From: Bryobacteraceae bacterium
Lineage (GTDB): Bacteria; Acidobacteriota; Terriglobia; Bryobacterales; Bryobacteraceae
DNA: 64,000 nucleotides
Assembly (NCBI GenBank): GCA_023384675.1
Contig: JAHDVK010000016.1
Coordinates: 1-64,000 of the forward strand
Direction of reading: 5' to 3'
Shown here: positions 1 to 64,000 of the stretch, one piece after another
How positions within the stretch are numbered: the stretch's first letter is position 1
Layout of the letters: each line of letters opens with the position of its first letter
Position numbers and translations under genes: made by a program
Notes under the pieces: model-generated
Database searches by the model: none
Told to the model about the DNA's origin: nothing
The model's input: the letters and a program-made list of their open reading frames with translations, nothing else

Positions 1-485
1 GCGTAGCCGGGCACGGTGATGCCGCCCTGGAAGGTCAGCAGCGAGGCGGTGAAGATAATCTTGCCTTCGCGCCGCTCGATCATGCGGGCCCCAACGGCGC
101 GCGCGATGAGCCAGGGGGCGTTCAGATTGGTCTCCATCACCTCGTCCCAATCCCCGTCCGGATGCACGGCGGCGGGGGCGCGGCGGATCGAGCCGGCGTT
201 GTTGACAAGGATGCCGATGCGCGGATGATCCCGTTCCAGTTGACCGAGCCACGCGCGCGTTTGCTCGCGCGAGGAGAAATCGCAAGCGTAGGATGCGAAG
301 CGCCGGCCCAGCCCGCGCACCGCCGCGCCAAGCTCTCCGCCGTCCGGCTCCATCTGGCGCGAGACGGCGATGATGTCCGCGCCCGCTTCAGCAAGCGCGA
401 TTGCGATGGCGCGGCCGATGCCGCGGCGCGCGCCGGTGACCAGCGCGGTTTGCCCGTCGAGCCGGAACAGATCGAGCACGCTCAT
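1..485 (-). CDS. SDR-family oxidoreductase, KduD-like (3' end outside window)
   Basis: The first 161 codons of a short-chain dehydrogenase/reductase are visible; the rest lies beyond the window edge. The Rossmann cofactor motif TGARRGIG is at residues 17-24, the structural NNAG motif at 95-98, the catalytic serine probably S148, and Y161, the likely catalytic tyrosine of YxxxK, is the last full codon. The stretch around S148-Y161 (FQGGITVPGY) resembles 2-deoxy-D-gluconate 3-dehydrogenases (KduD), so a sugar-acid substrate is plausible but not proven. The ATG is only 6 nt after the stop of the upstream thioesterase gene, so the two are probably co-transcribed. Confidence 0.85.
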   Translation of the reverse strand, partial: MSVLDLFRLDGQTALVTGARRGIGRAIAIALAEAGADIIAVSRQMEPDGGELGAAVRGLGRRFASYACDFSSREQTRAWLGQLERDHPRIGILVNNAGSIRRAPAAVHPDGDWDEVMETNLNAPWLIARAVGARMIERREGKIIFTASLLTFQGGITVPGY

Positions 486-491
486 GGCGGC

Positions 492-902
492 CTAGCCTCG
501 CCGCGCCCGGAGCGCTTCGGCCAGATCCTCGGGCAGGGGCGTGGACTTCTGGGTAACCGTGCTCATGCACACGGCCGTGATGCGGCCCCGCGCCACGGCC
601 GCTTCATTCGACACGGACATGAAGTAGAGCGTAAAGGAAGATTCGCCGACGCGCTCCACGGTCACCTGGGTCTCGACTACATCGTCGTACCGCAACGGCG
701 CGACGAACTGCGCTTCGACGTGAATACGGGGAAATGAGAGCTGCGCCGCGGGTTCGATGTCAGCGTACGGGAACCCGATGGCGCGCAGGAATTCGTCCTC
801 GGCCGCCTCCATGTGGCGGAACATCGCCGAGTAGTGAATCCGGCCGGAGGCGTCGGTATCGGAAAAGCGGATGCGGCTCCGCCAACAGAACGGTTCGCCC
901 AT
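492..902 (-). CDS. Acyl-CoA thioesterase, 4HBT hotdog fold
   Basis: A 136-residue single-domain hotdog protein. The N-terminal stretch (RFSDTDASGRIHYSAMFR) fits the 4HBT/YbgC-FadM signature, in which an aspartate near the start of the fold serves thioester hydrolysis. Family members release free acids from acyl-CoA or acyl-ACP; the substrate cannot be deduced here. It precedes the SDR gene by 6 nt and is divergent from the VWFA gene, with about 78 nt between the two starts for promoters. Confidence 0.8.
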   Translation of the reverse strand: MGEPFCWRSRIRFSDTDASGRIHYSAMFRHMEAAEDEFLRAIGFPYADIEPAAQLSFPRIHVEAQFVAPLRYDDVVETQVTVERVGESSFTLYFMSVSNEAAVARGRITAVCMSTVTQKSTPLPEDLAEALRARRG

Positions 903-980
903 GATTCACCTATTGTACGCGCGCCGCGCCGGTTGACGAAACGCGCCGTTCGTGAGCAACGTAGTAGTATCGTGGGCCGG

Positions 981-2171
981 ATGCGCGCAATTGCGGCGCT
1001 GCTGGCGGTTCTGCCGTTGGCGGCGCAGGAGGACACGCCGCTGTTTCGCAGCGACGTGACGCTGGTGCGCGTGGACGTGCAGGTGCTGGATCGCGCTGGG
1101 CAACGCATTACCGGTCTGACGAAAGACGACTTCCGCCTCGCCGTGAACGGGCAGCCCGCCCCCGTCAGCGCCTTCGCATACGAACAGATCCCCCTCGACG
1201 TCGTCCTGCTGATCGACGTCAGCGGCAGCATGCGCCCGCATGTGCAGCGGATCGCGAATGGCCTTCGCGGGGCGCTCCGCTCCCTGGGCCCCGACGACCG
1301 CGTCGCCCTGCTCGTCTTTGACCGCCGCCCGCGACTCCGCATGGAACTCGAGGGCGACCACGACCGGATCGCGGCTGGCATGGAAGAACTTCTCCGCGAG
1401 GAACGCTTCAACAGCGGCACCGCCATCACCCGCGCAATGAAGGAATCCGCCGACTGGCTGAGCCGCTGCGCGCGGGCCGACGCGCGCCGCGCCGTGGTGA
1501 TCCTGACCGACGACGAAAACGGCGACGGGCGCGACGAGGACGGCGTGCTCTCCGCCCTGGACCGTGCCGGCGCCGCCTTGAGCGTGCTGCAGGCGCCCGG
1601 GTCGCGGCAGGGCATGGGCGGACCGCGCTGGCCCATCGGCCGCCGTGGCGGCATCATCCTCGGGCCGCGTTTCCCGCAGCCGGGACCTCAAATCGACATC
1701 CTCGAATCGGCCGGCGTCCGCGAGATCGCCCGTGAAACCGGCGGCGACACCTTCAAGGTCGAGGAATCGGCCGCCCTCGAAATGACCTTCGCCCGCCTCC
1801 GCCAGCGCTACGCCATCTTCTACTCCGATCCCACCGGCGCCGCACCCGTCACCATCGGCTTGAGCGATTCCGCCCTGCGGCGCCATCCCGGCGCGCATGC
1901 GGACTATCGCCGCGGCAGCCGCTGGGGCGGGGGCGAGGAGCGCGTCATCAGCCGCGCGCCAGAAATGCCCGCGCCGCGCCCTCGGCCGTCCGAACCGGGC
2001 TGGGGACAGGCGGACGTGGACCTCGATGAGGTTGACGACCGGCCCGCGCCTGTGGTGTCGCCGCCGCCGCCGCCGCCAGCCGCCCCCGAGCGCAAGGGCG
2101 GCTGGCGCAAAGCCACGCCCGAGGACCTGAAGCCCGTCCCGCCGCCCAAACTCGAGCGGCGCAAACCGTAA
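981..2171 (+). CDS. Exported VWFA-related domain protein
   Basis: A 396-residue protein with a short Sec signal (MRAIAALLAVLPLAAQ) followed by a von Willebrand factor A domain. The metal-ion-dependent adhesion site DxSxS is D79-S81-S83 (LLIDVSGSM). The overall pattern matches the VWFA-related family that is expanded in Acidobacteria. The C-terminal ~90 residues are Pro/Arg-rich and low complexity. The in-frame ATG at 813 was rejected because it runs through the divergent thioesterase gene and would bury the signal peptide. The role is presumably extracytoplasmic protein binding; the ligand is unknown. Confidence 0.85.
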   Translation: MRAIAALLAVLPLAAQEDTPLFRSDVTLVRVDVQVLDRAGQRITGLTKDDFRLAVNGQPAPVSAFAYEQIPLDVVLLIDVSGSMRPHVQRIANGLRGALRSLGPDDRVALLVFDRRPRLRMELEGDHDRIAAGMEELLREERFNSGTAITRAMKESADWLSRCARADARRAVVILTDDENGDGRDEDGVLSALDRAGAALSVLQAPGSRQGMGGPRWPIGRRGGIILGPRFPQPGPQIDILESAGVREIARETGGDTFKVEESAALEMTFARLRQRYAIFYSDPTGAAPVTIGLSDSALRRHPGAHADYRRGSRWGGGEERVISRAPEMPAPRPRPSEPGWGQADVDLDEVDDRPAPVVSPPPPPPAAPERKGGWRKATPEDLKPVPPPKLERRKP

Positions 2172-2191
2172 CTATCGCCGCGCCTGCGACA

Positions 2192-3139
2192 ATGGTGAGT
2201 GTGAACGAGCATGTCTCGGGATTCGTTTCCCTGCTGGGCCGGCCCAACGCCGGCAAGTCCACGCTGTTGAATGCGCTGGTGGGCGCCAAGGTCGCGATTG
2301 TCGCCGACAAGCCGCAAACCACCCGCACCACCATTCAAGGCGTCTGGACCACACCGCGCGCGCAGGTGGTCTTCATCGACACACCCGGCATCCACCAGGC
2401 CGACTCGGTGTTCAGCCAGCGCATGATGCAGTCCATCCAGGAGGCGCTCGACCAGCGTGACCTGCTGATCTACCTGCACGACGCCACCCGCGCACCCGGC
2501 GCGGCCGACGAATCCGCGCTCGCGCTCATCAAAGCCGCCCGCACCCCCGCCCTGCTCGCACTCACCAAGATCGATAAACTCGCGCGCAAGGACGACCTGC
2601 TGCCCACCATCGAATGGTTCCGCGAACGGCACGAGTTCGAGGAGTTCCTGCCCGTCGCCGCCCCCAAAGGCGTTGGTCTCGACGATCTGCGCGAAGCCGT
2701 CCTGCGCCGCCTGCCGCCCGGCGATCCCTTCTTCCCCGAAGATTTCTATACCGACCAGCCCGAACGCTTCATCGCCGCCGAGATCATCCGCGAAAAGATC
2801 CTCGCGCTCACCCGCCAGGAAGTGCCGCACTCCGTCGCCGTGCTCGTCGACCAGTGGGAAGACACGCCGAAAATCACCAACGTCGCCGCCACCATTCACG
2901 TCGAGCGCCCCGGCCAGAAAGCGATCGTCCTCGGAACCAAGGCCGAACGGCTCAAGCGCATCGGCACCGAAGCGCGCCTTGAACTCGAAGCCATGCTCGG
3001 CCGCCGCTTCTTCCTCCATCTCTTCGTCAAAGTGTCGCCCAAGTGGCGCGAAAACCCCGCGTTCCTGCGTGAGTTGGACTGGCGCGCGCAACTCGGAGTG
3101 GAGACCATGCGTCTATCCGGTGATAATGAAGAAGAGTAG
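2192..3139 (+). CDS. era: GTPase Era
   Basis: A 315-residue Ras-like GTPase plus C-terminal KH RNA-binding domain. It binds the 3' end of 16S rRNA during 30S assembly. Visible motifs are G1 GRPNAGKS near residue 16, the TTRTTIQG switch, G3 DTPG and G4 TKID. The second half carries the KH region with VPHSVAV and a conserved K-ERLKRIG-type helix. Length is close to the usual ~300. The next gene, encoding a BON protein, overlaps or abuts the 3' end. Confidence 0.97.
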   Translation: MVSVNEHVSGFVSLLGRPNAGKSTLLNALVGAKVAIVADKPQTTRTTIQGVWTTPRAQVVFIDTPGIHQADSVFSQRMMQSIQEALDQRDLLIYLHDATRAPGAADESALALIKAARTPALLALTKIDKLARKDDLLPTIEWFRERHEFEEFLPVAAPKGVGLDDLREAVLRRLPPGDPFFPEDFYTDQPERFIAAEIIREKILALTRQEVPHSVAVLVDQWEDTPKITNVAATIHVERPGQKAIVLGTKAERLKRIGTEARLELEAMLGRRFFLHLFVKVSPKWRENPAFLRELDWRAQLGVETMRLSGDNEEE

Positions 3140-3143
3140 TCCT

Positions 3144-3434
3144 ATGCGATTTCTTGCCCTTTTGCTAGCGTTCCTGCTGCTCGGCGTCTCCGCCGGCGCG
3201 GCTGCCATGCAGGATGCCGATGAAGACGACCGCATCTACGACCAGGTGATCCAGCGCCTCGCCGCCGACCGCGACATCAAGGGCAACGCCTTCGAGGTCA
3301 CGGTGAAGAACGGCGTTGTGACCGTCAAAGGCACCGTCACCCGCGAAAGCTACCGCCAGCGGGCCGAGCGCATCATCAAGCGCGTAAAAGGCGTGAAGCA
3401 GGTAGTCAACGAACTCGTCATCAAGGAGTTTTGA
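3144..3434 (+). CDS. Exported BON-domain protein
   Basis: A small (about 96 aa) secreted protein: hydrophobic signal (MRFLALLLAFLLLG...AGAAA) followed by one BON domain (OsmY/HyperOSM type) with the GNAFEVTVKNGVVTVKG core. BON domains bind phospholipid or other envelope components and are common in osmotic-stress proteins. An alternative ATG at 3126 would add MKKSSP and overlap era by 14 nt; it also gives a good signal-peptide n-region, so the start is uncertain. The gene is followed directly by trmO. Confidence 0.8.
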   Translation: MRFLALLLAFLLLGVSAGAAAMQDADEDDRIYDQVIQRLAADRDIKGNAFEVTVKNGVVTVKGTVTRESYRQRAERIIKRVKGVKQVVNELVIKEF

Positions 3435-3442
3435 CGAAGCCC

Positions 3443-4252
3443 ATGGATCTGCGTCCCATCGGCGTGGTCCGTTGCGCGGTGCGCGAGCGTAAGACCATGC
3501 CGCCGTGGGGCGTGCCCGCCCGCATCGAACTCCACGAAGGCTTCGAGGCGGGCCTCCACCGCATCGAAAAGCACACTCACCTCTGGGTGCTGGCGTGGCT
3601 CGACACGCCCCCCGCCGGCCATGCCGCCGCCGAACGCGACGTACTCCAGGTGACGCCGCGCGGCGTCCGCGAACCCGGCGAGGAAGGCAAGCATGGCGTC
3701 TTCGCGGTGCGCTCGCCCGCACGCCCGAACCCCATCGGACTCACCGCCTCGCGTCTGCTTTCCGTCGAAGGACGCTCACTCAGTATGGAGCGGCTCGACT
3801 TTCTCGACGGCACGCCCGTGCTCGACCTGAAACCCTATTTCGTGACCCGCGACATGATCTATGCCGCCGGCGGACGCCAGATCGGCGCGCCCGCCTCACG
3901 CGAGGCGCTGCGTGAATCGCTCACCGCCCAGGCTGTCGCCTTTCATGGCCGCCTCGCGCCCGGTCTCGCCCTCGGCGTGCGCATGATCGAACACTTCCGG
4001 CTCACGCATCACTCCCTCAACGACCCGCCCTCCTGGCGCGTGGAAGCCCCGCTCTCGGATCCCATCCTGCTCGACGCCCTGCTCGGCATCACGCGCGTCT
4101 CGCCCGGCCGCGGCACGCTTATCCTCCACCAGGAATGCTGCATCCGGCTCAATCTCGCCGCCGAATATTGTCCCGCTCCCGCGCTCCCCGCCTCGGCGGA
4201 CGAAATCCTGAGCGCGCCCGACCAGGCCCTGTTTACTTACCGGTCGCTTTGA
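3443..4252 (+). CDS. trmO: tRNA (N6-threonylcarbamoyladenosine(37)-N6)-methyltransferase TrmO-like
   Basis: The first ~140 residues match the TsaA/YaeB/TrmO beta-barrel family, with the hallmark SPARPNPIGLT and the LDGTPVLDLKPY motif. Family members use SAM to methylate t6A37 of tRNA-Thr(GGU). A further ~120 residues follow; this tail (with HQECCIRLNL) is not the tail I know from E. coli TrmO and may be a separate domain. A TTG at 3431 is possible, but ATG 3443 has an AAGGAG 14 nt upstream, inside the end of the BON gene. It converges on the lipoprotein gene with 1 nt between stops. Confidence 0.8.
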   Translation: MDLRPIGVVRCAVRERKTMPPWGVPARIELHEGFEAGLHRIEKHTHLWVLAWLDTPPAGHAAAERDVLQVTPRGVREPGEEGKHGVFAVRSPARPNPIGLTASRLLSVEGRSLSMERLDFLDGTPVLDLKPYFVTRDMIYAAGGRQIGAPASREALRESLTAQAVAFHGRLAPGLALGVRMIEHFRLTHHSLNDPPSWRVEAPLSDPILLDALLGITRVSPGRGTLILHQECCIRLNLAAEYCPAPALPASADEILSAPDQALFTYRSL

Positions 4253-4253
4253 C

Positions 4254-5312
4254 CTATTCGGTTTGCACGCGCTTGAGTAGATCCGCCGCTCGCCCGCGCA
4301 CCGCCTCCGCTTCGGCGGCCTCCACCACCTGCGCCACGCCGTTCACGCTTTTCCGCGCGCCCGCCAGCCGCCCTTCCGGATCGAACCCCATCACTTTGAG
4401 GATCTCCGCCTGCTGCCCGCGCGAGCGGGCCGTGGGCGTCGGTCCCAGACTCGCCTCCCTCGCCAGCGCCAGTTTCCCCTCACGGAAGAAATACCGGATC
4501 GATCCCGACCCCTCATCCCCCCGCTCCTGCTGCTCCACGATCAGTACGATCGCCTGCCCGTCGCGAAACGCCACCCACGTAGTGTTGACCTCGTTCTCGT
4601 TGAACTGGCCCGTTTTGCGCGCGAACTTGTCCAGCCGCCCCTCCACCGTGGCGGCATAGCGTTCGGCCAGCGGCAGGCTGTTGATGGGTAACTCGCGCAC
4701 CGCCGCGTTCGCCGTGTCGTCGGGCAGCATCCTGACCGAGGTTTCGTCGAACCAGACCCGCGCCTGGCTCGCATCCACAAATGCGAACCGAATCTTCGTC
4801 ACCTCCGGCTGATACAGGAAGAACCGCAGCGATTCGTCATCGCCATGATCGCCGCACACCGCCGCCGGGCCGCTCTCGCGCCGCTTCGCGACTTCCGCGG
4901 CATACTGCGGTCCGGGCACAATCTGCAGCGTCTGCAGACCGCCGATCCGCATCCGCGGGCTCGGCGACACCACGCAGCCCAGCCGCTCCTTCTCCTCCAG
5001 ACGCGAGACAAACTGCTCGCGAATGGCCGCGTCGATCGGCTGCATCTCCCTTTTGGTGAAAACCTCGACGATTCGCGCCGGCGCCCCCTCCACTGGCTCC
5101 AGGACAATCGCGTTGTCCCGCTCGGCCAGCGTGAAGCGCTCCTCGCGGCACTTCTCGAACAGCAGCGAAACCCCCAGCCCGCGCGCCTCGAATGTGGACC
5201 ACTCACACCCTTCGCTCACCGCCCTCGACGGCTTCGGCGGCTCCGCCGGCTGCTCTTTCGAGCCGCACCCGGCCATCAACGCCAGCAACGCAAGAAGCCC
5301 ACAATGTTTCAT
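4254..5312 (-). CDS. Putative lipoprotein, unknown function
   Basis: A 352-residue protein with a lipoprotein signal: hydrophobic n/h region and lipobox MAGC with C16 as the acylated cysteine. I recognise no domain in the rest, which is mixed polar with no further membrane segment. The reading frame extends upstream without a stop across the end of the DUF1501 gene, but the ATG at 5312 is the only start that gives an export signal. It lies 26 nt downstream of the DUF1501 gene and may share its transcript. Confidence 0.65.
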   Translation of the reverse strand: MKHCGLLALLALMAGCGSKEQPAEPPKPSRAVSEGCEWSTFEARGLGVSLLFEKCREERFTLAERDNAIVLEPVEGAPARIVEVFTKREMQPIDAAIREQFVSRLEEKERLGCVVSPSPRMRIGGLQTLQIVPGPQYAAEVAKRRESGPAAVCGDHGDDESLRFFLYQPEVTKIRFAFVDASQARVWFDETSVRMLPDDTANAAVRELPINSLPLAERYAATVEGRLDKFARKTGQFNENEVNTTWVAFRDGQAIVLIVEQQERGDEGSGSIRYFFREGKLALAREASLGPTPTARSRGQQAEILKVMGFDPEGRLAGARKSVNGVAQVVEAAEAEAVRGRAADLLKRVQTE

Positions 5313-5338
5313 CAATTCCGATTCTAGCGCCCGGCGCC

Positions 5339-6775
5339 TCAGGCCAGCATCTTCTTCACCACATTGCCCGCCACGTCCGTCAACCGGAAATCGCGCCCCA
5401 TGTGCTTGTAGGTCAGCCGCGTGTGATCGAAGCCCAGGCAGTGGAGGATCGTCGCCTGCAGGTCGTGGACGTGCACCTTGTCCTCCTCGATGTTGAAGCC
5501 GATGTCGTCCGTCTTGCCCACCACCGTGCCGCCCTTGATGCCGCCGCCGGCCAGAAACATCGAATAAGCCAGCGGGTGATGATCGCGGCCCGCGTTCTCG
5601 GGATCCTGCGTGTTGCGGATCTCCACCATCGGCGTGCGCCCGAACTCTCCGCCCCACACGATCAATGTATCGTCGAGCATCCCGCGCTGCTTCAGATCCT
5701 TGATCAGCGCCGCCGTGGGCTTGTCCGTGCGGTCGCAGTTCTTCTTCAATTCGCGGTTGAGGTACGTGTGCTGATCCCACGATGCGTGCATCATCAGCAC
5801 GAAGCGCACGCCGCGCTCCACCAGCCGCCGCGCCAGCAGGCAGTTTGTCCCGAACTGCTTCGTCATCGGATCGTCGATGCCGTACATCTCGCGAATGTGC
5901 GCGGGTTCATTCGACAGATCGGCCAGCTCCGGCGCCGCCTGCTGCATGCGATAGGCGAGTTCGTAGCTCTCAATGCGCGAGGCGATTTCCGTGTCGCCCG
6001 TCTCATCCAGCCGCGCCTGGTTCATGTCGCGAATCGCATCCAGCGCCATCCGCTGAGTGCCCGCCGATACGCCCTCGGGATTCGATAGATACAGAATCGG
6101 ATCCCCCTGGTTGCGGAACAGCGTCCCCTGGTAGTGGCTCGGCAGGAACCCGCTCGAAAAATTCGACGCCCCGCCGCTCGTGCCCACGCCCGACGTCAGC
6201 ACCACGAAGCCCGGCAGGTTCTGGCTCTCGCTGCCGAGCCCGTACACGCTCCATGCCCCCATCGTCGGCCGCCCGAATTGAATCGAGCCGGTAAACAGCA
6301 GCAATTGGCCCGGATGGTGATTGAACGCCTCGGTATGCATCGAGCGCACCAGGCAAAGATCGTCGGCGCACGAGGCGATATTCGGGATGTAGTCGGAAAA
6401 CTCGATGCCCGATTGGCCGTGCGGCTTGAACACGCGCGGGCTCGCCAGCACTTTCGCGTCCTTCGAAATAAACGCCAGCCGCAGTTGCGACGTCAGCGAC
6501 TCGGGCAGCGGCTTGCCGCTCCACTTCACCAGCCCCGGCTTCGGGTCGAACAGGTCCATCTGGCTCGGCGCGCCTTCCATGAACATGAAGATCACATTCT
6601 TGGCCTTGCCGGGGAAGTGCGGCTGCTTCGGCGCCAGGGGTCCTCCATCGGCGCCCGCGCGGCCTTCCAGGCCCAGCAGGTGCGTTAGGCCCATCATGCC
6701 AATGCCGCCGCCCACTTCGCGCAGGAACCGCCGCCGGTTCCGCTGAGCGAGGAAATCGAGTTCATTCTTCGGCAT
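5339..6775 (-). CDS. DUF1501 domain protein, Tat-exported
   Basis: A 478-residue member of DUF1501, an alkaline-phosphatase/sulfatase-superfamily group abundant in Planctomycetes and Acidobacteria. A twin-arginine signal (RRRFLREVGGG near residue 14) predicts export in a folded state. Typical motifs are FMFMEGAPSQMD, SMHTEAFNHHPGQ, MHASWDQH and GGEFGRTP. It lies 6 nt after the DUF1553 cytochrome gene, the standard partner. The pair is thought to degrade sulfated or other complex polysaccharides, but the reaction is not established. Confidence 0.92.
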   Translation of the reverse strand: MPKNELDFLAQRNRRRFLREVGGGIGMMGLTHLLGLEGRAGADGGPLAPKQPHFPGKAKNVIFMFMEGAPSQMDLFDPKPGLVKWSGKPLPESLTSQLRLAFISKDAKVLASPRVFKPHGQSGIEFSDYIPNIASCADDLCLVRSMHTEAFNHHPGQLLLFTGSIQFGRPTMGAWSVYGLGSESQNLPGFVVLTSGVGTSGGASNFSSGFLPSHYQGTLFRNQGDPILYLSNPEGVSAGTQRMALDAIRDMNQARLDETGDTEIASRIESYELAYRMQQAAPELADLSNEPAHIREMYGIDDPMTKQFGTNCLLARRLVERGVRFVLMMHASWDQHTYLNRELKKNCDRTDKPTAALIKDLKQRGMLDDTLIVWGGEFGRTPMVEIRNTQDPENAGRDHHPLAYSMFLAGGGIKGGTVVGKTDDIGFNIEEDKVHVHDLQATILHCLGFDHTRLTYKHMGRDFRLTDVAGNVVKKMLA

Positions 6776-6781
6776 AGCGCA

Positions 6782-9298
6782 TTACTCCCGGGTGATGAAT
6801 TCGTCGAGGTTTAGAAGCACTCGCGCGGCGGTCACCCAAGCCGCCTCGTCCGGCTTCACCGGCAACAGCCGCGCCGCCTCCGCGGGCTGCGTGGCGAGCG
6901 CGGAGGCCTGATCGTCAAGCAGCCGCATCATGCGCTCGCGCTCCTTCGGGCTCGGCAGGCGGCTCACCGTGTGCAGAAAGGCATCGTCCACCCGCCTCTC
7001 GGGCGGTGTGGTGGTGATCAGCCGGTACGCAAAGGCTTGGGCGGCTTCATAGAACACGGGGTCGTTCAGCAGGTTCAATGCCTGGAGCGGCGAATTGGAC
7101 CGCCGCCGCCGGCTGCACGCCACGTTCGAATCGGGCGCGTCGAAGTTCATCAGCATCGGATACGGCGCCGTGCGCTGGAAATGCACATACAGGCCGCGGC
7201 GGTAACGTCCCGGCCCTTCATCCGCCTTCCATTTCGCGCTGCCGGAGTAAACGAGTTCGGCGATGCCTTCCGGCTGCGGCGGCTTCACGCTCGGACCGCC
7301 GATCGTGTCGTTCAACAGCCCCGAAGCTGTCAGCGCCGCGTCCCGGACCGATTCCGCCGGCAGCCGCACCCGCGACTGCCGCGCCAGCAGCGTGTTGCCC
7401 GGATCGATATCCTTCAGGTCCGGCCGCGCGTGGGACGACTGCCGGTACGTCGCGGATGTCACCATGGCGCGCAGCATCTGCTTCAGGCTCCAGCCGCGCT
7501 CCATGAATTCGCTCGCCAGCCAGTCGAGCAGTTCCGGATGCGTGGGCGCTTCGCCCTGCGTCCCGAAATCCTCGCTGGTCAGCACCAGACCCCGGCCGAA
7601 CAGTTCCTGCCACAGGCGGTTCATTGTGACACGCGCCGTCAAGGGGTTTTCCTTCGACACCAGCCAGCGCGCGAAGGTGAGCCGGTTGCGCGGAGCGCCC
7701 TCGGGCAGCGGCGGCAGCACGGCGAGCGTGCCCGGGTCCACCGGAATGCCTGCTTCGCGATAGTCGCCCTTCACCGCCAGCCGCGTCCGCGGCGGGTCCG
7801 GCAGCTCCATCATCGCCGGCGCCCGCGTGATGCTGGGCAGCTTCTCATCGATGCCCGCAAGACGGCGCCGGAACTCGCGCAGCGAATTCATAAAGTCGGG
7901 ATCGCGGCTGTCATCCGGCCCTGGACTGCGAATGTACCAGCGCATCAGCCGGTCCTCGTCATGCGCGCTGCGCTGCCCCGGCGGCGTGCGCAGCGTGGCC
8001 TCGAACCGGTCGAACATCGGCCGGGTGTTGGCAATCGCGAAGTCCCACTCGATATTCGCGCCGGGATGATCGAGCGTGAACATCATCTGCTTTTCCCAGG
8101 CGCGCTGCAGCGGTTTGATGTTGAAGATGTCGATCAGGTGCTCCCGGCTCTCCCGGTACGCCGCCAGTTGGCGCAGGTGCGGCCCGGTCTCGCCGGGCAG
8201 CGGCGCTTCGATGTCCACCTCATCGCTGCGGTCGAAGTACGCGAACAGCGAATAGTATTCCTTCTGGCTGATCGGATCGTACTTGTGATCGTGGCACTGC
8301 GCGCAGCCCACCGTGAGACCCAGCCACACCGTCCCCGCGGTGTTCGTGCGGTTCACCAGTTGCTCGAAACGGCTCTCCTTCGGATCCGTCCCGCCTTCGC
8401 GGTTCGTCAGCGTGTTTCGCTGGAAGCCGGTCGCGATCAGTTGCGGCGCCGCGGGATCGGGCAGCAGGTCGCCCGCAAGCTGTTCCACCGTGAACCGGTC
8501 GAACGGCATGTCGCGGTTTAACGCTTCGATCACCCAGTCGCGCCAGCGCCAGGCGATCGGCCGTTCGTTGTCCTTCTCGTAGCCGTCCGAATCGGCGTAG
8601 CGGGCCAGGTCGAGCCAGTGGCGCGCCCAGCGCTCACCGTAACGGGGCGATTCGAGCAGCCGGTCCACCAGGCGTTCGTAGGCGTCCGGGCGCGCGTCTT
8701 CCAGAAACGCGCGCACCTCGGCGGGCGTGGGCGGCAACCCCGTCAGGTCGAAGCTCAGCCGCCGGATCAGCGTAGTCTTCTCAGCCTCGCCGGAGGTGGC
8801 GATCCCCTCTTTCTCGAGCCGCGCCAGCACAAATCGATCAATGTCGTTGCGGACCCAGGTCTCACTCTTCACCCGCGGCGGCGTGGGCCGCTTCACTGGC
8901 TGAAAGGCCCAATGGACAGGCTTCGCGACCGCCGCCGCCGCCTTCCGCGGCCAATCCGCGCCTGCGTCGATCCACGCCCGCAGCGTCGCGATCTCGGCCG
9001 GCGACAGCGGAGCGCCCATCTTCGGCATCCGCTCCTCGGCCTTTTCCGTAATGACGCGCGCAATGAGCTTGCTCTCCGCGCTCTTGCCCGGCAGGATCAC
9101 CGGTCCCGAATAGCCGCCCTCCAGGGCGCTCGCGCCATCGTCCAGGCGCAACCCGTTTTGCTTCAGTGTCGCGTTATGACAGGCGTAGCAGCGCTTGCGG
9201 AAGATCGGCCAGACGTCCTTTTCGAAGTCCGGCGGCGCCGCGGAAAGTGCGAACGGGGCCAGACAGAAGACGATGAGCGTGCGCATCCTTGCCCTCAT
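6782..9298 (-). CDS. PSD1/DUF1553 planctomycete-type cytochrome c protein
   Basis: An 838-residue secreted protein. Order: signal peptide (residues 1-20), Planctomycete cytochrome C domain with heme motif C37-YA-C40-H41, the DUF1549 domain (starting near WVRNDIDRFVLARLEKEGI), then DUF1553 with LVSKENPLTARVTMNR and the end region YEAAQAFAYRL. A second CxxCH (CAQCHDHKYDPIS) in DUF1549 is typical. It is encoded upstream of its usual partner DUF1501, separated by 6 nt. Start 9298 (MRARMRT) was taken over 9286 because it gives a positively charged n-region; longer in-frame starts lack a signal. Confidence 0.9.
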   Translation of the reverse strand: MRARMRTLIVFCLAPFALSAAPPDFEKDVWPIFRKRCYACHNATLKQNGLRLDDGASALEGGYSGPVILPGKSAESKLIARVITEKAEERMPKMGAPLSPAEIATLRAWIDAGADWPRKAAAAVAKPVHWAFQPVKRPTPPRVKSETWVRNDIDRFVLARLEKEGIATSGEAEKTTLIRRLSFDLTGLPPTPAEVRAFLEDARPDAYERLVDRLLESPRYGERWARHWLDLARYADSDGYEKDNERPIAWRWRDWVIEALNRDMPFDRFTVEQLAGDLLPDPAAPQLIATGFQRNTLTNREGGTDPKESRFEQLVNRTNTAGTVWLGLTVGCAQCHDHKYDPISQKEYYSLFAYFDRSDEVDIEAPLPGETGPHLRQLAAYRESREHLIDIFNIKPLQRAWEKQMMFTLDHPGANIEWDFAIANTRPMFDRFEATLRTPPGQRSAHDEDRLMRWYIRSPGPDDSRDPDFMNSLREFRRRLAGIDEKLPSITRAPAMMELPDPPRTRLAVKGDYREAGIPVDPGTLAVLPPLPEGAPRNRLTFARWLVSKENPLTARVTMNRLWQELFGRGLVLTSEDFGTQGEAPTHPELLDWLASEFMERGWSLKQMLRAMVTSATYRQSSHARPDLKDIDPGNTLLARQSRVRLPAESVRDAALTASGLLNDTIGGPSVKPPQPEGIAELVYSGSAKWKADEGPGRYRRGLYVHFQRTAPYPMLMNFDAPDSNVACSRRRRSNSPLQALNLLNDPVFYEAAQAFAYRLITTTPPERRVDDAFLHTVSRLPSPKERERMMRLLDDQASALATQPAEAARLLPVKPDEAAWVTAARVLLNLDEFITRE

Positions 9299-9399
9299 GA
9301 CTATTTGGGTATTGTATCGCCGCGCGCCGCCGGACGCACCCGTCTTCGTACGGCGGCGCGCACCGCGCCGATGGAACTGGTACGAAACCTTCCGTAGCA

Positions 9400-9441
9400 G
9401 TAGGGCGGACTTCAGTCCGCGCGGGGCTTCAGCCCCGCAAA
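9400..9441. repeat. 42-bp double-hairpin repeat, copy A
   Basis: Two adjacent palindromes: GCGGACT-TC-AGTCCGC and GCGGGGCT-TC-AGCCCCGC, preceded by GTAGG. The whole 42-bp unit is identical, in the opposite orientation, to 45349-45390. It overlaps the end of the epimerase gene and supplies its last codons and stop. It behaves like a REP/MITE-like dispersed element; no transposase is nearby. Confidence 0.85.
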
Positions 9442-10353
9442 ATACTCCACCGTCAGCCGCAACCCCTGGTCCAGCGAAACCAGCGGCTCCCACCCCAGCA
9501 CCTCCCGCGCCTTCGTGATGTCCGGCCGCCGCCGCTGCGGATCGTCTTCCGGCAGCGGATGGTACACGATCTCCGAGGTCGAACCCGTCAACGCCTTGAT
9601 CCGCTCCGCGAACTCGAGCATCGTCATCTCCAGGGGATTGCCCAGGTTCACAGGCATCCGCTCCTCGCTGCGGCTCAACCGCACCAGGCCGTCCACCAGA
9701 TCGGACACATAACAGAAACTCCGCGTCTGCTCCCCCGTGCCGAACACCGTGATCGGCTCCCCCCGCAGCGCCTGGCTCAGGAACGCCGGCACCACCCGGC
9801 CATCGTCCAGCTTCATCCGCGGGCCGAAGGTGTTGAAGATGCGCGCGATATTCGTTCGCATGCCATAGGCGCGGTGAAACGCCATGGTGAGCGCTTCGGC
9901 GTAGCGCTTCGCCTCGTCATAACACGATCGCGGCCCCACGGGATTCACGTGCCCCCAATAGGTCTCGCGCTGCGGATGCTCCAGCGGATCGCCGTAGCAC
10001 TCCGATGTCGAAGCCAGCAGAAACCGCGCATGATGCCGCCGGGCATATTCCAGCAAATGCAGTGTGCCCTCGCTGCCCACGCGCAGAGTCTCGACGGGAT
10101 AAGCAAGATAATCGCGCGGACTCGCCGGCGAGGCCAGGTTCATCACGACATCGGCGGCCCCCAAATCGGGCAGCGGACGCGTAACGTCATGCTCCACAAA
10201 CGCGAATCCCTCGCTCCCATGCAGCGCCTCGAGATTGTCCGCCTTGCCGGTCAGATAGTTGTCGATGCCCGTGACCCTGTGGCCTTCGGCCAGCAGCCGT
10301 TCGCACAAATGGGAACCGATGAAGCCCGCCGCCCCCGCAACCAGATAATGCAA
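9412..10353 (-). CDS. NAD-dependent epimerase, UDP-glucuronate decarboxylase (UDP-xylose synthase)-like
   Basis: A 313-residue extended SDR with NAD-binding GAAGFIG (residues 7-13), substrate motif [14 protein letters not shown] carrying the catalytic YxxxK, and [10 protein letters not shown]. These are hallmarks of UDP-glucuronate decarboxylases, which make UDP-xylose for polysaccharides. The start is a TTG, supported by a strong GGGGAGG 6-7 nt upstream; there is no ATG at that point. The last residues (GLKPRAD) are encoded by the palindromic repeat at 9400-9441, so the original C-terminus was probably replaced when the repeat inserted. Confidence 0.88.
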
Positions 10354-10409
10354 GTGTGTCCTCCCCTGCCAGTATAAAGGGCGCGTGATAGAGTGTGGAA
10401 ACGAACGTC

Positions 10410-12281
10410 ATGACCGGCCCTTCCACGGTGGAAATCGCGCTGTTCGCGGCGCTGCTGCTCGCTTCCTTTTTCCTGTTCTGGCGCCGCTTCGGCCGCGTCG
10501 TGGCCATCATCCGCGCCTCGCGCCCCGACGCCGGCTTCGCCGCCTCCCCCTGGGCGCCGCGCATCGCGCGCTTCATCGCCGAAGTGCTGCTGCAGTCGAA
10601 AGTCATTCGCCACCGCCCGTTGCCGGGCCTGGCGCACGCATTCGTCTTCTGGGGGTTTCTCGCCTTCGCCCTCGTCACGCTGAACCATCTCGCGCATGGC
10701 TTCGGATTCGCGTTTTTTGACACAAAATCGGGCTTCTTTGGCCCTTTCTACGCCAATTTTGCGTACTTTTTCGCGCTACTTGTCGCTGTTTCGATCACCG
10801 GACTCGCCTTGCGGCGCTTCATCGCCCGCCCCCGCTGGCTCGGCGAACAACTCTCCTGGGAATCGGGCCTGATAGCGCTGCTCATCCTCGCGCTGATGGT
10901 CACCTATGTCCTTGAATATCAATGGGGTGAGAGCCGCGTCTTGTGGTGGGCCCACACGCTGGCCTTGCTCGTGTTCCTGCCGCTGGTCCCCCATACGAAG
11001 CATCTCCACCTGATCCTCAGCCCGCTCACCATCCTCCTGAAACAAAAGGACTTCGCCCATCTCCCGCCCTTGCGCGACGACGACGATTTCGGCCTCGACA
11101 CCGGCCGCGACATCTCGCAGCGGCTCGCGCTGCAGGCCTTTTCCTGCGTCGAATGCGGCCGCTGCCAGCAGCACTGCCCCGCCCACAATACGGGCAAGCT
11201 ATTGAACCCGAAGGAGATCGCCATCGGCCTCCGCTCCTACCTGAACGAACACGGCGCCGCCGCTGAACCGCCCCTGCTTGGCGTCCATCTCGCCGAAGAG
11301 GCCGTGTTCCAATGCACCACCTGCGGCGCCTGCGAATACCAATGCCCCGTCGGCATCGAGCATCTGCCCATCCTCCTCGGGCTCCGGCGCGGCGCCGTAA
11401 ACACCGGGAAGTGGGAAGACGAGCATGGCGGCGAACTCTTTCTGAAACTCGAGCGGAACGGCAATCCGCTGGGTTTAAGCGCCTACGAGCGCGATAAATT
11501 CGTCAAAAAGGCCGAATTTCCCATCTTCGACGGTTCCCAGGACTATTGCCTCTGGCTCGGTTGCATGGGTTCGTTCGATCCGCGCGGGCGCGAGATCGTG
11601 CAGGCTCTGGCCGCGGTGCTCCGGCATCTGAACGTCACCTTCGGTGTGTTGAAGAAGGAGAAATGCACGGGCGACTCAGCCCGGCGCCTCGGAAACGACC
11701 TTGCTTTTCAACAACTTGCCGAGTTCAACATCGAACAGATGCGGGCGGCGGGCGTCAAGAAGCTCATCTCGATCTGCCCGCACTGCGTCCGCACCATCAG
11801 CCACGACTGGCGCGAATTCGGCGTGGAATTCGCCATCGAGCACCACTCGGTGTTCCTCGAACGCCACAACCACCGGCTGCCGCCCTCGGAAGTCACCCGC
11901 GAGACCGTGGCCTACCATGACCCGTGCTATCTGGGCCGCTACCAGCGCACCTACGACGAGCCCCGCTCGGTGGCGGCCTCGGTCCACGATCTGATCGATC
12001 CGCCGCGCTCGCGCGACACCTCGTTCTGCTGCGGCGCGGGCGGCGGGCTCGTGTTTCTCGGCGAGGAAAAAGGCAAGCGGGTGAGCCACGAACGGGCCGA
12101 GGAACTCCTCGAAACCGGCGCGCCCGTGGTGGCCGCCGCCTGCCCCTTCTGCCACACGATGTTCCGCGACGCCTTCACGGCAATCAAGCCCGAAGGCGCC
12201 CCTCAACTGGTTGACATCGCGGAACTTGCCGCCGCGCGCCTGCCCGCCGAAGACGAATTTCAACCGCCTGTGGTAAGCTGA
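10410..12281 (+). CDS. Membrane-bound Fe-S oxidoreductase, EtfD/heterodisulfide-reductase-like
   Basis: About 623 residues. The N-terminal ~210 residues contain several membrane segments (NarI-like cytochrome/quinone module). These are followed by a 2x[4Fe-4S] ferredoxin region (CVECGRCQQHCP and CTTCGACEYQCP), then two CCG domains (CLWLGCMGS...KEKCTGDSARR, and ISICPHC...YHDPCYLGRY...FCCGAGGG). This order fits proteins that pass electrons from ETF to membrane quinones (EtfD, as in mycobacteria) or HdrDE-like enzymes. ATG 10410 was preferred to an upstream GTG at 10395. It is a single gene, divergent from the epimerase gene. Confidence 0.85.
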   Translation: MTGPSTVEIALFAALLLASFFLFWRRFGRVVAIIRASRPDAGFAASPWAPRIARFIAEVLLQSKVIRHRPLPGLAHAFVFWGFLAFALVTLNHLAHGFGFAFFDTKSGFFGPFYANFAYFFALLVAVSITGLALRRFIARPRWLGEQLSWESGLIALLILALMVTYVLEYQWGESRVLWWAHTLALLVFLPLVPHTKHLHLILSPLTILLKQKDFAHLPPLRDDDDFGLDTGRDISQRLALQAFSCVECGRCQQHCPAHNTGKLLNPKEIAIGLRSYLNEHGAAAEPPLLGVHLAEEAVFQCTTCGACEYQCPVGIEHLPILLGLRRGAVNTGKWEDEHGGELFLKLERNGNPLGLSAYERDKFVKKAEFPIFDGSQDYCLWLGCMGSFDPRGREIVQALAAVLRHLNVTFGVLKKEKCTGDSARRLGNDLAFQQLAEFNIEQMRAAGVKKLISICPHCVRTISHDWREFGVEFAIEHHSVFLERHNHRLPPSEVTRETVAYHDPCYLGRYQRTYDEPRSVAASVHDLIDPPRSRDTSFCCGAGGGLVFLGEEKGKRVSHERAEELLETGAPVVAAACPFCHTMFRDAFTAIKPEGAPQLVDIAELAAARLPAEDEFQPPVVS

Positions 12282-12302
12282 TGAATGTCCCGCCGAACCC
12301 GT

Positions 12303-12378
<76 letters not shown>

Positions 12379-12416
12379 AATCCTGCCAGTCAACTTCAGA
12401 ACAAGTGTGTGCGGCC

Positions 12417-13601
12417 TCAGCGCCGGGGCGCGGAGCCGTAGTCGCGGATCTTCATCGCGCGTCCCCCATCCAGCGCCGACTGGTGCGCGATGATGCCCGG
12501 CAGCGTGTAGGCGATGGATTCCCAAACGTCGATGGCAGGATGGCGGTCCTCCTGAATCGCGCTCACAAATTCGTGGGTCAGAAACGTGTGCGAATTCCCA
12601 TGCCCCGTGCGCACGCGCATCGGTTCGGGGAGCCGGTCGAAGTAGTCCGGGTCGCGCGCGGGCTGGATCTGGACGTCGCCCGCCGGGTAATTGTTCTCAT
12701 CGATCACCGTGCGTCCGTCCTTCGCGATCCGGACGATGCAATCGGGCGAGCCCTCGGGGCGGTGCATGAAGTACGACAGACGGTCGCCCAGAAACTGGCC
12801 GCGTTCCACCACGCCGGCGGCTACATGCCAATACACCGCCACGCGCGCGGCGTGCCCGCCGGAGGTCTTGAAGAAGGCCGTTTCGTTCCAGAAGGGGTTC
12901 CGGTACTGGTTCGTCCGCAGAATCTCGTGCTTGTCGCCCCAACCCGTCGCGGTCACCTCCGTCAACCGCTCGCGCATGACAGGCACGATCATGCCGGTGC
13001 AGTGTGTGGGATAGAGCATGGGCGGAAAGCCGTGGCGCCACGTGCGCGATCCGTCCGCGTTGTGCATGAGCTTGATCAGACCTTCGTGATGGTATTCCGA
13101 TTCGGCATAGAATAGCGTGCCGAACTCGCCCGCCGCGGACATCTCCCGGCAGCGGATGATGGGAGCCATGTAGTAGCTGGTCTCGGCCATCATGTACTTG
13201 TGACCTGTGGTCTTCACCGCATCGAGCACCTGCTCAAGTTCTTCCACAGTCAGGCCCGCGGGCACCGCGCTGATCACGTGCTTGCCCGCTTTCAAAGCCG
13301 CCACGGCCATCTCCGCGTGCAGGGGTGCGGGCGTGAAGACGCCCACCGCGTCTAAATCGGGATGCTTCAACATCGCCGTGAAATCGCGATAGGCGTTCGC
13401 GCAGCGGTACGTGGTGGCGAGCCGGTCGCGGGCCGCGTCCGCTATGTCACAGACGGCCGCCACCTCGCAGCCCGGATCCAGATGCCATTGGAAGGTGGCG
13501 CCAAACCGCCCGCCCGCGATGCCGATACGGACCTTTCGCGGCTGAGCGCGCAGCGCCGGCAGGAGGGCGGCGCTCAAAAGAACTCGACGTGGAAGGGACA
13601 T
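12417..13601 (-). CDS. Gfo/Idh/MocA-family oxidoreductase, exported
   Basis: A 394-residue protein with an N-terminal RR-containing signal (MSLPRRVLLSAALLPALRAQ), then an NAD(P)-binding Rossmann domain (KVRIGIAGGRFGA) and the C-terminal alpha/beta Gfo/Idh/MocA domain. Family members oxidise or reduce sugars and cyclitols. Secreted members with Tat signals are frequent in Acidobacteria and Planctomycetes; here the RR sits without the complete SRRxFLK consensus. The substrate is unknown. It lies 49 nt downstream of the MBL gene on the same strand. Confidence 0.85.
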   Translation of the reverse strand: MSLPRRVLLSAALLPALRAQPRKVRIGIAGGRFGATFQWHLDPGCEVAAVCDIADAARDRLATTYRCANAYRDFTAMLKHPDLDAVGVFTPAPLHAEMAVAALKAGKHVISAVPAGLTVEELEQVLDAVKTTGHKYMMAETSYYMAPIIRCREMSAAGEFGTLFYAESEYHHEGLIKLMHNADGSRTWRHGFPPMLYPTHCTGMIVPVMRERLTEVTATGWGDKHEILRTNQYRNPFWNETAFFKTSGGHAARVAVYWHVAAGVVERGQFLGDRLSYFMHRPEGSPDCIVRIAKDGRTVIDENNYPAGDVQIQPARDPDYFDRLPEPMRVRTGHGNSHTFLTHEFVSAIQEDRHPAIDVWESIAYTLPGIIAHQSALDGGRAMKIRDYGSAPRR

Positions 13602-13650
13602 AGCCTTAAAACCTCGCCAGGGCAAAACCTGGCCGTTTCGCCGGAAGAAT

Positions 13651-14436
13651 TTATCCTCCGAACACGTTCGCTCCGCCGTGCCGCAATTCCCAATAGCGCG
13701 CGCCGGCGCCCTGGATCTGGAGCGAGGCCTCGAACATCTTCGGGTCCACAGCGTTGGTGCGGAACATGTCGTAGTGGCAGGGGATCGCAGCCTTCGGCTT
13801 CACGGCCTTCACCAGCCGGGCGGCTTCCCAGTGCGACAGGTTATTGAAGCCGCCGTTGATCACGGTAATCACCAGATCGGGACTGTGAGCGCCCGCCTCC
13901 TCCAGCAGTTCGGTGTAATCGGTGTCGCCGGTGATGTAGACCTTCGGCCCGTTGCCGAATTGCAGCAAAAAGCCCATGTGATTCAGGTCGCTGGTGTCGG
14001 TGGGCAGGGCGAAGGTTCCGCGCAGGCGCAGGTCGCGGTGCTCGAACTCGCCCTGCGGCCAGGCGGGCTGAATGCGCCCGGCTTCCACCCCTTCGTTCCC
14101 GAAGATGGCGCAACTCGGATGAGGACCGATGAACAAAGCGGTGTCTTTGTTGCGGAGGCCGCGGATGGTTTCCGGATCGGTGTGGTCCTGGTGGTTGTGC
14201 GTGCAGGTGAACACATCGACGTCCACTTCCTCCGGCTTCAACAGCACGGGCACGGCGCGCCCGAGATCTACGCCCATCTCGCGGCCCAGCGCCGCGCAAC
14301 TGTCCGTCAGGTAGAGGTCGGTGGAGACCACCGTCCCCTCAGGGCTCTTAAAGATGAAGCCGTTCTGCCCCAGCCACCAGAAGGCGAGGCCGCCTTTAGG
14401 CACGGGGAACGCGCGAATGTCTGCCATGAAGCTCAT
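13651..14436 (-). CDS. MBL-fold metal-dependent hydrolase, UlaG-like
   Basis: A 261-residue metallo-beta-lactamase-fold protein. The metal site is THNHQDH (HxHxDH), with a later YITGDTDYTE aspartate and an IPCHYDMF histidine, as in the UlaG/L-ascorbate-6-phosphate lactonase-like subgroup. It is shorter than true UlaG (~350 aa), so the lactonase substrate should not be assumed. The start lies 3 nt after the stop of the OPT transporter gene, which indicates one operon and possibly processing of the imported compound. Confidence 0.82.
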   Translation of the reverse strand: MSFMADIRAFPVPKGGLAFWWLGQNGFIFKSPEGTVVSTDLYLTDSCAALGREMGVDLGRAVPVLLKPEEVDVDVFTCTHNHQDHTDPETIRGLRNKDTALFIGPHPSCAIFGNEGVEAGRIQPAWPQGEFEHRDLRLRGTFALPTDTSDLNHMGFLLQFGNGPKVYITGDTDYTELLEEAGAHSPDLVITVINGGFNNLSHWEAARLVKAVKPKAAIPCHYDMFRTNAVDPKMFEASLQIQGAGARYWELRHGGANVFGG

Positions 14437-14439
14437 GGC

Positions 14440-16470
14440 TTACATGATCGCCGCCGGCGGCGCGGGTTCGTTCGGATCGCCCGCTTTGGACAACGGCAGG
14501 CGCACCATGTACAGCACAATAATGGCGAACACGGCCAGCCCCATCGCCAGCGGCGGATCGTCGAAGAAGGCGAACAGCGCGGAGATGGGCTTTTCGGCGA
14601 AACTGAAGCCGGCCTTCACCAGCCCCATCAGCGCCTCGCCCGCGATCAGCCCCGAGGCGCACAACACGCCGGCGTTTTCGATGCGCGCGCGCTGCGCGTC
14701 GTTGAACGTGCCGCGGTCGCGCACCGTCTCCATAAGCCACTTCACCAGGCCGCCCATGAAGATGGCGAACGTGGTTTCGAGCGGCAGGTACATGCCCACG
14801 CTGAACAGCATCGGGCTCTTCACCCGCACCAGGATCAGCACGAACCCCAGCAGCACCCCCACCATGATCAGCGGCCACGCCATCTCGCCGCCCACGATAC
14901 CCTGCGACAGCGAAGCCATCAGCCCGGCCTGCGGCGCCGACAGCTTCGGGTCGCCGAAGCCGATGCCGCCTTCCTTGATGTTGGACTCGTGCAGCAGCAG
15001 CAGCGGGAAATACAACACCATTGAAGCCACGATAATGCCGAATATGTCGCCGATCTGCATGCTCTTCGGCGTGCCGCCCAGAATGTGGCCGACTTTCAAA
15101 TCCTGCAGCATCTCGCCCGCCACGGCGGACGAGACACAGACCACCGCCGCCACCCCCAGCACGGCCGCCACTCCGGTCATCCCCTTCACGCCCAGCGCCA
15201 CCATCAGCAGCGCCGCGATGATCAGCGTGGAGAGCGTAAGACCCGACACCGGGTTGTTCGAAGAGCCGATCAGGCCCACCAGATTGCCCGACACTGCGGC
15301 GAAAAAGAAGCCCAGCACCAGCATCACCACCGCCGCGGTGACGGCCGCCGTGGCGGAATCCGTGAAGTAGAAATACAGCGCAATCATGCACAAAAATGTG
15401 GCAAAAAGCGCTGGAAACACGATTTTTGGGCTCAAATCGCGCTGTGTCCGGTCCACCGCCTCGGTCTGCGAGCCCGCCTTCCTCAGGTCCGAAACCGCGC
15501 GCCCGATGCCCGAAGCAAGCGACTTGCGCATGCGGAACAGCGTGTACGCCGCGCCCACCAGCATGCCGCCGACGGCGATGGGCCGCACGATGTGATACCA
15601 CACGGCCACGGCCAGCCCGCTCCATTCGCCGGTGCCCGCGGCGGGCGGCAGCGTGGCGGCGAGTTCGGGGCCAAGGAAATAGATCAGCAGCGGCACCATC
15701 AGGCCCCAGGCCAGCAGTCCGCCGGCGAAGTTCAGCGAGGCGAGCGCCGGTCCGATGATGAAACCCACGCCCATGTAAGCCGGACTGATCGCGGGCCACG
15801 AAGCCATCGTGACGCCGCCGGTTGGGACCACGCGGTCGCCGCCGAGTTTCAGCGAGGACTTGCCCAACTCGCCGATCTTGACGATGAAATCGCGGCTGGC
15901 GGCGAAAAGCCTCATCTCGCCCAGCAGATAAATCAGGCCGCCAACGCCCATCGCCTGGAACAAGGTCTTCGCGGCGTCCGAGCCGCGCTGGCCGGCCTTG
16001 TGAATCTCCGCCGCCGCACAGCTCTCGGGGTACGGAAGATCCGGGTCCTCTACCATTACCCGGCGCAGCAGCGTGACGAAAAGAATGCCCAGCGTGCCGC
16101 CCACCATCATCAGCGCGGTGGATTGCCAGTACGCCTCCGGGGTGTCGAACGCCGGCCAGGCCTTCGCGATCACAAACGCGGGTATCGTGAATATCGCGCC
16201 CGCCGCCACGCTCTCGCCGATCGAGCCCACAGTACGGGCCATGTTCTCTTCCAGAATCGAGCCCCGGAAGATCCGCAGCACCGCCATGCCGATCACCGCC
16301 GCCGGGTATGTGGCGGCAATCGTCATGCCCGCGCGCAGGCCCAGGTAGGCGTTCGCCGCCCCGAGCACCACGGTCATAATCAGGCCCAGCAAAATGGCGC
16401 GGAGCGTAAACTCCGCCATCTTCATGTCTTGCGGCACGTACGGCCGGTAGGGTTTTGGTTCGGATGCCAT
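14440..16470 (-). CDS. OPT-family oligopeptide/metal-chelate transporter
   Basis: A 676-residue polytopic membrane protein with about 15 hydrophobic segments. The first segments (LRAILLGLIMTVVLGAANAY and LGLRAGMTIAATYPAAVIG) carry the NAYxGLxxGxT signature of the OPT superfamily. Bacterial OPT proteins import oligopeptides or peptide-like siderophores by proton symport; the substrate cannot be read from sequence. A GAGGAG precedes the ATG. It is first gene of the pair with the MBL hydrolase. Confidence 0.92.
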   Translation of the reverse strand: MASEPKPYRPYVPQDMKMAEFTLRAILLGLIMTVVLGAANAYLGLRAGMTIAATYPAAVIGMAVLRIFRGSILEENMARTVGSIGESVAAGAIFTIPAFVIAKAWPAFDTPEAYWQSTALMMVGGTLGILFVTLLRRVMVEDPDLPYPESCAAAEIHKAGQRGSDAAKTLFQAMGVGGLIYLLGEMRLFAASRDFIVKIGELGKSSLKLGGDRVVPTGGVTMASWPAISPAYMGVGFIIGPALASLNFAGGLLAWGLMVPLLIYFLGPELAATLPPAAGTGEWSGLAVAVWYHIVRPIAVGGMLVGAAYTLFRMRKSLASGIGRAVSDLRKAGSQTEAVDRTQRDLSPKIVFPALFATFLCMIALYFYFTDSATAAVTAAVVMLVLGFFFAAVSGNLVGLIGSSNNPVSGLTLSTLIIAALLMVALGVKGMTGVAAVLGVAAVVCVSSAVAGEMLQDLKVGHILGGTPKSMQIGDIFGIIVASMVLYFPLLLLHESNIKEGGIGFGDPKLSAPQAGLMASLSQGIVGGEMAWPLIMVGVLLGFVLILVRVKSPMLFSVGMYLPLETTFAIFMGGLVKWLMETVRDRGTFNDAQRARIENAGVLCASGLIAGEALMGLVKAGFSFAEKPISALFAFFDDPPLAMGLAVFAIIVLYMVRLPLSKAGDPNEPAPPAAIM

Positions 16471-16655
16471 TTGGTTCTCTGACTCCTCATTCCCCTGCGG
16501 GGAAGTTCACATCATACTGGGTTGGCGGCGTTGGGGGCTAGTGGGGCATTTCACCCAAGCAGACCTGAATCTGTCGGGTCCGGTCCATTCGTTTTCAGTG
16601 GTTTCCAGAATGGCACGCCGATTGCAAATTTATGGGCGAGGAGCGATTTCCAAAT

Positions 16656-16907
16656 ATGGCTTACGTGATTACCGACACCTGCACGAAGGACGAACTCTGC
16701 ATTGACGCCTGCCCGGTGAACTGCATTCACCCGACGAAGGATGAGCCGGACTTCGAGTCCGTCCCCCAGCTTTATATCCACCCGACTGAATGCATCGACT
16801 GCGGCGCCTGCGTGCCGGTGTGCCCGACGACTTCCATCTTTGTCCTCGAAGAACTGCCGGAAGCCGACGCCCACTTCGCTGAGATCAACGCGGCGTACTA
16901 CAACTAG
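16656..16907 (+). CDS. Seven/eight-iron ferredoxin
   Basis: An 83-residue ferredoxin with two cluster motifs: CTKDELCIDACPVNC (irregular N-terminal site with an extended loop) and CIDCGACVPVCP (canonical CxxCxxCxxxCP). This pattern matches the [3Fe-4S]/[4Fe-4S] ferredoxins of the FdxA type, small cytoplasmic electron carriers. ATG 16656 was chosen over an ATG/GTG 24 nt upstream because GAGGAG lies 12 nt before it and MAYVITD is the usual family start. It is monocistronic. Confidence 0.92.
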   Translation: MAYVITDTCTKDELCIDACPVNCIHPTKDEPDFESVPQLYIHPTECIDCGACVPVCPTTSIFVLEELPEADAHFAEINAAYYN

Positions 16908-17002
16908 GCAGTTAGACGGTTTCCTCAGGGGGCGGCGGTGTTTCCCTCCTCTAAGCAACCCTCCGCGCCGCCCCCGCCTTTCCTCAGGTAGTCCTCATCT
17001 CG

Positions 17003-17028
17003 GGGGCGGATGCTTCGGCATCCGCCCC
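17003..17028. repeat. Perfect 11-bp stem hairpin with TTCG loop
   Basis: GGGGCGGATGC (17003-17013), TTCG loop, GCATCCGCCCC (17018-17028). The UUCG tetraloop closed by C-G is exceptionally stable in RNA. It is not followed by a U-run, so it is more likely an RNA-stabilising structure or a dispersed palindrome than a simple terminator. Confidence 0.8.
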
Positions 17029-17083
17029 TCCCGCATTCCGTGGGATCGGCGGCTCACAGACTTCCTGCCTCCCTTCCCCTCGT

Positions 17084-17180
17084 GTAGGGCGGGCTTCAGC
17101 CGCGTTCGCGCCCGGCTACCTCAACCGGGATCCTCGCGGGAACCGTCGGTAAACCAACGCGGGACTGAAGCCCGCCCTAC
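17084..17180. repeat. Inverted-repeat element with 16-bp arms (REP/MITE-like)
   Basis: GTAGGGCGGGCTTCAG at 17084-17099 is repeated as its exact reverse complement at 17165-17180 around a 65-bp core. The arm differs by one base from the start of the 42-bp repeats at 9400 and 45349 (GTAGGGCGGACTTCAG), so all three belong to one family. Confidence 0.8.
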
Positions 17181-17253
17181 AACTGATCGATCTCTGGCGC
17201 CGGTTTTCATCCGTGCCGCGCGCGGTACCCGATACTAGGATGGAAGGAGAACT

Positions 17254-18162
17254 ATGACCCGCAGAACCCTGCTTTCCCTCGCGCCGCTGGCGCCGCTGGC
17301 CGCCTCCTCGCATGCCCCGGTGAAATTGATCCTCCATGCCGACGACTATGGCGTCTCGCACTCCACGAACGCCGCTATCAGCGAGATGCTGGCGGCGGGC
17401 ACAATTTCGTCGGCCTCGATTATGATGCCCTGCGCGTGGGCGGCCGAGGCGGCGGCCTTCGCGCGCGAGAATCCCAAGCTCGACATCGGCGTGCATCTCA
17501 CCCTGACCAGCGAATGGAAGGGGCTGCGTTGGGGCCCCGTGGCGCCCGCCGACAAGGTGAAGGGCCTGCTCGATCCGCACGGCTACATGTGGCCCAGCGT
17601 GCAGAGCGTGGCGATGAGCGCCACCGCGGAGGAGCTCGCCATCGAAATGCGCGCCCAGATCGAGAAGGCGAAGAAGATGGGCATCCGCTTCACGCATCTC
17701 GATACCCACATGGGCACGGTCTACGCCCGGCCCGATTTCTTCGAGGCCTACTGGCGGCTGGGCGCCGAATATGGTGTCCCCGTGATGCTGATGAAACCGG
17801 GCAAACTGGCCAAGGTGCAAGGCTCTCCGCTGATGGTGAAGCACCTGCTATCGCAGGAGGAGCGCTTCCAGAAAGAGGGGCGCTTCCGGCTCGATACCTT
17901 GATCACCGGCCCGGCGCGCGGCGGCAACACGCTCGAAGAGCGCCGCGACAGCTATATCGAGGCGATCACCGCGCTCGGGCCGGGCGTCCATCAACTGATC
18001 CTGCACCCGGCCAAGCTTGATAACGAACTGAAGGCAATGACCGGTTCCGCCGTGGCCCGCGACCGCGATTACCGCATCTTCCACGACCCCAAGATGAAGG
18101 GCTGGTGGGCGGACAAGGGCATCGCGCTCGTTGGCTGGCAGGACGTTGCGCCCAACGGCTGA
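17254..18162 (+). CDS. YdjC/ChbG-family carbohydrate deacetylase, exported
   Basis: A 302-residue protein with an RR-type signal (MTRRTLLSLAPLAPLAASSHA) followed by the YdjC domain. Metal and catalytic motifs are HADDYG near residue 29, HLDTHMG in mid-protein and LILHPA toward the C-terminus. The family removes acetyl groups from diacetylchitobiose-type oligosaccharides. Export and isolation from chitobiose genes leave the real substrate open. An AAGGAG ribosome-binding site precedes the ATG. It converges on the penicillin acylase gene. Confidence 0.85.
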   Translation: MTRRTLLSLAPLAPLAASSHAPVKLILHADDYGVSHSTNAAISEMLAAGTISSASIMMPCAWAAEAAAFARENPKLDIGVHLTLTSEWKGLRWGPVAPADKVKGLLDPHGYMWPSVQSVAMSATAEELAIEMRAQIEKAKKMGIRFTHLDTHMGTVYARPDFFEAYWRLGAEYGVPVMLMKPGKLAKVQGSPLMVKHLLSQEERFQKEGRFRLDTLITGPARGGNTLEERRDSYIEAITALGPGVHQLILHPAKLDNELKAMTGSAVARDRDYRIFHDPKMKGWWADKGIALVGWQDVAPNG

Positions 18163-18211
18163 GGCGCGCGCCGCGCGGCCGGCGAGGCTCCGCAGACAGG
18201 GCGGCAGGCCT

Positions 18212-20431
18212 TCATTTGGCAGGGCTCAGCCGCAATTCGCTCTTTGCTGCCACCTTCTCGAACTCCAGTTTGAACGCCTTGCCCGCCACATACTCGTCCC
18301 ACTGGTCCTTGTAGTGGCCGGAGATGAAGTGGCCGCTGTTGCCGGTGGGGAGGTTGATGAGCGAGTTGTCCCAATCGGACAGATCGGCGACGAAACGCAT
18401 GGAGGGCCCCAGGCTCCTGGTGACCTGTTTTACCGTGGTGGGACTGCCGCTCAACTCGAGTGGTCCGACATTGAACAGGGATCCAGCCAGAGGAACCCGG
18501 CTCATCAAGGGGTGAGCCAGCGTCACTTGATTCAGCCGGCCCCATTGCCAGCGGGCCGGGCGGCCGCCGAAGCGCCTGTCGGCCTCGGCGACGGCGTCGC
18601 CGAGCGCATCCACGACCATCTGATCCCAGTCCTCGAACCAGCCCGGCGGACGCTCACGGAGCAGGGCTTCCACGGCGGAGGGCGCGGTTTCGAACTTGTA
18701 GTCCGCCCCCGCGTCGCCCGCCGCGGATTCCGCCAGGCGCCGCCGGATCTGCCGGTAGAGCAGATCAGCCAGGAGCGGCGCGGCGAGCGCCTTGTGCATC
18801 TGGCCGTTCCAGCCATCGAGGATCGTGCGGACCTCGGCGGTCCAGGAGTCCTCCGGCTCGCGCGTGGCGAGCGCGGAGAGCGCGGTGCGCGCAAGGAAGT
18901 GCGAGAAGGCGGAATAGACGTCGGTCTGGATCCACAGCATCTCCTCCGGCATCCAGCCGTCGGGGCGGGTGCGCAGGCGCGCACTGATCTGGCGCTGGCG
19001 GTCCGGAGGCGCGAAAAAGCCGGAGACGGTGAAGGCAGTGTCCTCACGGAAAGGATTGTGGTTGGCCGAAATAAGCTGGCCGCTGCGCGGATTGTGAAAG
19101 GAGGGCAGTTCATCGAACGGGATAAAGCCTTCCCACTCATACTGGCCGCCGTGGCCCTCGAGCGGCAGATCACCCAGGAATCCGATGCGCTTGGGCAGGC
19201 GTCCGGCCACCTGGTGGCCAATGTCTCCATCGCGCGCGGCGAAGATGAGGTTGATGCCTGGGCCTTGGTAGCTCGCGAGGGCGGTGCGAAACTGCTCCCA
19301 GTTCCGGGTGCGGGCGAGCTGGAGCAGCGGGAAGGAGTAAGGCGCGGGATCCGCGGCGGCCCAGCGGAGGGAATAATGATCGCCATTTTGGGCGGTAAAA
19401 ATGGGGCCGTGACGGGTGATGAGGCTCAGCACTTCGGCGCGACGCGCGCCCTTGACGGCGATCAACTCCGTCTCGCGCCCGGCTTCGAAGATCTCGCCTT
19501 TGTAGCTGTAGCGGCCGGTGCGCAGGTCGATCTTCTCGCCGTAGAGATCCATGGTGTCGAACTGAAGGCTCGTGATCGACCACGCCACGTGTTCGTTGTG
19601 GCCGATCAGGACAAACGGGATGCCGGGCAGAGTCGCGCCAATCACATTCAACTCCGGAGCCTTCAGATGGACGAGGTGCCAGGGCGAGGGGACGCTGAAG
19701 GGCAGATGGGGGTCGCCCGCCAGTACCGGCTGCCCCGACGCCGTGCGGCTGCCGCTGAGCACCCACGCGTTCGACCCCGGAATGATCTCGCCGCCCGTAC
19801 GAACCGGGAAGAGGCGCCGGACCTTCGCCGGGTCGCCCGCGGCGATCATGCGCGCCTTCAACAGGTCGGTCTCCCAGGAGTCGGTCAGCGTGCGGTCCAT
19901 CTGCAGCCCGCACAGCAGCGAATCGGCCAGCGTCCATAAACGCGGCCGGGAGCCGAGCAGCACAAACTCAGGACCCCAGCGGCCCTCCTGCTGTTCGATG
20001 TAATGGTTCACGCCCCGGGCGTAGGCGGCCAGCAAGGCCTGCTCCGCCGGCGGCAGGCTGCGCGCTTGTTGTTCGGCGATGGCGCGAAGCCGCATCTTGC
20101 GGGCGAGCGTGTCGGACTCCAGCGTGCTCGGCCCCACCACTTCGCTCAACTCGCCGGCCGCGAGCCGCCGCAGCATGTCCATCTGCCACATGCGGTCCTG
20201 CGCGGTGACGTAGCCCTGAGCGAAGACCGCATCCTCCACCGAACCCGCCGTGATGTGCGGCAGTCCGATGGCATCGCGAACGATGGCGATTTCGCCAGCC
20301 ACCGGCGCGGGGGCCTGGCCGGACACCTTCGGGGCCGTTCGCCCCAACAGCCACCACGCCGCCCCTAGAGCCAGCAGCGCCGCCAGCACCAGCAAGGCGT
20401 TCGCCGTCCGCAACACATAGCGCATCAGCAT
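18212..20431 (-). CDS. Penicillin acylase-family N-terminal nucleophile hydrolase
   Basis: A 739-residue exported amidase precursor: N-terminal hydrophobic segment (residues ~8-30), alpha-chain region, spacer, then the beta chain beginning at the autocatalytic nucleophile S220 (context PGS-NAWVLSG). Downstream AGDPHL and IGHNEHVAWSIT are typical family motifs. Members cleave penicillins, aculeacin or acyl-homoserine lactones, so quorum quenching or amide scavenging are possible. The frame stays open far upstream across the divergent CorC gene, but only 20431 or 20425 gives a membrane/signal start. Only 33 nt separate it from the divergent CBS protein gene. Confidence 0.9.
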   Translation of the reverse strand: MLMRYVLRTANALLVLAALLALGAAWWLLGRTAPKVSGQAPAPVAGEIAIVRDAIGLPHITAGSVEDAVFAQGYVTAQDRMWQMDMLRRLAAGELSEVVGPSTLESDTLARKMRLRAIAEQQARSLPPAEQALLAAYARGVNHYIEQQEGRWGPEFVLLGSRPRLWTLADSLLCGLQMDRTLTDSWETDLLKARMIAAGDPAKVRRLFPVRTGGEIIPGSNAWVLSGSRTASGQPVLAGDPHLPFSVPSPWHLVHLKAPELNVIGATLPGIPFVLIGHNEHVAWSITSLQFDTMDLYGEKIDLRTGRYSYKGEIFEAGRETELIAVKGARRAEVLSLITRHGPIFTAQNGDHYSLRWAAADPAPYSFPLLQLARTRNWEQFRTALASYQGPGINLIFAARDGDIGHQVAGRLPKRIGFLGDLPLEGHGGQYEWEGFIPFDELPSFHNPRSGQLISANHNPFREDTAFTVSGFFAPPDRQRQISARLRTRPDGWMPEEMLWIQTDVYSAFSHFLARTALSALATREPEDSWTAEVRTILDGWNGQMHKALAAPLLADLLYRQIRRRLAESAAGDAGADYKFETAPSAVEALLRERPPGWFEDWDQMVVDALGDAVAEADRRFGGRPARWQWGRLNQVTLAHPLMSRVPLAGSLFNVGPLELSGSPTTVKQVTRSLGPSMRFVADLSDWDNSLINLPTGNSGHFISGHYKDQWDEYVAGKAFKLEFEKVAAKSELRLSPAK

Positions 20432-20464
20432 CCCTACAATTGTATGAGGCCTTGCGCCTGAATC

Positions 20465-21838
20465 ATGGACGACCCGCAATACGGTTACCGGCTCTTGCTG
20501 ATGGCCGCCATCATCGGCGTCAACGCCTTTTTCGCTTCCGCCGAAACCGCCCTGGTTTCGGTCCGGCCTTCCCGCCTGCGGACGCTCGCGGGTAAAGGGA
20601 ATGTCGGCGCACAATCCGCGCTCAGCCTGCTGGCTCATCCGGAGCGCCTGCTTTCGGTGGTGCAGGTGGGCGTCACGCTCACTTCGCTCGCTCTGGGTTG
20701 GGTCGGCGAAGGAACCCTGTACGCCCTGCTGCTGCAAACCTTCGACCCGGTGATCACGCCCGCCACGCGCCTGCTGTTCACCGGCATTAGCGTGGTGCTC
20801 GCCTTCACGCTGATGACCTTCGCCCACGTGGTGGTGGGCGAGGTGGTCCCCAAGAACCTCGCCATCGAGAAGGCTGACCGGCTGGCCGTGCTCGTGGCGC
20901 CGCTGCTGCTCGTGTTTTACCGGTTCGCCGAACCGTTCGTCTGGGTGATCGAGCGCTCCTCGGCCCGGCTCTCGAAGCTGATTGGCGTACAGGGCTCCGG
21001 CCACGGCGGCCATTCCGCCGAAGAGCTCAAGTTCATCGTCGCTGCGTCGCAGTCCTCCGGCCATATCTCGAACTTCGAGAAGGCGGCCATCAGCAACCTG
21101 ATCGAACTCCAATACTTCGCGGTGCGCGAGGTGATGGTGCCGCGCAACAGTCTGGTGATGGTGGAAGTGGAGGCCGATATCGACGACGTCCTCCAGGTGA
21201 TGAGCGAAAGCGGCTACTCGCGGCTGCCGGTCTACGATGGCGACCGCGAGAACATCCTTGGCATCGTCCATGTGAAGGACGTCCTCTCGTTCTGGACCGA
21301 GCGCCGCCAGTCCAATCTCCGCCGCAAGCCCGTGGCCCCCTTCGACCTGCGCCGCGTCGTCCGCAAAGTGCCTGTGGTCCCGGAAACTAAGGCCCTGCAC
21401 GAGGTGATGGACGAACTGCGCGCCCGCCACGCCCATGTCGCCTTCGTCGTTGACGAATTCGGCACCATCGCCGGCTTCCTCTCCATGGAGGACGTCATGG
21501 AACAGATCTTCGGCGAAATTGAGGACGAATTCGATCCCATGGCCAATCCGGCCAAGGCTGCCGCCGCGCTCGAGGGGCCGCTGGAAGTAGACGGACTCAC
21601 ACCGATCCGCGATCTCGACACCCAATACCAGATCGAACTGCCGGATGACCTCGAAGTCGAGACGCTCGCCGGTTTCCTGCTCCATCGCCTCGGCCGCATC
21701 CCCGCGGAAGGCGACGCAGTGTATCACGACGGCCGCCGCTACACCGTCACCGGCATGGACCATAACCGCGTGGCACGTGTCCGCATCGAACCCATCGCTC
21801 CCGCGGAACCGGCCCCGGAACCCGAAGCCCAGGTGTGA
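20465..21838 (+). CDS. Hemolysin/CorC-type protein: DUF21, CBS pair, CorC_HlyC
   Basis: A 457-residue membrane protein. The N-terminal DUF21/CNNM domain has about four hydrophobic segments (to ~residue 150) and includes FASAETALVSV. It is followed by two CBS domains (REVMVPRNSLVMVE...YSRLPVYDG... and VPETKALHEVMDELR...VVDEFG) and a CorC/HlyC C-terminal domain (GRRYTVTGMDHNRVARV). Relatives are Mg/Co efflux or Mg-homeostasis proteins regulated by nucleotide binding to CBS. True haemolytic activity is not implied. GlcG follows 13 nt later. Confidence 0.92.
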   Translation: MDDPQYGYRLLLMAAIIGVNAFFASAETALVSVRPSRLRTLAGKGNVGAQSALSLLAHPERLLSVVQVGVTLTSLALGWVGEGTLYALLLQTFDPVITPATRLLFTGISVVLAFTLMTFAHVVVGEVVPKNLAIEKADRLAVLVAPLLLVFYRFAEPFVWVIERSSARLSKLIGVQGSGHGGHSAEELKFIVAASQSSGHISNFEKAAISNLIELQYFAVREVMVPRNSLVMVEVEADIDDVLQVMSESGYSRLPVYDGDRENILGIVHVKDVLSFWTERRQSNLRRKPVAPFDLRRVVRKVPVVPETKALHEVMDELRARHAHVAFVVDEFGTIAGFLSMEDVMEQIFGEIEDEFDPMANPAKAAAALEGPLEVDGLTPIRDLDTQYQIELPDDLEVETLAGFLLHRLGRIPAEGDAVYHDGRRYTVTGMDHNRVARVRIEPIAPAEPAPEPEAQV

Positions 21839-21851
21839 TACGCTGCGGCGC

Positions 21852-22328
21852 ATGACCCTCCGCGTGCTTGCCTTGCTTCTCTGCGCCCTGCCGTTCTACG
21901 CTCAACAGGTGCAACTGCCCACCGAAAAACGGCTCACCCTCGATGCCGCCCGCCTCATCGCCGGCGCCATCGAGGCCGAAGCGAAGAAGAACAACTGGAT
22001 TGTCACCTTCGTGGTGATGGACGCCGGCGGCCATCCCATCCTCCTGCACCGCATGGACGGCTGCCAGCTTGGCAGCATCGAACTCGCCACCCGCAAAGCC
22101 CGCGCGGCGATCGTCTATAAACGCGAAACCAAGGTCTTCGAGGAACGCATGGCCTCCGGCCAGATGGCCACCCTCGCCTTCCCGGACGTCTTCCCTTCCG
22201 AGGGCGGCGTACCCGTGGAGATCGACGGCGCGTTGATCGGCTCCGTAGGTGTCAGCGGAGTCACCTCCGCTCAGGATGGCCAACTCGCCAAAGCAGGCAT
22301 CGCCGCCCTGCTCAAGGCGCTGCGATAA
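21852..22328 (+). CDS. GlcG/HbpS-family protein, exported
   Basis: A 158-residue protein with a signal peptide (MTLRVLALLLCALPFYAQ) and a single GlcG/DUF336 domain. The conserved core VVMDAGGHPILLHRMDG and the terminal GALIGSVGVSGV...D are both clear. Relatives bind heme or corrinoids (HbpS, PduO C-terminal domain) or accompany glycolate oxidation genes. A GlcD-like gene occurs in this window but far away. The 3' end overlaps the convergent nadB gene by 17 bp. Confidence 0.87.
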   Translation: MTLRVLALLLCALPFYAQQVQLPTEKRLTLDAARLIAGAIEAEAKKNNWIVTFVVMDAGGHPILLHRMDGCQLGSIELATRKARAAIVYKRETKVFEERMASGQMATLAFPDVFPSEGGVPVEIDGALIGSVGVSGVTSAQDGQLAKAGIAALLKALR

Positions 22329-23889
22329 CGCCCGGGCGGAACTCCACTTCCCTTCCCGGCGTCACCCAGGAGTGCTGCGCCGGTCCGGGCCAGTGGCTCG
22401 GATAATCGCGCCGCTGATGCGCGCCCCGGCTCTCCTCGCGGGCAAGCGCGCAGCGGACAATCAGTTCGGCGACCACGTGCAGATTGCGCAACTCGGCCTC
22501 CGCCCGGCAGCGTGGCGGCCGCGCTTCCCTTCCCGGCCGGACGAGTTCCGCCAGCACCTCATTGAGCCCTTCCGCGCAACGCAGCAATCCGGCCCGCCGC
22601 CACGTGAGCGCCCTCAACTCGCTTTCGGTGATGTCCTTCAGAACATACGGCGCGGGCGGCGCGCCTCCGCCCCGTTTGCGGCTCTCCTCGCCCATGGCCG
22701 CGCCCGCGCGCGCGCCATAGACAAGTCCCTCCAGCAACGAATTGCTCGCCAGGCGGTTGGCGCCATGCACGCCGGTGCATGCCACCTCACCCGCCGCATA
22801 AAGGCCCGGCACCGTGGTCCGCCCGTCCAGATCCGTCGCCACGCCGCCCATCGCGTAATGCGCGGCGGGCAACACCGGAGCGGGTTCGCGGTCCAGGTCA
22901 ATGCCATACAAAAGACAGGTCTCGTGAATCCTGGGGAAACGATGCTTCACGAAATCGGCGCCCCGCCCGGAGAGGTCCAAAAATGCATTCGGCGAACCTT
23001 CGCGCTCCATCTCCGCCACGATCGACCGGGCGACCACATCGCGTGGCGCGAGTTCGCCCATCGGGTGGTGGCGCGCCATGAAGCGTTCGCCGCGTGCGTT
23101 GAGCAGCATGGCGCCCTCGCCGCGCAACGCCTCCGACAGCAGGAAGCGCGGCGCTCCCGGGATGTGCAGCGCCGTGGGATGGAATTGGACGAACTCCAGA
23201 TCGCTCACCGCCGCGCCGGCCCGCCACGCCATCGCCACGCCGTCGCCGGTGGCGACATCCGGGTTGGTGGTGTCCTGATACACCCGGCCCAGCCCGCCGG
23301 TGGCCAGCAGAACCGCCCGCGCCCGAAGCTCCACGCGCCTTCCGCTGCGCTCGTCCAGCGCAACCGCGCCCACCGCCGCCCCATCCTGCAGGAGCAGATC
23401 GCACACCGCGGAAAAGCTGAGGAAGGTAATGCCGGGCACCGATGCGGCCTTGTGATACAGCGTGCGCGCGATCTCCCGCCCCGTGGAATCGCCGTGCGCG
23501 TGCAGCACGCGGCTCCGCGAATGGGCTCCTTCGCGGGCAAACAGCAGCTTCGCCCCTTCGCGGTCGAACTCGACGCCCCATTCGATCATTTCCTGGATCC
23601 GCGCGGGGCCTTCTTCCACCAGGATGTGAACCGCCGCGTGGCTGCACAGGCCGTCGCCCGCGGCGAGCGTGTCGGCTTCGTGCAGGCTGACCTGGTCGTC
23701 GTCGCTGAGCGCCACGGCGATGCCGCCCTGCGCGTAAGTCGAGGACGACTCATCCAGCGCGTCCTTCGCCACCACGAGCACCTTGCCGAAGCGAGCCAGA
23801 TCGATAGCGGCCCGCATTCCCGCCACGCCCGCTCCAACAACGAGATAATCTGTGTCCAACTGCTCGGGTAGGTCGTCGATACCCTCCAT
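22312..23889 (-). CDS. nadB: L-aspartate oxidase
   Basis: A 525-residue FAD enzyme that oxidises L-aspartate to iminoaspartate, the first step of de novo NAD synthesis. Motifs: FAD-binding VVGAGVAGMRAA near residue 17, STYAQGGIAVA, HAHGDSTGREIARTL, FVQFHPTAL, AAHYAMGGV, and GEVACTGVHGANRLASNSLLE; the order fits NadB rather than SdhA/FrdA. No nadA or nadC is in the window. The start at 23889 is 14 bp from the divergent aroB start, so each promoter must lie in the other's coding region or be shared. Longer in-frame starts would run into aroB. Confidence 0.95.
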   Translation of the reverse strand: MEGIDDLPEQLDTDYLVVGAGVAGMRAAIDLARFGKVLVVAKDALDESSSTYAQGGIAVALSDDDQVSLHEADTLAAGDGLCSHAAVHILVEEGPARIQEMIEWGVEFDREGAKLLFAREGAHSRSRVLHAHGDSTGREIARTLYHKAASVPGITFLSFSAVCDLLLQDGAAVGAVALDERSGRRVELRARAVLLATGGLGRVYQDTTNPDVATGDGVAMAWRAGAAVSDLEFVQFHPTALHIPGAPRFLLSEALRGEGAMLLNARGERFMARHHPMGELAPRDVVARSIVAEMEREGSPNAFLDLSGRGADFVKHRFPRIHETCLLYGIDLDREPAPVLPAAHYAMGGVATDLDGRTTVPGLYAAGEVACTGVHGANRLASNSLLEGLVYGARAGAAMGEESRKRGGGAPPAPYVLKDITESELRALTWRRAGLLRCAEGLNEVLAELVRPGREARPPRCRAEAELRNLHVVAELIVRCALAREESRGAHQRRDYPSHWPGPAQHSWVTPGREVEFRPGVIAAP

Positions 23890-23903
23890 GGTACAACGAG
23901 TAT

Positions 23904-24977
23904 ATGCCCGCCTTTGCCGTCTCAACCCCGGCGCAAACGTATGAAGCCATTGTGGAACGCGGTGTCCTGCGGAGGCTGCGCGAATTCATCCCCCCGCGCG
24001 CCGGCAAGGTGTTTGCCGTCACCACCGAGGATGTCTGGCAATGGCACGGCGATCTTTTCACCGAGGGCATGGCGGGCCGCGAGTTCGAACTCCTCTGGTT
24101 TCCCGGCGGCGAGGAACGCAAACGGATGTCCTCCGTCGAGGCCATGGCCGAACGGATGGTCGAACTTGGCGGCGACCGCTCCAGCGTGGTGATCGCCTTT
24201 GGCGGGGGCATCGTCAACGACCTCGGCGGTTTTCTGGCCGCGATCTTCATGCGCGGCGTGCCGGTGATCCAGGCGCCCACCACGTTGCTCGCTCAGGTGG
24301 ATGCCGCTGTCGGCGGCAAGACCGGCGCCAATCTCACCAGCGGCAAGAACCTCGTGGGCGCTTTCCATCAGCCGCTCGCCGTTTTGACCGACCCGGGCGT
24401 GCTGGCGACGCTCCCGGAGCGCGAATACCGCGCGGGCGTACAGGAGGTCATTAAGTGCGGAATTATCCGCAGTCCGGGCCTTTTTGAGCTAATGCACACG
24501 TGTTCAAAGCACGTTTTGACACGCGATCCCGAGGTGGTCGAGCGGATGATCGCCGAATCGGTCCGCATCAAATGCGCAGTGGTTTCCGCCGACGAACGCG
24601 AAAGCGGGCTGCGCCGCATCCTCAACTTCGGCCACACGATCGGCCACGCCCTGGAAGCCGAAACGGGCTACACCCACTTCCTGCACGGCGAGGCTGTCGG
24701 CATCGGCATGATCGCCGCCGCCCACCTTTCGCACCTGGCCGGGTCGCTGGGTTCGGCCGCCCGCGACGAAATCATCGAAGCGGTCGAACGCTACGGGCCG
24801 TTCCCCGATCTGACGGGCATCCAGGTGGAATCCGTCATGGGCCGGCTCGACAAAGACAAGAAGGCCGTCCAAGGCACGGTCCATTTCGTCCTCGTCACCC
24901 GCATCGGCGAGACCGAAGTGGTGGCGGGCATCGAAGCGGCTGCCGTCCGCGAGGCGATTCGTCTGGCGCTGCGATGA
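23904..24977 (+). CDS. aroB: 3-dehydroquinate synthase
   Basis: A 357-residue NAD- and metal-dependent enzyme converting DAHP to 3-dehydroquinate in the shikimate pathway. Visible motifs: FGGGIVNDLGGF (NAD site), PTTLLAQVDAAVGGKTGAN, KNLVGAFHQP, EVIKCGII, NFGHTIGHALE with the metal histidines, and LHGEAVGIGM. Length is typical. Its stop overlaps the ubiE start (ATGA), so the two are translationally coupled. Confidence 0.97.
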   Translation: MPAFAVSTPAQTYEAIVERGVLRRLREFIPPRAGKVFAVTTEDVWQWHGDLFTEGMAGREFELLWFPGGEERKRMSSVEAMAERMVELGGDRSSVVIAFGGGIVNDLGGFLAAIFMRGVPVIQAPTTLLAQVDAAVGGKTGANLTSGKNLVGAFHQPLAVLTDPGVLATLPEREYRAGVQEVIKCGIIRSPGLFELMHTCSKHVLTRDPEVVERMIAESVRIKCAVVSADERESGLRRILNFGHTIGHALEAETGYTHFLHGEAVGIGMIAAAHLSHLAGSLGSAARDEIIEAVERYGPFPDLTGIQVESVMGRLDKDKKAVQGTVHFVLVTRIGETEVVAGIEAAAVREAIRLALR

Positions 24978-25741
24978 AAACGGCCGGCACCACGCCGCGC
25001 GGGGCGGTCTCCGAAGAGCAGGCCGCCCGGTGGGTCCAGGGCATGTTCGGCAGAGTGGCGCATCGCTACGACTTCCTCAACCACCTGCTTTCGTTTCAAC
25101 TCGACCGCCGCTGGCGCGCTTTCACCGTCAAGCAGGTGCGGCCCATTCTGATGCGGCCCGATGCGCGCGTGCTCGATCTGTGCTGCGGCACCGGCGACCT
25201 GATGCTGGCCTTGGAGCGCGAACGCGGCGGGCCGGTGCTTGGCAGCGATTTCTGCCATCCGATGCTGATCGAGGCGCGGAGCAAATCCGAGCGCCGGTCC
25301 GCCGCTACGGAACTGGTGAATGCCGACGCCCTCAGGATGCCCTTCGCCGATGCCTCCCTGGACCTGATCACGGTGGCGTTCGGGTTTCGCAATTTCGCCA
25401 ATTACCGCAAGGGGCTGCGCGAGCTGCGCCGCCTGCTGCGGCCCGGCGGCTGCCTCGCCATCCTCGAGTTCTCACAGCCCCCGAACCGCGCCTTTGCGGC
25501 GCTGTACCGCTTTTACAGCCGGCAGGTCCTGCCCAGGATCGGCGCGCTGCTTTCCGGCGACCGGGATGCTTATTCCTATCTGCCCGAAAGTGTGCAAAAA
25601 TTCCCTGGTCCGGAGGATCTGGCGCGGGAGATGCGTCTGGCGGGCTTCACCGCCGTCACTTTCCGCCTGTTGAGCTTCGGCATCGTCGCACTGCACCTCG
25701 GCTACGCCGGGGAAAATCCCCACCTGGAGGAGACGGCATGA
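24974..25741 (+). CDS. ubiE: Ubiquinone/menaquinone C-methyltransferase
   Basis: A 255-residue class I SAM methyltransferase of the UbiE/MenG family, which methylates the demethylmenaquinone (or ubiquinone precursor) ring. Motifs: FGRVAHRYDFLNHLLS, SAM motif VLDLCCGTGDL, the middle VAFGFRNFANYRKGL, and LRPGGCLAILEFSQP. The neighbours are aroB upstream (shikimate feeds quinone and aromatic synthesis) and a phosphodiesterase downstream, each overlapping by 4 nt. In an acidobacterium menaquinone is the likelier substrate. Confidence 0.93.
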   Translation: MKTAGTTPRGAVSEEQAARWVQGMFGRVAHRYDFLNHLLSFQLDRRWRAFTVKQVRPILMRPDARVLDLCCGTGDLMLALERERGGPVLGSDFCHPMLIEARSKSERRSAATELVNADALRMPFADASLDLITVAFGFRNFANYRKGLRELRRLLRPGGCLAILEFSQPPNRAFAALYRFYSRQVLPRIGALLSGDRDAYSYLPESVQKFPGPEDLAREMRLAGFTAVTFRLLSFGIVALHLGYAGENPHLEETA

Positions 25742-26610
25742 AGAGTTGGATCGCCGCCTGGGCTTTGATCTTGCTGCCCGCGTTCGCCGCCGACCACGTG
25801 GTCGTGATCGGCGTGGACGGGCTGAGTCCGGATGGACTGAAACGGGCCGCTACGCCCAACATCGACCGCCTGATTCGCGAAGGCGCCGTCACCTGGACGG
25901 CCCGCGCCGTGATGCCCTCGTCTTCCAGCGCCAATTGGGCCTCGATGATCATGGGCGCGGGGCCGGAGCAGCACGGCATCACCTCGAACGACTGGCAGCC
26001 GGACAAGTTCGACCTGCCTCCCACAGCCAAAGGCCCCGGCGGGATCTTCCCCACGATGTTCGCTTTGCTGCGCGAACAGCGCCCCGATGCGCGCATCGCG
26101 GCGTTTTACGACTGGGATGGCTTCGGCCGCCTCATGGAGCCCGGTATCGCCCAGGTTCAGAGGCATGTAAAGGGTCCGGAAGCCGCCGCGCGCGCCACCG
26201 CCGAATGGATTCGCGAACACCGGCCGCATCTGTGCTTCGTTCAACTCGATCACGTGGACGGCGCGGGACACAAGGCGGGCTGGATCTCTCCTGAGTACGA
26301 CAAGGCCGTCGAACTGACTGACCGGCTGGTGGGCGAGATCCTCGCCGCGATCGACGCCGCCGGCATCCGCGGCAAGACCGTCGTCATGATCACCTCCGAC
26401 CACGGCGGGCTCGAGAAAAAACACGGCGGCGCGACAAGGGCGGAAATCGAAATTCCGCTGGTCTTTTCCGGTCCCGGCATCAAACGCGGCCAGACCATTA
26501 GCGCCCCGGTGAACGTCTATGACGTGGCCCCCACGGTGGTACAGCTTCTCGGACTTAAGCCGCATCCGGCCTGGATCGCGCGGCCCATCGCGGACGCCCT
26601 CGCACCCTAA
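25738..26610 (+). CDS. Exported type I phosphodiesterase / alkaline phosphatase-superfamily protein
   Basis: A 290-residue protein: signal peptide (MKSWIAAWALILLPAFA) then an alkaline-phosphatase-superfamily core. Metal ligands are visible in VIGVDGLSPDG (first Asp), LDHVDGAGHKAGW (Asp/His pair) and ITSDHGG (Asp-His). The nucleophile region is SSSSANWAS, where other members have Thr or Ser. It probably hydrolyses phosphodiesters or nucleotide pyrophosphates in the periplasm. The start overlaps the ubiE stop (ATGA). It converges on the propeller gene with 1 nt between stop codons. Confidence 0.85.
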   Translation: MKSWIAAWALILLPAFAADHVVVIGVDGLSPDGLKRAATPNIDRLIREGAVTWTARAVMPSSSSANWASMIMGAGPEQHGITSNDWQPDKFDLPPTAKGPGGIFPTMFALLREQRPDARIAAFYDWDGFGRLMEPGIAQVQRHVKGPEAAARATAEWIREHRPHLCFVQLDHVDGAGHKAGWISPEYDKAVELTDRLVGEILAAIDAAGIRGKTVVMITSDHGGLEKKHGGATRAEIEIPLVFSGPGIKRGQTISAPVNVYDVAPTVVQLLGLKPHPAWIARPIADALAP

Positions 26611-26611
26611 G

Positions 26612-27916
26612 TTAAGGGACGCCGCCGGGGCGCCCAGCCCCTGCCACCTGAATTCCAAAACTACGCCATTCTCCTGTAGCCGGCCGGTGCCACTGCAATT
26701 GGCTCGCGGCATCCACCAAACCGAACAGCGCCTCGCCGCCAACTGCCGCGGCAGCCGGATGCCGCCCATTGCCTCCGGCCAGGATCCACGGCCCCCAACC
26801 CGCCGCCGAGCCTTCCGCATAACTCCGGTAGCGTAGCGCGCCCAATTCGTTCAAGGCTGCGATATACACCAGGCCGTCACCGGGCGCGGCGATCACCGGA
26901 TCGCTGGCCAGCCCATCGCCGCCGCGTGACCAGCCGAGCCAGGCGCCGTCTTTCCACTTCAGCAGACTCAGTCCGCCCCAGGGATCGCGCGCCGCCGCAT
27001 AAACGATCCCGTCGCTGCCGGCTGCCACTGCTGGCTGCCCCTGCACAATTCCGCCCGCGAATGTCCATCCCAGAAATTGCCCGGCGGCATTAATCCGCCC
27101 CATCCAGAGCGTGTTCCAAAGGTCGCGGCCCAACACATACGCATGGCCCGCCGCATCGGCCGCCATCGCGGGATCGCTCACGAACACTCCGCCCATCAGG
27201 ACCCAGTCGCCGCCCGACTGGCCCGCGGGAAAACGTCTCAACCAGTAGGCGCCGTTCTGATCCCGCGCCACCGCCAGCATGCTGCCTCCAGGCTGTCCAG
27301 CGAGTACGGGCCGGCCGCGCACGGTTCCTCCGAGATTCCTCCATCCAGCCCACTGATTCGTACACCCGTCAAAGGCATTCGCGGCGAGCCGGTTTTGGGT
27401 ATCGCGAACCACCACCTCCACGTGGCATCCGAGCCCCTGATACGCCGCCGGATCGCTCGCCGCCTGCAGCCCCGTCGCGATCTGCACGCCAGTTCCGGCG
27501 TATTCGTGCATTCTGATCCAGCCGTCGCCGCCCCGCACCGCCATTCTGGGTACCCGCCCAAGGTGAGGCCCCGCCCCCTGCTGAATCTGATGCACCGCAC
27601 CGTTCGCTCGCAGAACCGCCGTTCGCGCCACTTTCTCGAAATTCTCGAATACCCGGTAGTGGAATTCCGTGCTCGCCGCCGGGCCCGGCCTCAGCGCCAC
27701 CATCCTTACCCAAGGCGGAACGGGCTCCAGCACGGGCGGGCAATCCGTCCTTGTAGGGTCTGGGTTCTCCAGTCGCAGCGTGATCACGCTGAGGCTGCCC
27801 GCCGCGCCCGCGGCGCTGCTCGCCGCCGAAAACTGAGTCTGACACGGTCCCTGCGCAAACACCGGGACCACCCACAGCAGCCACATCACCGAAGCGGGAA
27901 GCAATGCATTTCGCAT
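26612..27916 (-). CDS. Exported beta-propeller lectin-like protein (PLL/DUF346 type)
   Basis: A 434-residue secreted protein with a signal (MRNALLPASVMWLLWVVPVFAQ). After a ~120-residue N-terminal region come about five repeats of ~48 residues. Each has a pattern like DPAMAADAAGHAYVLGRDLWNTLWMGR...GWTFAGG..., that is xPxVAxxxDGxxYvxaRDxxGxLw with closing W-GG. This is the motif of PLL/DUF346 five- to seven-bladed propellers, which bind fucose or other glycans or act as tectonin-like surfaces. The ligand is unknown. Confidence 0.7.
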   Translation of the reverse strand: MRNALLPASVMWLLWVVPVFAQGPCQTQFSAASSAAGAAGSLSVITLRLENPDPTRTDCPPVLEPVPPWVRMVALRPGPAASTEFHYRVFENFEKVARTAVLRANGAVHQIQQGAGPHLGRVPRMAVRGGDGWIRMHEYAGTGVQIATGLQAASDPAAYQGLGCHVEVVVRDTQNRLAANAFDGCTNQWAGWRNLGGTVRGRPVLAGQPGGSMLAVARDQNGAYWLRRFPAGQSGGDWVLMGGVFVSDPAMAADAAGHAYVLGRDLWNTLWMGRINAAGQFLGWTFAGGIVQGQPAVAAGSDGIVYAAARDPWGGLSLLKWKDGAWLGWSRGGDGLASDPVIAAPGDGLVYIAALNELGALRYRSYAEGSAAGWGPWILAGGNGRHPAAAAVGGEALFGLVDAASQLQWHRPATGEWRSFGIQVAGAGRPGGVP

Positions 27917-27967
27917 TCTATTCCCTCTATCGGCCAAAGCACGCCGGAGCACAGACCAGATCTTTCC

Positions 27968-28507
27968 CTACACCTCCGGACCCCAGGTAATACGCTCCGC
28001 GCGCCCACTGCCCGTCTCATACACCGCCACCGTGGGAGTGACGGCCCGCCACCCGCCGCGGGGCTCGATCACCGCTCCCATCACCGCGCCCGGATTCACC
28101 AGCAGAACCCCACCATCCGAGGAGATCTCGAACGTGTGGTTATGGCCGAAGCAAACGAGGTCCCAGCCGCCTCCGCGCGCGATCTCCCGTGCGATCGCAT
28201 CGAAGTGGTTCATCACCACGCGGCGGCCGTCAAATTCGCCCTTAAACACCTCTCCGTGCAGCGAAATCTGCCCATAATTGCGCGAATTTGCTGTGATTCT
28301 GTACAGGTCCGCGTCGTTGTTTCCGAACACGATGTGGATGGGGCCGGGGAACCCGCGCCCCAGTTGGTGGATCACAAACGGCGAGCACAGATCCCCGCCG
28401 CAGAGCAGAATGTCGCAGTCCGCCAGCGCCGGCAGCGCCGCCGCCAGGTTCCAAACGTGGTCATGAATGTCGGAAAGAATGCCGAGTCTCAGCTCACCCG
28501 CGATCAT
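27968..28507 (-). CDS. Metallophosphoesterase, YfcE/MJ0936-like phosphodiesterase
   Basis: A 179-residue calcineurin-like phosphoesterase. Metal-binding blocks: GILSDIHDH (DxH), CGGDLCSP (GD), FGNNDAD (GNND), MNHFD and CFGHNH (GHxH). Small single-domain members such as MJ0936 and YfcE hydrolyse phosphodiesters with Mn or Ni. Start 28507 (MIAGELRLGILSD) is chosen because longer starts run into the divergent ridA gene 31 bp away. It lies upstream of the propeller gene on the same strand. Confidence 0.88.
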   Translation of the reverse strand: MIAGELRLGILSDIHDHVWNLAAALPALADCDILLCGGDLCSPFVIHQLGRGFPGPIHIVFGNNDADLYRITANSRNYGQISLHGEVFKGEFDGRRVVMNHFDAIAREIARGGGWDLVCFGHNHTFEISSDGGVLLVNPGAVMGAVIEPRGGWRAVTPTVAVYETGSGRAERITWGPEV

Positions 28508-28538
28508 ACCCCGCCCAAACGTGATACAACAGACAGCG

Positions 28539-28928
28539 ATGATTGAACGCATCTTCCCCCCCGGCACCCCCGCGCCCCGCGGCCCCTATTCCCCCGCAAT
28601 TCGCGCCGGCGATCTAGTCTTCGTCTCCGGCCAAGGCCCCATCGATCCCGTTTCGGACCAGTTCTCTTACGGCGACATTCAGCATGAAACGCGCGTCACC
28701 CTCAACAACGTGAAGCGCATCCTGGAAGCCGCCGGCGCCTCGCTCTCCGACGTCGTGAAGGTGAACGTGTATCTGCGCCATGGCGACCACTTCGGCGCGA
28801 TGAATGAGGTCTATCGGGAGTTTTTCGGGGATCAGCGCCCCACGCGCACCACCGTGGCGGTGGCCTTCGCCGACCCCAAGATGCTCGTCGAGATCGACTG
28901 TATCGCGTATAAGCCAGCCGCTGGCTAA
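28539..28928 (+). CDS. ridA: RidA-family enamine/imine deaminase
   Basis: A 129-residue member of the YjgF/YER057c/UK114 family, which hydrolyses reactive enamines and imines such as 2-aminoacrylate. Typical elements are GPYSPAIRAGDLVFVSGQGP, the N-N-V-K-R-ILEAAGAS helix, and the catalytic arginine in RPTRTTVAVA with the final E-IDCIAY. The N-terminal extension to 28467 was rejected because it lies in the divergent phosphoesterase gene. Proximity to nadB (iminoaspartate producer) is suggestive only, as they are ~5 kb apart. Confidence 0.93.
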   Translation: MIERIFPPGTPAPRGPYSPAIRAGDLVFVSGQGPIDPVSDQFSYGDIQHETRVTLNNVKRILEAAGASLSDVVKVNVYLRHGDHFGAMNEVYREFFGDQRPTRTTVAVAFADPKMLVEIDCIAYKPAAG

Positions 28929-29308
28929 GGCTCGTTGGTGACCGACCTGAGCCGCCAGACTCCGTCGTGGTTGACGACCTCCATGCGCAGTGTCCCGCAC
29001 TGCGTGAGCCGGCGGCCTCAAGTGGAGCCGTAAAAACACTCCACCAGCGCCGAATGGCCATCGTTGCTGGCCACGATCACCTGCGTCTGCGCCCGCAGCG
29101 CCTCGGCGATCTCCGGCGAGCACACCGCCCTGGCGCCCGCCACGTCGGGAAACCGTTCCTCCATCAAGGCCGGACACTCGGAGGAGGCCGCAGCCCGTGC
29201 GAAGGCCAGCGCTGTGCCCCGCGGGCTGTGCCCAGGCGCGCCGGGGCCCGCCAGGTGATACCAGGCGAGCCCCAGAAGGAGGAGGATCACGAAACCGGCC
29301 TTGCCCAT
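28925..29308 (-). CDS. Small exported protein with in-frame UGA at codon 97
   Basis: An ATG at 29308 starts a membrane/signal segment (MGKAGFVILLLLGLAWYHLAG). After 96 codons (ending CFYGST) comes TGA at 29018-29020. In the same frame, 30 further codons follow without another stop to TAG at 28925-28927, and they look like protein (TLRMEVVNHDGVWRLRSV) reminiscent of DUF4878-type tails. Possibilities: a nonsense mutation or sequencing error (likeliest), a truncated functional 96-residue protein, or UGA recoding. A 6-bp hairpin with 5-nt loop follows the UGA by 14 nt. The 3' end overlaps ridA by 4 bp. I do not recognise the family with certainty. Confidence 0.45.
28987..29003 (-). promoter_or_regulatory. 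Hairpin downstream of in-frame UGA (weak SECIS-like)
   Basis: On the minus strand GCAGTG-CGGGA-CACTGC begins 15 nt after the TGA at 29018-29020. Stem length, a G among the first two loop bases, and the distance are compatible with the general bacterial SECIS model, but such short GC stems arise often by chance in this DNA. Confidence 0.2.
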
Positions 29309-29376
29309 GACTCTGCAATTCCAGTGTGCACGGGTTTACCCCTCAACGGGAATCGGTGATTCACCTGAGGCAAAGG

Positions 29377-30408
29377 TCAAACCAAGTCCTCCGCCAGCCC
29401 GCTTTGCCCGTCGAGCAGCGTCCCCAGGCCCTCCGCCGTGGCCGAGGCCACCATTGCTTGTTGCCTCACCGCATCCAAATTCAACTGCCCGCTCACGCTC
29501 AGCCGTCCAATGTGAAAGCGCAGGCTGCGAGTCCGCGCCCACGGCCAGCCGATACCCAGCGTGAATAGCACTAACAGCGAATTCAGGAACTTCAACTCGA
29601 ACAGCCCCGCCCCGTCCACGGTGGTTTGAAACCTCGTTCCAAGAATCGAGGTGTGGTGGGCCGCGTGGCGCTCGAACGCCGCCAGATACCACAAGTACGA
29701 AAACCCCAGCGAAACCAGCGCCAGCATCACACCCAGCAGGTGCGGACCAAACAGCGGCCCCCCAGCACCGTCATATTCGATCTTCACGTTCCCATACCAC
29801 GTGTTCCTGACAAAGAACTTCGTCATCCGGTTGTGAAAGAACGGCAGATAAAGGCCCAGCGTGAGAACGGTGAGCAGTAATCCGCTGTAGTAAACCGCCG
29901 CGCACCGGCCCACCGATCCCCGGAACGAAAACCGCACGCCGCGGAACACCGTGCGGCTCAACCGGTAACGCCGCGAACCGGTCATGATCACCGGCATCGC
30001 CGCCAGCAGCGCCGCCAGCACCGCAATGCCCGCCAGCGTCGTACCCACCTCCTGCCCCATCAGCATCTCCACCACTACCAGCGCCCCGCCCAGCAACCCA
30101 ACCAGCGCCAGAGCCTTCAAGAACCCGATAAACAGCTCGAGACCCGTCCCCACGTAGGCAAAGCGTTCGCCTTGTAACTGCGTGTTCGCGGTGTAGTAGC
30201 GGCGGAAGCGCGTCTTCGCCCAGAAGAAAAAGACCCCTGCCGTCGCCAGCGTCAGCACCACACCGATGAAGATCTCCTTCATCAGCCCTCCGCCCGTGCC
30301 CAGGTACGCGAACCGCATCGGGGCCTGGCCTGCCGTCAGCGTTGCTCCACAATGGCCGCAGAAACCGCTCCCAGCAGCGGCCTGCATCCCGCATTTCGAA
30401 CAGAACAT
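29377..30408 (-). CDS. DUF898 membrane protein with N-terminal zinc ribbon
   Basis: A 343-residue protein. Residues 3-25 form a double-CxxC zinc ribbon (CSKCG...CGHCG). The remainder is a polytopic DUF898/YjgN-type region with about seven to eight hydrophobic segments. It holds the repeated family signature F-WAKTRFRRYYTANTQLQGERFAYVGTG, seen again as FHNRMTKFFVRNTWYGNVKIEYDG and WPWARTRSLRFHIGRL. The function of the family is unknown. The zinc ribbon is a common acidobacterial addition. It stands alone between the small exported protein and the TIR gene. Confidence 0.85.
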   Translation of the reverse strand: MFCSKCGMQAAAGSGFCGHCGATLTAGQAPMRFAYLGTGGGLMKEIFIGVVLTLATAGVFFFWAKTRFRRYYTANTQLQGERFAYVGTGLELFIGFLKALALVGLLGGALVVVEMLMGQEVGTTLAGIAVLAALLAAMPVIMTGSRRYRLSRTVFRGVRFSFRGSVGRCAAVYYSGLLLTVLTLGLYLPFFHNRMTKFFVRNTWYGNVKIEYDGAGGPLFGPHLLGVMLALVSLGFSYLWYLAAFERHAAHHTSILGTRFQTTVDGAGLFELKFLNSLLVLFTLGIGWPWARTRSLRFHIGRLSVSGQLNLDAVRQQAMVASATAEGLGTLLDGQSGLAEDLV

Positions 30409-30467
30409 CCCGGATCCTCCTTTCCTGACAAAACTTCACAGAATTCTATCTTTCGGTCAGGCCGGCG

Positions 30468-31028
30468 TCAACCGTCCTGCGCGCCCCGCCGTCTATACTC
30501 CTCCCGGATGGTAGCGATCAGGCGTTTCACTCCGGTCTTCCAATCGGGGAACAAATCCAGGTACTGGGTGCTTTGTTGAATCATTGGCGGCACCTGGCAC
30601 GGTTCCAGCCTCACTGGCACGAAGTAAATGCCGCCCAGCGGAGTTTGCCGGGCGCAGTCCAGCGCCCACCGCAGTTCGCTTTGAAACGTGCTGCGTTTGA
30701 CCAGCGCGCGGCGGGAAAGGCAGGCAACAAAGAAGTCCGACAGACTAATCGCCCGTTCGATGGCCCGAGGCCAGTTCTGGCCGGGCTGGAGTTTTTTCTT
30801 GTCCATCCACGGGTCCAGACCGGCGCGCGCCAGCGCCGCGTAAAGCCGCTCGGCCGCCACGCGGTCTTCTTCGACGTAGGCGAGGAAGACGCCCGGCTTC
30901 TCATTCGGGATGAACTCGAAACCGCCCTCCGCGCCTGGCCGGAAGCAACCCAGCCGGTCGATTTCCACCGCGCATCCCTCCTCCAGGCACTGGCGCAGCA
31001 GCCGGACCAGCGGCGTTTCAGCTTTCAC
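30468..31028 (-). CDS. TIR-domain protein with N-terminal half-HU-like segment
   Basis: A 186-residue protein. Residues 46-180 are a bacterial TIR domain: box 1 GVFLAYVEED (46-55), helix AERLYAALARAGLDPWMDKKKLQPGQNW, SDFFVACLSRRAL, and the putative NADase glutamate E118 in STFQSELRWALD. Residues 7-42 (LLRQCLEEGCAVEIDRLGCF...) resemble the second half of an HU/IHF fold, like the neighbouring small protein. The start is GTG at 31028, overlapping the HU-like gene by 11 nt, so the two are translationally coupled. TIR domains commonly cleave NAD in antiphage defence or make cyclic-ADPR signals; which applies here is inference. Confidence 0.8.
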   Translation of the reverse strand: MKAETPLVRLLRQCLEEGCAVEIDRLGCFRPGAEGGFEFIPNEKPGVFLAYVEEDRVAAERLYAALARAGLDPWMDKKKLQPGQNWPRAIERAISLSDFFVACLSRRALVKRSTFQSELRWALDCARQTPLGGIYFVPVRLEPCQVPPMIQQSTQYLDLFPDWKTGVKRLIATIREEYRRRGAQDG

Positions 31029-31257
31029 GGCGTCCCGCTTTCCTTGCCGGTTTGCCGCCGGCCTCCTGGGCTCCGGCGCTCACCAGTCTGGTCTTCTTGC
31101 CGGGCAGCAGATCCCCGACGCCCGGCAGGCTCACCGTTTGCCCGGACCTCAATCGCTTCACGATGCACGCCACGGCCTGGCTCAGCTCATCGGCCGTCTG
31201 CGGATCCTTCCAGGCCACATCGCGAGGCCGGTTCTTCGGTTTGGGCGTGGTTCTCAT
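31018..31257 (-). CDS. Small HU/IHF-like protein, partner of TIR gene
   Basis: A 79-residue basic protein. Residues ~22-57 (ELSQAVACIVKRLRSGQTVSLPG-GDLLPGKKTRL) align in pattern with the dimerisation helix and first strands of HU (helix, then G-x-x-V-x-L-x-G-x-G-x-[FL]). The DNA-clasping arm and C-terminal helix of full-length HU (~90 aa) are missing or replaced by a short Lys/Arg/Gly tail. It is the first gene of a two-gene operon with the TIR protein. The assignment rests on pattern similarity only. Confidence 0.55.
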   Translation of the reverse strand: MRTTPKPKNRPRDVAWKDPQTADELSQAVACIVKRLRSGQTVSLPGVGDLLPGKKTRLVSAGAQEAGGKPARKAGRRES

Positions 31258-31410
31258 AGCACTTCCAACCTGAAAGCGGCGGAAGCGCGAAACGAACCAT
31301 GGCTTTGGCGGCTGCTTCGTTAACTGTAAGCGTTACAATCGCTTGGGGCCGCGCGAATTTTTTCTTACGCGTGTCACCACAACCCGCGCCAATCTACAAT
31401 GGGAGGAACG
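31258..31410. promoter_or_regulatory. Divergent intergenic region with TGTAA-GCG-TTACA palindrome
   Basis: This 153-bp region separates the HU/TIR operon (leftward) from the DksA-type gene (rightward). TGTAA (31325-31329) and TTACA (31333-31337) flank GCG, a small operator-like palindrome; TACAAT at 31334-31339 could be a rightward -10 element. A GGAGG at 31402-31406 serves ATG 31411. Confidence 0.35.
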
Positions 31411-31749
31411 ATGACGCCAGAGCAGAGCAGCGAGTTCCGGGCGTTGCTGGAGACCACACGCGATGAACTGTCCGCGAGCCTCGAAGCCACCGCGGATGAG
31501 GCCGCCCCCGTGAGCCCCGATTCTTCCATCGGCCGCCTGACCCGCCAGGACGCCATGCAAGCCCAGCAGATGGCGCTCGCGCTCCGCCGGCGCAACCAGG
31601 TAAGACTGCGGCAGATCGAAGCCGCGCTCGAGCGTCTCGCGCGAGGCGAGTATGGCGTTTGCCTGCGCTGTGAGGAAGAGATCGCGCTTGCCCGTTTGCG
31701 CGTGCACCCGGAGGCGCCATTCTGCGTGAAATGCGCCGAGTGGCGCTAG
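31411..31749 (+). CDS. TraR/DksA-family zinc-finger protein
   Basis: A 112-residue protein with an N-terminal coiled-coil-rich region and a C-terminal C4 zinc finger CLRCEEEI...(14 residues)...FCVKC, preceded by the typical LERLARGEYGVC. DksA-like proteins bind the RNA polymerase secondary channel and modulate initiation with ppGpp. It is shorter than E. coli DksA (151 aa) and closer to the TraR/YocK-like group. ATG 31411 was preferred over ATG 31399 because GGAGG lies between them. Its stop codon overlaps that of the convergent fabI gene. Confidence 0.87.
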   Translation: MTPEQSSEFRALLETTRDELSASLEATADEAAPVSPDSSIGRLTRQDAMQAQQMALALRRRNQVRLRQIEAALERLARGEYGVCLRCEEEIALARLRVHPEAPFCVKCAEWR

Positions 31750-32516
31750 AATCCCATCACCTGGTAACCGGAATCGACAAACAGCACGTTGCCCGTCACG
31801 CCCCGGCCCAGGTCGGAGGCCAGAAACACCGCCGTATCGGCAACCTCGCCGGCCTCGGTCGGCCTGCGCAGGGGCGCCGTTTCGGTCACGCGGTCGAGGA
31901 TCTTCGAAAAGTCCTTGATCCCGCGAGCCGACGCCGTCTTAATGGGACCGGCCGAGATCGCGTTGACGCGGATGTTCTGCGGGCCCAACTCGGAAGCCAG
32001 GTACCGGACGCACGCCTCCAGGGCCGCCTTGGCCACCCCCATCACGTTGTAATTCGTCATCACGCGCGTCGCGCCCAGGTAGCTGAGGGTAATGATCGAA
32101 CCGCCCTGCGCCATGGCCGGCGCCACCGCGCGCGCCACCGCCACCAGCGAATACGAGCTGATCTCCTGCGCCAGCAGGTAGCCGTCCCGCGAGGTTTCGA
32201 GAAACGGCCGGGACAGATCCTCCTTGTTGGCGAACGCGATGGAATGCACCACGGCGCGCAGCGGTTCGCCCTCGGCCCGGAGGATTTCAGACAGCCGGTC
32301 CAGATCGGCCTGCTGTGTGACGTCGCACGACAGCACCCGGGACGCGCCCAACTCCTCCGCGAGTTCCTCGACCGTGACCTTCTGCCGCTCGCCCTGATAG
32401 GTGAGGATCACGTTGGCGCCTTCCCGGCGGTACGCTTTCGCGATCGTGTAGGCGATGGACCAGCGGTTGGCAAGACCGAGCACGAGGGCGCTCTTGCCCT
32501 GTAGCAACTGAGACAT
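31746..32516 (-). CDS. fabI: Enoyl-[acyl-carrier-protein] reductase (NADH), FabI
   Basis: A 256-residue SDR-like enzyme reducing trans-2-enoyl-ACP, the last step of the fatty-acid elongation cycle. Diagnostic features are the GLANRWSIAYTIA cofactor motif, HSIAFAN, the catalytic Y-x6-K (YNVMGVAK) and ISAGPIKTASARGI. The order and length match FabI (triclosan target) rather than FabG/L. It is a single gene with the long upstream gap as its promoter region. Confidence 0.97.
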   Translation of the reverse strand: MSQLLQGKSALVLGLANRWSIAYTIAKAYRREGANVILTYQGERQKVTVEELAEELGASRVLSCDVTQQADLDRLSEILRAEGEPLRAVVHSIAFANKEDLSRPFLETSRDGYLLAQEISSYSLVAVARAVAPAMAQGGSIITLSYLGATRVMTNYNVMGVAKAALEACVRYLASELGPQNIRVNAISAGPIKTASARGIKDFSKILDRVTETAPLRRPTEAGEVADTAVFLASDLGRGVTGNVLFVDSGYQVMGF

Positions 32517-33095
32517 AAACTACCGAGTCTAGCAGGCCGCCCGGTCAGCCGTATGGCCCGGGCTGCGGTCCGCTCGTCCCTGACCATCCTACAGAAGCTG
32601 CCTGCCAGCCGCCAGGGAGGCCTCTACCGGAGAGGGGGTGTCAAGCGCACCAGAATCCGCAGGGTACTTTCAGGACACAGCATCCACTTGTTGTCAGTTG
32701 TTTGTCAACATTCTGAGTTCCGTCGGGCGCGCCACGACCCTCTCTCCTTGAATGTTCCTCCCAATACCGAACGGCAGATGCCTCACTCTTACGCATGGGC
32801 CCAAGATGGAGGACCGAGGCCTCCCGAAACAAAATTATGACAAAGTGTTCTGGCCGAAGAAATCGGACTAACTATACTAGATAGCAATCACTTAGGACAC
32901 CCTCCCCGCGGCGCCGGCCCTGCCGCCGCAAGCGCAATAGTTCCTGCCGGGAGGCGAACAATTCCCGCAAGATATTGATAAATAATGACATATCCGCCCG
33001 GGGAAAAGGGCGCAAAGGTCGTTGACACCATTTTCCCATTTTCCCCAGTTTTCATTCTTGCGGGATGGGCGGCGGGCCGGTGTTCGCTTGTGGGC
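32517..33095. other. 579-bp intergenic region, no gene supported
   Basis: The region lies between the fabI start and the galE stop. Short ORFs on both strands lack recognisable domains, ribosome-binding sites and typical codon use. The stretch 32830-33060 is AT-richer than the surroundings (for example AATTATGACAAAG, ATAAATAATGACATA). TTGACA-like boxes occur on the minus strand (rc of 32639-32644) and plus strand (33022-33027) without convincing -10 partners. It must hold the fabI promoter and may contain a small RNA or remnants of a lost gene. Confidence 0.5.
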
Positions 33096-34073
33096 TTAGC
33101 TGCCGAAGCGGCGCGCGTCGAAGCTCCAGGCGCTGGCGACGATCTCATCGAGGCTGGTGAACCTGGGCTGCCAGCCGAGTTGGGCTCGCAGGCGCGAAGC
33201 TTCGGCAACCAGAGCCGGCGGATCGCCTTCGCGGCGGGGACCGGTCTTGTACGGGACTTTGCGCCCGGTGACCCGTTCGGCCGCCTGGATCACCTCCAAC
33301 ACACTGAAACCGCGGCCGGTCCCGGCGTTGAAACAGCCGCCCCCGCCGCCGGCCAGCAGGTGATCGAGCGCGCAGGAATGGGCCGAGGCGAGGTCCGCAA
33401 CGTGAATGTAATCGCGAATGCAGGAGCCGTCCGGAGTGGCATAGTCATCGCCAAACACCGTGAGCGGCTCGCCGGTGCGGATGGCGCGAAAAATCAGCGG
33501 AATCAGGTGGGTCTCCGGGTCGTGCTCCTCGCCGATGCCGAACTCAGCCACGGCGCCGCAGGCGTTGAAGTAGCGCAACGCGACATAGCGCAGTTCCGTG
33601 GTCCGGGCGAGCCAGTTCAGGGCCTTTTCCACCATCAGCTTCGATTCGCCATAGGGATTGACGGGCGCGAGCGGCATCTCCTCGTGAATCGGCGTACCCG
33701 GGGGATCGCCATACACCGCCGCGGTGGAAGAGAACACAACCCGGTTCACGCCCGCTCGCTGCATCGACTCAAACAGCGCCAGGCTGCCGCCCGTGTTGTT
33801 GGCGAAATACCGGGCCGGCTCCCGCACCGATTCGCCCACGGCGATGAAAGCAGCGAAGTGGATCACCGCATCGAACGGCCGGGAAGCGAATAACTCGTCG
33901 AGCTTCGCCTGCTCCTGAAGCCGGAACCGGTGCAGGCGGCCTTCCGGGACGTTGTGGGCGTAGCCCTTCGAGAGATCATCCACCACCTCCACTTCATGCC
34001 CCAGCCGGAGCAGTTCATGGGTGGTATGGGCGCCGATGTAGCCTGCGCCGCCGGTAACGAGAATGCGAGCCAT
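33096..34073 (-). CDS. galE: UDP-glucose 4-epimerase
   Basis: A 325-residue extended SDR interconverting UDP-glucose and UDP-galactose. Motifs: NAD-binding TGGAGYIGAHT, HFAAFIAVGESVREP, STAAVYG, catalytic YxxxK (NPYGESKLMVEK), RYFNACGA, DGSCIRDYIHVADLA and YKTGPRREGDPP. All fit GalE. Start 34073 (MARILVTGG) was chosen; an upstream in-frame start would run through the terminator hairpin at 34087-34123. Confidence 0.95.
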   Translation of the reverse strand: MARILVTGGAGYIGAHTTHELLRLGHEVEVVDDLSKGYAHNVPEGRLHRFRLQEQAKLDELFASRPFDAVIHFAAFIAVGESVREPARYFANNTGGSLALFESMQRAGVNRVVFSSTAAVYGDPPGTPIHEEMPLAPVNPYGESKLMVEKALNWLARTTELRYVALRYFNACGAVAEFGIGEEHDPETHLIPLIFRAIRTGEPLTVFGDDYATPDGSCIRDYIHVADLASAHSCALDHLLAGGGGGCFNAGTGRGFSVLEVIQAAERVTGRKVPYKTGPRREGDPPALVAEASRLRAQLGWQPRFTSLDEIVASAWSFDARRFGS

Positions 34074-34080
34074 GACGGGA

Positions 34081-34123
34081 AAAGAGAAAGGGTGAAGCCG
34101 GCTCAGGTTCGGCTTCACCCTTT
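34081..34123 (-). terminator. Rho-independent-type terminator after glutathione peroxidase gene
   Basis: A perfect 14-bp stem (34087-34100 with 34110-34123, arm AAAGGGTGAAGCCG) with a 9-nt loop. Read leftward it is followed by a pyrimidine run containing TTTCTCTTTT. It lies 25 nt beyond the stop of the minus-strand peroxidase gene and just before the galE start. Confidence 0.75.
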
Positions 34124-34147
34124 GACAGTAGCAGAGAAGGATTCAGG

Positions 34148-34681
34148 CTACTTAAGAGCGTTCTGGATGGCTGCGGCAAGTTGCGGGGATTCGGGCGCGA
34201 CACCGGATTCGAAGCGCTCGATCACTTTGCCGTCCTTGCCCACCAGGAACTTCGTGAAATTCCACTTCACATCGCCGCCCTTCGCGGTTGTGAAATAGGC
34301 GTAAAGCGGCGCCATATCGGCCCCCTTCACCGAGACTTTCGACAGCATCGGGAATGTGACGTTGTACGTGCGCGAGCAAAACTGCGCGATTTCCGCGTCG
34401 GAGCCCGGTTCCTGTCCGCCAAAGTTGTTCGCGGGCACGCCAACGACGACGAAACCCTGGTCCTTGAACTTCTTGTGGAGCGATTCGAGCCCCGCGTACT
34501 GCGGCGTGTAGCCGCATTTGCTCGCCACGTTGACGAACAGCACGACCTTGCCCTTGTAATCGGACAGCTTGACGGGCTTGCCGTCGATGCCCTTCATTTC
34601 AAATTCATGGACGCTCGTGGCGGCGGGGGAAGAGAGTGACATAGCGGCGAAAACCGAGCAAATCATCAGCAATCTCTGCAT
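34148..34681 (-). CDS. Exported glutathione peroxidase-family protein
   Basis: A 177-residue thioredoxin-fold peroxidase with a signal peptide (MQRLLMICSVFAAMSLSSPAA). The peroxidatic cysteine is in NVASKCGYTPQY, the resolving-type cysteine in QFCSRTYNVTFP, and the catalytic Gln/Trp partners in ANNFGGQEPG and WNFTKFLV. As in most bacterial Gpx, it has Cys rather than Sec and probably uses thioredoxin-like reductants. Periplasmic location suggests envelope peroxide defence. Confidence 0.93.
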   Translation of the reverse strand: MQRLLMICSVFAAMSLSSPAATSVHEFEMKGIDGKPVKLSDYKGKVVLFVNVASKCGYTPQYAGLESLHKKFKDQGFVVVGVPANNFGGQEPGSDAEIAQFCSRTYNVTFPMLSKVSVKGADMAPLYAYFTTAKGGDVKWNFTKFLVGKDGKVIERFESGVAPESPQLAAAIQNALK

Positions 34682-34723
34682 GCCTGATCGGATGCCGGTG
34701 GAGGGGCGGCGGATTCAGTTGAT

Positions 34724-35908
34724 TCATCGTGCTGGTACTGGGCCAGCGGCAGCCACGGAAGCCGGAGCCACCACTTTGCGTTGGATGGCCTTAAGCACGG
34801 CGCGGAAGTATTCGGCTTCGGCGCTGGGGCCGTCGGGCAGGTAGTGGCGGAATGGGAACATCTGCACCTGCCGCCAGGGCATGTAGCCCCAACTGCCGCC
34901 GTGGGACCAGATGGCGTCGAGGCTGGCCAGTTCCCGCTCCAGGTGTGTGAGCGTGGCTTCGCGGCCGTTGTCATCCTCGTTCATGTACAGGGGGCCGGGC
35001 AAGCTGGGATCGGCGCGCAATTCCTTCATGCGGCGGAGTTTGAGTTCGGGCGGAGTATCATTGCCGTGGATGATGGTGAGGTCGGCGGCTTCCGCCGTCC
35101 CCCGCGGTGGGCGCATGTTGCCCAGCGAGGAGGCTGAAACCGGCAAACGAAAGGGGGCTTTTTTCGCTTCAAAGCGCGATTGCGCGAGGCGGATGAGGGC
35201 GGCGAGGTCGTCGCTGATATATTGCTGGTGGTCGAACCCGCCGTGGCCCACTTCATTGGCTATCTCGATGATGACATTGCGGATATTGTTGTCGATCAGG
35301 AAATCGGTGGCCTGGATGACGGCGTTGCGAATAGCAGCGGCGCTTTCCAGGACCTCGTCCTGACCCTGGTAGAAATAGGCAAGGTTGAGGATCATGCCGC
35401 GCTGATCGAGGGCGCGAGCCAGACGGAGCAGGCGCTGGGTCCAGGCGGGCTTCAGGGATCCGTCGGGCTGGAACGCGCTCACCAGCAGACCCTTACCAGG
35501 TCCGGCTTTTGCCGCGTTGACGCGCTGGATTTCCCGGAACTGGCTCCCATAGCCCGTGTTGCCGCCTTGCAGGGACACGGTTATCGCCAGTACACCGTGA
35601 GCGTGCCAGTAGTCCAGCGCACGGATGACGTTGTTCGTGTTCTGCTCGGGTTCGAAAGGGACTTCCGTCAGCCATTCGTCGTGAAATAGCGCCTGCGCAA
35701 TGCGAAGGTTCATGAGGCGACCCGCTGCATCAGGCTGGAAGCCAGGGCCGGTGTAGGTCTTGGTCCATTCGCCGCCCGCCGCACGCACGTAAAAAGCACG
35801 GGCATCATAGCGCTCCCCGAGCATTTTGCCGGTGGCGATCTCAATCGCTGCCAGCGGAGCGGCAGCCAGCACAATGAGCGCAAGCCGCGCGAGGGTGCGG
35901 TGTTTCAT
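34724..35908 (-). CDS. Exported glycoside-hydrolase-like TIM-barrel protein
   Basis: About 394 residues with a signal peptide (MKHRTLARLALIVLAAAPLAA). The body looks like a GH-A-clan (GH5/cellulase-like) barrel. IIEIANEVGHGGFDHQQY resembles the acid/base NE motif after strand 4, HGNDTPPE the later active-site region, and LYMNEDDNGREA could carry the strand-7 nucleophile glutamate. These are pattern resemblances; no specific family is assigned. ATG 35917 (MAAMKH) is an alternative start. Confidence 0.6.
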   Translation of the reverse strand: MKHRTLARLALIVLAAAPLAAIEIATGKMLGERYDARAFYVRAAGGEWTKTYTGPGFQPDAAGRLMNLRIAQALFHDEWLTEVPFEPEQNTNNVIRALDYWHAHGVLAITVSLQGGNTGYGSQFREIQRVNAAKAGPGKGLLVSAFQPDGSLKPAWTQRLLRLARALDQRGMILNLAYFYQGQDEVLESAAAIRNAVIQATDFLIDNNIRNVIIEIANEVGHGGFDHQQYISDDLAALIRLAQSRFEAKKAPFRLPVSASSLGNMRPPRGTAEAADLTIIHGNDTPPELKLRRMKELRADPSLPGPLYMNEDDNGREATLTHLERELASLDAIWSHGGSWGYMPWRQVQMFPFRHYLPDGPSAEAEYFRAVLKAIQRKVVAPASVAAAGPVPAR

Positions 35909-35948
35909 AGCCGCCATGAGTGTATCATCGCGGACGGATGGGCGGATC

Positions 35949-36227
35949 TCAGCCCGCTTCGCCGGTGGTTGGATCGATGACCGTAGCGACCTTGCTGATC
36001 ACGTCAGCCGGAAATCCGCCCCGCTCGGCGTGCTGGCGCAGGGATTCCTCATCCGGCGCGATGTACACGCAATAGACCTTATCCCCGGTGACGTAGCTCT
36101 GTACCCATTGAATTTGCGGGCCCATCTCGCGCAGAACGCTGCAAGACTTCGCCGATATCGCCTGGAGTTGATCCGCGGTGAGACCGCCCGCGTTCGGGAT
36201 GTTACGCTCGATCACATACTTGGGCAT
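35949..36227 (-). CDS. DUF4242 domain protein
   Basis: A 92-residue protein matching the small DUF4242 family: start MPKYVIERNIPNAGG, middle WVQSYVTGDKVYCVYIAPDEESLRQHAERGGFP. These ferredoxin-like-fold proteins are annotated as nickel-binding in some databases, but function is not established. It is divergent from the purine permease gene; the ~97-bp gap holds the hairpin ACTATC-TTTC-GATAGT (36266-36281) followed by TTTT. Confidence 0.8.
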   Translation of the reverse strand: MPKYVIERNIPNAGGLTADQLQAISAKSCSVLREMGPQIQWVQSYVTGDKVYCVYIAPDEESLRQHAERGGFPADVISKVATVIDPTTGEAG

Positions 36228-36324
36228 AGGTGCGATTGTAAGCGGAGGATGGCGCCGACAAGGAGACTATCTTTCGATAGTTTTCACAGCGTGTCTGCGT
36301 TTCCGGTATGCTTTCCACTTGGCT

Positions 36325-37632
36325 GTGCGCGAGCGCCTGGAACGCTATTTCGAGTTCGCCGAACTCAAGACGAACTGGCAAACAGAGATTTTGGCCGGGG
36401 CGACGACGTTTGTCACCATGGCCTACATCATCTTTGTCAACCCCGCGATTCTGGCGGATGCCGGGATGCCGCCGGCGGCGGTCACCGCCGCCACTTGCCT
36501 TTCCGCGGCGGTCGGCAGCCTGTTGATTGGGATCTGGGCGCGCTATCCGATCGCGCAGGCGCCGGGGATGGGTCTGAACGCGTACTTCGCCTACGCCGTG
36601 TGCCAAGGCATGGGCGTAGCCTGGCAGACGGCGCTCGGAGCCGTGTTTCTGTCCGGGGTGGCGTTCCTGGCGCTGACTGCGTGCGGGTTGCGAAGACTCA
36701 TTGTGGAATCGATTCCGCGGTCGCTGTACGCCGCCGTGGCGACCGGCATCGGGCTGTTCATCGCCTTTATCGGCTTGCGGAACGCGGGAATCGTTGTATC
36801 CTCACCGGCCACGGCGGTGACGCTGGGGGATCTGCGTTCGCCAGAGACGCTGCTGGCGATGGCCGGACTTCTGCTGATTGCCGTCCTGCTTGCGCGCAAT
36901 CTGAAAGCAGCGATTCTGGCAGGCATCATCGCCACGACAATCGCGGGCGCGGCGGCGGGCGTGGTGAAGTGGTCGCCGCAGCCATACTCGGCCGAGGCGA
37001 TCACAGAGACGTTCCTCAAGCTCGACATCCGCGGCGCGTTGAGTCTGGGCCTGCTGGAAATCGTCTTCGTCTTCCTCTTCGTGGATCTGTTCGACAATCT
37101 CGGCACGCTGGTGGCGGTGGGCAAGCGCGCACGGTTGTTCGGCGACGATGGCCGCATTCCGCGGCTCAACCGGATCCTGATGGCGGACGCCGTGGCGACC
37201 ACCGCGGGCTCGCTTGCCGGAACGTCCACGGTGGTGAACTACATCGAAAGCGCGGCGGGCGTAGCCGCCGGCGGCCGGTCGGGAGTCACCGCGATCACGG
37301 CGGGCCTGTTGTTTCTGGCCGCGCTCTTCGTGGCGCCGGCAATGGGCGTGATCCCGCCGGCGGCCACCGCGCCGGCGCTGGTCATCGTCGGAGCCCTCAT
37401 GCTGGGCCACGCGGCCGAGATCCGGTGGGACGAGCCGCTGGAATCGGTGCCCGCGTTCCTGACCCTGATCACCATTCCGCTCACCTTCTCGATCGCCAAC
37501 GGCATCGCGTTCGGTTTGATTTCCTGGACCCTGCTGCAGTGCTTCTCCGGGCGCGCCCGGCAGGTCCATCCGCTCGTATACCTGTTGACGGCTCTGCTGA
37601 TCGCCCGGTTCGCTTATCTGGGCGGCGAGTGA
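36325..37632 (+). CDS. NCS2/AzgA-family purine permease
   Basis: A 435-residue transporter with ~12-14 membrane segments. AzgA-type motifs are GATTFVTMAYIIFVNPAIL near the N-terminus, APGMGLNAYFAYAVC, LFVDLFDNLGTLVAVG and GTSTVVNYIESAAGVAAGGRSG. Members import adenine, guanine or hypoxanthine by proton symport. A GTG at 36325 (VRERLERYFEF) fits the family N-terminus; no clear Shine-Dalgarno is visible, and in-frame starts further upstream run into the divergent DUF4242 gene. Confidence 0.9.
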   Translation: MRERLERYFEFAELKTNWQTEILAGATTFVTMAYIIFVNPAILADAGMPPAAVTAATCLSAAVGSLLIGIWARYPIAQAPGMGLNAYFAYAVCQGMGVAWQTALGAVFLSGVAFLALTACGLRRLIVESIPRSLYAAVATGIGLFIAFIGLRNAGIVVSSPATAVTLGDLRSPETLLAMAGLLLIAVLLARNLKAAILAGIIATTIAGAAAGVVKWSPQPYSAEAITETFLKLDIRGALSLGLLEIVFVFLFVDLFDNLGTLVAVGKRARLFGDDGRIPRLNRILMADAVATTAGSLAGTSTVVNYIESAAGVAAGGRSGVTAITAGLLFLAALFVAPAMGVIPPAATAPALVIVGALMLGHAAEIRWDEPLESVPAFLTLITIPLTFSIANGIAFGLISWTLLQCFSGRARQVHPLVYLLTALLIARFAYLGGE

Positions 37633-37662
37633 TTGCCGCCGCAGGGATCAGGGGAGATCCTC

Positions 37663-37709
37663 CAAAAAAACAAAGGCTGGCGGGTCGTGACGGACCCAGC
37701 CAGCCTTTG
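37663..37709 (-). terminator. Rho-independent terminator of RRM-protein gene
   Basis: Stem CAAAGGCTGGC (37671-37681) with GCCAGCCTTTG (37699-37709), 11 bp perfect, with further pairing of GGGTC/GACCC inside. Read leftward it ends in a run of seven T (37664-37670). It lies 40 nt downstream of the RRM gene and also faces the end of the purine permease gene, so it may serve both. Confidence 0.88.
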
Positions 37710-37749
37710 GTTTGAACTCGTTCCCGCTCGGGATTGAGACGGTTTGCCT

Positions 37750-38094
37750 CTACCAGCGCGGTTCGCGGCGATTGAAACCACCACCGCCGCCGCCGCCACC
37801 TCGGCCTCCGCGTCCGCCGCCGCCACCGCCGAAACCGCCACCACGTTCTTCACGCGGACGGGCTTCGTTGATGTTCAGGCGCCGGTCGCCTAGTTCAGAG
37901 CCGTTCAGCGCGTTGATTGCGCGATCGGCCTCATCGTCGTTCGGCATCTCCACGAAGGCGAATCCTCTCGACCTGCCAGTGTCCCGGTCAGTTATGATGC
38001 TGACGCGGTCCACGGTTCCATATGCTTCAAATTGGCTTCGCACCGCATCTTCCGTCGTGCTGAAGCTGAGATTTCCAACAAAGATATTCTTCAA
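37750..38094 (-). CDS. Glycine-rich RNA-binding protein (single RRM)
   Basis: A 114-residue protein: one RRM (residues ~1-80) with RNP2 IFVGNL and RNP1 RGFAFVEM, followed by a Gly/Arg-rich tail. Such proteins occur in cyanobacteria and Acidobacteria and are often cold-induced RNA chaperones. The start is a TTG at 38094: AAGGAG (complement of 38102-38107) lies 7 nt upstream and the resulting [10 protein letters not shown] is the usual family N-terminus, whereas the longer ATG frame lacks this support. Confidence 0.9.
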
Positions 38095-38471
38095 ACGGAC
38101 ACTCCTTCGTATTTGAGGACCAGCCAGACGGGTAGGGGTTGCCAACGGAGGGAATTACACCGGAAGGGCCAACTCTCAATCCAATCCATGCAGAGCGATC
38201 AAATACACGGGCAGAATACCAGACCGCGAGCGGAATTGCTAGTGTTTTCTTTCTTGCGGGAGGCGAAATCGTGCACCGGGGCCGCGCTTTCGCGTTTTTC
38301 AGAGGCAAATTCGCTTCTGACCACCAATTTGAGGCTACTCGGCACAAGCAGGCCAAAGCGGGCCGGTGAACCCTGGTGCCGGACCGGGACTACAGCAATC
38401 TCCGATGGAGGAGCCCGGCATGCTTTTCATTTTGTTGCACTTAGATGACGGAATCCGGCTCCGGCTCCGCG
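38095..38471. other. 377-bp intergenic region, probable leader of RRM gene
   Basis: No supported ORF. It lies upstream of the RRM gene (leftward) and downstream of the TlpA gene (also leftward), so it contains the RRM promoter and possibly a long structured leader, as cold-regulated RNA-binding protein genes often have. I cannot identify specific promoter boxes with confidence. Confidence 0.4.
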
Positions 38472-38942
38472 CTAGAGCAACTTCAGAACCGCCGCTTCCA
38501 GGTCCTTGATGGCCACTTCGCCGAAGAAGGAGTCAGCTTTGCGGCCCTGGCGGTCGTAGAGGAAGGTGGCAGGCAGGGCGCCGCTCCATCTGGCGTCCAC
38601 GGCGGTGATGAAGGCGTCGTCGTTGCGCGTCTTCTTCAAATAGGCCGGCCCGTTGACGCCGGACTTGCGCAGGAACGCCTCGGCGGCGGGGGCGTCCTCG
38701 GGTTCGTCGGCGCTGACGGTGACCATCACCAGTCCGCGCGCCCGCAGGCGCTTTTCAAGGGCGGCCAGATCGGGCATTTCCTTGCGGCAGGGAGCGCACC
38801 AGGTGGCCCAGAAATTCACCAGGACCACCTTTCCACGCTGCGCCGCCACGGTCTTGGAATAGCTGGCCTCGTCCACCGCCGGGAGCCCGGCGGCGGAGAG
38901 GCTCAATGCGAACAGCGCCAGCAGGATGGGGGCCCTGCTCAT
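38472..38942 (-). CDS. TlpA-like thiol-disulfide oxidoreductase
   Basis: A 156-residue exported thioredoxin-fold protein: signal peptide (MSRAPILLALFALSLSAAG), active site WATWCAPCRKEMP, and the cis-Pro region ALPATFLYDRQG. TlpA/ResA-type proteins reduce disulfides in the periplasm, for example during cytochrome c maturation. The start overlaps the stop of the redoxin gene (ATGA), making it the last gene of a five-gene leftward operon beginning at 40603. Confidence 0.9.
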   Translation of the reverse strand: MSRAPILLALFALSLSAAGLPAVDEASYSKTVAAQRGKVVLVNFWATWCAPCRKEMPDLAALEKRLRARGLVMVTVSADEPEDAPAAEAFLRKSGVNGPAYLKKTRNDDAFITAVDARWSGALPATFLYDRQGRKADSFFGEVAIKDLEAAVLKLL

Positions 38943-39520
38943 TCAGTGGCTTTCTTCACCCGCTTAATGGTGCAGCCGAAGGCTTTGTGCTCCTTGACGG
39001 CCACGGCATTGCCGGCGATGAGGGCGTCGAAGGAGTCCTTCAGGGGGCGCTTGGTGATGTTGGCCGCATTGCGCGAATCGTCGATGGCGCCATGGTAGGC
39101 GACAGTGCCGGTTTTATCGAAGACGAAGACTTCGGGCGTGAACTCGGCGTGCAGAAGGTCGGCGAACTTGTTGTCGGGGTCCTTGTAGACGGGGAAGGTG
39201 AACTTGTTGTCCACCCTGTGCTTCTTCACCTCGGCCGGGGGTTCGGTATCGTTCGAGTTGACGAAGACGAAGGTGACGCCCTTGGACTGATACTCGTTCA
39301 CCAGCGCCTGCATACGCTCGTTGTAGTCGTTCGAGATGGGGCACTGGGTGGCGATAAAGAACACGGCGGTAGTTTTGCCGGCGGTTTGCATGGTGACCGG
39401 CGCGCCGTCCAGATCAGTGAGGGCGAACTGGGAGAGTTTGGAGCCGGGTTTACCCATCTGCTGGGCGAAAACAAGGGATGTAGCGAGGGCCAGAGTGGCC
39501 CCTAAACGGGTCAGGGTCAC
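38939..39520 (-). CDS. Exported redoxin/AhpC-TSA-family protein
   Basis: A 193-residue thioredoxin-fold protein with a signal peptide ending ...ATSLVFAQ. A single visible redox cysteine lies in FFIATQCPISNDYNERM, a TQCPISN motif common in acidobacterial and planctomycete redoxins; a second cysteine (FGC) lies near the C-terminus. The GTG start at 39520 has AGGAG 7 nt upstream; the longer frame runs into low-complexity upstream sequence. It is coupled to the TlpA gene, suggesting a shared thiol-redox role in the periplasm. Confidence 0.85.
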   Translation of the reverse strand: MTLTRLGATLALATSLVFAQQMGKPGSKLSQFALTDLDGAPVTMQTAGKTTAVFFIATQCPISNDYNERMQALVNEYQSKGVTFVFVNSNDTEPPAEVKKHRVDNKFTFPVYKDPDNKFADLLHAEFTPEVFVFDKTGTVAYHGAIDDSRNAANITKRPLKDSFDALIAGNAVAVKEHKAFGCTIKRVKKATE

Positions 39521-39572
39521 GAGAATTCTCCTATTTTGCGGTAGGCCCGGGTGGCGCGAAGGTCCCCCGGGG

Positions 39573-39974
39573 TTAGTTGGACTTGGTTTCGTCCTTCTTT
39601 TCCTTGCCGGGCTCAAGCTTGAGGTTGATGATCGCTTCGAACCGGGAGTCAAACACACTCAGGGTGCGGGTGGGGCTGGAGAACTCCTTGTAGTCGGAGT
39701 TCACCTCGTAGTCGATGTTGGTGCTCAGGTTCTGGAAGTGATACTTCCCGTCCTTCTGCGTGATGTAGGAGCGGACCTGGAGCGTCTTGAGGTTCTTGAG
39801 CTTGACGACCGCCCCTTCCGCGGGCGACTCGTCGGGCAGAGAGACAATGCCCTGGAGCGAACGGATGGTGGGGTCACGCGGCTTCTCCTTCTTCTTGTTG
39901 GTCCACTGCGCGCCGGCGGTGAGCGCCAGCACCAGCAGACACAACGGGACAGCGAGGAATCGTCGGTTCAGCAT
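39573..39974 (-). CDS. Exported carboxypeptidase-regulatory-like domain protein A
   Basis: A 133-residue protein with a signal peptide (MLNRRFLAVPLCLLVLALTAGAQ) and one carboxypeptidase-regulatory-like (transthyretin-like) beta-sandwich. Visible are RSLQGIVSLPDESPAEGAVVKLKN, the ITQKDGKYHFQNL turn and a DYEV strand. Such folds appear in cell-surface and TonB-associated proteins of Acidobacteria; binding partner unknown. The tail is Lys/Glu-rich. It is adjacent to a second, similar gene (39988-40416). Confidence 0.78.
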   Translation of the reverse strand: MLNRRFLAVPLCLLVLALTAGAQWTNKKKEKPRDPTIRSLQGIVSLPDESPAEGAVVKLKNLKTLQVRSYITQKDGKYHFQNLSTNIDYEVNSDYKEFSSPTRTLSVFDSRFEAIINLKLEPGKEKKDETKSN

Positions 39975-39987
39975 TGCACCCTAGCCT

Positions 39988-40416
39988 TCATTGTGCCAGA
40001 GGTTTGAGGTTGAAGTACACCTCGGTGCGCTCCTCGCCGTAGATGCGAACTTCCTTTTCCTGGGGTTCGAGGCCCGGGGCGGAAGCGCGGACGGTGTAGA
40101 GCGCTTCCCCGGCGGGGAGGGTGAAAGCGAACTCGCCGCGCGCGGACGTGCGGGTTTTCATCGGTTTTGGCCGCTTTTTCGCGCCCGCGGGCGTGGTTTG
40201 GAAGGTCAAGACAGCTTCGGCGCCGGCGACGGCAAAGCCCGGTTCGCGGAAGATCGTCCCCGCGACCACCGCCTGAGGCGCAGGTTCTTTCTTCGGCCTT
40301 TGGGGGAAGGCGGAGTCCGGGGCCAGGAAAAGCGTGATACCGGCGAGGACCGAAAGCAGAGCGCGCCGGCTAACGCCAGTCGTCGTCTTCGTCTTCTTCT
40401 TCCTCTTCGTCCTCAT
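39988..40416 (-). CDS. Exported carboxypeptidase-regulatory-like domain protein B
   Basis: A 142-residue protein related in design to its downstream neighbour. A basic n-region and hydrophobic segment (SRRALLSVLAGITLFLAP) precede a transthyretin-like domain (VVAGTIFREPGFAVAGAEAVLT...SARGEFAFTLPAGEALYTVRASAPG). The start is unusual: the basic n-region (RTKRKKKTK) is read from the same DNA that, in another frame, encodes the acidic tail of the LysW-like protein (47-bp overlap). ATG 40446 is an alternative. Confidence 0.65.
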   Translation of the reverse strand: MRTKRKKKTKTTTGVSRRALLSVLAGITLFLAPDSAFPQRPKKEPAPQAVVAGTIFREPGFAVAGAEAVLTFQTTPAGAKKRPKPMKTRTSARGEFAFTLPAGEALYTVRASAPGLEPQEKEVRIYGEERTEVYFNLKPLAQ

Positions 40417-40603
40417 CCTCGTCGTCAAAATCGTCATCGTCCTCATCGTCGTCGTACTCGTCGTCGTCGAGGTCGAGTTCCACGGGGTCCACGCTGGCCA
40501 CCACCAGGTGCACGCCGCACTCTTCGCACATCAGCTTATCGCCTTCGCTTACCTCGTCTTCGTCAAACTCGAGGAGGGAATCGCATTGAGGACAGGTCAT
40601 CAT
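40370..40603 (-). CDS. LysW-like zinc-ribbon protein with acidic tail
   Basis: A 77-residue protein. Residues 4-32 form a zinc ribbon CPQC...CEEC with the LysW-like pattern LEFDEDEVSEGDKLMCEECG and VVASVDPVELDL. Instead of the short LysW ending EDWGE there is a ~30-residue Asp/Glu run ending DDDWR. LysW is the amino-group carrier protein of lysine/arginine synthesis, carrying substrate on its terminal glutamate. This protein lacks that exact C-terminus and no lysX/lysZ genes are nearby, so a carrier role is doubtful. It is the first gene of the redoxin/TlpA operon. Confidence 0.72.
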   Translation of the reverse strand: MMTCPQCDSLLEFDEDEVSEGDKLMCEECGVHLVVASVDPVELDLDDDEYDDDEDDDDFDDEDEDEEEEEDEDDDWR

Positions 40604-40696
40604 GACTCAGAAACCTTGCCGAAGCGTCGGCTGGGGTACTCAACTCCGGATTGTCGCTGAAGACGGGTCATATTGCAACGCCTCCGGCGCGGGAAT

Positions 40697-41086
40697 TCAG
40701 CGGGTGAGCGCCGCTTTTCTTTTCAGCTCCACGGCGGCTTCGGCCAGCGCGGCGGCGTGGCGCTCCAGATCGTGTGGCGGAACCGTGACGATGGTCTTCT
40801 CCATGTCCTCCCAGGTGGAGATCATATGCTCGAGGTGAAGACCCGCGAGGCGGATGCACCAGGCATCGGTGAGGTTGCGCTGAGAGTTGGCGGCGGCTGC
40901 GTTCAGGGCCGCGTGGGGGAGGGCGATGACGCGCTCGAACTTCTCCTCGCCGTTGGAAAGATAGTATTTGCAGTCCACCGCGTCGGCATGGCGGATGGAG
41001 ATGGCGTTTTGAATCCAGCGCAGTTCGGCGACCCAGGAGCGGCCAAACGGATCAGTGACGGAAAAATGGCGGAAATCCTGCCTCAT
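40697..41086 (-). CDS. Conserved hypothetical protein
   Basis: A 129-residue soluble protein that I do not recognise. It begins MRQDFRHFSVTDPFGRSW and has a distinctive ELRWIQNAISIRHADAVDCKYYL stretch; the C-terminal ~30 residues form a predicted amphipathic helix rich in Ala/Glu/Lys. No signal peptide, membrane segment or known catalytic motif is seen. It sits between folE and the LysW-like operon, on the same strand as both, 46 nt after folE. Confidence 0.6.
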   Translation of the reverse strand: MRQDFRHFSVTDPFGRSWVAELRWIQNAISIRHADAVDCKYYLSNGEEKFERVIALPHAALNAAAANSQRNLTDAWCIRLAGLHLEHMISTWEDMEKTIVTVPPHDLERHAAALAEAAVELKRKAALTR

Positions 41087-41132
41087 GCACTCTTCATCCT
41101 AGCAAAGGGGCCGGTTTTCGGAACCGGGGCGA

Positions 41133-41744
41133 TTAGGCCTGAAGAGAGTTCTGCCTGAGGAGCGACAGGAACTCGTCGCGGCTCTCCTTGCGCTGGCGCA
41201 TGACGCCGAGCATGGCGGAGGTGACGGTGCCGGAGTGCTGTTTCTCGACGCCGCGCATCATCATGCAGAAGTGGCGTGCTTCCATGACGACGCCGACGCC
41301 CTGGGCATCGAGCAGGTCCTGGAGGCATTCGGCCACCTGGCGGGTGAGCCGCTCCTGCACCTGCAGGCGGCGGGCGAACATGTCAACAATGCGCGGGATT
41401 TTGCTGAGGCCGATGATCTTGTTATTTGGGATGTAGGCGACATGGGCCTTGCCATAGAAGGGCAGCAGGTGGTGTTCGCAAAGCGAGAAGAACTCGATGT
41501 CCTTCACGATCACCATTTCGTCGCACTTTTCGTTGAAGACGGCTCCGTTGACGATGGAGGCGAGGTCGGTTTCGTAACCGCTGGTGAGGAACTTGAGGGC
41601 TTTCTCGCTGCGTTTGGGCGTGGACAGCAAGCCCTCGCGCTCGGGGTCCTCGCCGAGGTGACGAAGGATCTCAAACATATGACCGGCGATTGCGCCTTCT
41701 TCCCGCATGGGTTTCATCTTCAGAACAGTATTGGCAGATTTCAT
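41133..41744 (-). CDS. folE: GTP cyclohydrolase I
   Basis: A 203-residue type I enzyme that converts GTP to 7,8-dihydroneopterin triphosphate, the entry to folate and biopterin and (through PTPS/QueD) to queuosine. Zinc and catalytic motifs are [20 protein letters not shown] and [23 protein letters not shown]. The first codon overlaps the stop of the PTPS gene upstream (ATGA), so the three pterin genes form one operon read leftward. Confidence 0.97.
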
Positions 41745-42265
41745 TGGCTTTCCTTCACCAGGCCGGCGCTATCCGCGGCCTCGTGTGCATGCGCGGAGTC
41801 CGAATTCAACTCCTCCACGAACATCTCAAAGATGTTGTTTTTCGTCTCCCAGATTCTTACCTTTTCCGGGATGGCCGGGCTGCCCGGGAAGGCGAGGGGC
41901 CAAGCCGAAGCGAGGCGGGCAGCGGCCACGCGAGCGAGGTTTTCGGTCGTGGGCACAAGCTCGACGAATTCGGGGACGTCCGCGTTCATGTCGCGGCGGT
42001 CGAACGCCTCCACAATCGTACTGCGAACGAATTGGTCCAGTTGATCGAGCCCCATAAGGCGGCCCAGGCGGGGGTCCACGGCGCCCCGAATCGTTACGTC
42101 AATCACATAATCGTGGCCGTGACCGTAGGGGTTATTGCACTTGCCGTATACCTCGCGGTTGCGGTCTGCGGACAACTCCGGCGAGTGGAGGCGGTGGGAC
42201 GCGGAGAACCGGTAGCGCCGGGTCACGCGAACAGTGGGCCAGGGGCTGGAGTTATTCGCCGGCAT
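41741..42265 (-). CDS. 6-pyruvoyl-tetrahydropterin synthase, Cys-containing paralogue
   Basis: A 174-residue PTPS/QueD-family protein. [13 protein letters not shown]...[13 protein letters not shown] carries the three zinc histidines and the catalytic cysteine, and the fold continues with VPTTENLA and IWETKNN. The GKCNNPxGHGH pattern is that of animal-type PTPS, which makes 6-pyruvoyl-tetrahydropterin; 6-carboxy-tetrahydropterin (QueD activity) is also possible. It lies between folE (downstream, 4-nt overlap) and the second paralogue (upstream, 14-nt overlap). The C-terminal ~20 residues extend past the usual end. Confidence 0.87.
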
Positions 42266-42662
42266 AGTCCACGTAGAGGTCCTCTGTTTCGTACAGACGA
42301 ATGCCCGCGAGCCGCGCGGGGGTTTCCCTGAAGCGCGGTTCGAGACGGCGCCAGATCTCGACGGCGAGGTTTTCGGCCGTTGGGACCACACGGTCGAAGG
42401 GAGGCACTTCGTGGTTGAGGTGGCGGTGGTCCATGGGCTGGACCACTTCTTCTTCAAGGAGAAGTTTGACATCCTTGAGATCGACGATCATGCCCGTGAC
42501 AGGGTCGGGCGCGCCGGAAAGCGTCACCTCGAGCACGTAGTTATGGCCGTGTCCGTGAGGGCGGGCATCGTGGCCGTAAAGGGCCAGGTTCTGTGCTTCG
42601 CTCAGCGCGGGGTTATAGCAGGTGTGCGAAGCGGAGAAATCGATCCTCCTGGTGATCAGCAT
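42252..42662 (-). CDS. PTPS/QueD-family paralogue lacking the canonical catalytic cysteine
   Basis: A 136-residue PTPS-fold protein. It has FSASHTCYNPALS, YGHDARPHGHGHNY (zinc histidines present), DHRHLNHEVP (Asp/His pair), VPTAENLA and [10 protein letters not shown] (substrate-binding Glu). Aligned with its neighbour, GKCNNP is replaced by GHDARP, so the catalytic Cys position is Asp. A Cys is present instead in SHTCYNP. In PTPS-III enzymes a Glu replaces this Cys and the product feeds folate synthesis; Asp here may indicate a related shift. First gene of the pterin operon, divergent from a TlpA gene. Confidence 0.85.
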   Translation of the reverse strand: MLITRRIDFSASHTCYNPALSEAQNLALYGHDARPHGHGHNYVLEVTLSGAPDPVTGMIVDLKDVKLLLEEEVVQPMDHRHLNHEVPPFDRVVPTAENLAVEIWRRLEPRFRETPARLAGIRLYETEDLYVDYAGE

Positions 42663-42732
42663 CTTACGTTGAACGCTCCCCCTCATGGGATGCCCGAATC
42701 CTTCAGGGCGATACAATTATGGTTGGTTAACT

Positions 42733-43251
42733 ATGAATTCTCAACGTGTTGCCGCCCGTCTTCAAATCGCCGCGCTGGCGCTGCTCATGCCTTTGGCCTG
42801 GTTCGTTTATGACGGCCTGCGCGAGCGCAATGTAAACACGGGCGACCGCGCCCCGAAGTTCAAGGTCACCACCGAGCGCGGCAAAGTGCTTACGCGGTCC
42901 GATTTCGGCGGCCGGGTGCTGGTGCTGAACTTCTGGGCTTCGTGGTGCCCGCCCTGCGTGGAGGAGACGCCGTCGATGAACGAACTGGCGCGCGACCTGT
43001 CGCAGAAGGGCGTGGTGGTGCTCGGCATCAGCGTGGACCAGAACGCGGAGGCCTACCGCCGGTTCCTGGCCGACCACCGCGTGGCGTTCGAAACGGCGCT
43101 CGACCCCGAGGAGCGCGTCAATTCGGAGTTTGGCACGTTCAAGTATCCGGAGACGTATGTGATCCGGGATGGCAAGGTGCGGATCAAGTATATTGGTCCA
43201 CGCGACTGGTCCGATCCGGCGATTCGCCGCGAGATCGAATCGCTGTTGTAG
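42733..43251 (+). CDS. TlpA/ResA-like membrane-anchored thioredoxin
   Basis: A 172-residue protein: one N-terminal membrane anchor (residues ~10-28, LQIAALALLMPLAWFVYDGL), then an AhpC/TSA-Redoxin-type thioredoxin fold with active site WASWCPPCVEETP and cis-Pro segment YPETYVIRDGK. Probably a periplasm-facing disulfide reductase for cytochrome c maturation or similar. ATG 42733 is preferred because it gives the usual short cytoplasmic n-region. The glcD-like gene follows 30 nt later. Confidence 0.9.
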   Translation: MNSQRVAARLQIAALALLMPLAWFVYDGLRERNVNTGDRAPKFKVTTERGKVLTRSDFGGRVLVLNFWASWCPPCVEETPSMNELARDLSQKGVVVLGISVDQNAEAYRRFLADHRVAFETALDPEERVNSEFGTFKYPETYVIRDGKVRIKYIGPRDWSDPAIRREIESLL

Positions 43252-43281
43252 CCGCGCCGCCAGGGCGAAGGGAGAGCCGCC

Positions 43282-44715
43282 ATGATTGCCGAAGCCGTCC
43301 GCCGCGAGTTAGCCGAGGCCCTGGGGCCGAAAGCCTTGCTGGATCGCGAAGAGGACCTGCGGTTGTATGAGTTCGACGGCGGCGTGGACAAGGCGCGGCC
43401 GGACGTAGTGGTGTTTCCGCGTTCGGCGGAACAGGCGGCGGCGATCGCGCGCATCGCGCAGAAGCACAAGGTTCCGCTGGTGGGGCGCGGCGCGGGCACG
43501 GGCTTGAGCGGCGGCGCCATTCCGCGCGAGGGCGGCATTATGGTGGGGTTCTCGAGGATGAACCGCATTCTGGAACTCGATCTCGAGAACGAGCGCGCGG
43601 TGGTGGAGCCGGGCGTCGTCAACCTGGAATTGACCAACACGGTGGCGCCGATGGGCTACTTTTTCGCGCCCGACCCGTCGAGCCAGAAGGCCTGCACGAT
43701 CGGCGGTAACGTGGCGGAGAACGCGGGCGGTCCGCACACGCTGGTGTACGGCGTCACCACGAATCATGTGCTGGGTCTCGAAGCGGTACTGCCGGATGGG
43801 CGGGTGATCCAGACCGGGGCGAGGTGGCCGGACGCGGCGGGCTACGATCTCACCGGGCTTTTGACGGGCAGCGAGGGGACGCTGGCGCTGGTCACCAAGG
43901 TGACGGTGCGGCTAATGAAGAAGCCGGAGGCCGTGAAAACATTTCTAGCCATCTACGATTCGGTTGACGACTGCGCCGCGACGGTCAGCGAGATCACCGC
44001 GCGCGCGATCACGCCGGCGGCGCTGGAGATGCTCGACGGGACGCTGCTGCGCATGGTGGAAGAGGCGACGCACGCCGGCTATCCGCTGGACGCGGCGGGC
44101 GTGCTGCTGATTGAACTCGAGGGCGTCACCGAAGCGGTGGAGGATCAAGCCGAGCAGATCAAGCTGGCCTGCGAAGCGTGCAACGCGCGGGAGTTCCGCA
44201 CAGCGCGCAGCGCGCAGGAGCGCGATCTGTTGTGGAAAGGGCGCAAGAACGCGTTTGGAGCGATCGGACGCGTCAGCCCGTTTTTCTATGTCCACGACGG
44301 CGTGGTGCCGCGTACGCAGATCGCGCCGACGCTTCACGAGATCGGCGCGATCGGCAACCGCCACGAGTTGACGATCAGCAACATCTTCCATGCCGGCGAC
44401 GGCAACATGCACCCGATTATTCTTTTCGACGCGCGCAAGCCGGGCGACATCGAGAAGGCGCAGCGGGCGGGTTTCGACATTCTCGAGCATTGCGTGAAAG
44501 TGGGCGGCTCCATCACGGGCGAGCACGGCATCGGCATGGAGAAGATCGATCTGATGGCCAAGCAGTTCAACGAGGAGACCCTCGAACTGATGCGGAAGCT
44601 CAAGCAGGTGTTCGACCCCGCGCAGTTGTTCAATCCCGGCAAATTGCTGCCTGCCGGGCGGGGGTGTGCGGAGATTCGCCAGCCGCCGATTGTGGGGCCG
44701 GAGGATTTGCTGTAG
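43282..44715 (+). CDS. glcD: FAD-linked oxidase, glycolate oxidase subunit GlcD-like
   Basis: A 477-residue PCMH-type flavoprotein. FAD site: VPLVGRGAGTGLSGGAIPREGG and GGNVAENAGGPHTLVYG; C-terminal cap domain with HAGDGNMHP and GSITGEHGIGMEK. These match D-2-hydroxyacid dehydrogenases of the GlcD/LDH-D group, oxidising glycolate or D-lactate to the keto acid. No glcE or glcF follows, so it may act alone or as a D-lactate/D-2-hydroxyglutarate dehydrogenase. A GGGAGAG precedes the ATG. Confidence 0.92.
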   Translation: MIAEAVRRELAEALGPKALLDREEDLRLYEFDGGVDKARPDVVVFPRSAEQAAAIARIAQKHKVPLVGRGAGTGLSGGAIPREGGIMVGFSRMNRILELDLENERAVVEPGVVNLELTNTVAPMGYFFAPDPSSQKACTIGGNVAENAGGPHTLVYGVTTNHVLGLEAVLPDGRVIQTGARWPDAAGYDLTGLLTGSEGTLALVTKVTVRLMKKPEAVKTFLAIYDSVDDCAATVSEITARAITPAALEMLDGTLLRMVEEATHAGYPLDAAGVLLIELEGVTEAVEDQAEQIKLACEACNAREFRTARSAQERDLLWKGRKNAFGAIGRVSPFFYVHDGVVPRTQIAPTLHEIGAIGNRHELTISNIFHAGDGNMHPIILFDARKPGDIEKAQRAGFDILEHCVKVGGSITGEHGIGMEKIDLMAKQFNEETLELMRKLKQVFDPAQLFNPGKLLPAGRGCAEIRQPPIVGPEDLL

Positions 44716-44782
44716 GGCGGTGGGCGCGTTGTGGGGCGAGGGCAGGCGCAGTTCGGCTGAGCGAGCGGGGGGATGCGCGCTA

Positions 44783-44802
44783 CCTCCGGCTGACGCCGGA
44801 GG
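44783..44802. repeat. Palindrome CCTCCGGC-TGAC-GCCGGAGG
   Basis: A perfect 8-bp stem with TGAC loop. The GCTGACGC centre resembles the GCGTCAGC seen in the two neighbouring palindromes, suggesting one repeat family. Confidence 0.7.
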
Positions 44803-44825
44803 CTCGGGTGATGGCCGGGGCGGTA

Positions 44826-44921
44826 AGCCCCGCGCGTCAGCAAGGGGCTGCGCTTCGCCGTTCCATGCTTTCCACCTCCCTTACGGTCGGTGCTTCGAAG
44901 CCCCGAGCGTCAGCAAGGGGC
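44826..44921. repeat. Two copies of GCCCCG(C/A)GCGTCAGCAAGGGGC-type palindrome
   Basis: Copy 1 spans 44826-44849 (arms AGCCCC/GGGGCT); copy 2 spans 44900-44921 (arms GCCCC/GGGGC). Both enclose GCGTCAGCAA in the same orientation and are 74 bp apart. The short, imperfect, intergenic, repeated design fits REP-like elements. Confidence 0.7.
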
Positions 44922-45348
44922 AAAATCAATAGCCAACGGAGGGCGGGAGAGGCTTCCAGTGTCCTTTTCAACTCCCACCCTATAAAAACCCGGGGGCCGC
45001 AATGTATGCCGGGCGCCCGCCGCCACGTGCTCCCGAGGGAGCTGGAAGGGCGACTATTATGGTCACGCAGAACATCAATACGCGTCATCGGGTCCGACTC
45101 GGGGCCAAGGCCAGATAGCCACTGTGAATCGGCGCCGTTCTGTCACATCGCTGGCTCGACGGCTACGCTTGGGCGAATTTGGTTCGTCAGCGTTTGAGAG
45201 GTCTTTGCCGGCCGGCTGGGAACCTGCTCCGGTTCCACGGTAGCATTGTGAAGGAATTGTCAATGGGGGGAATGGGGGCGGAAATTGCCGTAATTCGTTG
45301 AAATGTGGCGGGATAAAAATATTTCTTATTGGTGTCAATGGCTGGCGC

Positions 45349-45390
45349 TTTGCGGGGCTGAAGCCCCGCGCGGACTGAAGTCCGCCCTAC
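45349..45390. repeat. 42-bp double-hairpin repeat, copy B
   Basis: Exact reverse complement of 9400-9441 over all 42 bases. It lies 18 bp from the stop of the toroid-protein gene and contains the GCGGGGCT-GA-AGCCCCGC and GCGGACT-GA-AGTCCGC hairpins. Confidence 0.85.
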
Positions 45391-45408
45391 TTGGGCGGAG
45401 AAGGTTGC

Positions 45409-47064
45409 TCAGAGGCATTCGAAGCGCAGCACGCGCCGGAAGGGCGTGACGCCGCACAGGTAGATACTGCGGCCGGGCAGTTGGGGAAGCGTGCCGCGCA
45501 GGCGGGTCCAGCGGTGATCACCAATGCCCGGGCTGAGGTGGATCGCGTGTTCGCCACGCCGGATAAGAGCATGGCCGTTGGCGAGAAGGAACGCCTCGGG
45601 CGCGTTGGGGGCGGGGGTCACGCCGTGGATTTCGGCGTCCTCGCGCACGCTGACTTCGATGGCGAGCGGCACGTCGTTCGTTCCCTGGGCCGCGATCTCG
45701 ACCTCGAACACGGACCCGCGCTCGCGGACGCGCGCCTCGTAATCCATAGCGCACACTTCGCTTCGCGCACGGCCGCCGCGCGTCTGATTCCACTCGCGCG
45801 CGCCCACTTTGCGCGCGGGCGTGAAGGGCTGGTAGTAGGGGCCTTCGAGCGACTGCCGCATCGTCATGCCTTCGTCCTCGAACTCCGCCGGGATGAACTG
45901 GCCCTTGCCGAAAAAGGCGGTGGCGAAGCGGACGGCGTTGATGACACAGCTTCCGTGGCGCAGCGTGAAGAACCGAGAGTTTCCGTTGCCGATCACGGTG
46001 GCGCTCACCGGGCCGCGGCGGATGCGGGTGATGCCGAGTTCGGGGAAGCGGCGGCGGAAGTCCTCCGGCAGCGCGGCGCGCGCGGGGAGGCTCTGGTGGA
46101 GTTCCGGGTACTCCATGTACATCGCCAGGGAGGCGTATTGCGCCTCGTAGCGTTCGGCGAGCGTGGCGAAGCGCCCGTCGCGGTCGCGCAGCGCCAGCAG
46201 ACGCAAGGGGAACCAGTAGCGGTGCATGTCGCCGCGCTCGTTGGCATCCTGGCGGGAACTGATCTCAGTGACAACTTCGCCATCCGCGTGCTGCAGCCAG
46301 ATCATGGCATCGAGGTTGCGGCGGACGGGATCGAGCAGTTCCGGGCGGTTCAGCTTCAGCGCCATCACCGCCAGCGCGCGGTTGGTTACGGCGTTGTAGA
46401 TGGTAGTGCTTCGCTCGTTGTAGTGGCCGTCGCCATCGATATCGATGCCCTCGGCGAGCCATTGATCGATGCGCCGCAGGTAGTCCGATTCGCCGAAGAG
46501 TTCGTGCAACTGCGCGAGCGCTTCGCAGACCACCCAGCGATGGTTGGGGGTGTGGACGCCGCCAACAACCAGCGCGGCGCCCACGCGCCGGAGGACCGGT
46601 TCGATGGCGTTGCCGATCGCCGTCACCTTGCCCTGCCGGGCCAGCACCGCAGCCGTGCCGAGGTTATGTACCACGAAGCCCGTGTCCGGGGGTGAGTTGA
46701 AGTTCGTGATGGGCAGGTCAAAATTGCCCGAGGGCAGTTGGTTGCGCACCAGCCAGGAGGCGGCGAGGCGCATCCGCTCCATCAGCTCCGCCGACTGGTG
46801 GAAACGGGAGGCTGGCGTGAGCCAGGAAGCGAGTCCGGTGGCCAGCAGCGCGGCGGGCTGGTGGGGGAAGACGATGCCGTAGTCATCGGGGATGGCCCCA
46901 TGGTGGCGGCGGTTCGGGGCGATCACCTGGCGGCTGAGCAGGTGCTCGACGGCCTGGTCGTTGCGGCGCACGAGCGCCGGATTCGTCCTCTGTGTTTCAG
47001 CCTGGCTGGCGAGCGCGGCGGCCGCGGGCGAGGCGAGCATGGCCCGCCGGGAGAAGTTAAGCAT
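45409..47064 (-). CDS. Tat-exported protein with toroid-like repeats, possible polysaccharide-active enzyme
   Basis: A 551-residue protein with a twin-arginine-like signal (MLNFSRRAMLASPAAAALAS). The first ~300 residues are helical and rich in aromatic and acidic residues (FDLPITNFNSPPDTGFVVHNLG, VVCEALAQLHELFGESDYLRRIDQWLAEGID), like an alpha/alpha toroid. An EF-hand-like DIDGDGHYNE lies in the middle. The C-terminal ~200 residues look beta-rich, as in heparinase II/III-type lyases, but no diagnostic motif was found. The frame is open for 1 kb upstream, opposite the serine hydrolase, so start 47064 was fixed by the signal. Confidence 0.55.
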   Translation of the reverse strand: MLNFSRRAMLASPAAAALASQAETQRTNPALVRRNDQAVEHLLSRQVIAPNRRHHGAIPDDYGIVFPHQPAALLATGLASWLTPASRFHQSAELMERMRLAASWLVRNQLPSGNFDLPITNFNSPPDTGFVVHNLGTAAVLARQGKVTAIGNAIEPVLRRVGAALVVGGVHTPNHRWVVCEALAQLHELFGESDYLRRIDQWLAEGIDIDGDGHYNERSTTIYNAVTNRALAVMALKLNRPELLDPVRRNLDAMIWLQHADGEVVTEISSRQDANERGDMHRYWFPLRLLALRDRDGRFATLAERYEAQYASLAMYMEYPELHQSLPARAALPEDFRRRFPELGITRIRRGPVSATVIGNGNSRFFTLRHGSCVINAVRFATAFFGKGQFIPAEFEDEGMTMRQSLEGPYYQPFTPARKVGAREWNQTRGGRARSEVCAMDYEARVRERGSVFEVEIAAQGTNDVPLAIEVSVREDAEIHGVTPAPNAPEAFLLANGHALIRRGEHAIHLSPGIGDHRWTRLRGTLPQLPGRSIYLCGVTPFRRVLRFECL

Positions 47065-47115
47065 TATTGCAGCGATTATAATGCGCTTGGGACGCCTGGT
47101 CCCCCGGGAGCTTTC

Positions 47116-48336
47116 ATGAAACGCCGCCTGTTGCTGTTTTTCGCCGCCGCGCTGCTGGCGCCTGCGCAATCCACGAATCCTGCCGCCGCGGGGATGGACG
47201 CCGCCCGCCTGGAGGCCGCCCGGGCGCGGGTCCGCGAGGCGATCCAGCAAGAGCAGGTAAGCGGAGCGGTGCTGCTGCTGCAGCGCAAGGGCGCGCTGGC
47301 GCTCCATGATGCCGCCGGTTTCCAGGATGTGGAGGCGAAGACGCCGATGCGCCCCGACAGCATCTTTCAGATCATGTCGATGACCAAGCCGGTGACCGGC
47401 GTGGCCGTGATGATGATGGTGGAGGAGGGGCGTTTGCGGCTCAACGATCCCGTGGAGCGTCATCTGCCCGAGTTTCGCGGGCAGTTGATGATTCAGTCCA
47501 AGACCGAGGATTCGCGGGTGCTCGTGAAGCCGCCTCGCCCGATCACGATTCGCGACCTGATGACGCATACTTCGGGGCTGATCGGAAATCCGCCGCCGGG
47601 CATCGCCGAACTGCTGCGCAAGATGGACCGGCCGCTGAGCGAAGCGGTGGCCATTTACGCTCAGCACCCGCTTGAGTTCGCGCCCGGGACCCACTGGATG
47701 TACTCGAACCCGGGCATCGCTACCCTTGGGCGGCTCGTGGAAGTGGCGTCCGGGATGAAGTTCGAAGACTTCCTGGACAAGCGCATCTTCGCTCCGCTGG
47801 GGATGAAGGACTCGCACGTCTATCTGCCGCGGGAAAAGCGCGCGCGCCTGGCGGCCCTGTACACGCTGCGGGATGGAAAGCTGGTGAAGGCGGGCGGCGA
47901 GGTGCTCGGCGGCGACGCGATGAAGCACCGAGAAGGCGCGGTGTACTCGGGGCCGGAGTACAGCCTGCACTCGACCGCGGCCGATCTGGCGCGCTTCTAC
48001 CAGATGATGCTCAACCGGGGCACGCTGGACGGCGTGCGGATCCTGTCGCCGGCTTCGGTCGCCATCATGACCGCCGATCACACGCCCGATATCCCGAGCT
48101 CGGGCTGGCTGCCGGCCGCCGGCTTCGGGCTTACCTGGGAGGTCACGCGCGCGCCGTTGGGCTCTTTAACCGGACTGACGAAAGGGGCATTTCACCACGG
48201 CGGCGCCTTCGGAACGTTCGGCTGGATCGACCCGAACCGCGATCTGGTGGGCGTGTTCCTGATCCAGCACGCGGGCAGCCGCGCCGAGATCCGCGATGCC
48301 TTCATCGGCATGGCCGTGGCGGCGATTGTCGAGTGA
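47116..48336 (+). CDS. Exported serine hydrolase, class C beta-lactamase-like
   Basis: A 406-residue protein with a signal peptide (MKRRLLLFFAAALLAPAQ). Penicillin-binding-fold motifs are S88-M-T-K91 (SxxK), Y-S-N (WMYSNPG) and HHGG in place of KTG (FHHGGAFGTFGW). This set fits the EstB/AmpC-related esterase and D-aminopeptidase group; true beta-lactamase activity is not implied. The start overlaps nothing; a much longer open frame upstream is antisense to the toroid gene. marR begins 8 nt after its stop. Confidence 0.88.
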   Translation: MKRRLLLFFAAALLAPAQSTNPAAAGMDAARLEAARARVREAIQQEQVSGAVLLLQRKGALALHDAAGFQDVEAKTPMRPDSIFQIMSMTKPVTGVAVMMMVEEGRLRLNDPVERHLPEFRGQLMIQSKTEDSRVLVKPPRPITIRDLMTHTSGLIGNPPPGIAELLRKMDRPLSEAVAIYAQHPLEFAPGTHWMYSNPGIATLGRLVEVASGMKFEDFLDKRIFAPLGMKDSHVYLPREKRARLAALYTLRDGKLVKAGGEVLGGDAMKHREGAVYSGPEYSLHSTAADLARFYQMMLNRGTLDGVRILSPASVAIMTADHTPDIPSSGWLPAAGFGLTWEVTRAPLGSLTGLTKGAFHHGGAFGTFGWIDPNRDLVGVFLIQHAGSRAEIRDAFIGMAVAAIVE

Positions 48337-48343
48337 TCCGGCG

Positions 48344-48775
48344 ATGCCCGAACTCGAACAGGAAGCCTATGTCGCGCTGCTTCGCGCCGCCGACGCTTTG
48401 ACCCACGCGCCAGCCGCGATGCTGAAGGAGCACGGCTTGACGCCCGCGCAGTACAACGTGCTGCGCATCCTGCGCGGGGCGGGCGCGGAAGGGCTGCGCT
48501 GCGGCGACGTCGGCGCGCGCATGATCCAGCGCGAGCCCGATATCACGCGGCTGCTGGACCGGCTGGAGCGGCGCGGATTGACTACGCGCACCCGCGCCAC
48601 GGATGACCGGCGCGTAGTGCATGTCACCATCAGCAGCGCTGGCCTGGAGGTGCTTGGCCGGCTCGATGGCCCCATATTGGAAGCGCACCGGGCGCAGTTC
48701 GCGCGGTTGTCGCCGCGACGGCTGGAGGAGTTGGTCCGGACCCTGAAACTTTTGTTGCCGCCCGAACATCTATAG
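48344..48775 (+). CDS. MarR-family transcriptional regulator
   Basis: A 143-residue winged-helix regulator. Helix-turn-helix region LTPAQYNVLRILRGAGAEGLRCGDVGARM...PDITRLLDRLERRGL, followed by the wing TRATDDRRVVHVTISSAG, then the C-terminal dimerisation helices. It is separated by 60 bp from the pirin gene, and that gap holds a perfect 25-bp palindrome. Regulation of pirin by this protein, relieved by a phenolic or oxidative ligand, is the likely arrangement. Confidence 0.92.
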   Translation: MPELEQEAYVALLRAADALTHAPAAMLKEHGLTPAQYNVLRILRGAGAEGLRCGDVGARMIQREPDITRLLDRLERRGLTTRTRATDDRRVVHVTISSAGLEVLGRLDGPILEAHRAQFARLSPRRLEELVRTLKLLLPPEHL

Positions 48776-48786
48776 TGGGGACTGAT

Positions 48787-48811
48787 CGTTACAACAATCA
48801 TTGTTGTAACG
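48787..48811 (+). promoter_or_regulatory. MarR operator: perfect 25-bp palindrome
   Basis: The 12-bp arm CGTTACAACAAT (48787-48798) is repeated exactly as its complement (48800-48811) around a central C. TTACAA (48789-48794) and TATACA (48812-48817), 17 bp apart, could be the -35 and -10 of the pirin promoter, so repressor binding would block polymerase. GAGGAGG at 48822-48828 is the pirin ribosome-binding site. Confidence 0.85.
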
Positions 48812-48835
48812 TATACACAACGAGGAGGCAACCCG

Positions 48836-49534
48836 ATGATCAAAGTCCGCCACGCCGCCGGCCGCGGCCGCACGCGCATTTCGTGGCTCGACGGCCGCCA
48901 CACTTTTTCGTTCAACCGCTTCTATGACCCGGAGTACATGGGTTTCCGTAGCCTGCGCGTGATCAATGACGATGTGGTCGCGCCGGGGGGCAAGTTTGGG
49001 ATGCACCCGCACGAGAACATGGAGATTCTGACCTGGATCCTGTCAGGATCCGTGGTCCACGAGGATTCCACGGGCGCGCGCGGCGAGATCCGGCCGGGCG
49101 ACATTCAGCGGATGAGCGCGGGCACGGGGGTCTTTCACAGCGAGGCGAACGGTTCGCAGACGGAGCCGGTGCGGCTGCTGCAGATCTGGCTGCTGCCTGA
49201 AAAGGAAGGCCTCGAGCCGAGTTACGAAGAGAAGCACTTTCCCGAGGAGGAGCGCCGCAACGCACTGCGCATGATCGCCTCGCGGGAGGCCGACAACGGG
49301 GCCGCCAAGATCCATCAGGATGCGCGCGTGTACGCCTCGCTGCTGGACCAGGACGCGCAGGTGGAGCACGAACTCGCGCCCGGGCGCCACGCCTGGGTGC
49401 AGGTGGCACGCGGCGAGGTGGTGCTGAACGGTACCGCCTTGAGCGAAGGCGACGGCGCGGCGGTGTCCGAAGAATCGAAGCTTGCGCTGAAGGCGGCGGC
49501 GCCCGCGGAAATTCTGTTGTTCGACCTGGCCTGA
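48836..49534 (+). CDS. Pirin-family (YhhW-like) bicupin protein
   Basis: A 232-residue bicupin. The N-terminal cupin has FNRFYDPEYMGFRSLRVINDD and the metal site GMHPHENMEILTW...(V)HEDS, plus QRMSAGTGVFHSE. Relatives are quercetin 2,3-dioxygenases or redox-sensing cofactors; the enzyme activity is not certain. The MarR operator lies immediately upstream, indicating induction by an aromatic or stress signal. GAGGAGG 7 nt before ATG. Confidence 0.94.
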   Translation: MIKVRHAAGRGRTRISWLDGRHTFSFNRFYDPEYMGFRSLRVINDDVVAPGGKFGMHPHENMEILTWILSGSVVHEDSTGARGEIRPGDIQRMSAGTGVFHSEANGSQTEPVRLLQIWLLPEKEGLEPSYEEKHFPEEERRNALRMIASREADNGAAKIHQDARVYASLLDQDAQVEHELAPGRHAWVQVARGEVVLNGTALSEGDGAAVSEESKLALKAAAPAEILLFDLA

Positions 49535-49555
49535 CGCTCGCCGTGTGCGAGACTC

Positions 49556-50509
49556 ATGAGCATGGCGGAGATCGTATCGATCCTGGAGAACCACGGCTAC
49601 GCCACGGTCTTCGCCGCGGTGTTTATCGAGCAGATGGGCGCGCCGGTGCCGGCGTTTCCCGTGCTGCTCGCGGCCGGGGCCTTCGCGGACCTCGGCCATT
49701 ATTCGTTTGCGGGCGCGTTGCTGGCGGCATTCGCCGCGGCGGTGCTGACCGACTGGCTGTGGTTCGAGCTGGGCCGCCGTCAGGGCCAGAAGGCGTTGAG
49801 CTTCCTGTGCCGTTTCTCACTCGAGCCGGACTCCTGCGTCACGCAGACCACGCATAGCTTTGAGCGCCACGGTCCGGCGACGTTGATCTTTGCGAAATTC
49901 GTGCCGGGGCTGAGCACGGTGGCGCCGCCGCTGGCGGGGAGCGCGCGTATGCCGCTGGGGCGGTTTCTGTTGTTCGATGCGGCGGGTGCGCTTTTGTGGT
50001 CCGCCGCCGGACTCGGGGCGGGGGTCCTGTTTCGGAACCAACTCGAGCGCGCAACTCTGCTGCTGGCCGAATTCGGCGGATGGATGACGGTTTTGCTCGG
50101 CGGCGGGCTTGCCACCTATGTTGCCATTAAGTTCTGGTTGCGGCGGAGAGTGGCTCTGAAGGACCTTGCGCGCATCACCCCTCAAGAGTTGCGCGCGCAA
50201 ATGGAGTCGGGCGAGCCTGTGACGATTGTGGACCTGCGCTCCGCGATCCAGGTGGAGCGGAGCGGGATGAAGATCCCGGGCGCGCTGGTGATGCACCCGG
50301 CCGATGCCGAACTCCATCTGCGCGGCACTCCGCGCGGCCATCACCTGGTGTTTTATTGCACCTGACCGAACGAAGCTTCGAGCGCCAGGCTGGCGCTGAA
50401 ACTCGCGCATCTCGGTTTTCAGTACGTTCGTCCTCTCGAAAGAGGGTTCGACGCCTGGCGCGCGAGCGGCTATCCTGTAGAGAAAATCGCAAAGGAGGGT
50501 GAAAGCTGA
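49556..50509 (+). CDS. DedA-family membrane protein fused to rhodanese; in-frame UGA at codon 270 (possible selenocysteine)
   Basis: Residues 1-~195 are a DedA/SNARE-associated membrane domain (GAPVPAFPVLLAAGAFA, FAKFVPGLSTVAPPLAG). Residues ~200-317 are a rhodanese domain (ITPQELRAQM, VTIVDLRS, HHLVFYCT). TGA at 50363-50365 interrupts the frame exactly in the active-site loop: C268-T-UGA-P-N-E-A-S-S-A, where relatives have CxCPNEAS. Downstream the same frame reads on as rhodanese (LALKLAHLGFQYVRPL, GFDAWRASGYPVE) for 47 codons to TGA 50507-50509. That stop overlaps the next ATG. A SECIS-like hairpin follows the UGA. Alternatives: nonsense mutation, sequence error, or a 269-residue truncated product. 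Confidence 0.75.
50381..50397 (+). promoter_or_regulatory. SECIS-like hairpin after UGA of DedA-rhodanese gene
   Basis: AGCGCC-AGGCT-GGCGCT: 6-bp stem, 5-nt loop, starting 16 nt after TGA 50363-50365. It meets the bacterial SECIS description (loop 16-37 nt from UGA, G within the first two loop bases). The loop AGGCU resembles the AGGUCU loop of E. coli fdhF. A palindrome CGAAGCTTCG lies between UGA and stem. Confidence 0.45.
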
Positions 50510-52542
50510 TGCGATTTCTGATTCTGTTGGCCATCTTCTGGCTGCCGCTGGCGGCACAGAACGTGAAGGTCGGATTCGACCCGTTTCGTCCCGAAATCGG
50601 GCCATTTCCCAACGATTTGCTGACCGTGCCGGACCGTTTCGCGCCTACCGGCCTGCGCGTGAACCTGCCGCTGCCCGACTGCGCGGCCCGCCCCGCGGCC
50701 TGCGCCGAGATCCGCGCGATCAATGAACTCGACGGATTTAATCCGCAGGGCCGCATGTCCGTGAAGTTCAGCGGGCCCGTGAACACGGACACGCTTCGCC
50801 ACGGGCTGTATTTCCTGTGGCTCGATCCGCTGATCGAGCGCCCGTACTCGATTGGACTGCGGGGACACATCAGCCTGGTGAACCAGGTGGTGTACGATCC
50901 CGCGACGAATACCGCCTACGCCCACGCAGACGAAGCTCTTGAGCAGTCTCGCCGCTACGCGATCATCGTGACCGATGCCGTGACCGATACCGGCGGCAAC
51001 GCGGTGGTGGCGGGTGACGGTTTCGAGCTGTGTCTCCGCCGCGAAGTGGGTGGAGAGTATTGCGAGGCGATGAGCGAAGCCGCCGAATTGGCCAGCCTCA
51101 ATCTGAATGGCGCGCGCGTGGTGGGCGGGTCGGTGTTCACCACACTTGCGGCGAGCGCTCCTCTGGAGACCATGCGCCGCGGGCTGGAATCCGCGCCCGT
51201 GAATTTCGTGCGCGGTCCGGTGGTGAACGCGGCTACGATATTGGGCGTCACGCTGCGCCGTCAGACGCGCGCCGACGGCACGCTTGACGATGAGGCGCTG
51301 CCTATCCCGCCGGGCTTTTTAGCAGCCTCGCAGATCGGGCGGATCGCGTTCGGCACGTTCTCCTCGCCGGCCGGCCCGATGCTGCCCGCCTTTGTCAACA
51401 TCCCCTTTCATGCGCTGCTGCCGGCCGCGCCACCGCCCGCGGGCGGGTATCCGGTGATCCTCGTGGGACACGGGATCGGGGACAACCGGTTCGGCATCCC
51501 CACGCTGGTGGCGGCGAATTACGCCTCGCGGGGCTACGCCGTGGTGGCATTCAATGCCGTGGGGCATGGGTATGGGCCGCAATCCGCGGTCCGGATCATG
51601 ACGCCCGCGGGGCCGCAGGATATCCCGGCGCCGGGCCGTGGCGTGGACCTGAACAATGACGGCATCATCAGCGCGAACGAAGGCTGCATCCTGTTGGCGC
51701 CGGGCGCGCCGATTGGAGCGCGCGAGTGCCTGCGCGGCACGGCCGTCGATTGGATGATGTTCGTGCGCCATCTGCGGGCCGGGATCGATCTCGATGGAGA
51801 CGGGCAGGTGGACCTGAACGGCGAACGGCTTTGGTTCCTGGGACAATCGCTAGGCGCGCATTACGGGTCGCTGTTGATGGCTGTCGAGCCGGGCATTCAG
51901 GCGGGCGTCCTCAATGTGGGCGGCGCGAGCGTGGTGGAAGCCGCGCGGCTCAGCCCCATTCTGCGCCCGTTCCTGCAGGCCTATCTGGGCTTGAGCCAGC
52001 CTCCGCTGCTGAACAATTTCCCCGATTTCGACGAGCAGTATACAGGGCGATGGCGGCCCGTGACGATTCTGGACAAGCCGGGCGCGGCGATGATCCAGCA
52101 GACCATCGACCGGCTATTGTGGATCGAAGCCCCCGCCGCGCCGGTCAATTTCGCGCCGCATTTCTGGGTGGCGCCGCTTCGCGACGTGCCCGCTAAGCGG
52201 GTGCTGTTCCAGATAGCCCGCGGCGACCGTTGGATTCCAAATCCGGTGTCCAGCGCCCTGGTCCGTGCGGCGTTCTCCTGGGAGTCCACTTCGGTTTACC
52301 GCCATGACCTGGCTCGGCTGGCGCAACCCATTCTGCCCGCCGATCCCCATGCGTTTTTGGCGTTCCAGTTGAATCCCATCTCGGCGCCAATCGGCGCGGC
52401 GGCCTTCGAGCAGGCGTTGCGCTTCCTGCAAAGCGGCACGACGCTGGTGCCGGACGTAAACCCGCTGGTGCGGCCACTGTTCGGCGCGGACCTGTTCGAG
52501 ACGCCCGCGCTGCTGCCGGAGGATCCGGGCTATCTGCCCTAG
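50509..52542 (+). CDS. Exported lipase-like alpha/beta hydrolase with N-terminal Ig-like region
   Basis: A 677-residue protein: signal peptide (MRFLILLAIFWLPLAAQ), ~250-residue beta-rich region with VKFSGPVNTDTLRHG (Ig/virulence-factor-lipase-like), then an alpha/beta-hydrolase with oxyanion region VILVGHGIGDN and nucleophile LGQSLGAHYGS (GxSxG). Two EF-hand-like loops (DLNNDGIISANEG and DLDGDGQVDLNGE) lie between them. The start codon overlaps the extended DedA-rhodanese stop by one base. The 3' end (EDPGYLP) lies in a 22-bp direct repeat that recurs after the toxin-antitoxin genes. Confidence 0.82.
   Translation: MRFLILLAIFWLPLAAQNVKVGFDPFRPEIGPFPNDLLTVPDRFAPTGLRVNLPLPDCAARPAACAEIRAINELDGFNPQGRMSVKFSGPVNTDTLRHGLYFLWLDPLIERPYSIGLRGHISLVNQVVYDPATNTAYAHADEALEQSRRYAIIVTDAVTDTGGNAVVAGDGFELCLRREVGGEYCEAMSEAAELASLNLNGARVVGGSVFTTLAASAPLETMRRGLESAPVNFVRGPVVNAATILGVTLRRQTRADGTLDDEALPIPPGFLAASQIGRIAFGTFSSPAGPMLPAFVNIPFHALLPAAPPPAGGYPVILVGHGIGDNRFGIPTLVAANYASRGYAVVAFNAVGHGYGPQSAVRIMTPAGPQDIPAPGRGVDLNNDGIISANEGCILLAPGAPIGARECLRGTAVDWMMFVRHLRAGIDLDGDGQVDLNGERLWFLGQSLGAHYGSLLMAVEPGIQAGVLNVGGASVVEAARLSPILRPFLQAYLGLSQPPLLNNFPDFDEQYTGRWRPVTILDKPGAAMIQQTIDRLLWIEAPAAPVNFAPHFWVAPLRDVPAKRVLFQIARGDRWIPNPVSSALVRAAFSWESTSVYRHDLARLAQPILPADPHAFLAFQLNPISAPIGAAAFEQALRFLQSGTTLVPDVNPLVRPLFGADLFETPALLPEDPGYLP
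52519..52540 (+). repeat. 22-bp direct repeat, left copy
   Basis: It begins GAGGATCCGGGC and is identical to 53351-53372. It forms the last codons of the lipase-like gene, just before its TAG stop. Confidence 0.9.
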
Positions 52543-52594
52543 CGCGCCAGAAAGACCATTGGGAGGCGATAGACTGAGGGAGAGGGGAGCGGCC

Positions 52595-52861
52595 ATGAAC
52601 GTGGACATCGAAATTCCGGACGAAATCGGGCGCGCCTTGGCGGCTCAAGCGGGCGGACTCTCGCGGGCCGTGCTGGAGGCTGTCGTGCTGCAGGCGTACC
52701 GCGCTGGAGCCATCACGTCCGCTCAGGTGCAGCAAACGCTCGGTCTAGATTCGAGGTGGCAGGCCGAGGCTTTTCTGAGCAAGGCTGGGGCGTTGCATGA
52801 CTACACGATCGAGGACTTAGAGAAAGATCTGGCCGCCATCCGCGAAGCGTCCCGGCCATGA
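52595..52861 (+). CDS. UPF0175-family antitoxin-like protein
   Basis: An 88-residue protein matching UPF0175: MNVDIEIPDEIGRALAAQ, then VLEAVVLQAYRAGAITSAQVQQTLGLDSRWQAEAFLSKAGALHDYTIEDLEKD. The family is a helix-turn-helix antitoxin group usually paired with DUF3368 PIN-like toxins. It overlaps the toxin gene by 4 nt (ATGA). GAGGGGAG precedes the ATG. Confidence 0.88.
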   Translation: MNVDIEIPDEIGRALAAQAGGLSRAVLEAVVLQAYRAGAITSAQVQQTLGLDSRWQAEAFLSKAGALHDYTIEDLEKDLAAIREASRP

Positions 52862-53352
52862 CCGCGGTTGCGGATGCTTCGCCTGTCTGCTACCTGATCC
52901 TGATTGGTCAAATCGAGTTGCTCCCGAAACTCTTCGGCCGGATTCTGCTTCCAACCGCCGTTTTGCACGAACTGCTCCACCCGCATGCCCCCGGCGAGGT
53001 TCAAGCTTGGGCGCATGCGTTACCGGAATGGGTTTCCGTCATGGATTCACCGCGCTCTCCAGACCGACGTCTGGATAAACTTCATACGGGCGAGCGAGCA
53101 TGCATCCTGCTGGCCGAATCGGTACGCGCAGATCTTCTTCTTCTCGATGAGAAGGCCGCGCGTCACGCTGCCATTGCTAGGGGCCTTCGGGTTACAGGAC
53201 TTCTCGGGATTCTGGGCGAGGCCGCCTCTCGTGATCTGACAAGCTTCCTTCCCGCAATCGATGGTCTCCGTAAGACCAGTTTCCGAATCTCACCGGCACT
53301 CTTGAGGGAAGCGCTGGACCGCTTTGGGCCAGGGAAGAAACCTCTTGAGTGA
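52858..53352 (+). CDS. DUF3368 PIN-like toxin
   Basis: A 164-residue PIN-like protein. Acidic metal-site candidates are D7 (VADASPVCYL), the E in VLHELL, the E of TGERACILLA and D in LLLLDEKAAR, followed by AIARGLRVTGLLGILGEA. DUF3368 proteins are predicted ribonuclease toxins neutralised by UPF0175. The GC and codon pattern looks less biased than in the flanking genes, in line with acquisition. The stop overlaps the first base of the right direct repeat. Confidence 0.87.
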   Translation: MTAVADASPVCYLILIGQIELLPKLFGRILLPTAVLHELLHPHAPGEVQAWAHALPEWVSVMDSPRSPDRRLDKLHTGERACILLAESVRADLLLLDEKAARHAAIARGLRVTGLLGILGEAASRDLTSFLPAIDGLRKTSFRISPALLREALDRFGPGKKPLE

Positions 53353-53372
53353 GGATCCGGGCTATCTGCCCT
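53351..53372 (+). repeat. 22-bp direct repeat, right copy
   Basis: Identical to 52519-52540. It contains the TAG stop (complement of 53362-53364) of the leftward hydrolase gene. Confidence 0.9.
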
Positions 53373-54261
53373 GACGATCAAAGAACTCGAGCACGCGGCG
53401 CCGGTACTCTTCCGGCGCCGCGTTGATCGCATTCACATGCGCCGCATCGGCAGGTCTCCAGATCTCGACCCCCTCGGCGCGGGCACGCGCAAGCCGCTCG
53501 CCATGCTCGGGCGGGATGTTCGTGTCAAGCGCGCCATGGACCAGCAGGACAGGGGTCGTGCTGGCGCGAAGAGCCGCCTCGGGGGACGCATCCCGCAAAT
53601 GAAGACCGTGACGCAGGCGGACCCATACCAGCGCGGGTTCCACCAGGGGCCAAGCGATCCACCGCGCCGCATGTTCGTTTAATCCCACACGCTGGCCCAC
53701 GCGATGATAAGCCACGGAGGGGAAGTCAGAGAACGCGCACTCCGCCACCGCCGCATCGATTCGCGCCAGGGGCAGAGACTGGAGCAGGATTGCTCCGCCC
53801 ATAGAGGCGCCCAGTCCGTAGACCCGGTCCACATTCGGCTGCGCGCGCAGCCATTCCGCCCACGCCGCCACATCGTCTCTTTCAAGAACCCCGTAGCTGA
53901 TCAGCGGCCCGCCACTGGCGCCGTGGCCGCGCGCATCCATTGCCAGCACGGCGTAGCCGGCCTCGCGAAGGAAACTCGCATTCCCTCCCATGCCGCGGCG
54001 GGTGTCCGACACGCCGTGCAGCAGCATGACCGCCGCGCCGCGCCGGTTGTCTTCCGGCCACCACGACGCGCGCAAGATAGTTCCATCTTGCGGCACCAAC
54101 TCCACGCTGGCAGGGGCGTGTTTCGCAGCGCTTCTTCCATGGCCGCTGACCGCCATTTCTCCCAAGATCATCGCGCCGAAGCTAAAGCAAACCACTGCGA
54201 AAGCACTACCGCACCGCCAGATCCATTTCACCTTAACTGCGGGTCTGCCCGATGGCCGCAT
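53362..54261 (-). CDS. Alpha/beta hydrolase, membrane-anchored
   Basis: A 299-residue serine hydrolase with an N-terminal membrane anchor (residues ~10-30, WRCGSAFAVVCFSFGAMILG). The catalytic core has VMLLHGVSDTRRG (oxyanion), MDARGHGASGG, nucleophile GLGASMGGA (GxSxG), the Asp in VHGALDTNIPPEHG and the His in ADAAHVNAINA. This is the BAAT/dienelactone-like or bem46-type group. An in-frame TTG at 54282 would add seven residues; ATG 54261 is preferred. Its final codons and stop lie in the right 22-bp repeat. Confidence 0.87.
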   Translation of the reverse strand: MRPSGRPAVKVKWIWRCGSAFAVVCFSFGAMILGEMAVSGHGRSAAKHAPASVELVPQDGTILRASWWPEDNRRGAAVMLLHGVSDTRRGMGGNASFLREAGYAVLAMDARGHGASGGPLISYGVLERDDVAAWAEWLRAQPNVDRVYGLGASMGGAILLQSLPLARIDAAVAECAFSDFPSVAYHRVGQRVGLNEHAARWIAWPLVEPALVWVRLRHGLHLRDASPEAALRASTTPVLLVHGALDTNIPPEHGERLARARAEGVEIWRPADAAHVNAINAAPEEYRRRVLEFFDRQGR

Positions 54262-54439
54262 ACAATCCAGTGTCGCAATCAAATCAGCCCGCGAGAAGTA
54301 GCCTTGGTGCGGGAAGCCAATCCTGTTCTCGTATCCTGGGCCAGTACGTCAGGCGGCGACTTGGCAATCTCGGGAATTTGTGTAGTTGTTCTGCCAGACC
54401 TCCCGCACTCTGTGTCGCGGTATACGATAGACACCATCC

Positions 54440-54745
54440 ATGGCAGCATTTCTGTTTGAGTTCGAATGGGACCCGATGAAGGCGCGGACGAACTTCAACA
54501 AGCATGGGGTGAGTTTTGAGCGTGCCGCGGATGTGTTCCGCGACCCGCTTGCCCTGACGATTCCAGACGATGAGCATAGTGCCATCGAGGTGCGATGGAT
54601 CACAATAGGGAAAGATGCCCAGGGACAACCCGTAGTGGTTGTCCACACCTTCGAGCAGCTAGACAAGAATACTGGACGAGTGCGCATCATCTCGGCACGG
54701 CGGCCCACGAAGTCGGAAGCCCGCTATTATGAAGAAGAGCGATGA
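54440..54745 (+). CDS. brnT: BrnT-family toxin
   Basis: A 101-residue RelE-fold ribonuclease toxin of the BrnT family: FEWDPMKARTNFNKHGVSFERAADVFRDPLAL, RWITIGKDAQGQPVVVVHTF and the terminal RVRIISARRPTKSEARYYEE. These are the family core blocks, including the conserved K-HGVSF and ISAR-A---E. The antitoxin gene follows with a 4-nt overlap (ATGA). Toxin-first order is usual for BrnTA, which is autoregulated by the complex; a TATACGAT element lies 12 bp upstream of the ATG. Confidence 0.92.
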   Translation: MAAFLFEFEWDPMKARTNFNKHGVSFERAADVFRDPLALTIPDDEHSAIEVRWITIGKDAQGQPVVVVHTFEQLDKNTGRVRIISARRPTKSEARYYEEER

Positions 54746-54942
54746 AGTCTGAATACGATTTCTCTAAGGGTAAGCGCGGGAAGTTTTTCCAGGCCAGCGC
54801 GGAACTGCGCCTACCTATCTACCTGGACGCGGACATTCAACGCTATCTGGCTGAGAGGGCGGCCGATAAGGGCGTTCCTCTGGGCGAACTGGTCAACGGG
54901 CTCCTCAAGCGCGAGATTCAACAGATCGAGTCAGTGAAATAG
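54742..54942 (+). CDS. brnA: BrnA-like ribbon-helix-helix antitoxin
   Basis: A 66-residue protein: MKSEYDFSKGKRGKFF at the N-terminus (toxin-contacting region typical of BrnT partners) and a ribbon-helix-helix-like C-terminal part (LRLPIYLDADIQRYLAERAADKGVPLGELVNGLLKREI). It presumably neutralises BrnT and represses the operon. Confidence 0.85.
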   Translation: MKSEYDFSKGKRGKFFQASAELRLPIYLDADIQRYLAERAADKGVPLGELVNGLLKREIQQIESVK

Positions 54943-55008
54943 CTCCTGGGGGCCGGTTGACCCGATGGCGTGACGCATCCTGCCCGCAACCCGCCTACAA
55001 TAACCCTC

Positions 55009-56487
55009 ATGGCCCGCTACCTGCTCGCGCTTCTTGCCCTTCCCCTTATTGCCCAGCAAAACCAGACTCCCGCCCCCAAGGCGCCGGACGAAACACCCGT
55101 TGTCCGCAAGCACGAAATCACGATCAAGGGCCGTGCGCTCAAGTACACGACCACGACGGGCCTCATGCCCATTCGCAATGCCGAGGGCACGACCGAAGCG
55201 CACATCTTCTACATGGCCTATACGCTGGATGGCGGCACTGAACCCGCGAAGCGGCGGCTGATGTTTTCGTTTAACGGCGGGCCGGGTTCCTCGTCGGTGT
55301 GGCTCCATTTGGGCGCGCTGGGACCGAAGCGCGCGAAGATGCTCGACGACGGCGCGCTGCCGCCCGCTCCGTATCAGCTTGTGACGAACGAGGAGACGTG
55401 GCTCGATGAGACCGACCTGGTGTTCATCGATCCCGTCGGCACCGGCTATTCGCGCGCCGTGAAGCCCGACCTGTTGGCCAAGTTCGCCTCACGTAACGGC
55501 GACATCGAGAGCGTGGGTGAGTTCATCCGGCTCTACCTGACGCGCGAGAAGCGATGGCTCTCGCCCCTATTTCTTGTGGGTGAAAGCTACGGCACCACGC
55601 GTGCCGCGGGGCTGGCCGGCCATCTGATTGACAAGGGCATCGCATTCAACGGAATCGCGCTGGTTTCGACGATTCTCAATTTCCAGACTGCCCGCTTCAC
55701 CGACGGCAACGATCTGCCCTATCCGCTCATTCTGCCCACTTATACGGCTACGGCGCACTACCACAAGCGGCTGCCGGCGCAGCAGCAGCGGCGGCCTCTG
55801 CGCGAATTGCTGAAGGAGGTGGAGCGGTGGGCGCTGGGCCCGTACTCCGAGGCGCTGGCCAAGGGCGACCAACTCGAACCGGCCGCGCGCAAGGCCGTGG
55901 TGGACAAACTGGCCGCCTATACGGGCCTTGATCCGAAGTTGATCGATCAGGGGGAACTGCGCATTTCTCTGCCCTACTTCAATCGCGCACTGCTGCGGGA
56001 CCAGAACCGGCTTGTGGGCAGGCTGGACTCCCGGCTGACCGGACCGGGTCCGCGGAATCTGGCCGCGACATTCGAGTTTGACCCTTCGATGAGCGCCATC
56101 CGGCCGCCTTACACCGCCGCCTTCAATCATTACGTCCGTGCTGAACTCGGCTACGAGTCCGACGTGGAGTATCACATCCTCGGCGGCGGCTTCCCGCGGT
56201 GGAACCAGAATGCCGAGGGGCAGTACGTGAACGTCTCCGACGCGCTCCGGGCCGCCTTTGCCCGCAATCCGCACATGAAGCTGTACCTTGGTGCGGGCTA
56301 CTACGACATGGCGACGCCCTATTTCGCGGCCTATTACACGCTCGACCACATGGGTCTGGCCGCGGAAGTAAAAGCCAACATCCGCATCCACGAGTACGAG
56401 GCCGGGCACATGTATTACATCCACCTGCCTGCGCTGGCCGCCACGAAGCGCGACATGGTGGAGTTCCTTCGCTGGGCGGCGCCGTAG
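55009..56487 (+). CDS. Exported S10-family serine carboxypeptidase
   Basis: A 492-residue peptidase with a signal peptide (MARYLLALLALPLIAQ). Family S10 features: FSFNGGPGSSSVWLHLG (oxyanion/substrate site), GTGYSRA, nucleophile S193 in VGESYGTTRAAG, the Asp in YYDMATPYFA and the His in YEAGHMYYIH. Bacterial secreted S10 enzymes remove C-terminal residues at acidic pH, which fits a soil acidobacterium that degrades peptides. Confidence 0.94.
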   Translation: MARYLLALLALPLIAQQNQTPAPKAPDETPVVRKHEITIKGRALKYTTTTGLMPIRNAEGTTEAHIFYMAYTLDGGTEPAKRRLMFSFNGGPGSSSVWLHLGALGPKRAKMLDDGALPPAPYQLVTNEETWLDETDLVFIDPVGTGYSRAVKPDLLAKFASRNGDIESVGEFIRLYLTREKRWLSPLFLVGESYGTTRAAGLAGHLIDKGIAFNGIALVSTILNFQTARFTDGNDLPYPLILPTYTATAHYHKRLPAQQQRRPLRELLKEVERWALGPYSEALAKGDQLEPAARKAVVDKLAAYTGLDPKLIDQGELRISLPYFNRALLRDQNRLVGRLDSRLTGPGPRNLAATFEFDPSMSAIRPPYTAAFNHYVRAELGYESDVEYHILGGGFPRWNQNAEGQYVNVSDALRAAFARNPHMKLYLGAGYYDMATPYFAAYYTLDHMGLAAEVKANIRIHEYEAGHMYYIHLPALAATKRDMVEFLRWAAP

Positions 56488-56578
56488 GCGAGAATAAAAG
56501 TATAAAAATTTACACCACTATAGCCCGATCCGTGTTTAACTGGGGAAGGCGCTTTCGCGCCAGGAGGTGATTCCCGTC

Positions 56579-57055
56579 ATGAACAAACAACAGATCCTGC
56601 AAGAGCTCCAAAGCTCCCACGAATTCTTCAACCGTTCCACCCGCAACCTCGCCGAAGAACACTCGACGTTCGCCCCGGCCGAAGGCCAGATGACCGCCTG
56701 CCAGCAGGTGGCGCATGTCGCCCAGACGATCGACTGGTTTTTCGAGGGCGCGTTCCGTCCGGAAGGCTTCTCAACCGACTGGGATGAGATGGCCAAGGCG
56801 ATTTCCGCCGTGACTTCGCTTGCCGCGGCGCAAGAATGGGTCGAGCGCTCCTTCGCGGCTGCGAAGGCGAAAGCGGAGGCGACTTCCGATGCGGAATGGA
56901 TCGCCCCTCTTCCGCCGAACATGATCTTCGGCGAGGCGCCGCGATTCGCCATCATCAGCGGGCTGACCGACCACACGGCGCATCATCGCGGCGCGCTCAC
57001 GGTCTATGCACGGTTGAAGGGCGTCACGCCGCCGATGCCGTACATGGATATGTAA
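56579..57055 (+). CDS. DinB-family protein
   Basis: A 158-residue four-helix-bundle protein of the DinB/YfiT superfamily. The three metal histidines are visible in VAHVAQTIDWFF and the DHTAHHRGALTVYARLKG motif. Relatives include thiol-dependent S-transferases (bacillithiol, mycothiol); the exact role is unknown. ATG 56579 follows a near-perfect AGGAGGTGA Shine-Dalgarno (56561-56569). The AT-rich leader (AATAAAAGTATAAAAATTTACA, split across 56490-56515) probably holds its promoter. Confidence 0.9.
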   Translation: MNKQQILQELQSSHEFFNRSTRNLAEEHSTFAPAEGQMTACQQVAHVAQTIDWFFEGAFRPEGFSTDWDEMAKAISAVTSLAAAQEWVERSFAAAKAKAEATSDAEWIAPLPPNMIFGEAPRFAIISGLTDHTAHHRGALTVYARLKGVTPPMPYMDM

Positions 57056-57092
57056 TTCGTCACTTGGAAACGGGCGTGGGACAATCGAAGAT

Positions 57093-60000
57093 ATGCCCCC
57101 ACGCTCCGGAGCCACGCCCAAAGATCGTCAATCGCCCGCAGCCAGCGACCGTGCGCTTGCGCATTATCTGAATCTGAAACTTGCCGCCCACGGAGCGCCG
57201 GTGTGTGAAAGCACCGCCGACCCGGAGTACCTGCAAATCACCGGGCCGCTGTTGCGGAACATCCATCAGAAGGATCAGTTGCTGGCGGGCCGCCTGTGCC
57301 CGGTCGACGCCCGCATCCAGGAGTTCATCGACGCCTACGTGCCGGGTCCCACGCCGCGCCTGCCTTCGCATACCTTCGTTCTGGACCGACCCGGGCTGGC
57401 GCGCATGATGTCGCTGCCCGCGGCGAGCGACAAGTTCGCCTCGCCGCTGGTGAGCAGTTACCGGATCGCCCAGGGTGTTCTGCACAATCCGGTGAAGGAC
57501 CGGCGCACGACGCAGGGCGTATTTCATGTGGCCGAAGGCGGCTTCCCCATTCCCGCCGACAAGCGCGCCGTTCCGGTGGAAGTCTTCGCACGCCTGCTTG
57601 CCGCCTCGTTCGAGCCGCCGGACGAGCTGTGCGTTCTTCCCTACACGGCCGGCCAGCCCGCGGAGGCGCGGCTGATGCTCTCCCTGCTGCTGCGGCCGCT
57701 TGTCTGCCCCGCGAATGGGCGGGACCCGGAGAAGCGCCTGGAGATCCGGTTCTTCGCCCCGGCCTCGCTTGTGTCGAACCTCGATTTCGTCGAAAGCATC
57801 TTCGGCAACGGCGGCGACCCGTTCCTGCCCGAGAACGACGCCGCACTCGACGTGATGCATTGGACGGGGCACACCGGTTGCGTGATTCTCGCGCCCCACC
57901 TCACCACGCTCCTCAAAAAGGACCTGGGCCTGCCGCACTACGATCAGGCCACCGAGGCGCAGCGGCGCGACGGCATGTGCTGGAAGCAGGAGGACGAGCC
58001 TTACAACATGGGGTCCGCCTTCAAGATCACCGCGCGCGACCACCGCGGCGTGATGGTGACGTTGATCGCCGACAACTACTTCGGCTATTGCAAGAAGGAA
58101 GTGAAGACCCAAATCAGCTTCTCGGCCAACCTGGCGGGCATGTGCGAGGAAGAGCACGCCGGCGGCACTTTCGCCGCCCCCGCCTATGTTCTGGGTCAGG
58201 AGTTCCGCGCGGGCCTGGCGCAGTCGCTCAAGAAGGCTCCATTCGCGAATGCGCTGGAGATTCTGGGCGAGTTGGCGGAAGCGCGGCCCGAAGGGTATGC
58301 CGTGGACCGGAGGCACGCCAGCGTGATCTACGTCCCCGAGAACGCCGAATTCCACGTTCAGGGCGGTTACGTCCGCTGGCCGAAGTCTGCTGGCGATGGG
58401 TATCACCAACTGAACCTCAGCGCGGATCAAGTCTACGTGCTGCCCTCCGGCTACCGGGTCTGGCTGGAAAAACAGAAGGGCGGATCGAACTGGAGGCTGA
58501 TCGGCGCAGTGGCTCATGGGACGATTTGCCATAAGCCATGCACGGTTTCCGGTGGCGGCAAGTCCGAAATATCGAAATCGATCGCGCCATCCCTGCTCCG
58601 CGGCCCTGTGTTTGTTCGCGACTATCACTCGGATATGGATCAGGTGGCGGCGATTCTCGCGCGGGATTTCTCGGACGTGCATCGCGAGCCTCAACCCGTC
58701 CACCGTGCCGGCCGGCCCATCCTGAGCCTGGAGCGTTCGCTCGGCTCGGTCATCAAGCTGTTCACGCCTTCCGCGGAGTATAAAGACGATTACAACGAAT
58801 GGCTGCGCAAGCTGCCGCAAACCATTCGTCAGATCATCTTCACGGTCAAGCGCTACTACCGCCCGGAATGGGGTGAGGATTGGCGTTCGCACTTCACGGT
58901 GGACCGAGTGAACGGCTATCTGGGCCACGAGCTGAAGTTCGACAACATGAAACTCGTGGCGAACTACCTGCGTGTCGGCTTCGACCCCAGCGGCGCGTGG
59001 CGGATCTTCAAGCTCCGCCCGGACTTCCACCCGGCTGTCAAAATGCAGATCGAGGACGATATCACCGCCAGCACGGTGGTGCCGCGCGACTGGCTCACCG
59101 GGCTCGACCCGAAGTATACCTTCCCCAGCGTCAAGCTGCTCCAGAATTGTGAAAGCCGCCTGTTTCAGCGGCCCGACGACGCCATTCACCGGGGATTCGA
59201 CGACCAGGCCGAGCGGGACATCGCGGGCCCGGGCGCGTTCCTTTCCAACTTCGAGCCGCTCCCTTTGGATCAGGCGCGCGCAATCGTAGATCACGTGGTC
59301 AGCTTCGACGAATACACGCAGCCGATGAAGGAGATGCTCCAGGCGCACGTCCGCGAGCCGCGGACCGATTTCGTGGTGTCCTCCGCGCATCCGCGTCTTG
59401 TGGATGGCGTCCCGACCAAGAATCCCCGCTACCTTCAGCTGCGGCCTGACCTCGAGGACCCGCGCGCCGCGCATCTGGTGGAAGTGTGCGCCCGGCTCGA
59501 CAGGGAGGCTCATGTGGGCGGGCCCTTGTACTTCCCCGTGCATGCTGTGCTGGCAGGGAGGCGCGGCAATCCGGCCGATCCTTCCATCGGCCTGCCGCCG
59601 CTGGCCGTGTATAACCCCATCCAATACCAGGAACTGCCCGAGCTGTTCATGGATTTCATCTGCAGCCTGACGGGCAAGTCTCCATCGACAACCGGCTTCG
59701 GCAGTGAAGGGGCATTGACCAAGGGTCCGTTTAACGCTCTGCCCCCAATCATCGACCTGAACAACGCGTTGGTCGCATACATGTTGACGGGCTACGCCGG
59801 CTTCACCACGGCCGCCGGCTCCGTCGGCCCGCACTTCCGGGTTGATCACGACATTTCCATGCTGGTGCCAGAACTCTGGTGCCGGATTCACGTGCACGAG
59901 CGTGAACCGGAGTTCCTGATTGCGAACGGATACCTGGAGAAGCTGAAGGATTTCAAGTACGAGGGCCGCACGATTCGGGCAAGCCGCCTGGGCTACCGGA

Positions 60001-60533
60001 TCACAGACCTCTTTGTGGAACACTTCCTCGGCCGGCTGTTCGAAAACCCGCGGGAGGTGCTGACCGAAGAGCTGCTGCGCCCCGAAAAGCAGGATCTCGC
60101 CAGCTTCGTCGAAGGCGTGGAAGCCATCGCAGAGGGGCAACAAAGGGTGGCGCGGAACTACTTCGACGATGGCAGCGTGGAGATGGCCTGCCCGCCGCTC
60201 AAGGCGCTGCTGCATGTCATGGTCCATGGCCAGTGGGAAGGGATGGACGAGAATCATCCCGATTTGCGCGCCATGTTCACCCGCAAGGCGCTCCTGGAGA
60301 GCCAGTGGTACGCAGACAGGCTCAAAGCCCAACAGGGCCGCGATATCGCCCTTTGGCAGCGCCACGTCACCAACCTCGAGGCCTTCCGCAAAGCCAACGG
60401 CCCCGCGGCCGCCAGCTTCCCCATCGACGAACGTCTGACCCAGGCGCGCGCCCGCCTGCTCAAGGCGACAGCCCGGGGCTACGAGCGCGAGCTGCTGGGA
60501 TCGCTCGGCGCCGACCCGGTGCTGGGAGGGTGA
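57093..60533 (+). CDS. PPi-dependent phosphoenolpyruvate carboxykinase
   Basis: A 1146-residue cytoplasmic enzyme of the PPi-type PEPCK family, which interconverts oxaloacetate plus pyrophosphate with PEP, CO2 and phosphate. Length matches the ~1,150-residue enzymes of Propionibacterium and Entamoeba, and blocks recalled from those proteins recur: DRRTTQGVFH, TGHTGCVILAPHLTT, NYFGYCKKEVKTQISFSA, CHKPCTVSGGGKSEISKS (P-loop-like GGGKSEISK at 487-495), EWGEDWRSHFTV, NCESRLFQRPDDAIHRG, GKSPSTTG-GSEGALTKGPFNALP and VDHDISMLVPEL. It is far from ATP- or GTP-PEPCK in size and motifs. It stands alone, 37 nt after the dinB gene. Confidence 0.92.
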   Translation: MPPRSGATPKDRQSPAASDRALAHYLNLKLAAHGAPVCESTADPEYLQITGPLLRNIHQKDQLLAGRLCPVDARIQEFIDAYVPGPTPRLPSHTFVLDRPGLARMMSLPAASDKFASPLVSSYRIAQGVLHNPVKDRRTTQGVFHVAEGGFPIPADKRAVPVEVFARLLAASFEPPDELCVLPYTAGQPAEARLMLSLLLRPLVCPANGRDPEKRLEIRFFAPASLVSNLDFVESIFGNGGDPFLPENDAALDVMHWTGHTGCVILAPHLTTLLKKDLGLPHYDQATEAQRRDGMCWKQEDEPYNMGSAFKITARDHRGVMVTLIADNYFGYCKKEVKTQISFSANLAGMCEEEHAGGTFAAPAYVLGQEFRAGLAQSLKKAPFANALEILGELAEARPEGYAVDRRHASVIYVPENAEFHVQGGYVRWPKSAGDGYHQLNLSADQVYVLPSGYRVWLEKQKGGSNWRLIGAVAHGTICHKPCTVSGGGKSEISKSIAPSLLRGPVFVRDYHSDMDQVAAILARDFSDVHREPQPVHRAGRPILSLERSLGSVIKLFTPSAEYKDDYNEWLRKLPQTIRQIIFTVKRYYRPEWGEDWRSHFTVDRVNGYLGHELKFDNMKLVANYLRVGFDPSGAWRIFKLRPDFHPAVKMQIEDDITASTVVPRDWLTGLDPKYTFPSVKLLQNCESRLFQRPDDAIHRGFDDQAERDIAGPGAFLSNFEPLPLDQARAIVDHVVSFDEYTQPMKEMLQAHVREPRTDFVVSSAHPRLVDGVPTKNPRYLQLRPDLEDPRAAHLVEVCARLDREAHVGGPLYFPVHAVLAGRRGNPADPSIGLPPLAVYNPIQYQELPELFMDFICSLTGKSPSTTGFGSEGALTKGPFNALPPIIDLNNALVAYMLTGYAGFTTAAGSVGPHFRVDHDISMLVPELWCRIHVHEREPEFLIANGYLEKLKDFKYEGRTIRASRLGYRITDLFVEHFLGRLFENPREVLTEELLRPEKQDLASFVEGVEAIAEGQQRVARNYFDDGSVEMACPPLKALLHVMVHGQWEGMDENHPDLRAMFTRKALLESQWYADRLKAQQGRDIALWQRHVTNLEAFRKANGPAAASFPIDERLTQARARLLKATARGYERELLGSLGADPVLGG

Positions 60534-60680
60534 CCCTCCGCATCCAGGACACCGGCGGCGGCAGCGCCTAGAGTCACAGTCGTTGCTCAGCAACGGCTGC
60601 GTCCACGCTTCAGACAAACCGGAAAGCCCTTCGCCGCCGATGCTGGGAGGCGAAGTAAGGATGACCCTGGCCGCCGCCCG

Positions 60681-60710
60681 TTGATTCACCCCCCTGGGTT
60701 GCTATATGAT
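60681..60710 (+). promoter_or_regulatory. Candidate sigma-70 promoter for dehydrogenase/cytochrome operon
   Basis: TTGATT (60681-60686) and TATGAT (60705-60710) with 18-bp spacing, ~30 bp upstream of the ATG at 60740. A hairpin CAGTCGTTGCT/AGCAACGGCTG about 100 bp upstream (60584-60606) could end PEPCK transcription. Confidence 0.45.
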
Positions 60711-60739
60711 CCGAGCAGCCCTTAACAGGATAATCGGGT

Positions 60740-61261
60740 ATGAAACGAAGGTCCTTCTTCCTCGTCGCTTCCGGAGCGCTCACCGGCGCGGGGTGCGGAC
60801 ACCGGCGGTCGGCGCCGTTCCGGACGCTCTCGGAGTCCGAAGCCGCAACGCTCGAAGCCTGGTGTGACGCGCTCATCCCCTCCACCGACGGCACGCCCGG
60901 AGCAAAAGAGGCGCGCACATCGCGCTATATCGACATCCAGCTCACGCGCCGGTTCAGGAAGTTCCGGCCGCAGTACCAGCAGGCGCTGGCGGCGATCGAA
61001 AAGATGACCGGCGGGCGGTTCACCGAAATCAGCGTCGAGGAGCGCACGGTGCTGCTCGAAAAGATCGAAAAGGGCGAAGGCGACAAGGCGCTCTGGGGGC
61101 CGGATGGGGGCCGCGAGGTGTTCAACCTCATCCTGCAACACACGCTGCAAGGCTTCTATGGCAACCCGCGGCACGGCGGCAACCACGACTATGTGAGCTG
61201 GCGCATGCTCGGCATTCCGGTTGTGCCCGTGCGCGGCCGGGGGGTGGCGTATGGCGCTTGA
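60740..61261 (+). CDS. Gluconate 2-dehydrogenase subunit 3-like protein
   Basis: A 173-residue protein with an RR-containing signal (MKRRSFFLVASGALTGAGC; RRSFF fits Tat, and GAGC could be a lipobox). Then the subunit-3 domain: LSESEAATLEAWCDALIPSTDGTPGAKEARTSRYID and FNLILQHTLQGFYGNPRHGGNHDYVSWRMLG. Subunit 3 acts as export chaperone/partner of the GMC flavoprotein, whose gene overlaps it by 11 nt. It is the first gene of a three-gene operon. Confidence 0.92.
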   Translation: MKRRSFFLVASGALTGAGCGHRRSAPFRTLSESEAATLEAWCDALIPSTDGTPGAKEARTSRYIDIQLTRRFRKFRPQYQQALAAIEKMTGGRFTEISVEERTVLLEKIEKGEGDKALWGPDGGREVFNLILQHTLQGFYGNPRHGGNHDYVSWRMLGIPVVPVRGRGVAYGA

Positions 61262-62903
61262 GAAAGTGAACGCGGTGGTGATCGGCGCGGGCGCGGCCGG
61301 CCCGATTGTCGCCAAGGAGCTCGCGGTGGCCGGGTTCCGCGTCGTGTTGCTCGAACGCGGGCGCTGGCATTCGCCTTGGGAGTGCCGCAAGGACGATCTA
61401 CGCAACCAGCGCACGAACGTCCTCGGCAACGCCTTCGGGCCGGAAGATGAAGGCAACCCGCGCGTGCTCGTGAATCAACAGGGCGAGGCGCGCGTCCTGC
61501 TGCCGAGCGAAGGCGGCTACAACAACAACGCGGCCTGCGTCGGCGGCGGCACGCTGAGCTACGGCGCGATGGCCTGGCGCTTCCATCCGGATGATTTCCG
61601 CACAAGATCGCGCTATGGGATGGTGGCGGATTCGACGCTCGATGACTGGCCCATCACCTACGACGACCTGGAGCCTTACTACGAGAAAGCGGAGTGGGAA
61701 ATCGGCGTGTCGGGCGACGATTCGGGCAACCCCTTCAAGGGCGAGCGCAGGAAGCCGCTGCCCATGCCCCCGGTGAAGCCGGATTCGATCGAACACCAGC
61801 TCCTCGAAAAAGCCGCCCGGAAGCTGGGCCTGCATCCCTTCCACATACCGATGCTGCGGAATTCAGTGCCGTATGGCGGCCGGCCCGCCTGCATGCGCTG
61901 CCGCTGGTGCGTGGGCTTCGCCTGCGAGGTGGACGCGAAATGCGGCACGCAGAATACGGTGCTTCGGACCGCGCTGGCGACCGGCAACCTCGAGTTGCGC
62001 ACCCGCGCGATGACGAAGGAGATCCTGCTCGATCCCGGCGGGCGGGCGCGCGGCGTGGCCTACTTCGACGAAAACGACCGGCTGCAGGAACAGCCCGCCG
62101 ATGTCGTCGTGGTCTGCGGCGGAGCCACCGAATCGGCGCGGCTTCTGCTGAACTCGCGCTCGAAGGCGCATCCGCGCGGCCTGGGCAACAACTCGGACTG
62201 GGTGGGCCGGAACCTGCAAGGGCATCTCTATACGGGCGCCTTCGGGCTGATGGAGCAGCGGACGTATGACGACCTCGGACCCGGCGCCTCCATCGCCATC
62301 TGCGACTATGTCCACGGCAACCCGGGACTCGCGGGCGGCGCCATGCTCGCCAACGAGTTTATCCGCCTGCCTGTGCAGTTCATGAACACGCGCCCGCCCG
62401 GTGTGCCCCGCTGGGGGCTGGCGGCGAAGGAGTTCATGAAGCGCAACTATACGCGTGCCATCGCCGTGCAGGGGCCCACGCAGGAGATTCCGGTGTGGGA
62501 TGCGCGCTGCGAACTCGATCCGGAGGTGAAGGACCGTTGGGGCATTCCGGTGCTTCGCATGTCGGGCGGGCGGCATGCGCATACCGTGGAGATCGGGGAG
62601 TACATCACCTACAAGGCGGAAGCGTGGCTCCAGGCCGCGGGCGCGATTCAAACCTGGCGCCGCGGCGGCGGACGCGGGCTGTCCGGCGGGCAGCATCAGG
62701 CGGGCACCGCGCGCATGGGCCATGATCCGAAGACCTCGGCGGTGGATGCGAACGGCCGCGTGCACGAAAGCGAAAACGTCTATGTGGCCGACGCGAGCGT
62801 CCACGTCACCAATGGCGCGTTCAATCCGGTGTTGACCATCATGGCCATCGCCTACCGCGCGGGCGAACATATCGCACGCGAATTGAAAGGGAAGGGCATA
62901 TGA
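61251..62903 (+). CDS. GMC-family oxidoreductase (flavoprotein subunit of membrane dehydrogenase)
   Basis: A 550-residue FAD protein. Dinucleotide motif VIGAGAAGPIVAKELA near residue 9, GMC signature SEGGYNNNAACVGGGTLSYG-MAWRF, Cys-rich CMRCRWCVGFACEVDAKCG (possible Fe-S or structural site, as in fructose/gluconate dehydrogenases), and the C-terminal active-site region QHQAGTARMGHDP...DASVHVTNGAFNPVLTIMAIAYRAGEHIA. It oxidises a sugar or alcohol; the substrate is unknown. No signal of its own, so it probably travels with subunit 3 through Tat. It passes electrons to the nine-heme cytochrome encoded next. Confidence 0.93.
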   Translation: MALEKVNAVVIGAGAAGPIVAKELAVAGFRVVLLERGRWHSPWECRKDDLRNQRTNVLGNAFGPEDEGNPRVLVNQQGEARVLLPSEGGYNNNAACVGGGTLSYGAMAWRFHPDDFRTRSRYGMVADSTLDDWPITYDDLEPYYEKAEWEIGVSGDDSGNPFKGERRKPLPMPPVKPDSIEHQLLEKAARKLGLHPFHIPMLRNSVPYGGRPACMRCRWCVGFACEVDAKCGTQNTVLRTALATGNLELRTRAMTKEILLDPGGRARGVAYFDENDRLQEQPADVVVVCGGATESARLLLNSRSKAHPRGLGNNSDWVGRNLQGHLYTGAFGLMEQRTYDDLGPGASIAICDYVHGNPGLAGGAMLANEFIRLPVQFMNTRPPGVPRWGLAAKEFMKRNYTRAIAVQGPTQEIPVWDARCELDPEVKDRWGIPVLRMSGGRHAHTVEIGEYITYKAEAWLQAAGAIQTWRRGGGRGLSGGQHQAGTARMGHDPKTSAVDANGRVHESENVYVADASVHVTNGAFNPVLTIMAIAYRAGEHIARELKGKGI

Positions 62904-63952
62904 AGACCGTGCTGGCCATCGCGATGGCCGTCGCGCTCGCCGGGCTGCTGCTGGCTCCGGCGACGGATTATGCCTACAAAGCGGGCGGCGGCGAGGCGTG
63001 CGCGCGCTGCCACGAGATCGCTCCGCAGGTGGAAGCCTGGATGGAATCGTCCCACCGCGAGGTGCGCTGCGAACAGTGCCACCACAGCGGCATGCTGACC
63101 AACATGCGGCGCGTGCGCGACCATTGGGCGGGCGAAGTGCCCGCTAAACCGCGCATGAAACATGCCGATGTGCTGGCGATGACCGAACGCTGCCGGAGCT
63201 GCCACCAGCAGGAGTACGCGCAGTGGCGCAACGGGCCGCATAGCGTGACGTTTGAGTCGCTTTTTCTCGACAAGAAGCACAATTCCGAGCGCATTTTGAT
63301 GGACGATTGCTTCCGCTGCCACGGCATGCATTTCGAGGGCGGCATCGAGGACCTGGTGCAGCCGGTCAACACCGAAGGCCCCTGGGAATTGAAACGCGCG
63401 GATCTGAAGAACACGCCGGCGCTGCCGTGCCTGTCGTGCCATTCCGTGCACCGGACAGGGCAGCCGCTGAAGGGCCATGTACGCAAGGCGGGCATCTCGT
63501 GGCGCGAGGAGATCGCGCGCCCCTCGCTGGCGTTATTCGACCGGCGCTCCTTGGCTCCGGTAGCGTTGGGCGACCTCCCGCTGCCTGTGGTTTATGAAGA
63601 CGAACGCCCCGTGAAGATGAGCCCCGATCAGCGCCAGGGCCTCTGTTATCAGTGCCATGCGCCGCTGGCCGGGGGGCAGATCAAATCAGGCGACGACCGC
63701 ACCCCCATGGGCGTGCATGAAGGGCTCAGCTGCCTGGCGTGTCACGACCATCACCGCGGCACCACGCGCACCTCCTGCGCCACCTGCCATCCGCGCCTGT
63801 CCAATTGCGGCCTCGACGTGGAAACGATGGACACGACGTTCGCGAACAAGGAGAGCAAACACAACATCCACTGGGTGAAGTGCGCCGATTGCCACCCGAA
63901 GGGCGTGCCGCCGAAGCGGGTTTCCTCTAGCAGCCCCCGCCTTGCTCCATGA
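62900..63952 (+). CDS. Nine-heme c-type cytochrome, NapC/NrfH-like multiheme protein
   Basis: A 350-residue exported protein with an N-terminal hydrophobic signal/anchor (MKTVLAIAMAVALAGLLLAP) and nine CxxCH sites: CARCH, CEQCH, CRSCH, CFRCH, CLSCH, CYQCH, CLACH, CATCH and CADCH. Additional His residues (HHS, HDHH) could be axial ligands. It overlaps the GMC gene by 4 nt, so it is the electron acceptor of this dehydrogenase in place of the usual tri-heme subunit. The multiheme architecture suggests a link to the quinone pool or to an extracellular acceptor. Confidence 0.9.
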   Translation: MKTVLAIAMAVALAGLLLAPATDYAYKAGGGEACARCHEIAPQVEAWMESSHREVRCEQCHHSGMLTNMRRVRDHWAGEVPAKPRMKHADVLAMTERCRSCHQQEYAQWRNGPHSVTFESLFLDKKHNSERILMDDCFRCHGMHFEGGIEDLVQPVNTEGPWELKRADLKNTPALPCLSCHSVHRTGQPLKGHVRKAGISWREEIARPSLALFDRRSLAPVALGDLPLPVVYEDERPVKMSPDQRQGLCYQCHAPLAGGQIKSGDDRTPMGVHEGLSCLACHDHHRGTTRTSCATCHPRLSNCGLDVETMDTTFANKESKHNIHWVKCADCHPKGVPPKRVSSSSPRLAP

Positions 63953-64000
63953 AGTAGTAGCCGATCATGTGGAGGATCGTCATGTGGCCGTCTTCGATCC
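63927..64000 (-). CDS. 3' end of a leftward gene, partial
   Basis: On the minus strand an open frame enters from the right window edge and ends at TAG (complement of 63927-63929). The visible ~23 codons read DGHMTILHMIGYYFMEQGGGC. This overlaps the cytochrome gene end by 26 bp. Too short to identify; the reading looks protein-like but could be chance. Confidence 0.35.
   Translation of the reverse strand, partial: IEDGHMTILHMIGYYFMEQGGGC

Follow-up and report, generated by a model that had tools for sequence, protein, structure and literature searches.

The closest described selenoprotein to the locus reported here is the 'LYCAU' rhodanese-related (seleno)protein, NF041203, which appears as rhodanese-like form 3, with the motif CxU, in Table 1 of a 2026 review (PMC13188914). 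The accessible part of that review counts 119 selenoprotein families and subfamilies, and its Table 1, as far as accessible, names no DedA, VTT or antiporter selenoprotein. A rhodanese joined to another domain is also found in the TsoB rhodanese/DsbD fusion-like selenoprotein (NF045694), which has two selenocysteines (Sec) in a UxxxxU motif. DedA proteins fused to an ordinary rhodanese have been described in the accessible text of two further papers (PMC10127716, PMC12893004); one gives PA1209 of P. aeruginosa as such a fusion (PMC12893004) and the other describes the link of the rhodanese to undecaprenyl phosphate as unclear (PMC10127716). The latter text links undecaprenyl-phosphate flipping to a pair of acidic residues in reentrant helix 1 and a pair of arginines in reentrant helix 2.

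The locus examined here lies in a window of 64,000 nucleotides, the whole stretch of DNA that was analysed, which corresponds to positions 1 to 64,000 of contig JAHDVK010000016.1 (assembly GCA_023384675.1) from a Bryobacteraceae bacterium of the phylum Acidobacteriota. Its predicted product shares the C-x-U loop and the rhodanese domain of NF041203, its best NCBIfam match, and differs from that 126-position model in having an extra N-terminal DedA domain. It scores 86.9 bits, below the curated cut-off of 115, which was passed by no match in 61 related genomes; against the TsoB model it reaches 22.3 bits, compared with a cut-off of 805. Proteins publicly annotated as 'DedA family protein/thiosulfate sulfurtransferase GlpE' have the same architecture with cysteine, and four named plasmid examples carry C-x-C, whereas the window protein would have Sec in place of the second Cys. 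A literature search, with thin coverage of subscription papers and preprints, returned no report of a DedA–rhodanese selenoprotein fusion. We regard the DedA fusion as a new architecture for the known CxU seleno-rhodanese domain, common to many related bacteria.

Other CxU rhodaneses were also recovered. Standalone proteins of the phylum (L171, L172, L173, L174 and L175) combine a TGA with a hairpin like the one described below; L172 passes the NF041203 cut-off with 125.8 bits, while the others score 80 to 108. In one relative (G011), a K+/H+ antiporter-like protein (PF00999; L116:154-1884) ends in the same CxU domain and, like the window gene, has a TGA in frame together with this hairpin. 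A search of 200 genomes of the class at an E-value of 1e-60, run with no positive control, found no antiporter–rhodanese selenoprotein. A widespread family of this kind was therefore set aside, and L116 is claimed as a sole example. Because standalone, antiporter-linked and DedA-linked forms exist, the CxU rhodanese looks like a module.

A DedA–rhodanese gene with an in-frame UGA

The gene occupies positions 49556–50509 of the forward strand, on which all features given here lie, and encodes 317 amino acids, counting Sec270, with TGA as its stop codon. The initial annotation had placed a TGA inside an intact DedA–rhodanese frame that continues for 47 codons and ends at a TGA overlapping the next start codon, and the coordinates agree on every point. 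The single internal TGA of the frame lies at 50363–50365 (codon 270), flanked by YCT and PNEASSA, and 47 more codons lead to the TGA at 50507–50509, which overlaps the ATG of the next gene (50509). In the read-through protein, the DedA/VTT membrane domain (residues 31–156; 49646–50023) matches Pfam VTT_dom (PF09335) with 50 bits against a gathering score of 33.9 and is predicted by AlphaFold2 to form helices. The rhodanese-like domain (residues 208–303; 50177–50464) matches PF00581 with 39.9 bits against a gathering score of 22.2, and this match spans the TGA. Gly297 and Trp301, both past the TGA, are invariant in 30 aligned proteins, indicating that the downstream frame is conserved. Coding sequence is thus conserved on both sides of the in-frame UGA, a criterion for selenoprotein genes.

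We compared the codon at column 270 in 64 loci that span the site, comprising the window gene, 48 loci from genomes and 15 from named contigs; the set leaves out L078, which is another copy of the window gene, L063 is without its N-terminal part, and L096 and L097 are identical. The codon is TGA in 34 loci, Cys (TGC or TGT) in 29 and Gly in one (GGC, L042), so that the column holds Cys or TGA in 63 of the 64, the pattern anticipated by the initial annotation for a Sec position. The TGA forms include L063, from a record titled Betaproteobacteria MAG. On the best tree, from a quick maximum-likelihood analysis, the state of the column changes eight times, and at least four changes are forced by well-supported branches. 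The window's own genome has four matches to the LYCAU rhodanese model, with TGA in the DedA–rhodanese gene only.

Several variants of the architecture were seen among homologues. A divergent DedA–rhodanese branch (L067, L168 and L187) keeps YCT-U and has a five-pair version of the hairpin; the Pro after Sec is replaced in all three (AREATSA, LREATSA and QREATSA, respectively). Genome G036 has a TGA copy of this divergent kind together with a Cys copy of the main kind. In G308, a second DedA–rhodanese copy (C5:1917548-1918450; L185) is interrupted by a TAG, has Ser in place of both residue 270 and Cys94, and may be decaying.

Selenocysteine machinery and the downstream hairpin

The genome to which the window belongs (5.73 Mb in 60 contigs, 97.4% complete) contains selA (contig C34), selB (C13, with a match covering nearly the whole model) and selD (C42), each over its cut-off, and a tRNA-Sec with anticodon TCA (UCA) scoring over the Rfam cut-off (C41). 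Close to its N terminus, selD has a TGA in frame (AGUASK), indicating that it carries Sec itself. No sel gene was found within the window (contig C40), where ARAGORN sees only a tRNA-Lys; the earlier observation that the window is free of selA, selB, selC and selD thus stands, and all four are on other contigs.

The UGA might instead be read through as another residue (Cys, Trp or that of a suppressor), giving no selenoprotein. Cys is the alternative residue at column 270, and decoding of UGA as Cys by unusual tRNAs is known elsewhere. This reading is the least probable of those considered here, given a tRNA-Sec with anticodon TCA over the Rfam cut-off, selA, selB and a Sec-type selD in the same genome, the use of TGA as a stop codon as well and a SECIS-type hairpin that has been kept.

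We next asked how the TGA form is distributed relative to selA in 396 genomes drawn from the phylum. A full-length match containing a single TGA occurred in 30 of them, and 39 had stop-free full-length matches only; these counts omit partial matches (DedA-only, rhodanese-only and the split G280 and G292 copies). For 20 of these 30 genomes the TGA was confirmed to fall in the aligned column; in the other ten (G115, G102, G089, G313, G086, G144, G083, G192, G317 and G269) the TGA is placed only inside the full-length match. The residue of the stop-free forms was checked in 15 of 39 and was Cys in 15 of 15. selA was present in 29 of the 30 TGA-form genomes versus 3 of the 39 stop-free-only genomes (Fisher P = 6e-15, uncorrected for kinship). 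Of the stop-free-only genomes, 36 of 39 belong to one family; within family f8, selA was found in 7/7 TGA genomes compared with 1/36 stop-free-only genomes. An independent-pairs test of Sec state against selA had too few contrasts, with one on well-supported branches and six on the best tree. In the window's own neighbourhood, represented by 61 genomes, selA occurs in 13 of the 14 with the TGA form. The exception (G032) and the 30th genome of the phylum draw (G400) both have selB and selD, so that the lack of selA is probably a gap in the assembly. The same 61 genomes also include stop-free forms in the company of selA, which is compatible with Sec coding, yet weakens the association.

These distributions also bear on a role in selenium supply, in which DedA would import selenite and the seleno-rhodanese would hand selenium to SelD. 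Second-hand accounts in the accessible parts of two papers connect a DedA protein of Cupriavidus metallidurans with the uptake of selenite (PMC10470534, PMC11422209). However, 36 of the 39 stop-free-only genomes are without selA, and selD was found in none of these 36. Because stop-free forms persist without selD, in genomes that would be expected to make neither Sec nor selenophosphate, we consider such a role improbable.

The initial annotation had described a hairpin with a 6-bp stem and the 5-nt loop AGGCU, starting 16 nt after the UGA, and had likened it to the bacterial SECIS (bSECIS) model. The coordinates match this description: a bSECIS-type hairpin spans 50381–50397, with arms at 50381–50386 (AGCGCC) and 50392–50397 (GGCGCU), a 5-nt loop at 50387–50391 and 21 nt from the UGA to the apical loop. 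The accessible text of the review gives the bSECIS constraints as a loop of 3–9 nt, an upper stem of 4–16 bp, a G at either of the first two positions of the loop, 16–37 nt from the UGA to the loop and a minimum free energy (MFE) of at most −7.5 (PMC13188914). The window hairpin falls within these limits, with 6 bp, 5 nt, 21 nt and G as the second loop base; its MFE is −12.0 on a 24-base fragment, in which RNAfold closes a 7-bp stem with a 3-nt loop that is still within the model. In the window gene alone, the hairpin is no better than chance: 10% of synonymous recodings match it with a loop G, 21% give an equally long stem, and the RNAfold z-score of −0.71 is not significant.

Comparison of homologues gave a different picture. 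All six pairs are present at the fixed place in 26 of 34 TGA loci, against an expectation of 4.3% from synonymous recoding, and in 2 of 29 Cys loci; all 34 TGA loci have G as the second base of the loop. In the TGA forms, 93.4% of cells retain their pair, with compensatory substitutions, a level reached by 0/500 shuffles; in 30 non-TGA forms the figure is 63.8% (104/500 shuffles), this set serving as the control because relatedness inflates shuffle counts. Codon choice is locked as well: the +7 Ala codon is GCC in 33 of 34 TGA forms, compared with a background of 43%, and Arg at +8 is never CGC. The fit to the bSECIS model is thus accompanied by conservation in TGA forms and relaxation in the others, and the evidential weight of the hairpin comes only from this comparison, not from the window gene alone. 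Among the Cys forms, L061 has all six pairs, with no G in its first two loop bases, and L031 has five of the six; both are possibly recent Sec-to-Cys conversions with a fossil SECIS.

If the TGA were a true stop, the locus would be a truncated DedA gene or a decaying pseudogene, or would carry a sequencing error, and the rhodanese remnant would no longer be made. TGA does also terminate translation here, as at the end of the DedA–rhodanese gene itself, and the window hairpin taken alone is not significant. This explanation is nevertheless very improbable in view of the TGA in the same column of 33 other loci, the Betaproteobacteria MAG record included, the conserved frame downstream, the presence of the Sec machinery, and a hairpin and codon choice that are tightly constrained among TGA forms but relaxed among the rest. 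Sec coding, a SECIS-type hairpin and the C-x-U motif are supported by computation. On the basis of the sequence comparisons, UGA-270 almost certainly encodes selenocysteine, which would give a DedA-type membrane protein with a Sec-bearing rhodanese-like tail; SelB and tRNA-Sec would read the codon, directed by the in-frame hairpin downstream.

The active-site loop and the DedA half

The active-site loop of the tail would then read Cys268-Thr-Sec270. An AlphaFold2 model built from 16 sequences (mean pLDDT 79.7, pTM 0.53) places residues 268–270 in a loop after the strand formed by residues 263–267. The best PDB match to the model was the rhodanese 3tp9 (Z 15.9, r.m.s.d. 1.9, 106 aligned), and E. 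coli GlpE was also close (Z 14.4, r.m.s.d. 2.5, 105 aligned); both matches cover the rhodanese part only. Cys268 (50357–50359) is invariant in 30 aligned proteins and sits at the usual rhodanese cysteine position in profile alignments with 3tp9 and with domain 2 of 6mxv, as well as in a MAFFT alignment with seven ordinary rhodaneses, in each case with a two-residue insertion after Cys268. In the profile alignment with 6mxv domain 1, the cysteine falls at 270. Single-sequence alignments disagree, 3tp9 and 2hhg pointing to Cys268 and 6mxv (ungapped) to 270. If the two-residue insertion is allowed for, Cys268 is likely, albeit not certain, to be the usual catalytic cysteine. Whichever alignment holds, the C-x-U motif (YCTU) lies in the rhodanese active-site loop, in agreement with the C-x-U site proposed from Sec270 and Cys268, whose motif and loop position are borne out by the profile and multiple alignments.

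The DedA half has several features in common with the DedA/VTT flippases (COG0586; UptA), namely the VTT domain, Glu25 as the first acid (column 25 is Glu in 59 of 63 fused loci) and a basic column 114, which is Lys in 64/64. The window protein falls far below the UptA cut-offs, and the fused proteins mostly lack the Asp of the PGD motif (column 34) and the second Arg (column 120), which we take, partly from motif spacing, to correspond to YghB D51 and R136. The Asp is found in 2 of 63 fused loci (Phe in the window) and the Arg in 0 of 64. In ten comparison loci where no rhodanese domain was matched, the Asp is present in 8 and the Arg in 9; one of the ten (L043) runs off the end of its contig and probably belongs with the fused genes. 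The combination of two acids and two arginines is therefore not seen in the fused proteins. Because two of the residues linked to flipping are mostly absent, a standard undecaprenyl-phosphate flippase role appears doubtful for the DedA half, which is probably an anchor or a carrier of another substrate.

Two cysteines of the DedA half, Cys85 and Cys94 (C-x8-C; 49808–49837), are conserved in 64/64 and 63/64 fused loci, respectively, and may act as a redox partner of the C-x-U pair, a suggestion we offer as a lead only. Three proteins carry a residue other than Cys or Sec at 270. Two of them have also lost Cys94, namely L042 (Gly at 270, Leu at 94) and L185 (Ser at both), whereas the Ser270 paralogue L170 retains Cys94 and is a counter-example to their joint loss. 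Also at odds with the suggested partnership is a fused homologue from Burkholderia (L189), which has neither DedA cysteine yet keeps C-x-C. Among four closer DedA-only relatives, the Cys85/Cys94 pair is present in L160, L161 and L164 and absent from L162.

Possible functions and neighbourhood

The C-x-U pair may form a selenenylsulfide, in which case the tail would be a membrane-tethered domain for thiol/selenol redox chemistry or for the handling of sulfane sulfur, at the inner face of the membrane. We tentatively put this chemistry, as distinct from that of an ordinary thiosulfate sulfurtransferase, at slightly under an even chance. A selenoprotein that works as a sulfur or selenium transferase, for example with thiosulfate, cyanide or sulfide at the membrane, would carry a persulfide or perselenide on Cys268, tuned by Sec270. 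The rhodanese fold is close to solved sulfurtransferases, including E. coli GlpE, Cys268 is invariant, and the GlpE annotation of a Cys homologue points the same way. Conversely, the C-x-U/C-P-N-E loop is two residues longer than in the seven aligned ordinary rhodaneses, and a second Cys or Sec at +2 would favour dithiol or selenenylsulfide chemistry. The recurrent neighbours, described next, offer no contextual link to sulfur metabolism, and we regard a transferase as possible but rather unlikely.

A pirin gene (48836–49534) lies directly upstream of the selenoprotein gene, as it does in 3 of 18 other neighbourhoods (4 of 19 with the window included), and is preceded by a gene for a MarR-family regulator (48296–48775), a possible member of the same operon. 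When ORFs of at least 90 amino acids were clustered at an E-value of 1e-12, the only other clusters present in at least 3 of the 19 neighbourhoods consisted of the selenoprotein gene or of ORFs that overlap this gene or pirin in a different frame. The pirin and MarR context thinly hints at a stress-response setting. Downstream, the gene at 50509–52542, which overlaps the stop codon of the selenoprotein gene, encodes 677 amino acids that look lipase-like by eye (GHG..., GQSLG), with no Pfam match.

A bolder reading of the redox chemistry, which we consider unlikely although worth stating, is that the CxU seleno-rhodanese is a portable redox switch on membrane transporters, here a DedA protein with a rewritten substrate site and, in one relative, the K+/H+ antiporter-like protein. 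The transporter would be gated by the state of a selenenylsulfide between Cys268 and Sec270, possibly exchanging with Cys85/Cys94, as a response to oxidants, electrophiles or sulfane sulfur that is coordinated with the neighbouring pirin and MarR genes.

Read as a selenoprotein gene, the locus extends the use of selenocysteine to the DedA membrane family, and such genes in the phylum may well be annotated as truncated DedA proteins. The near-absence of flippase-type residues, together with the added C-x-U or C-x-C tail, suggests that a role in undecaprenyl-phosphate recycling should not be assumed for this branch. The finding would also offer a handle on the role of the rhodanese tail in DedA fusions.
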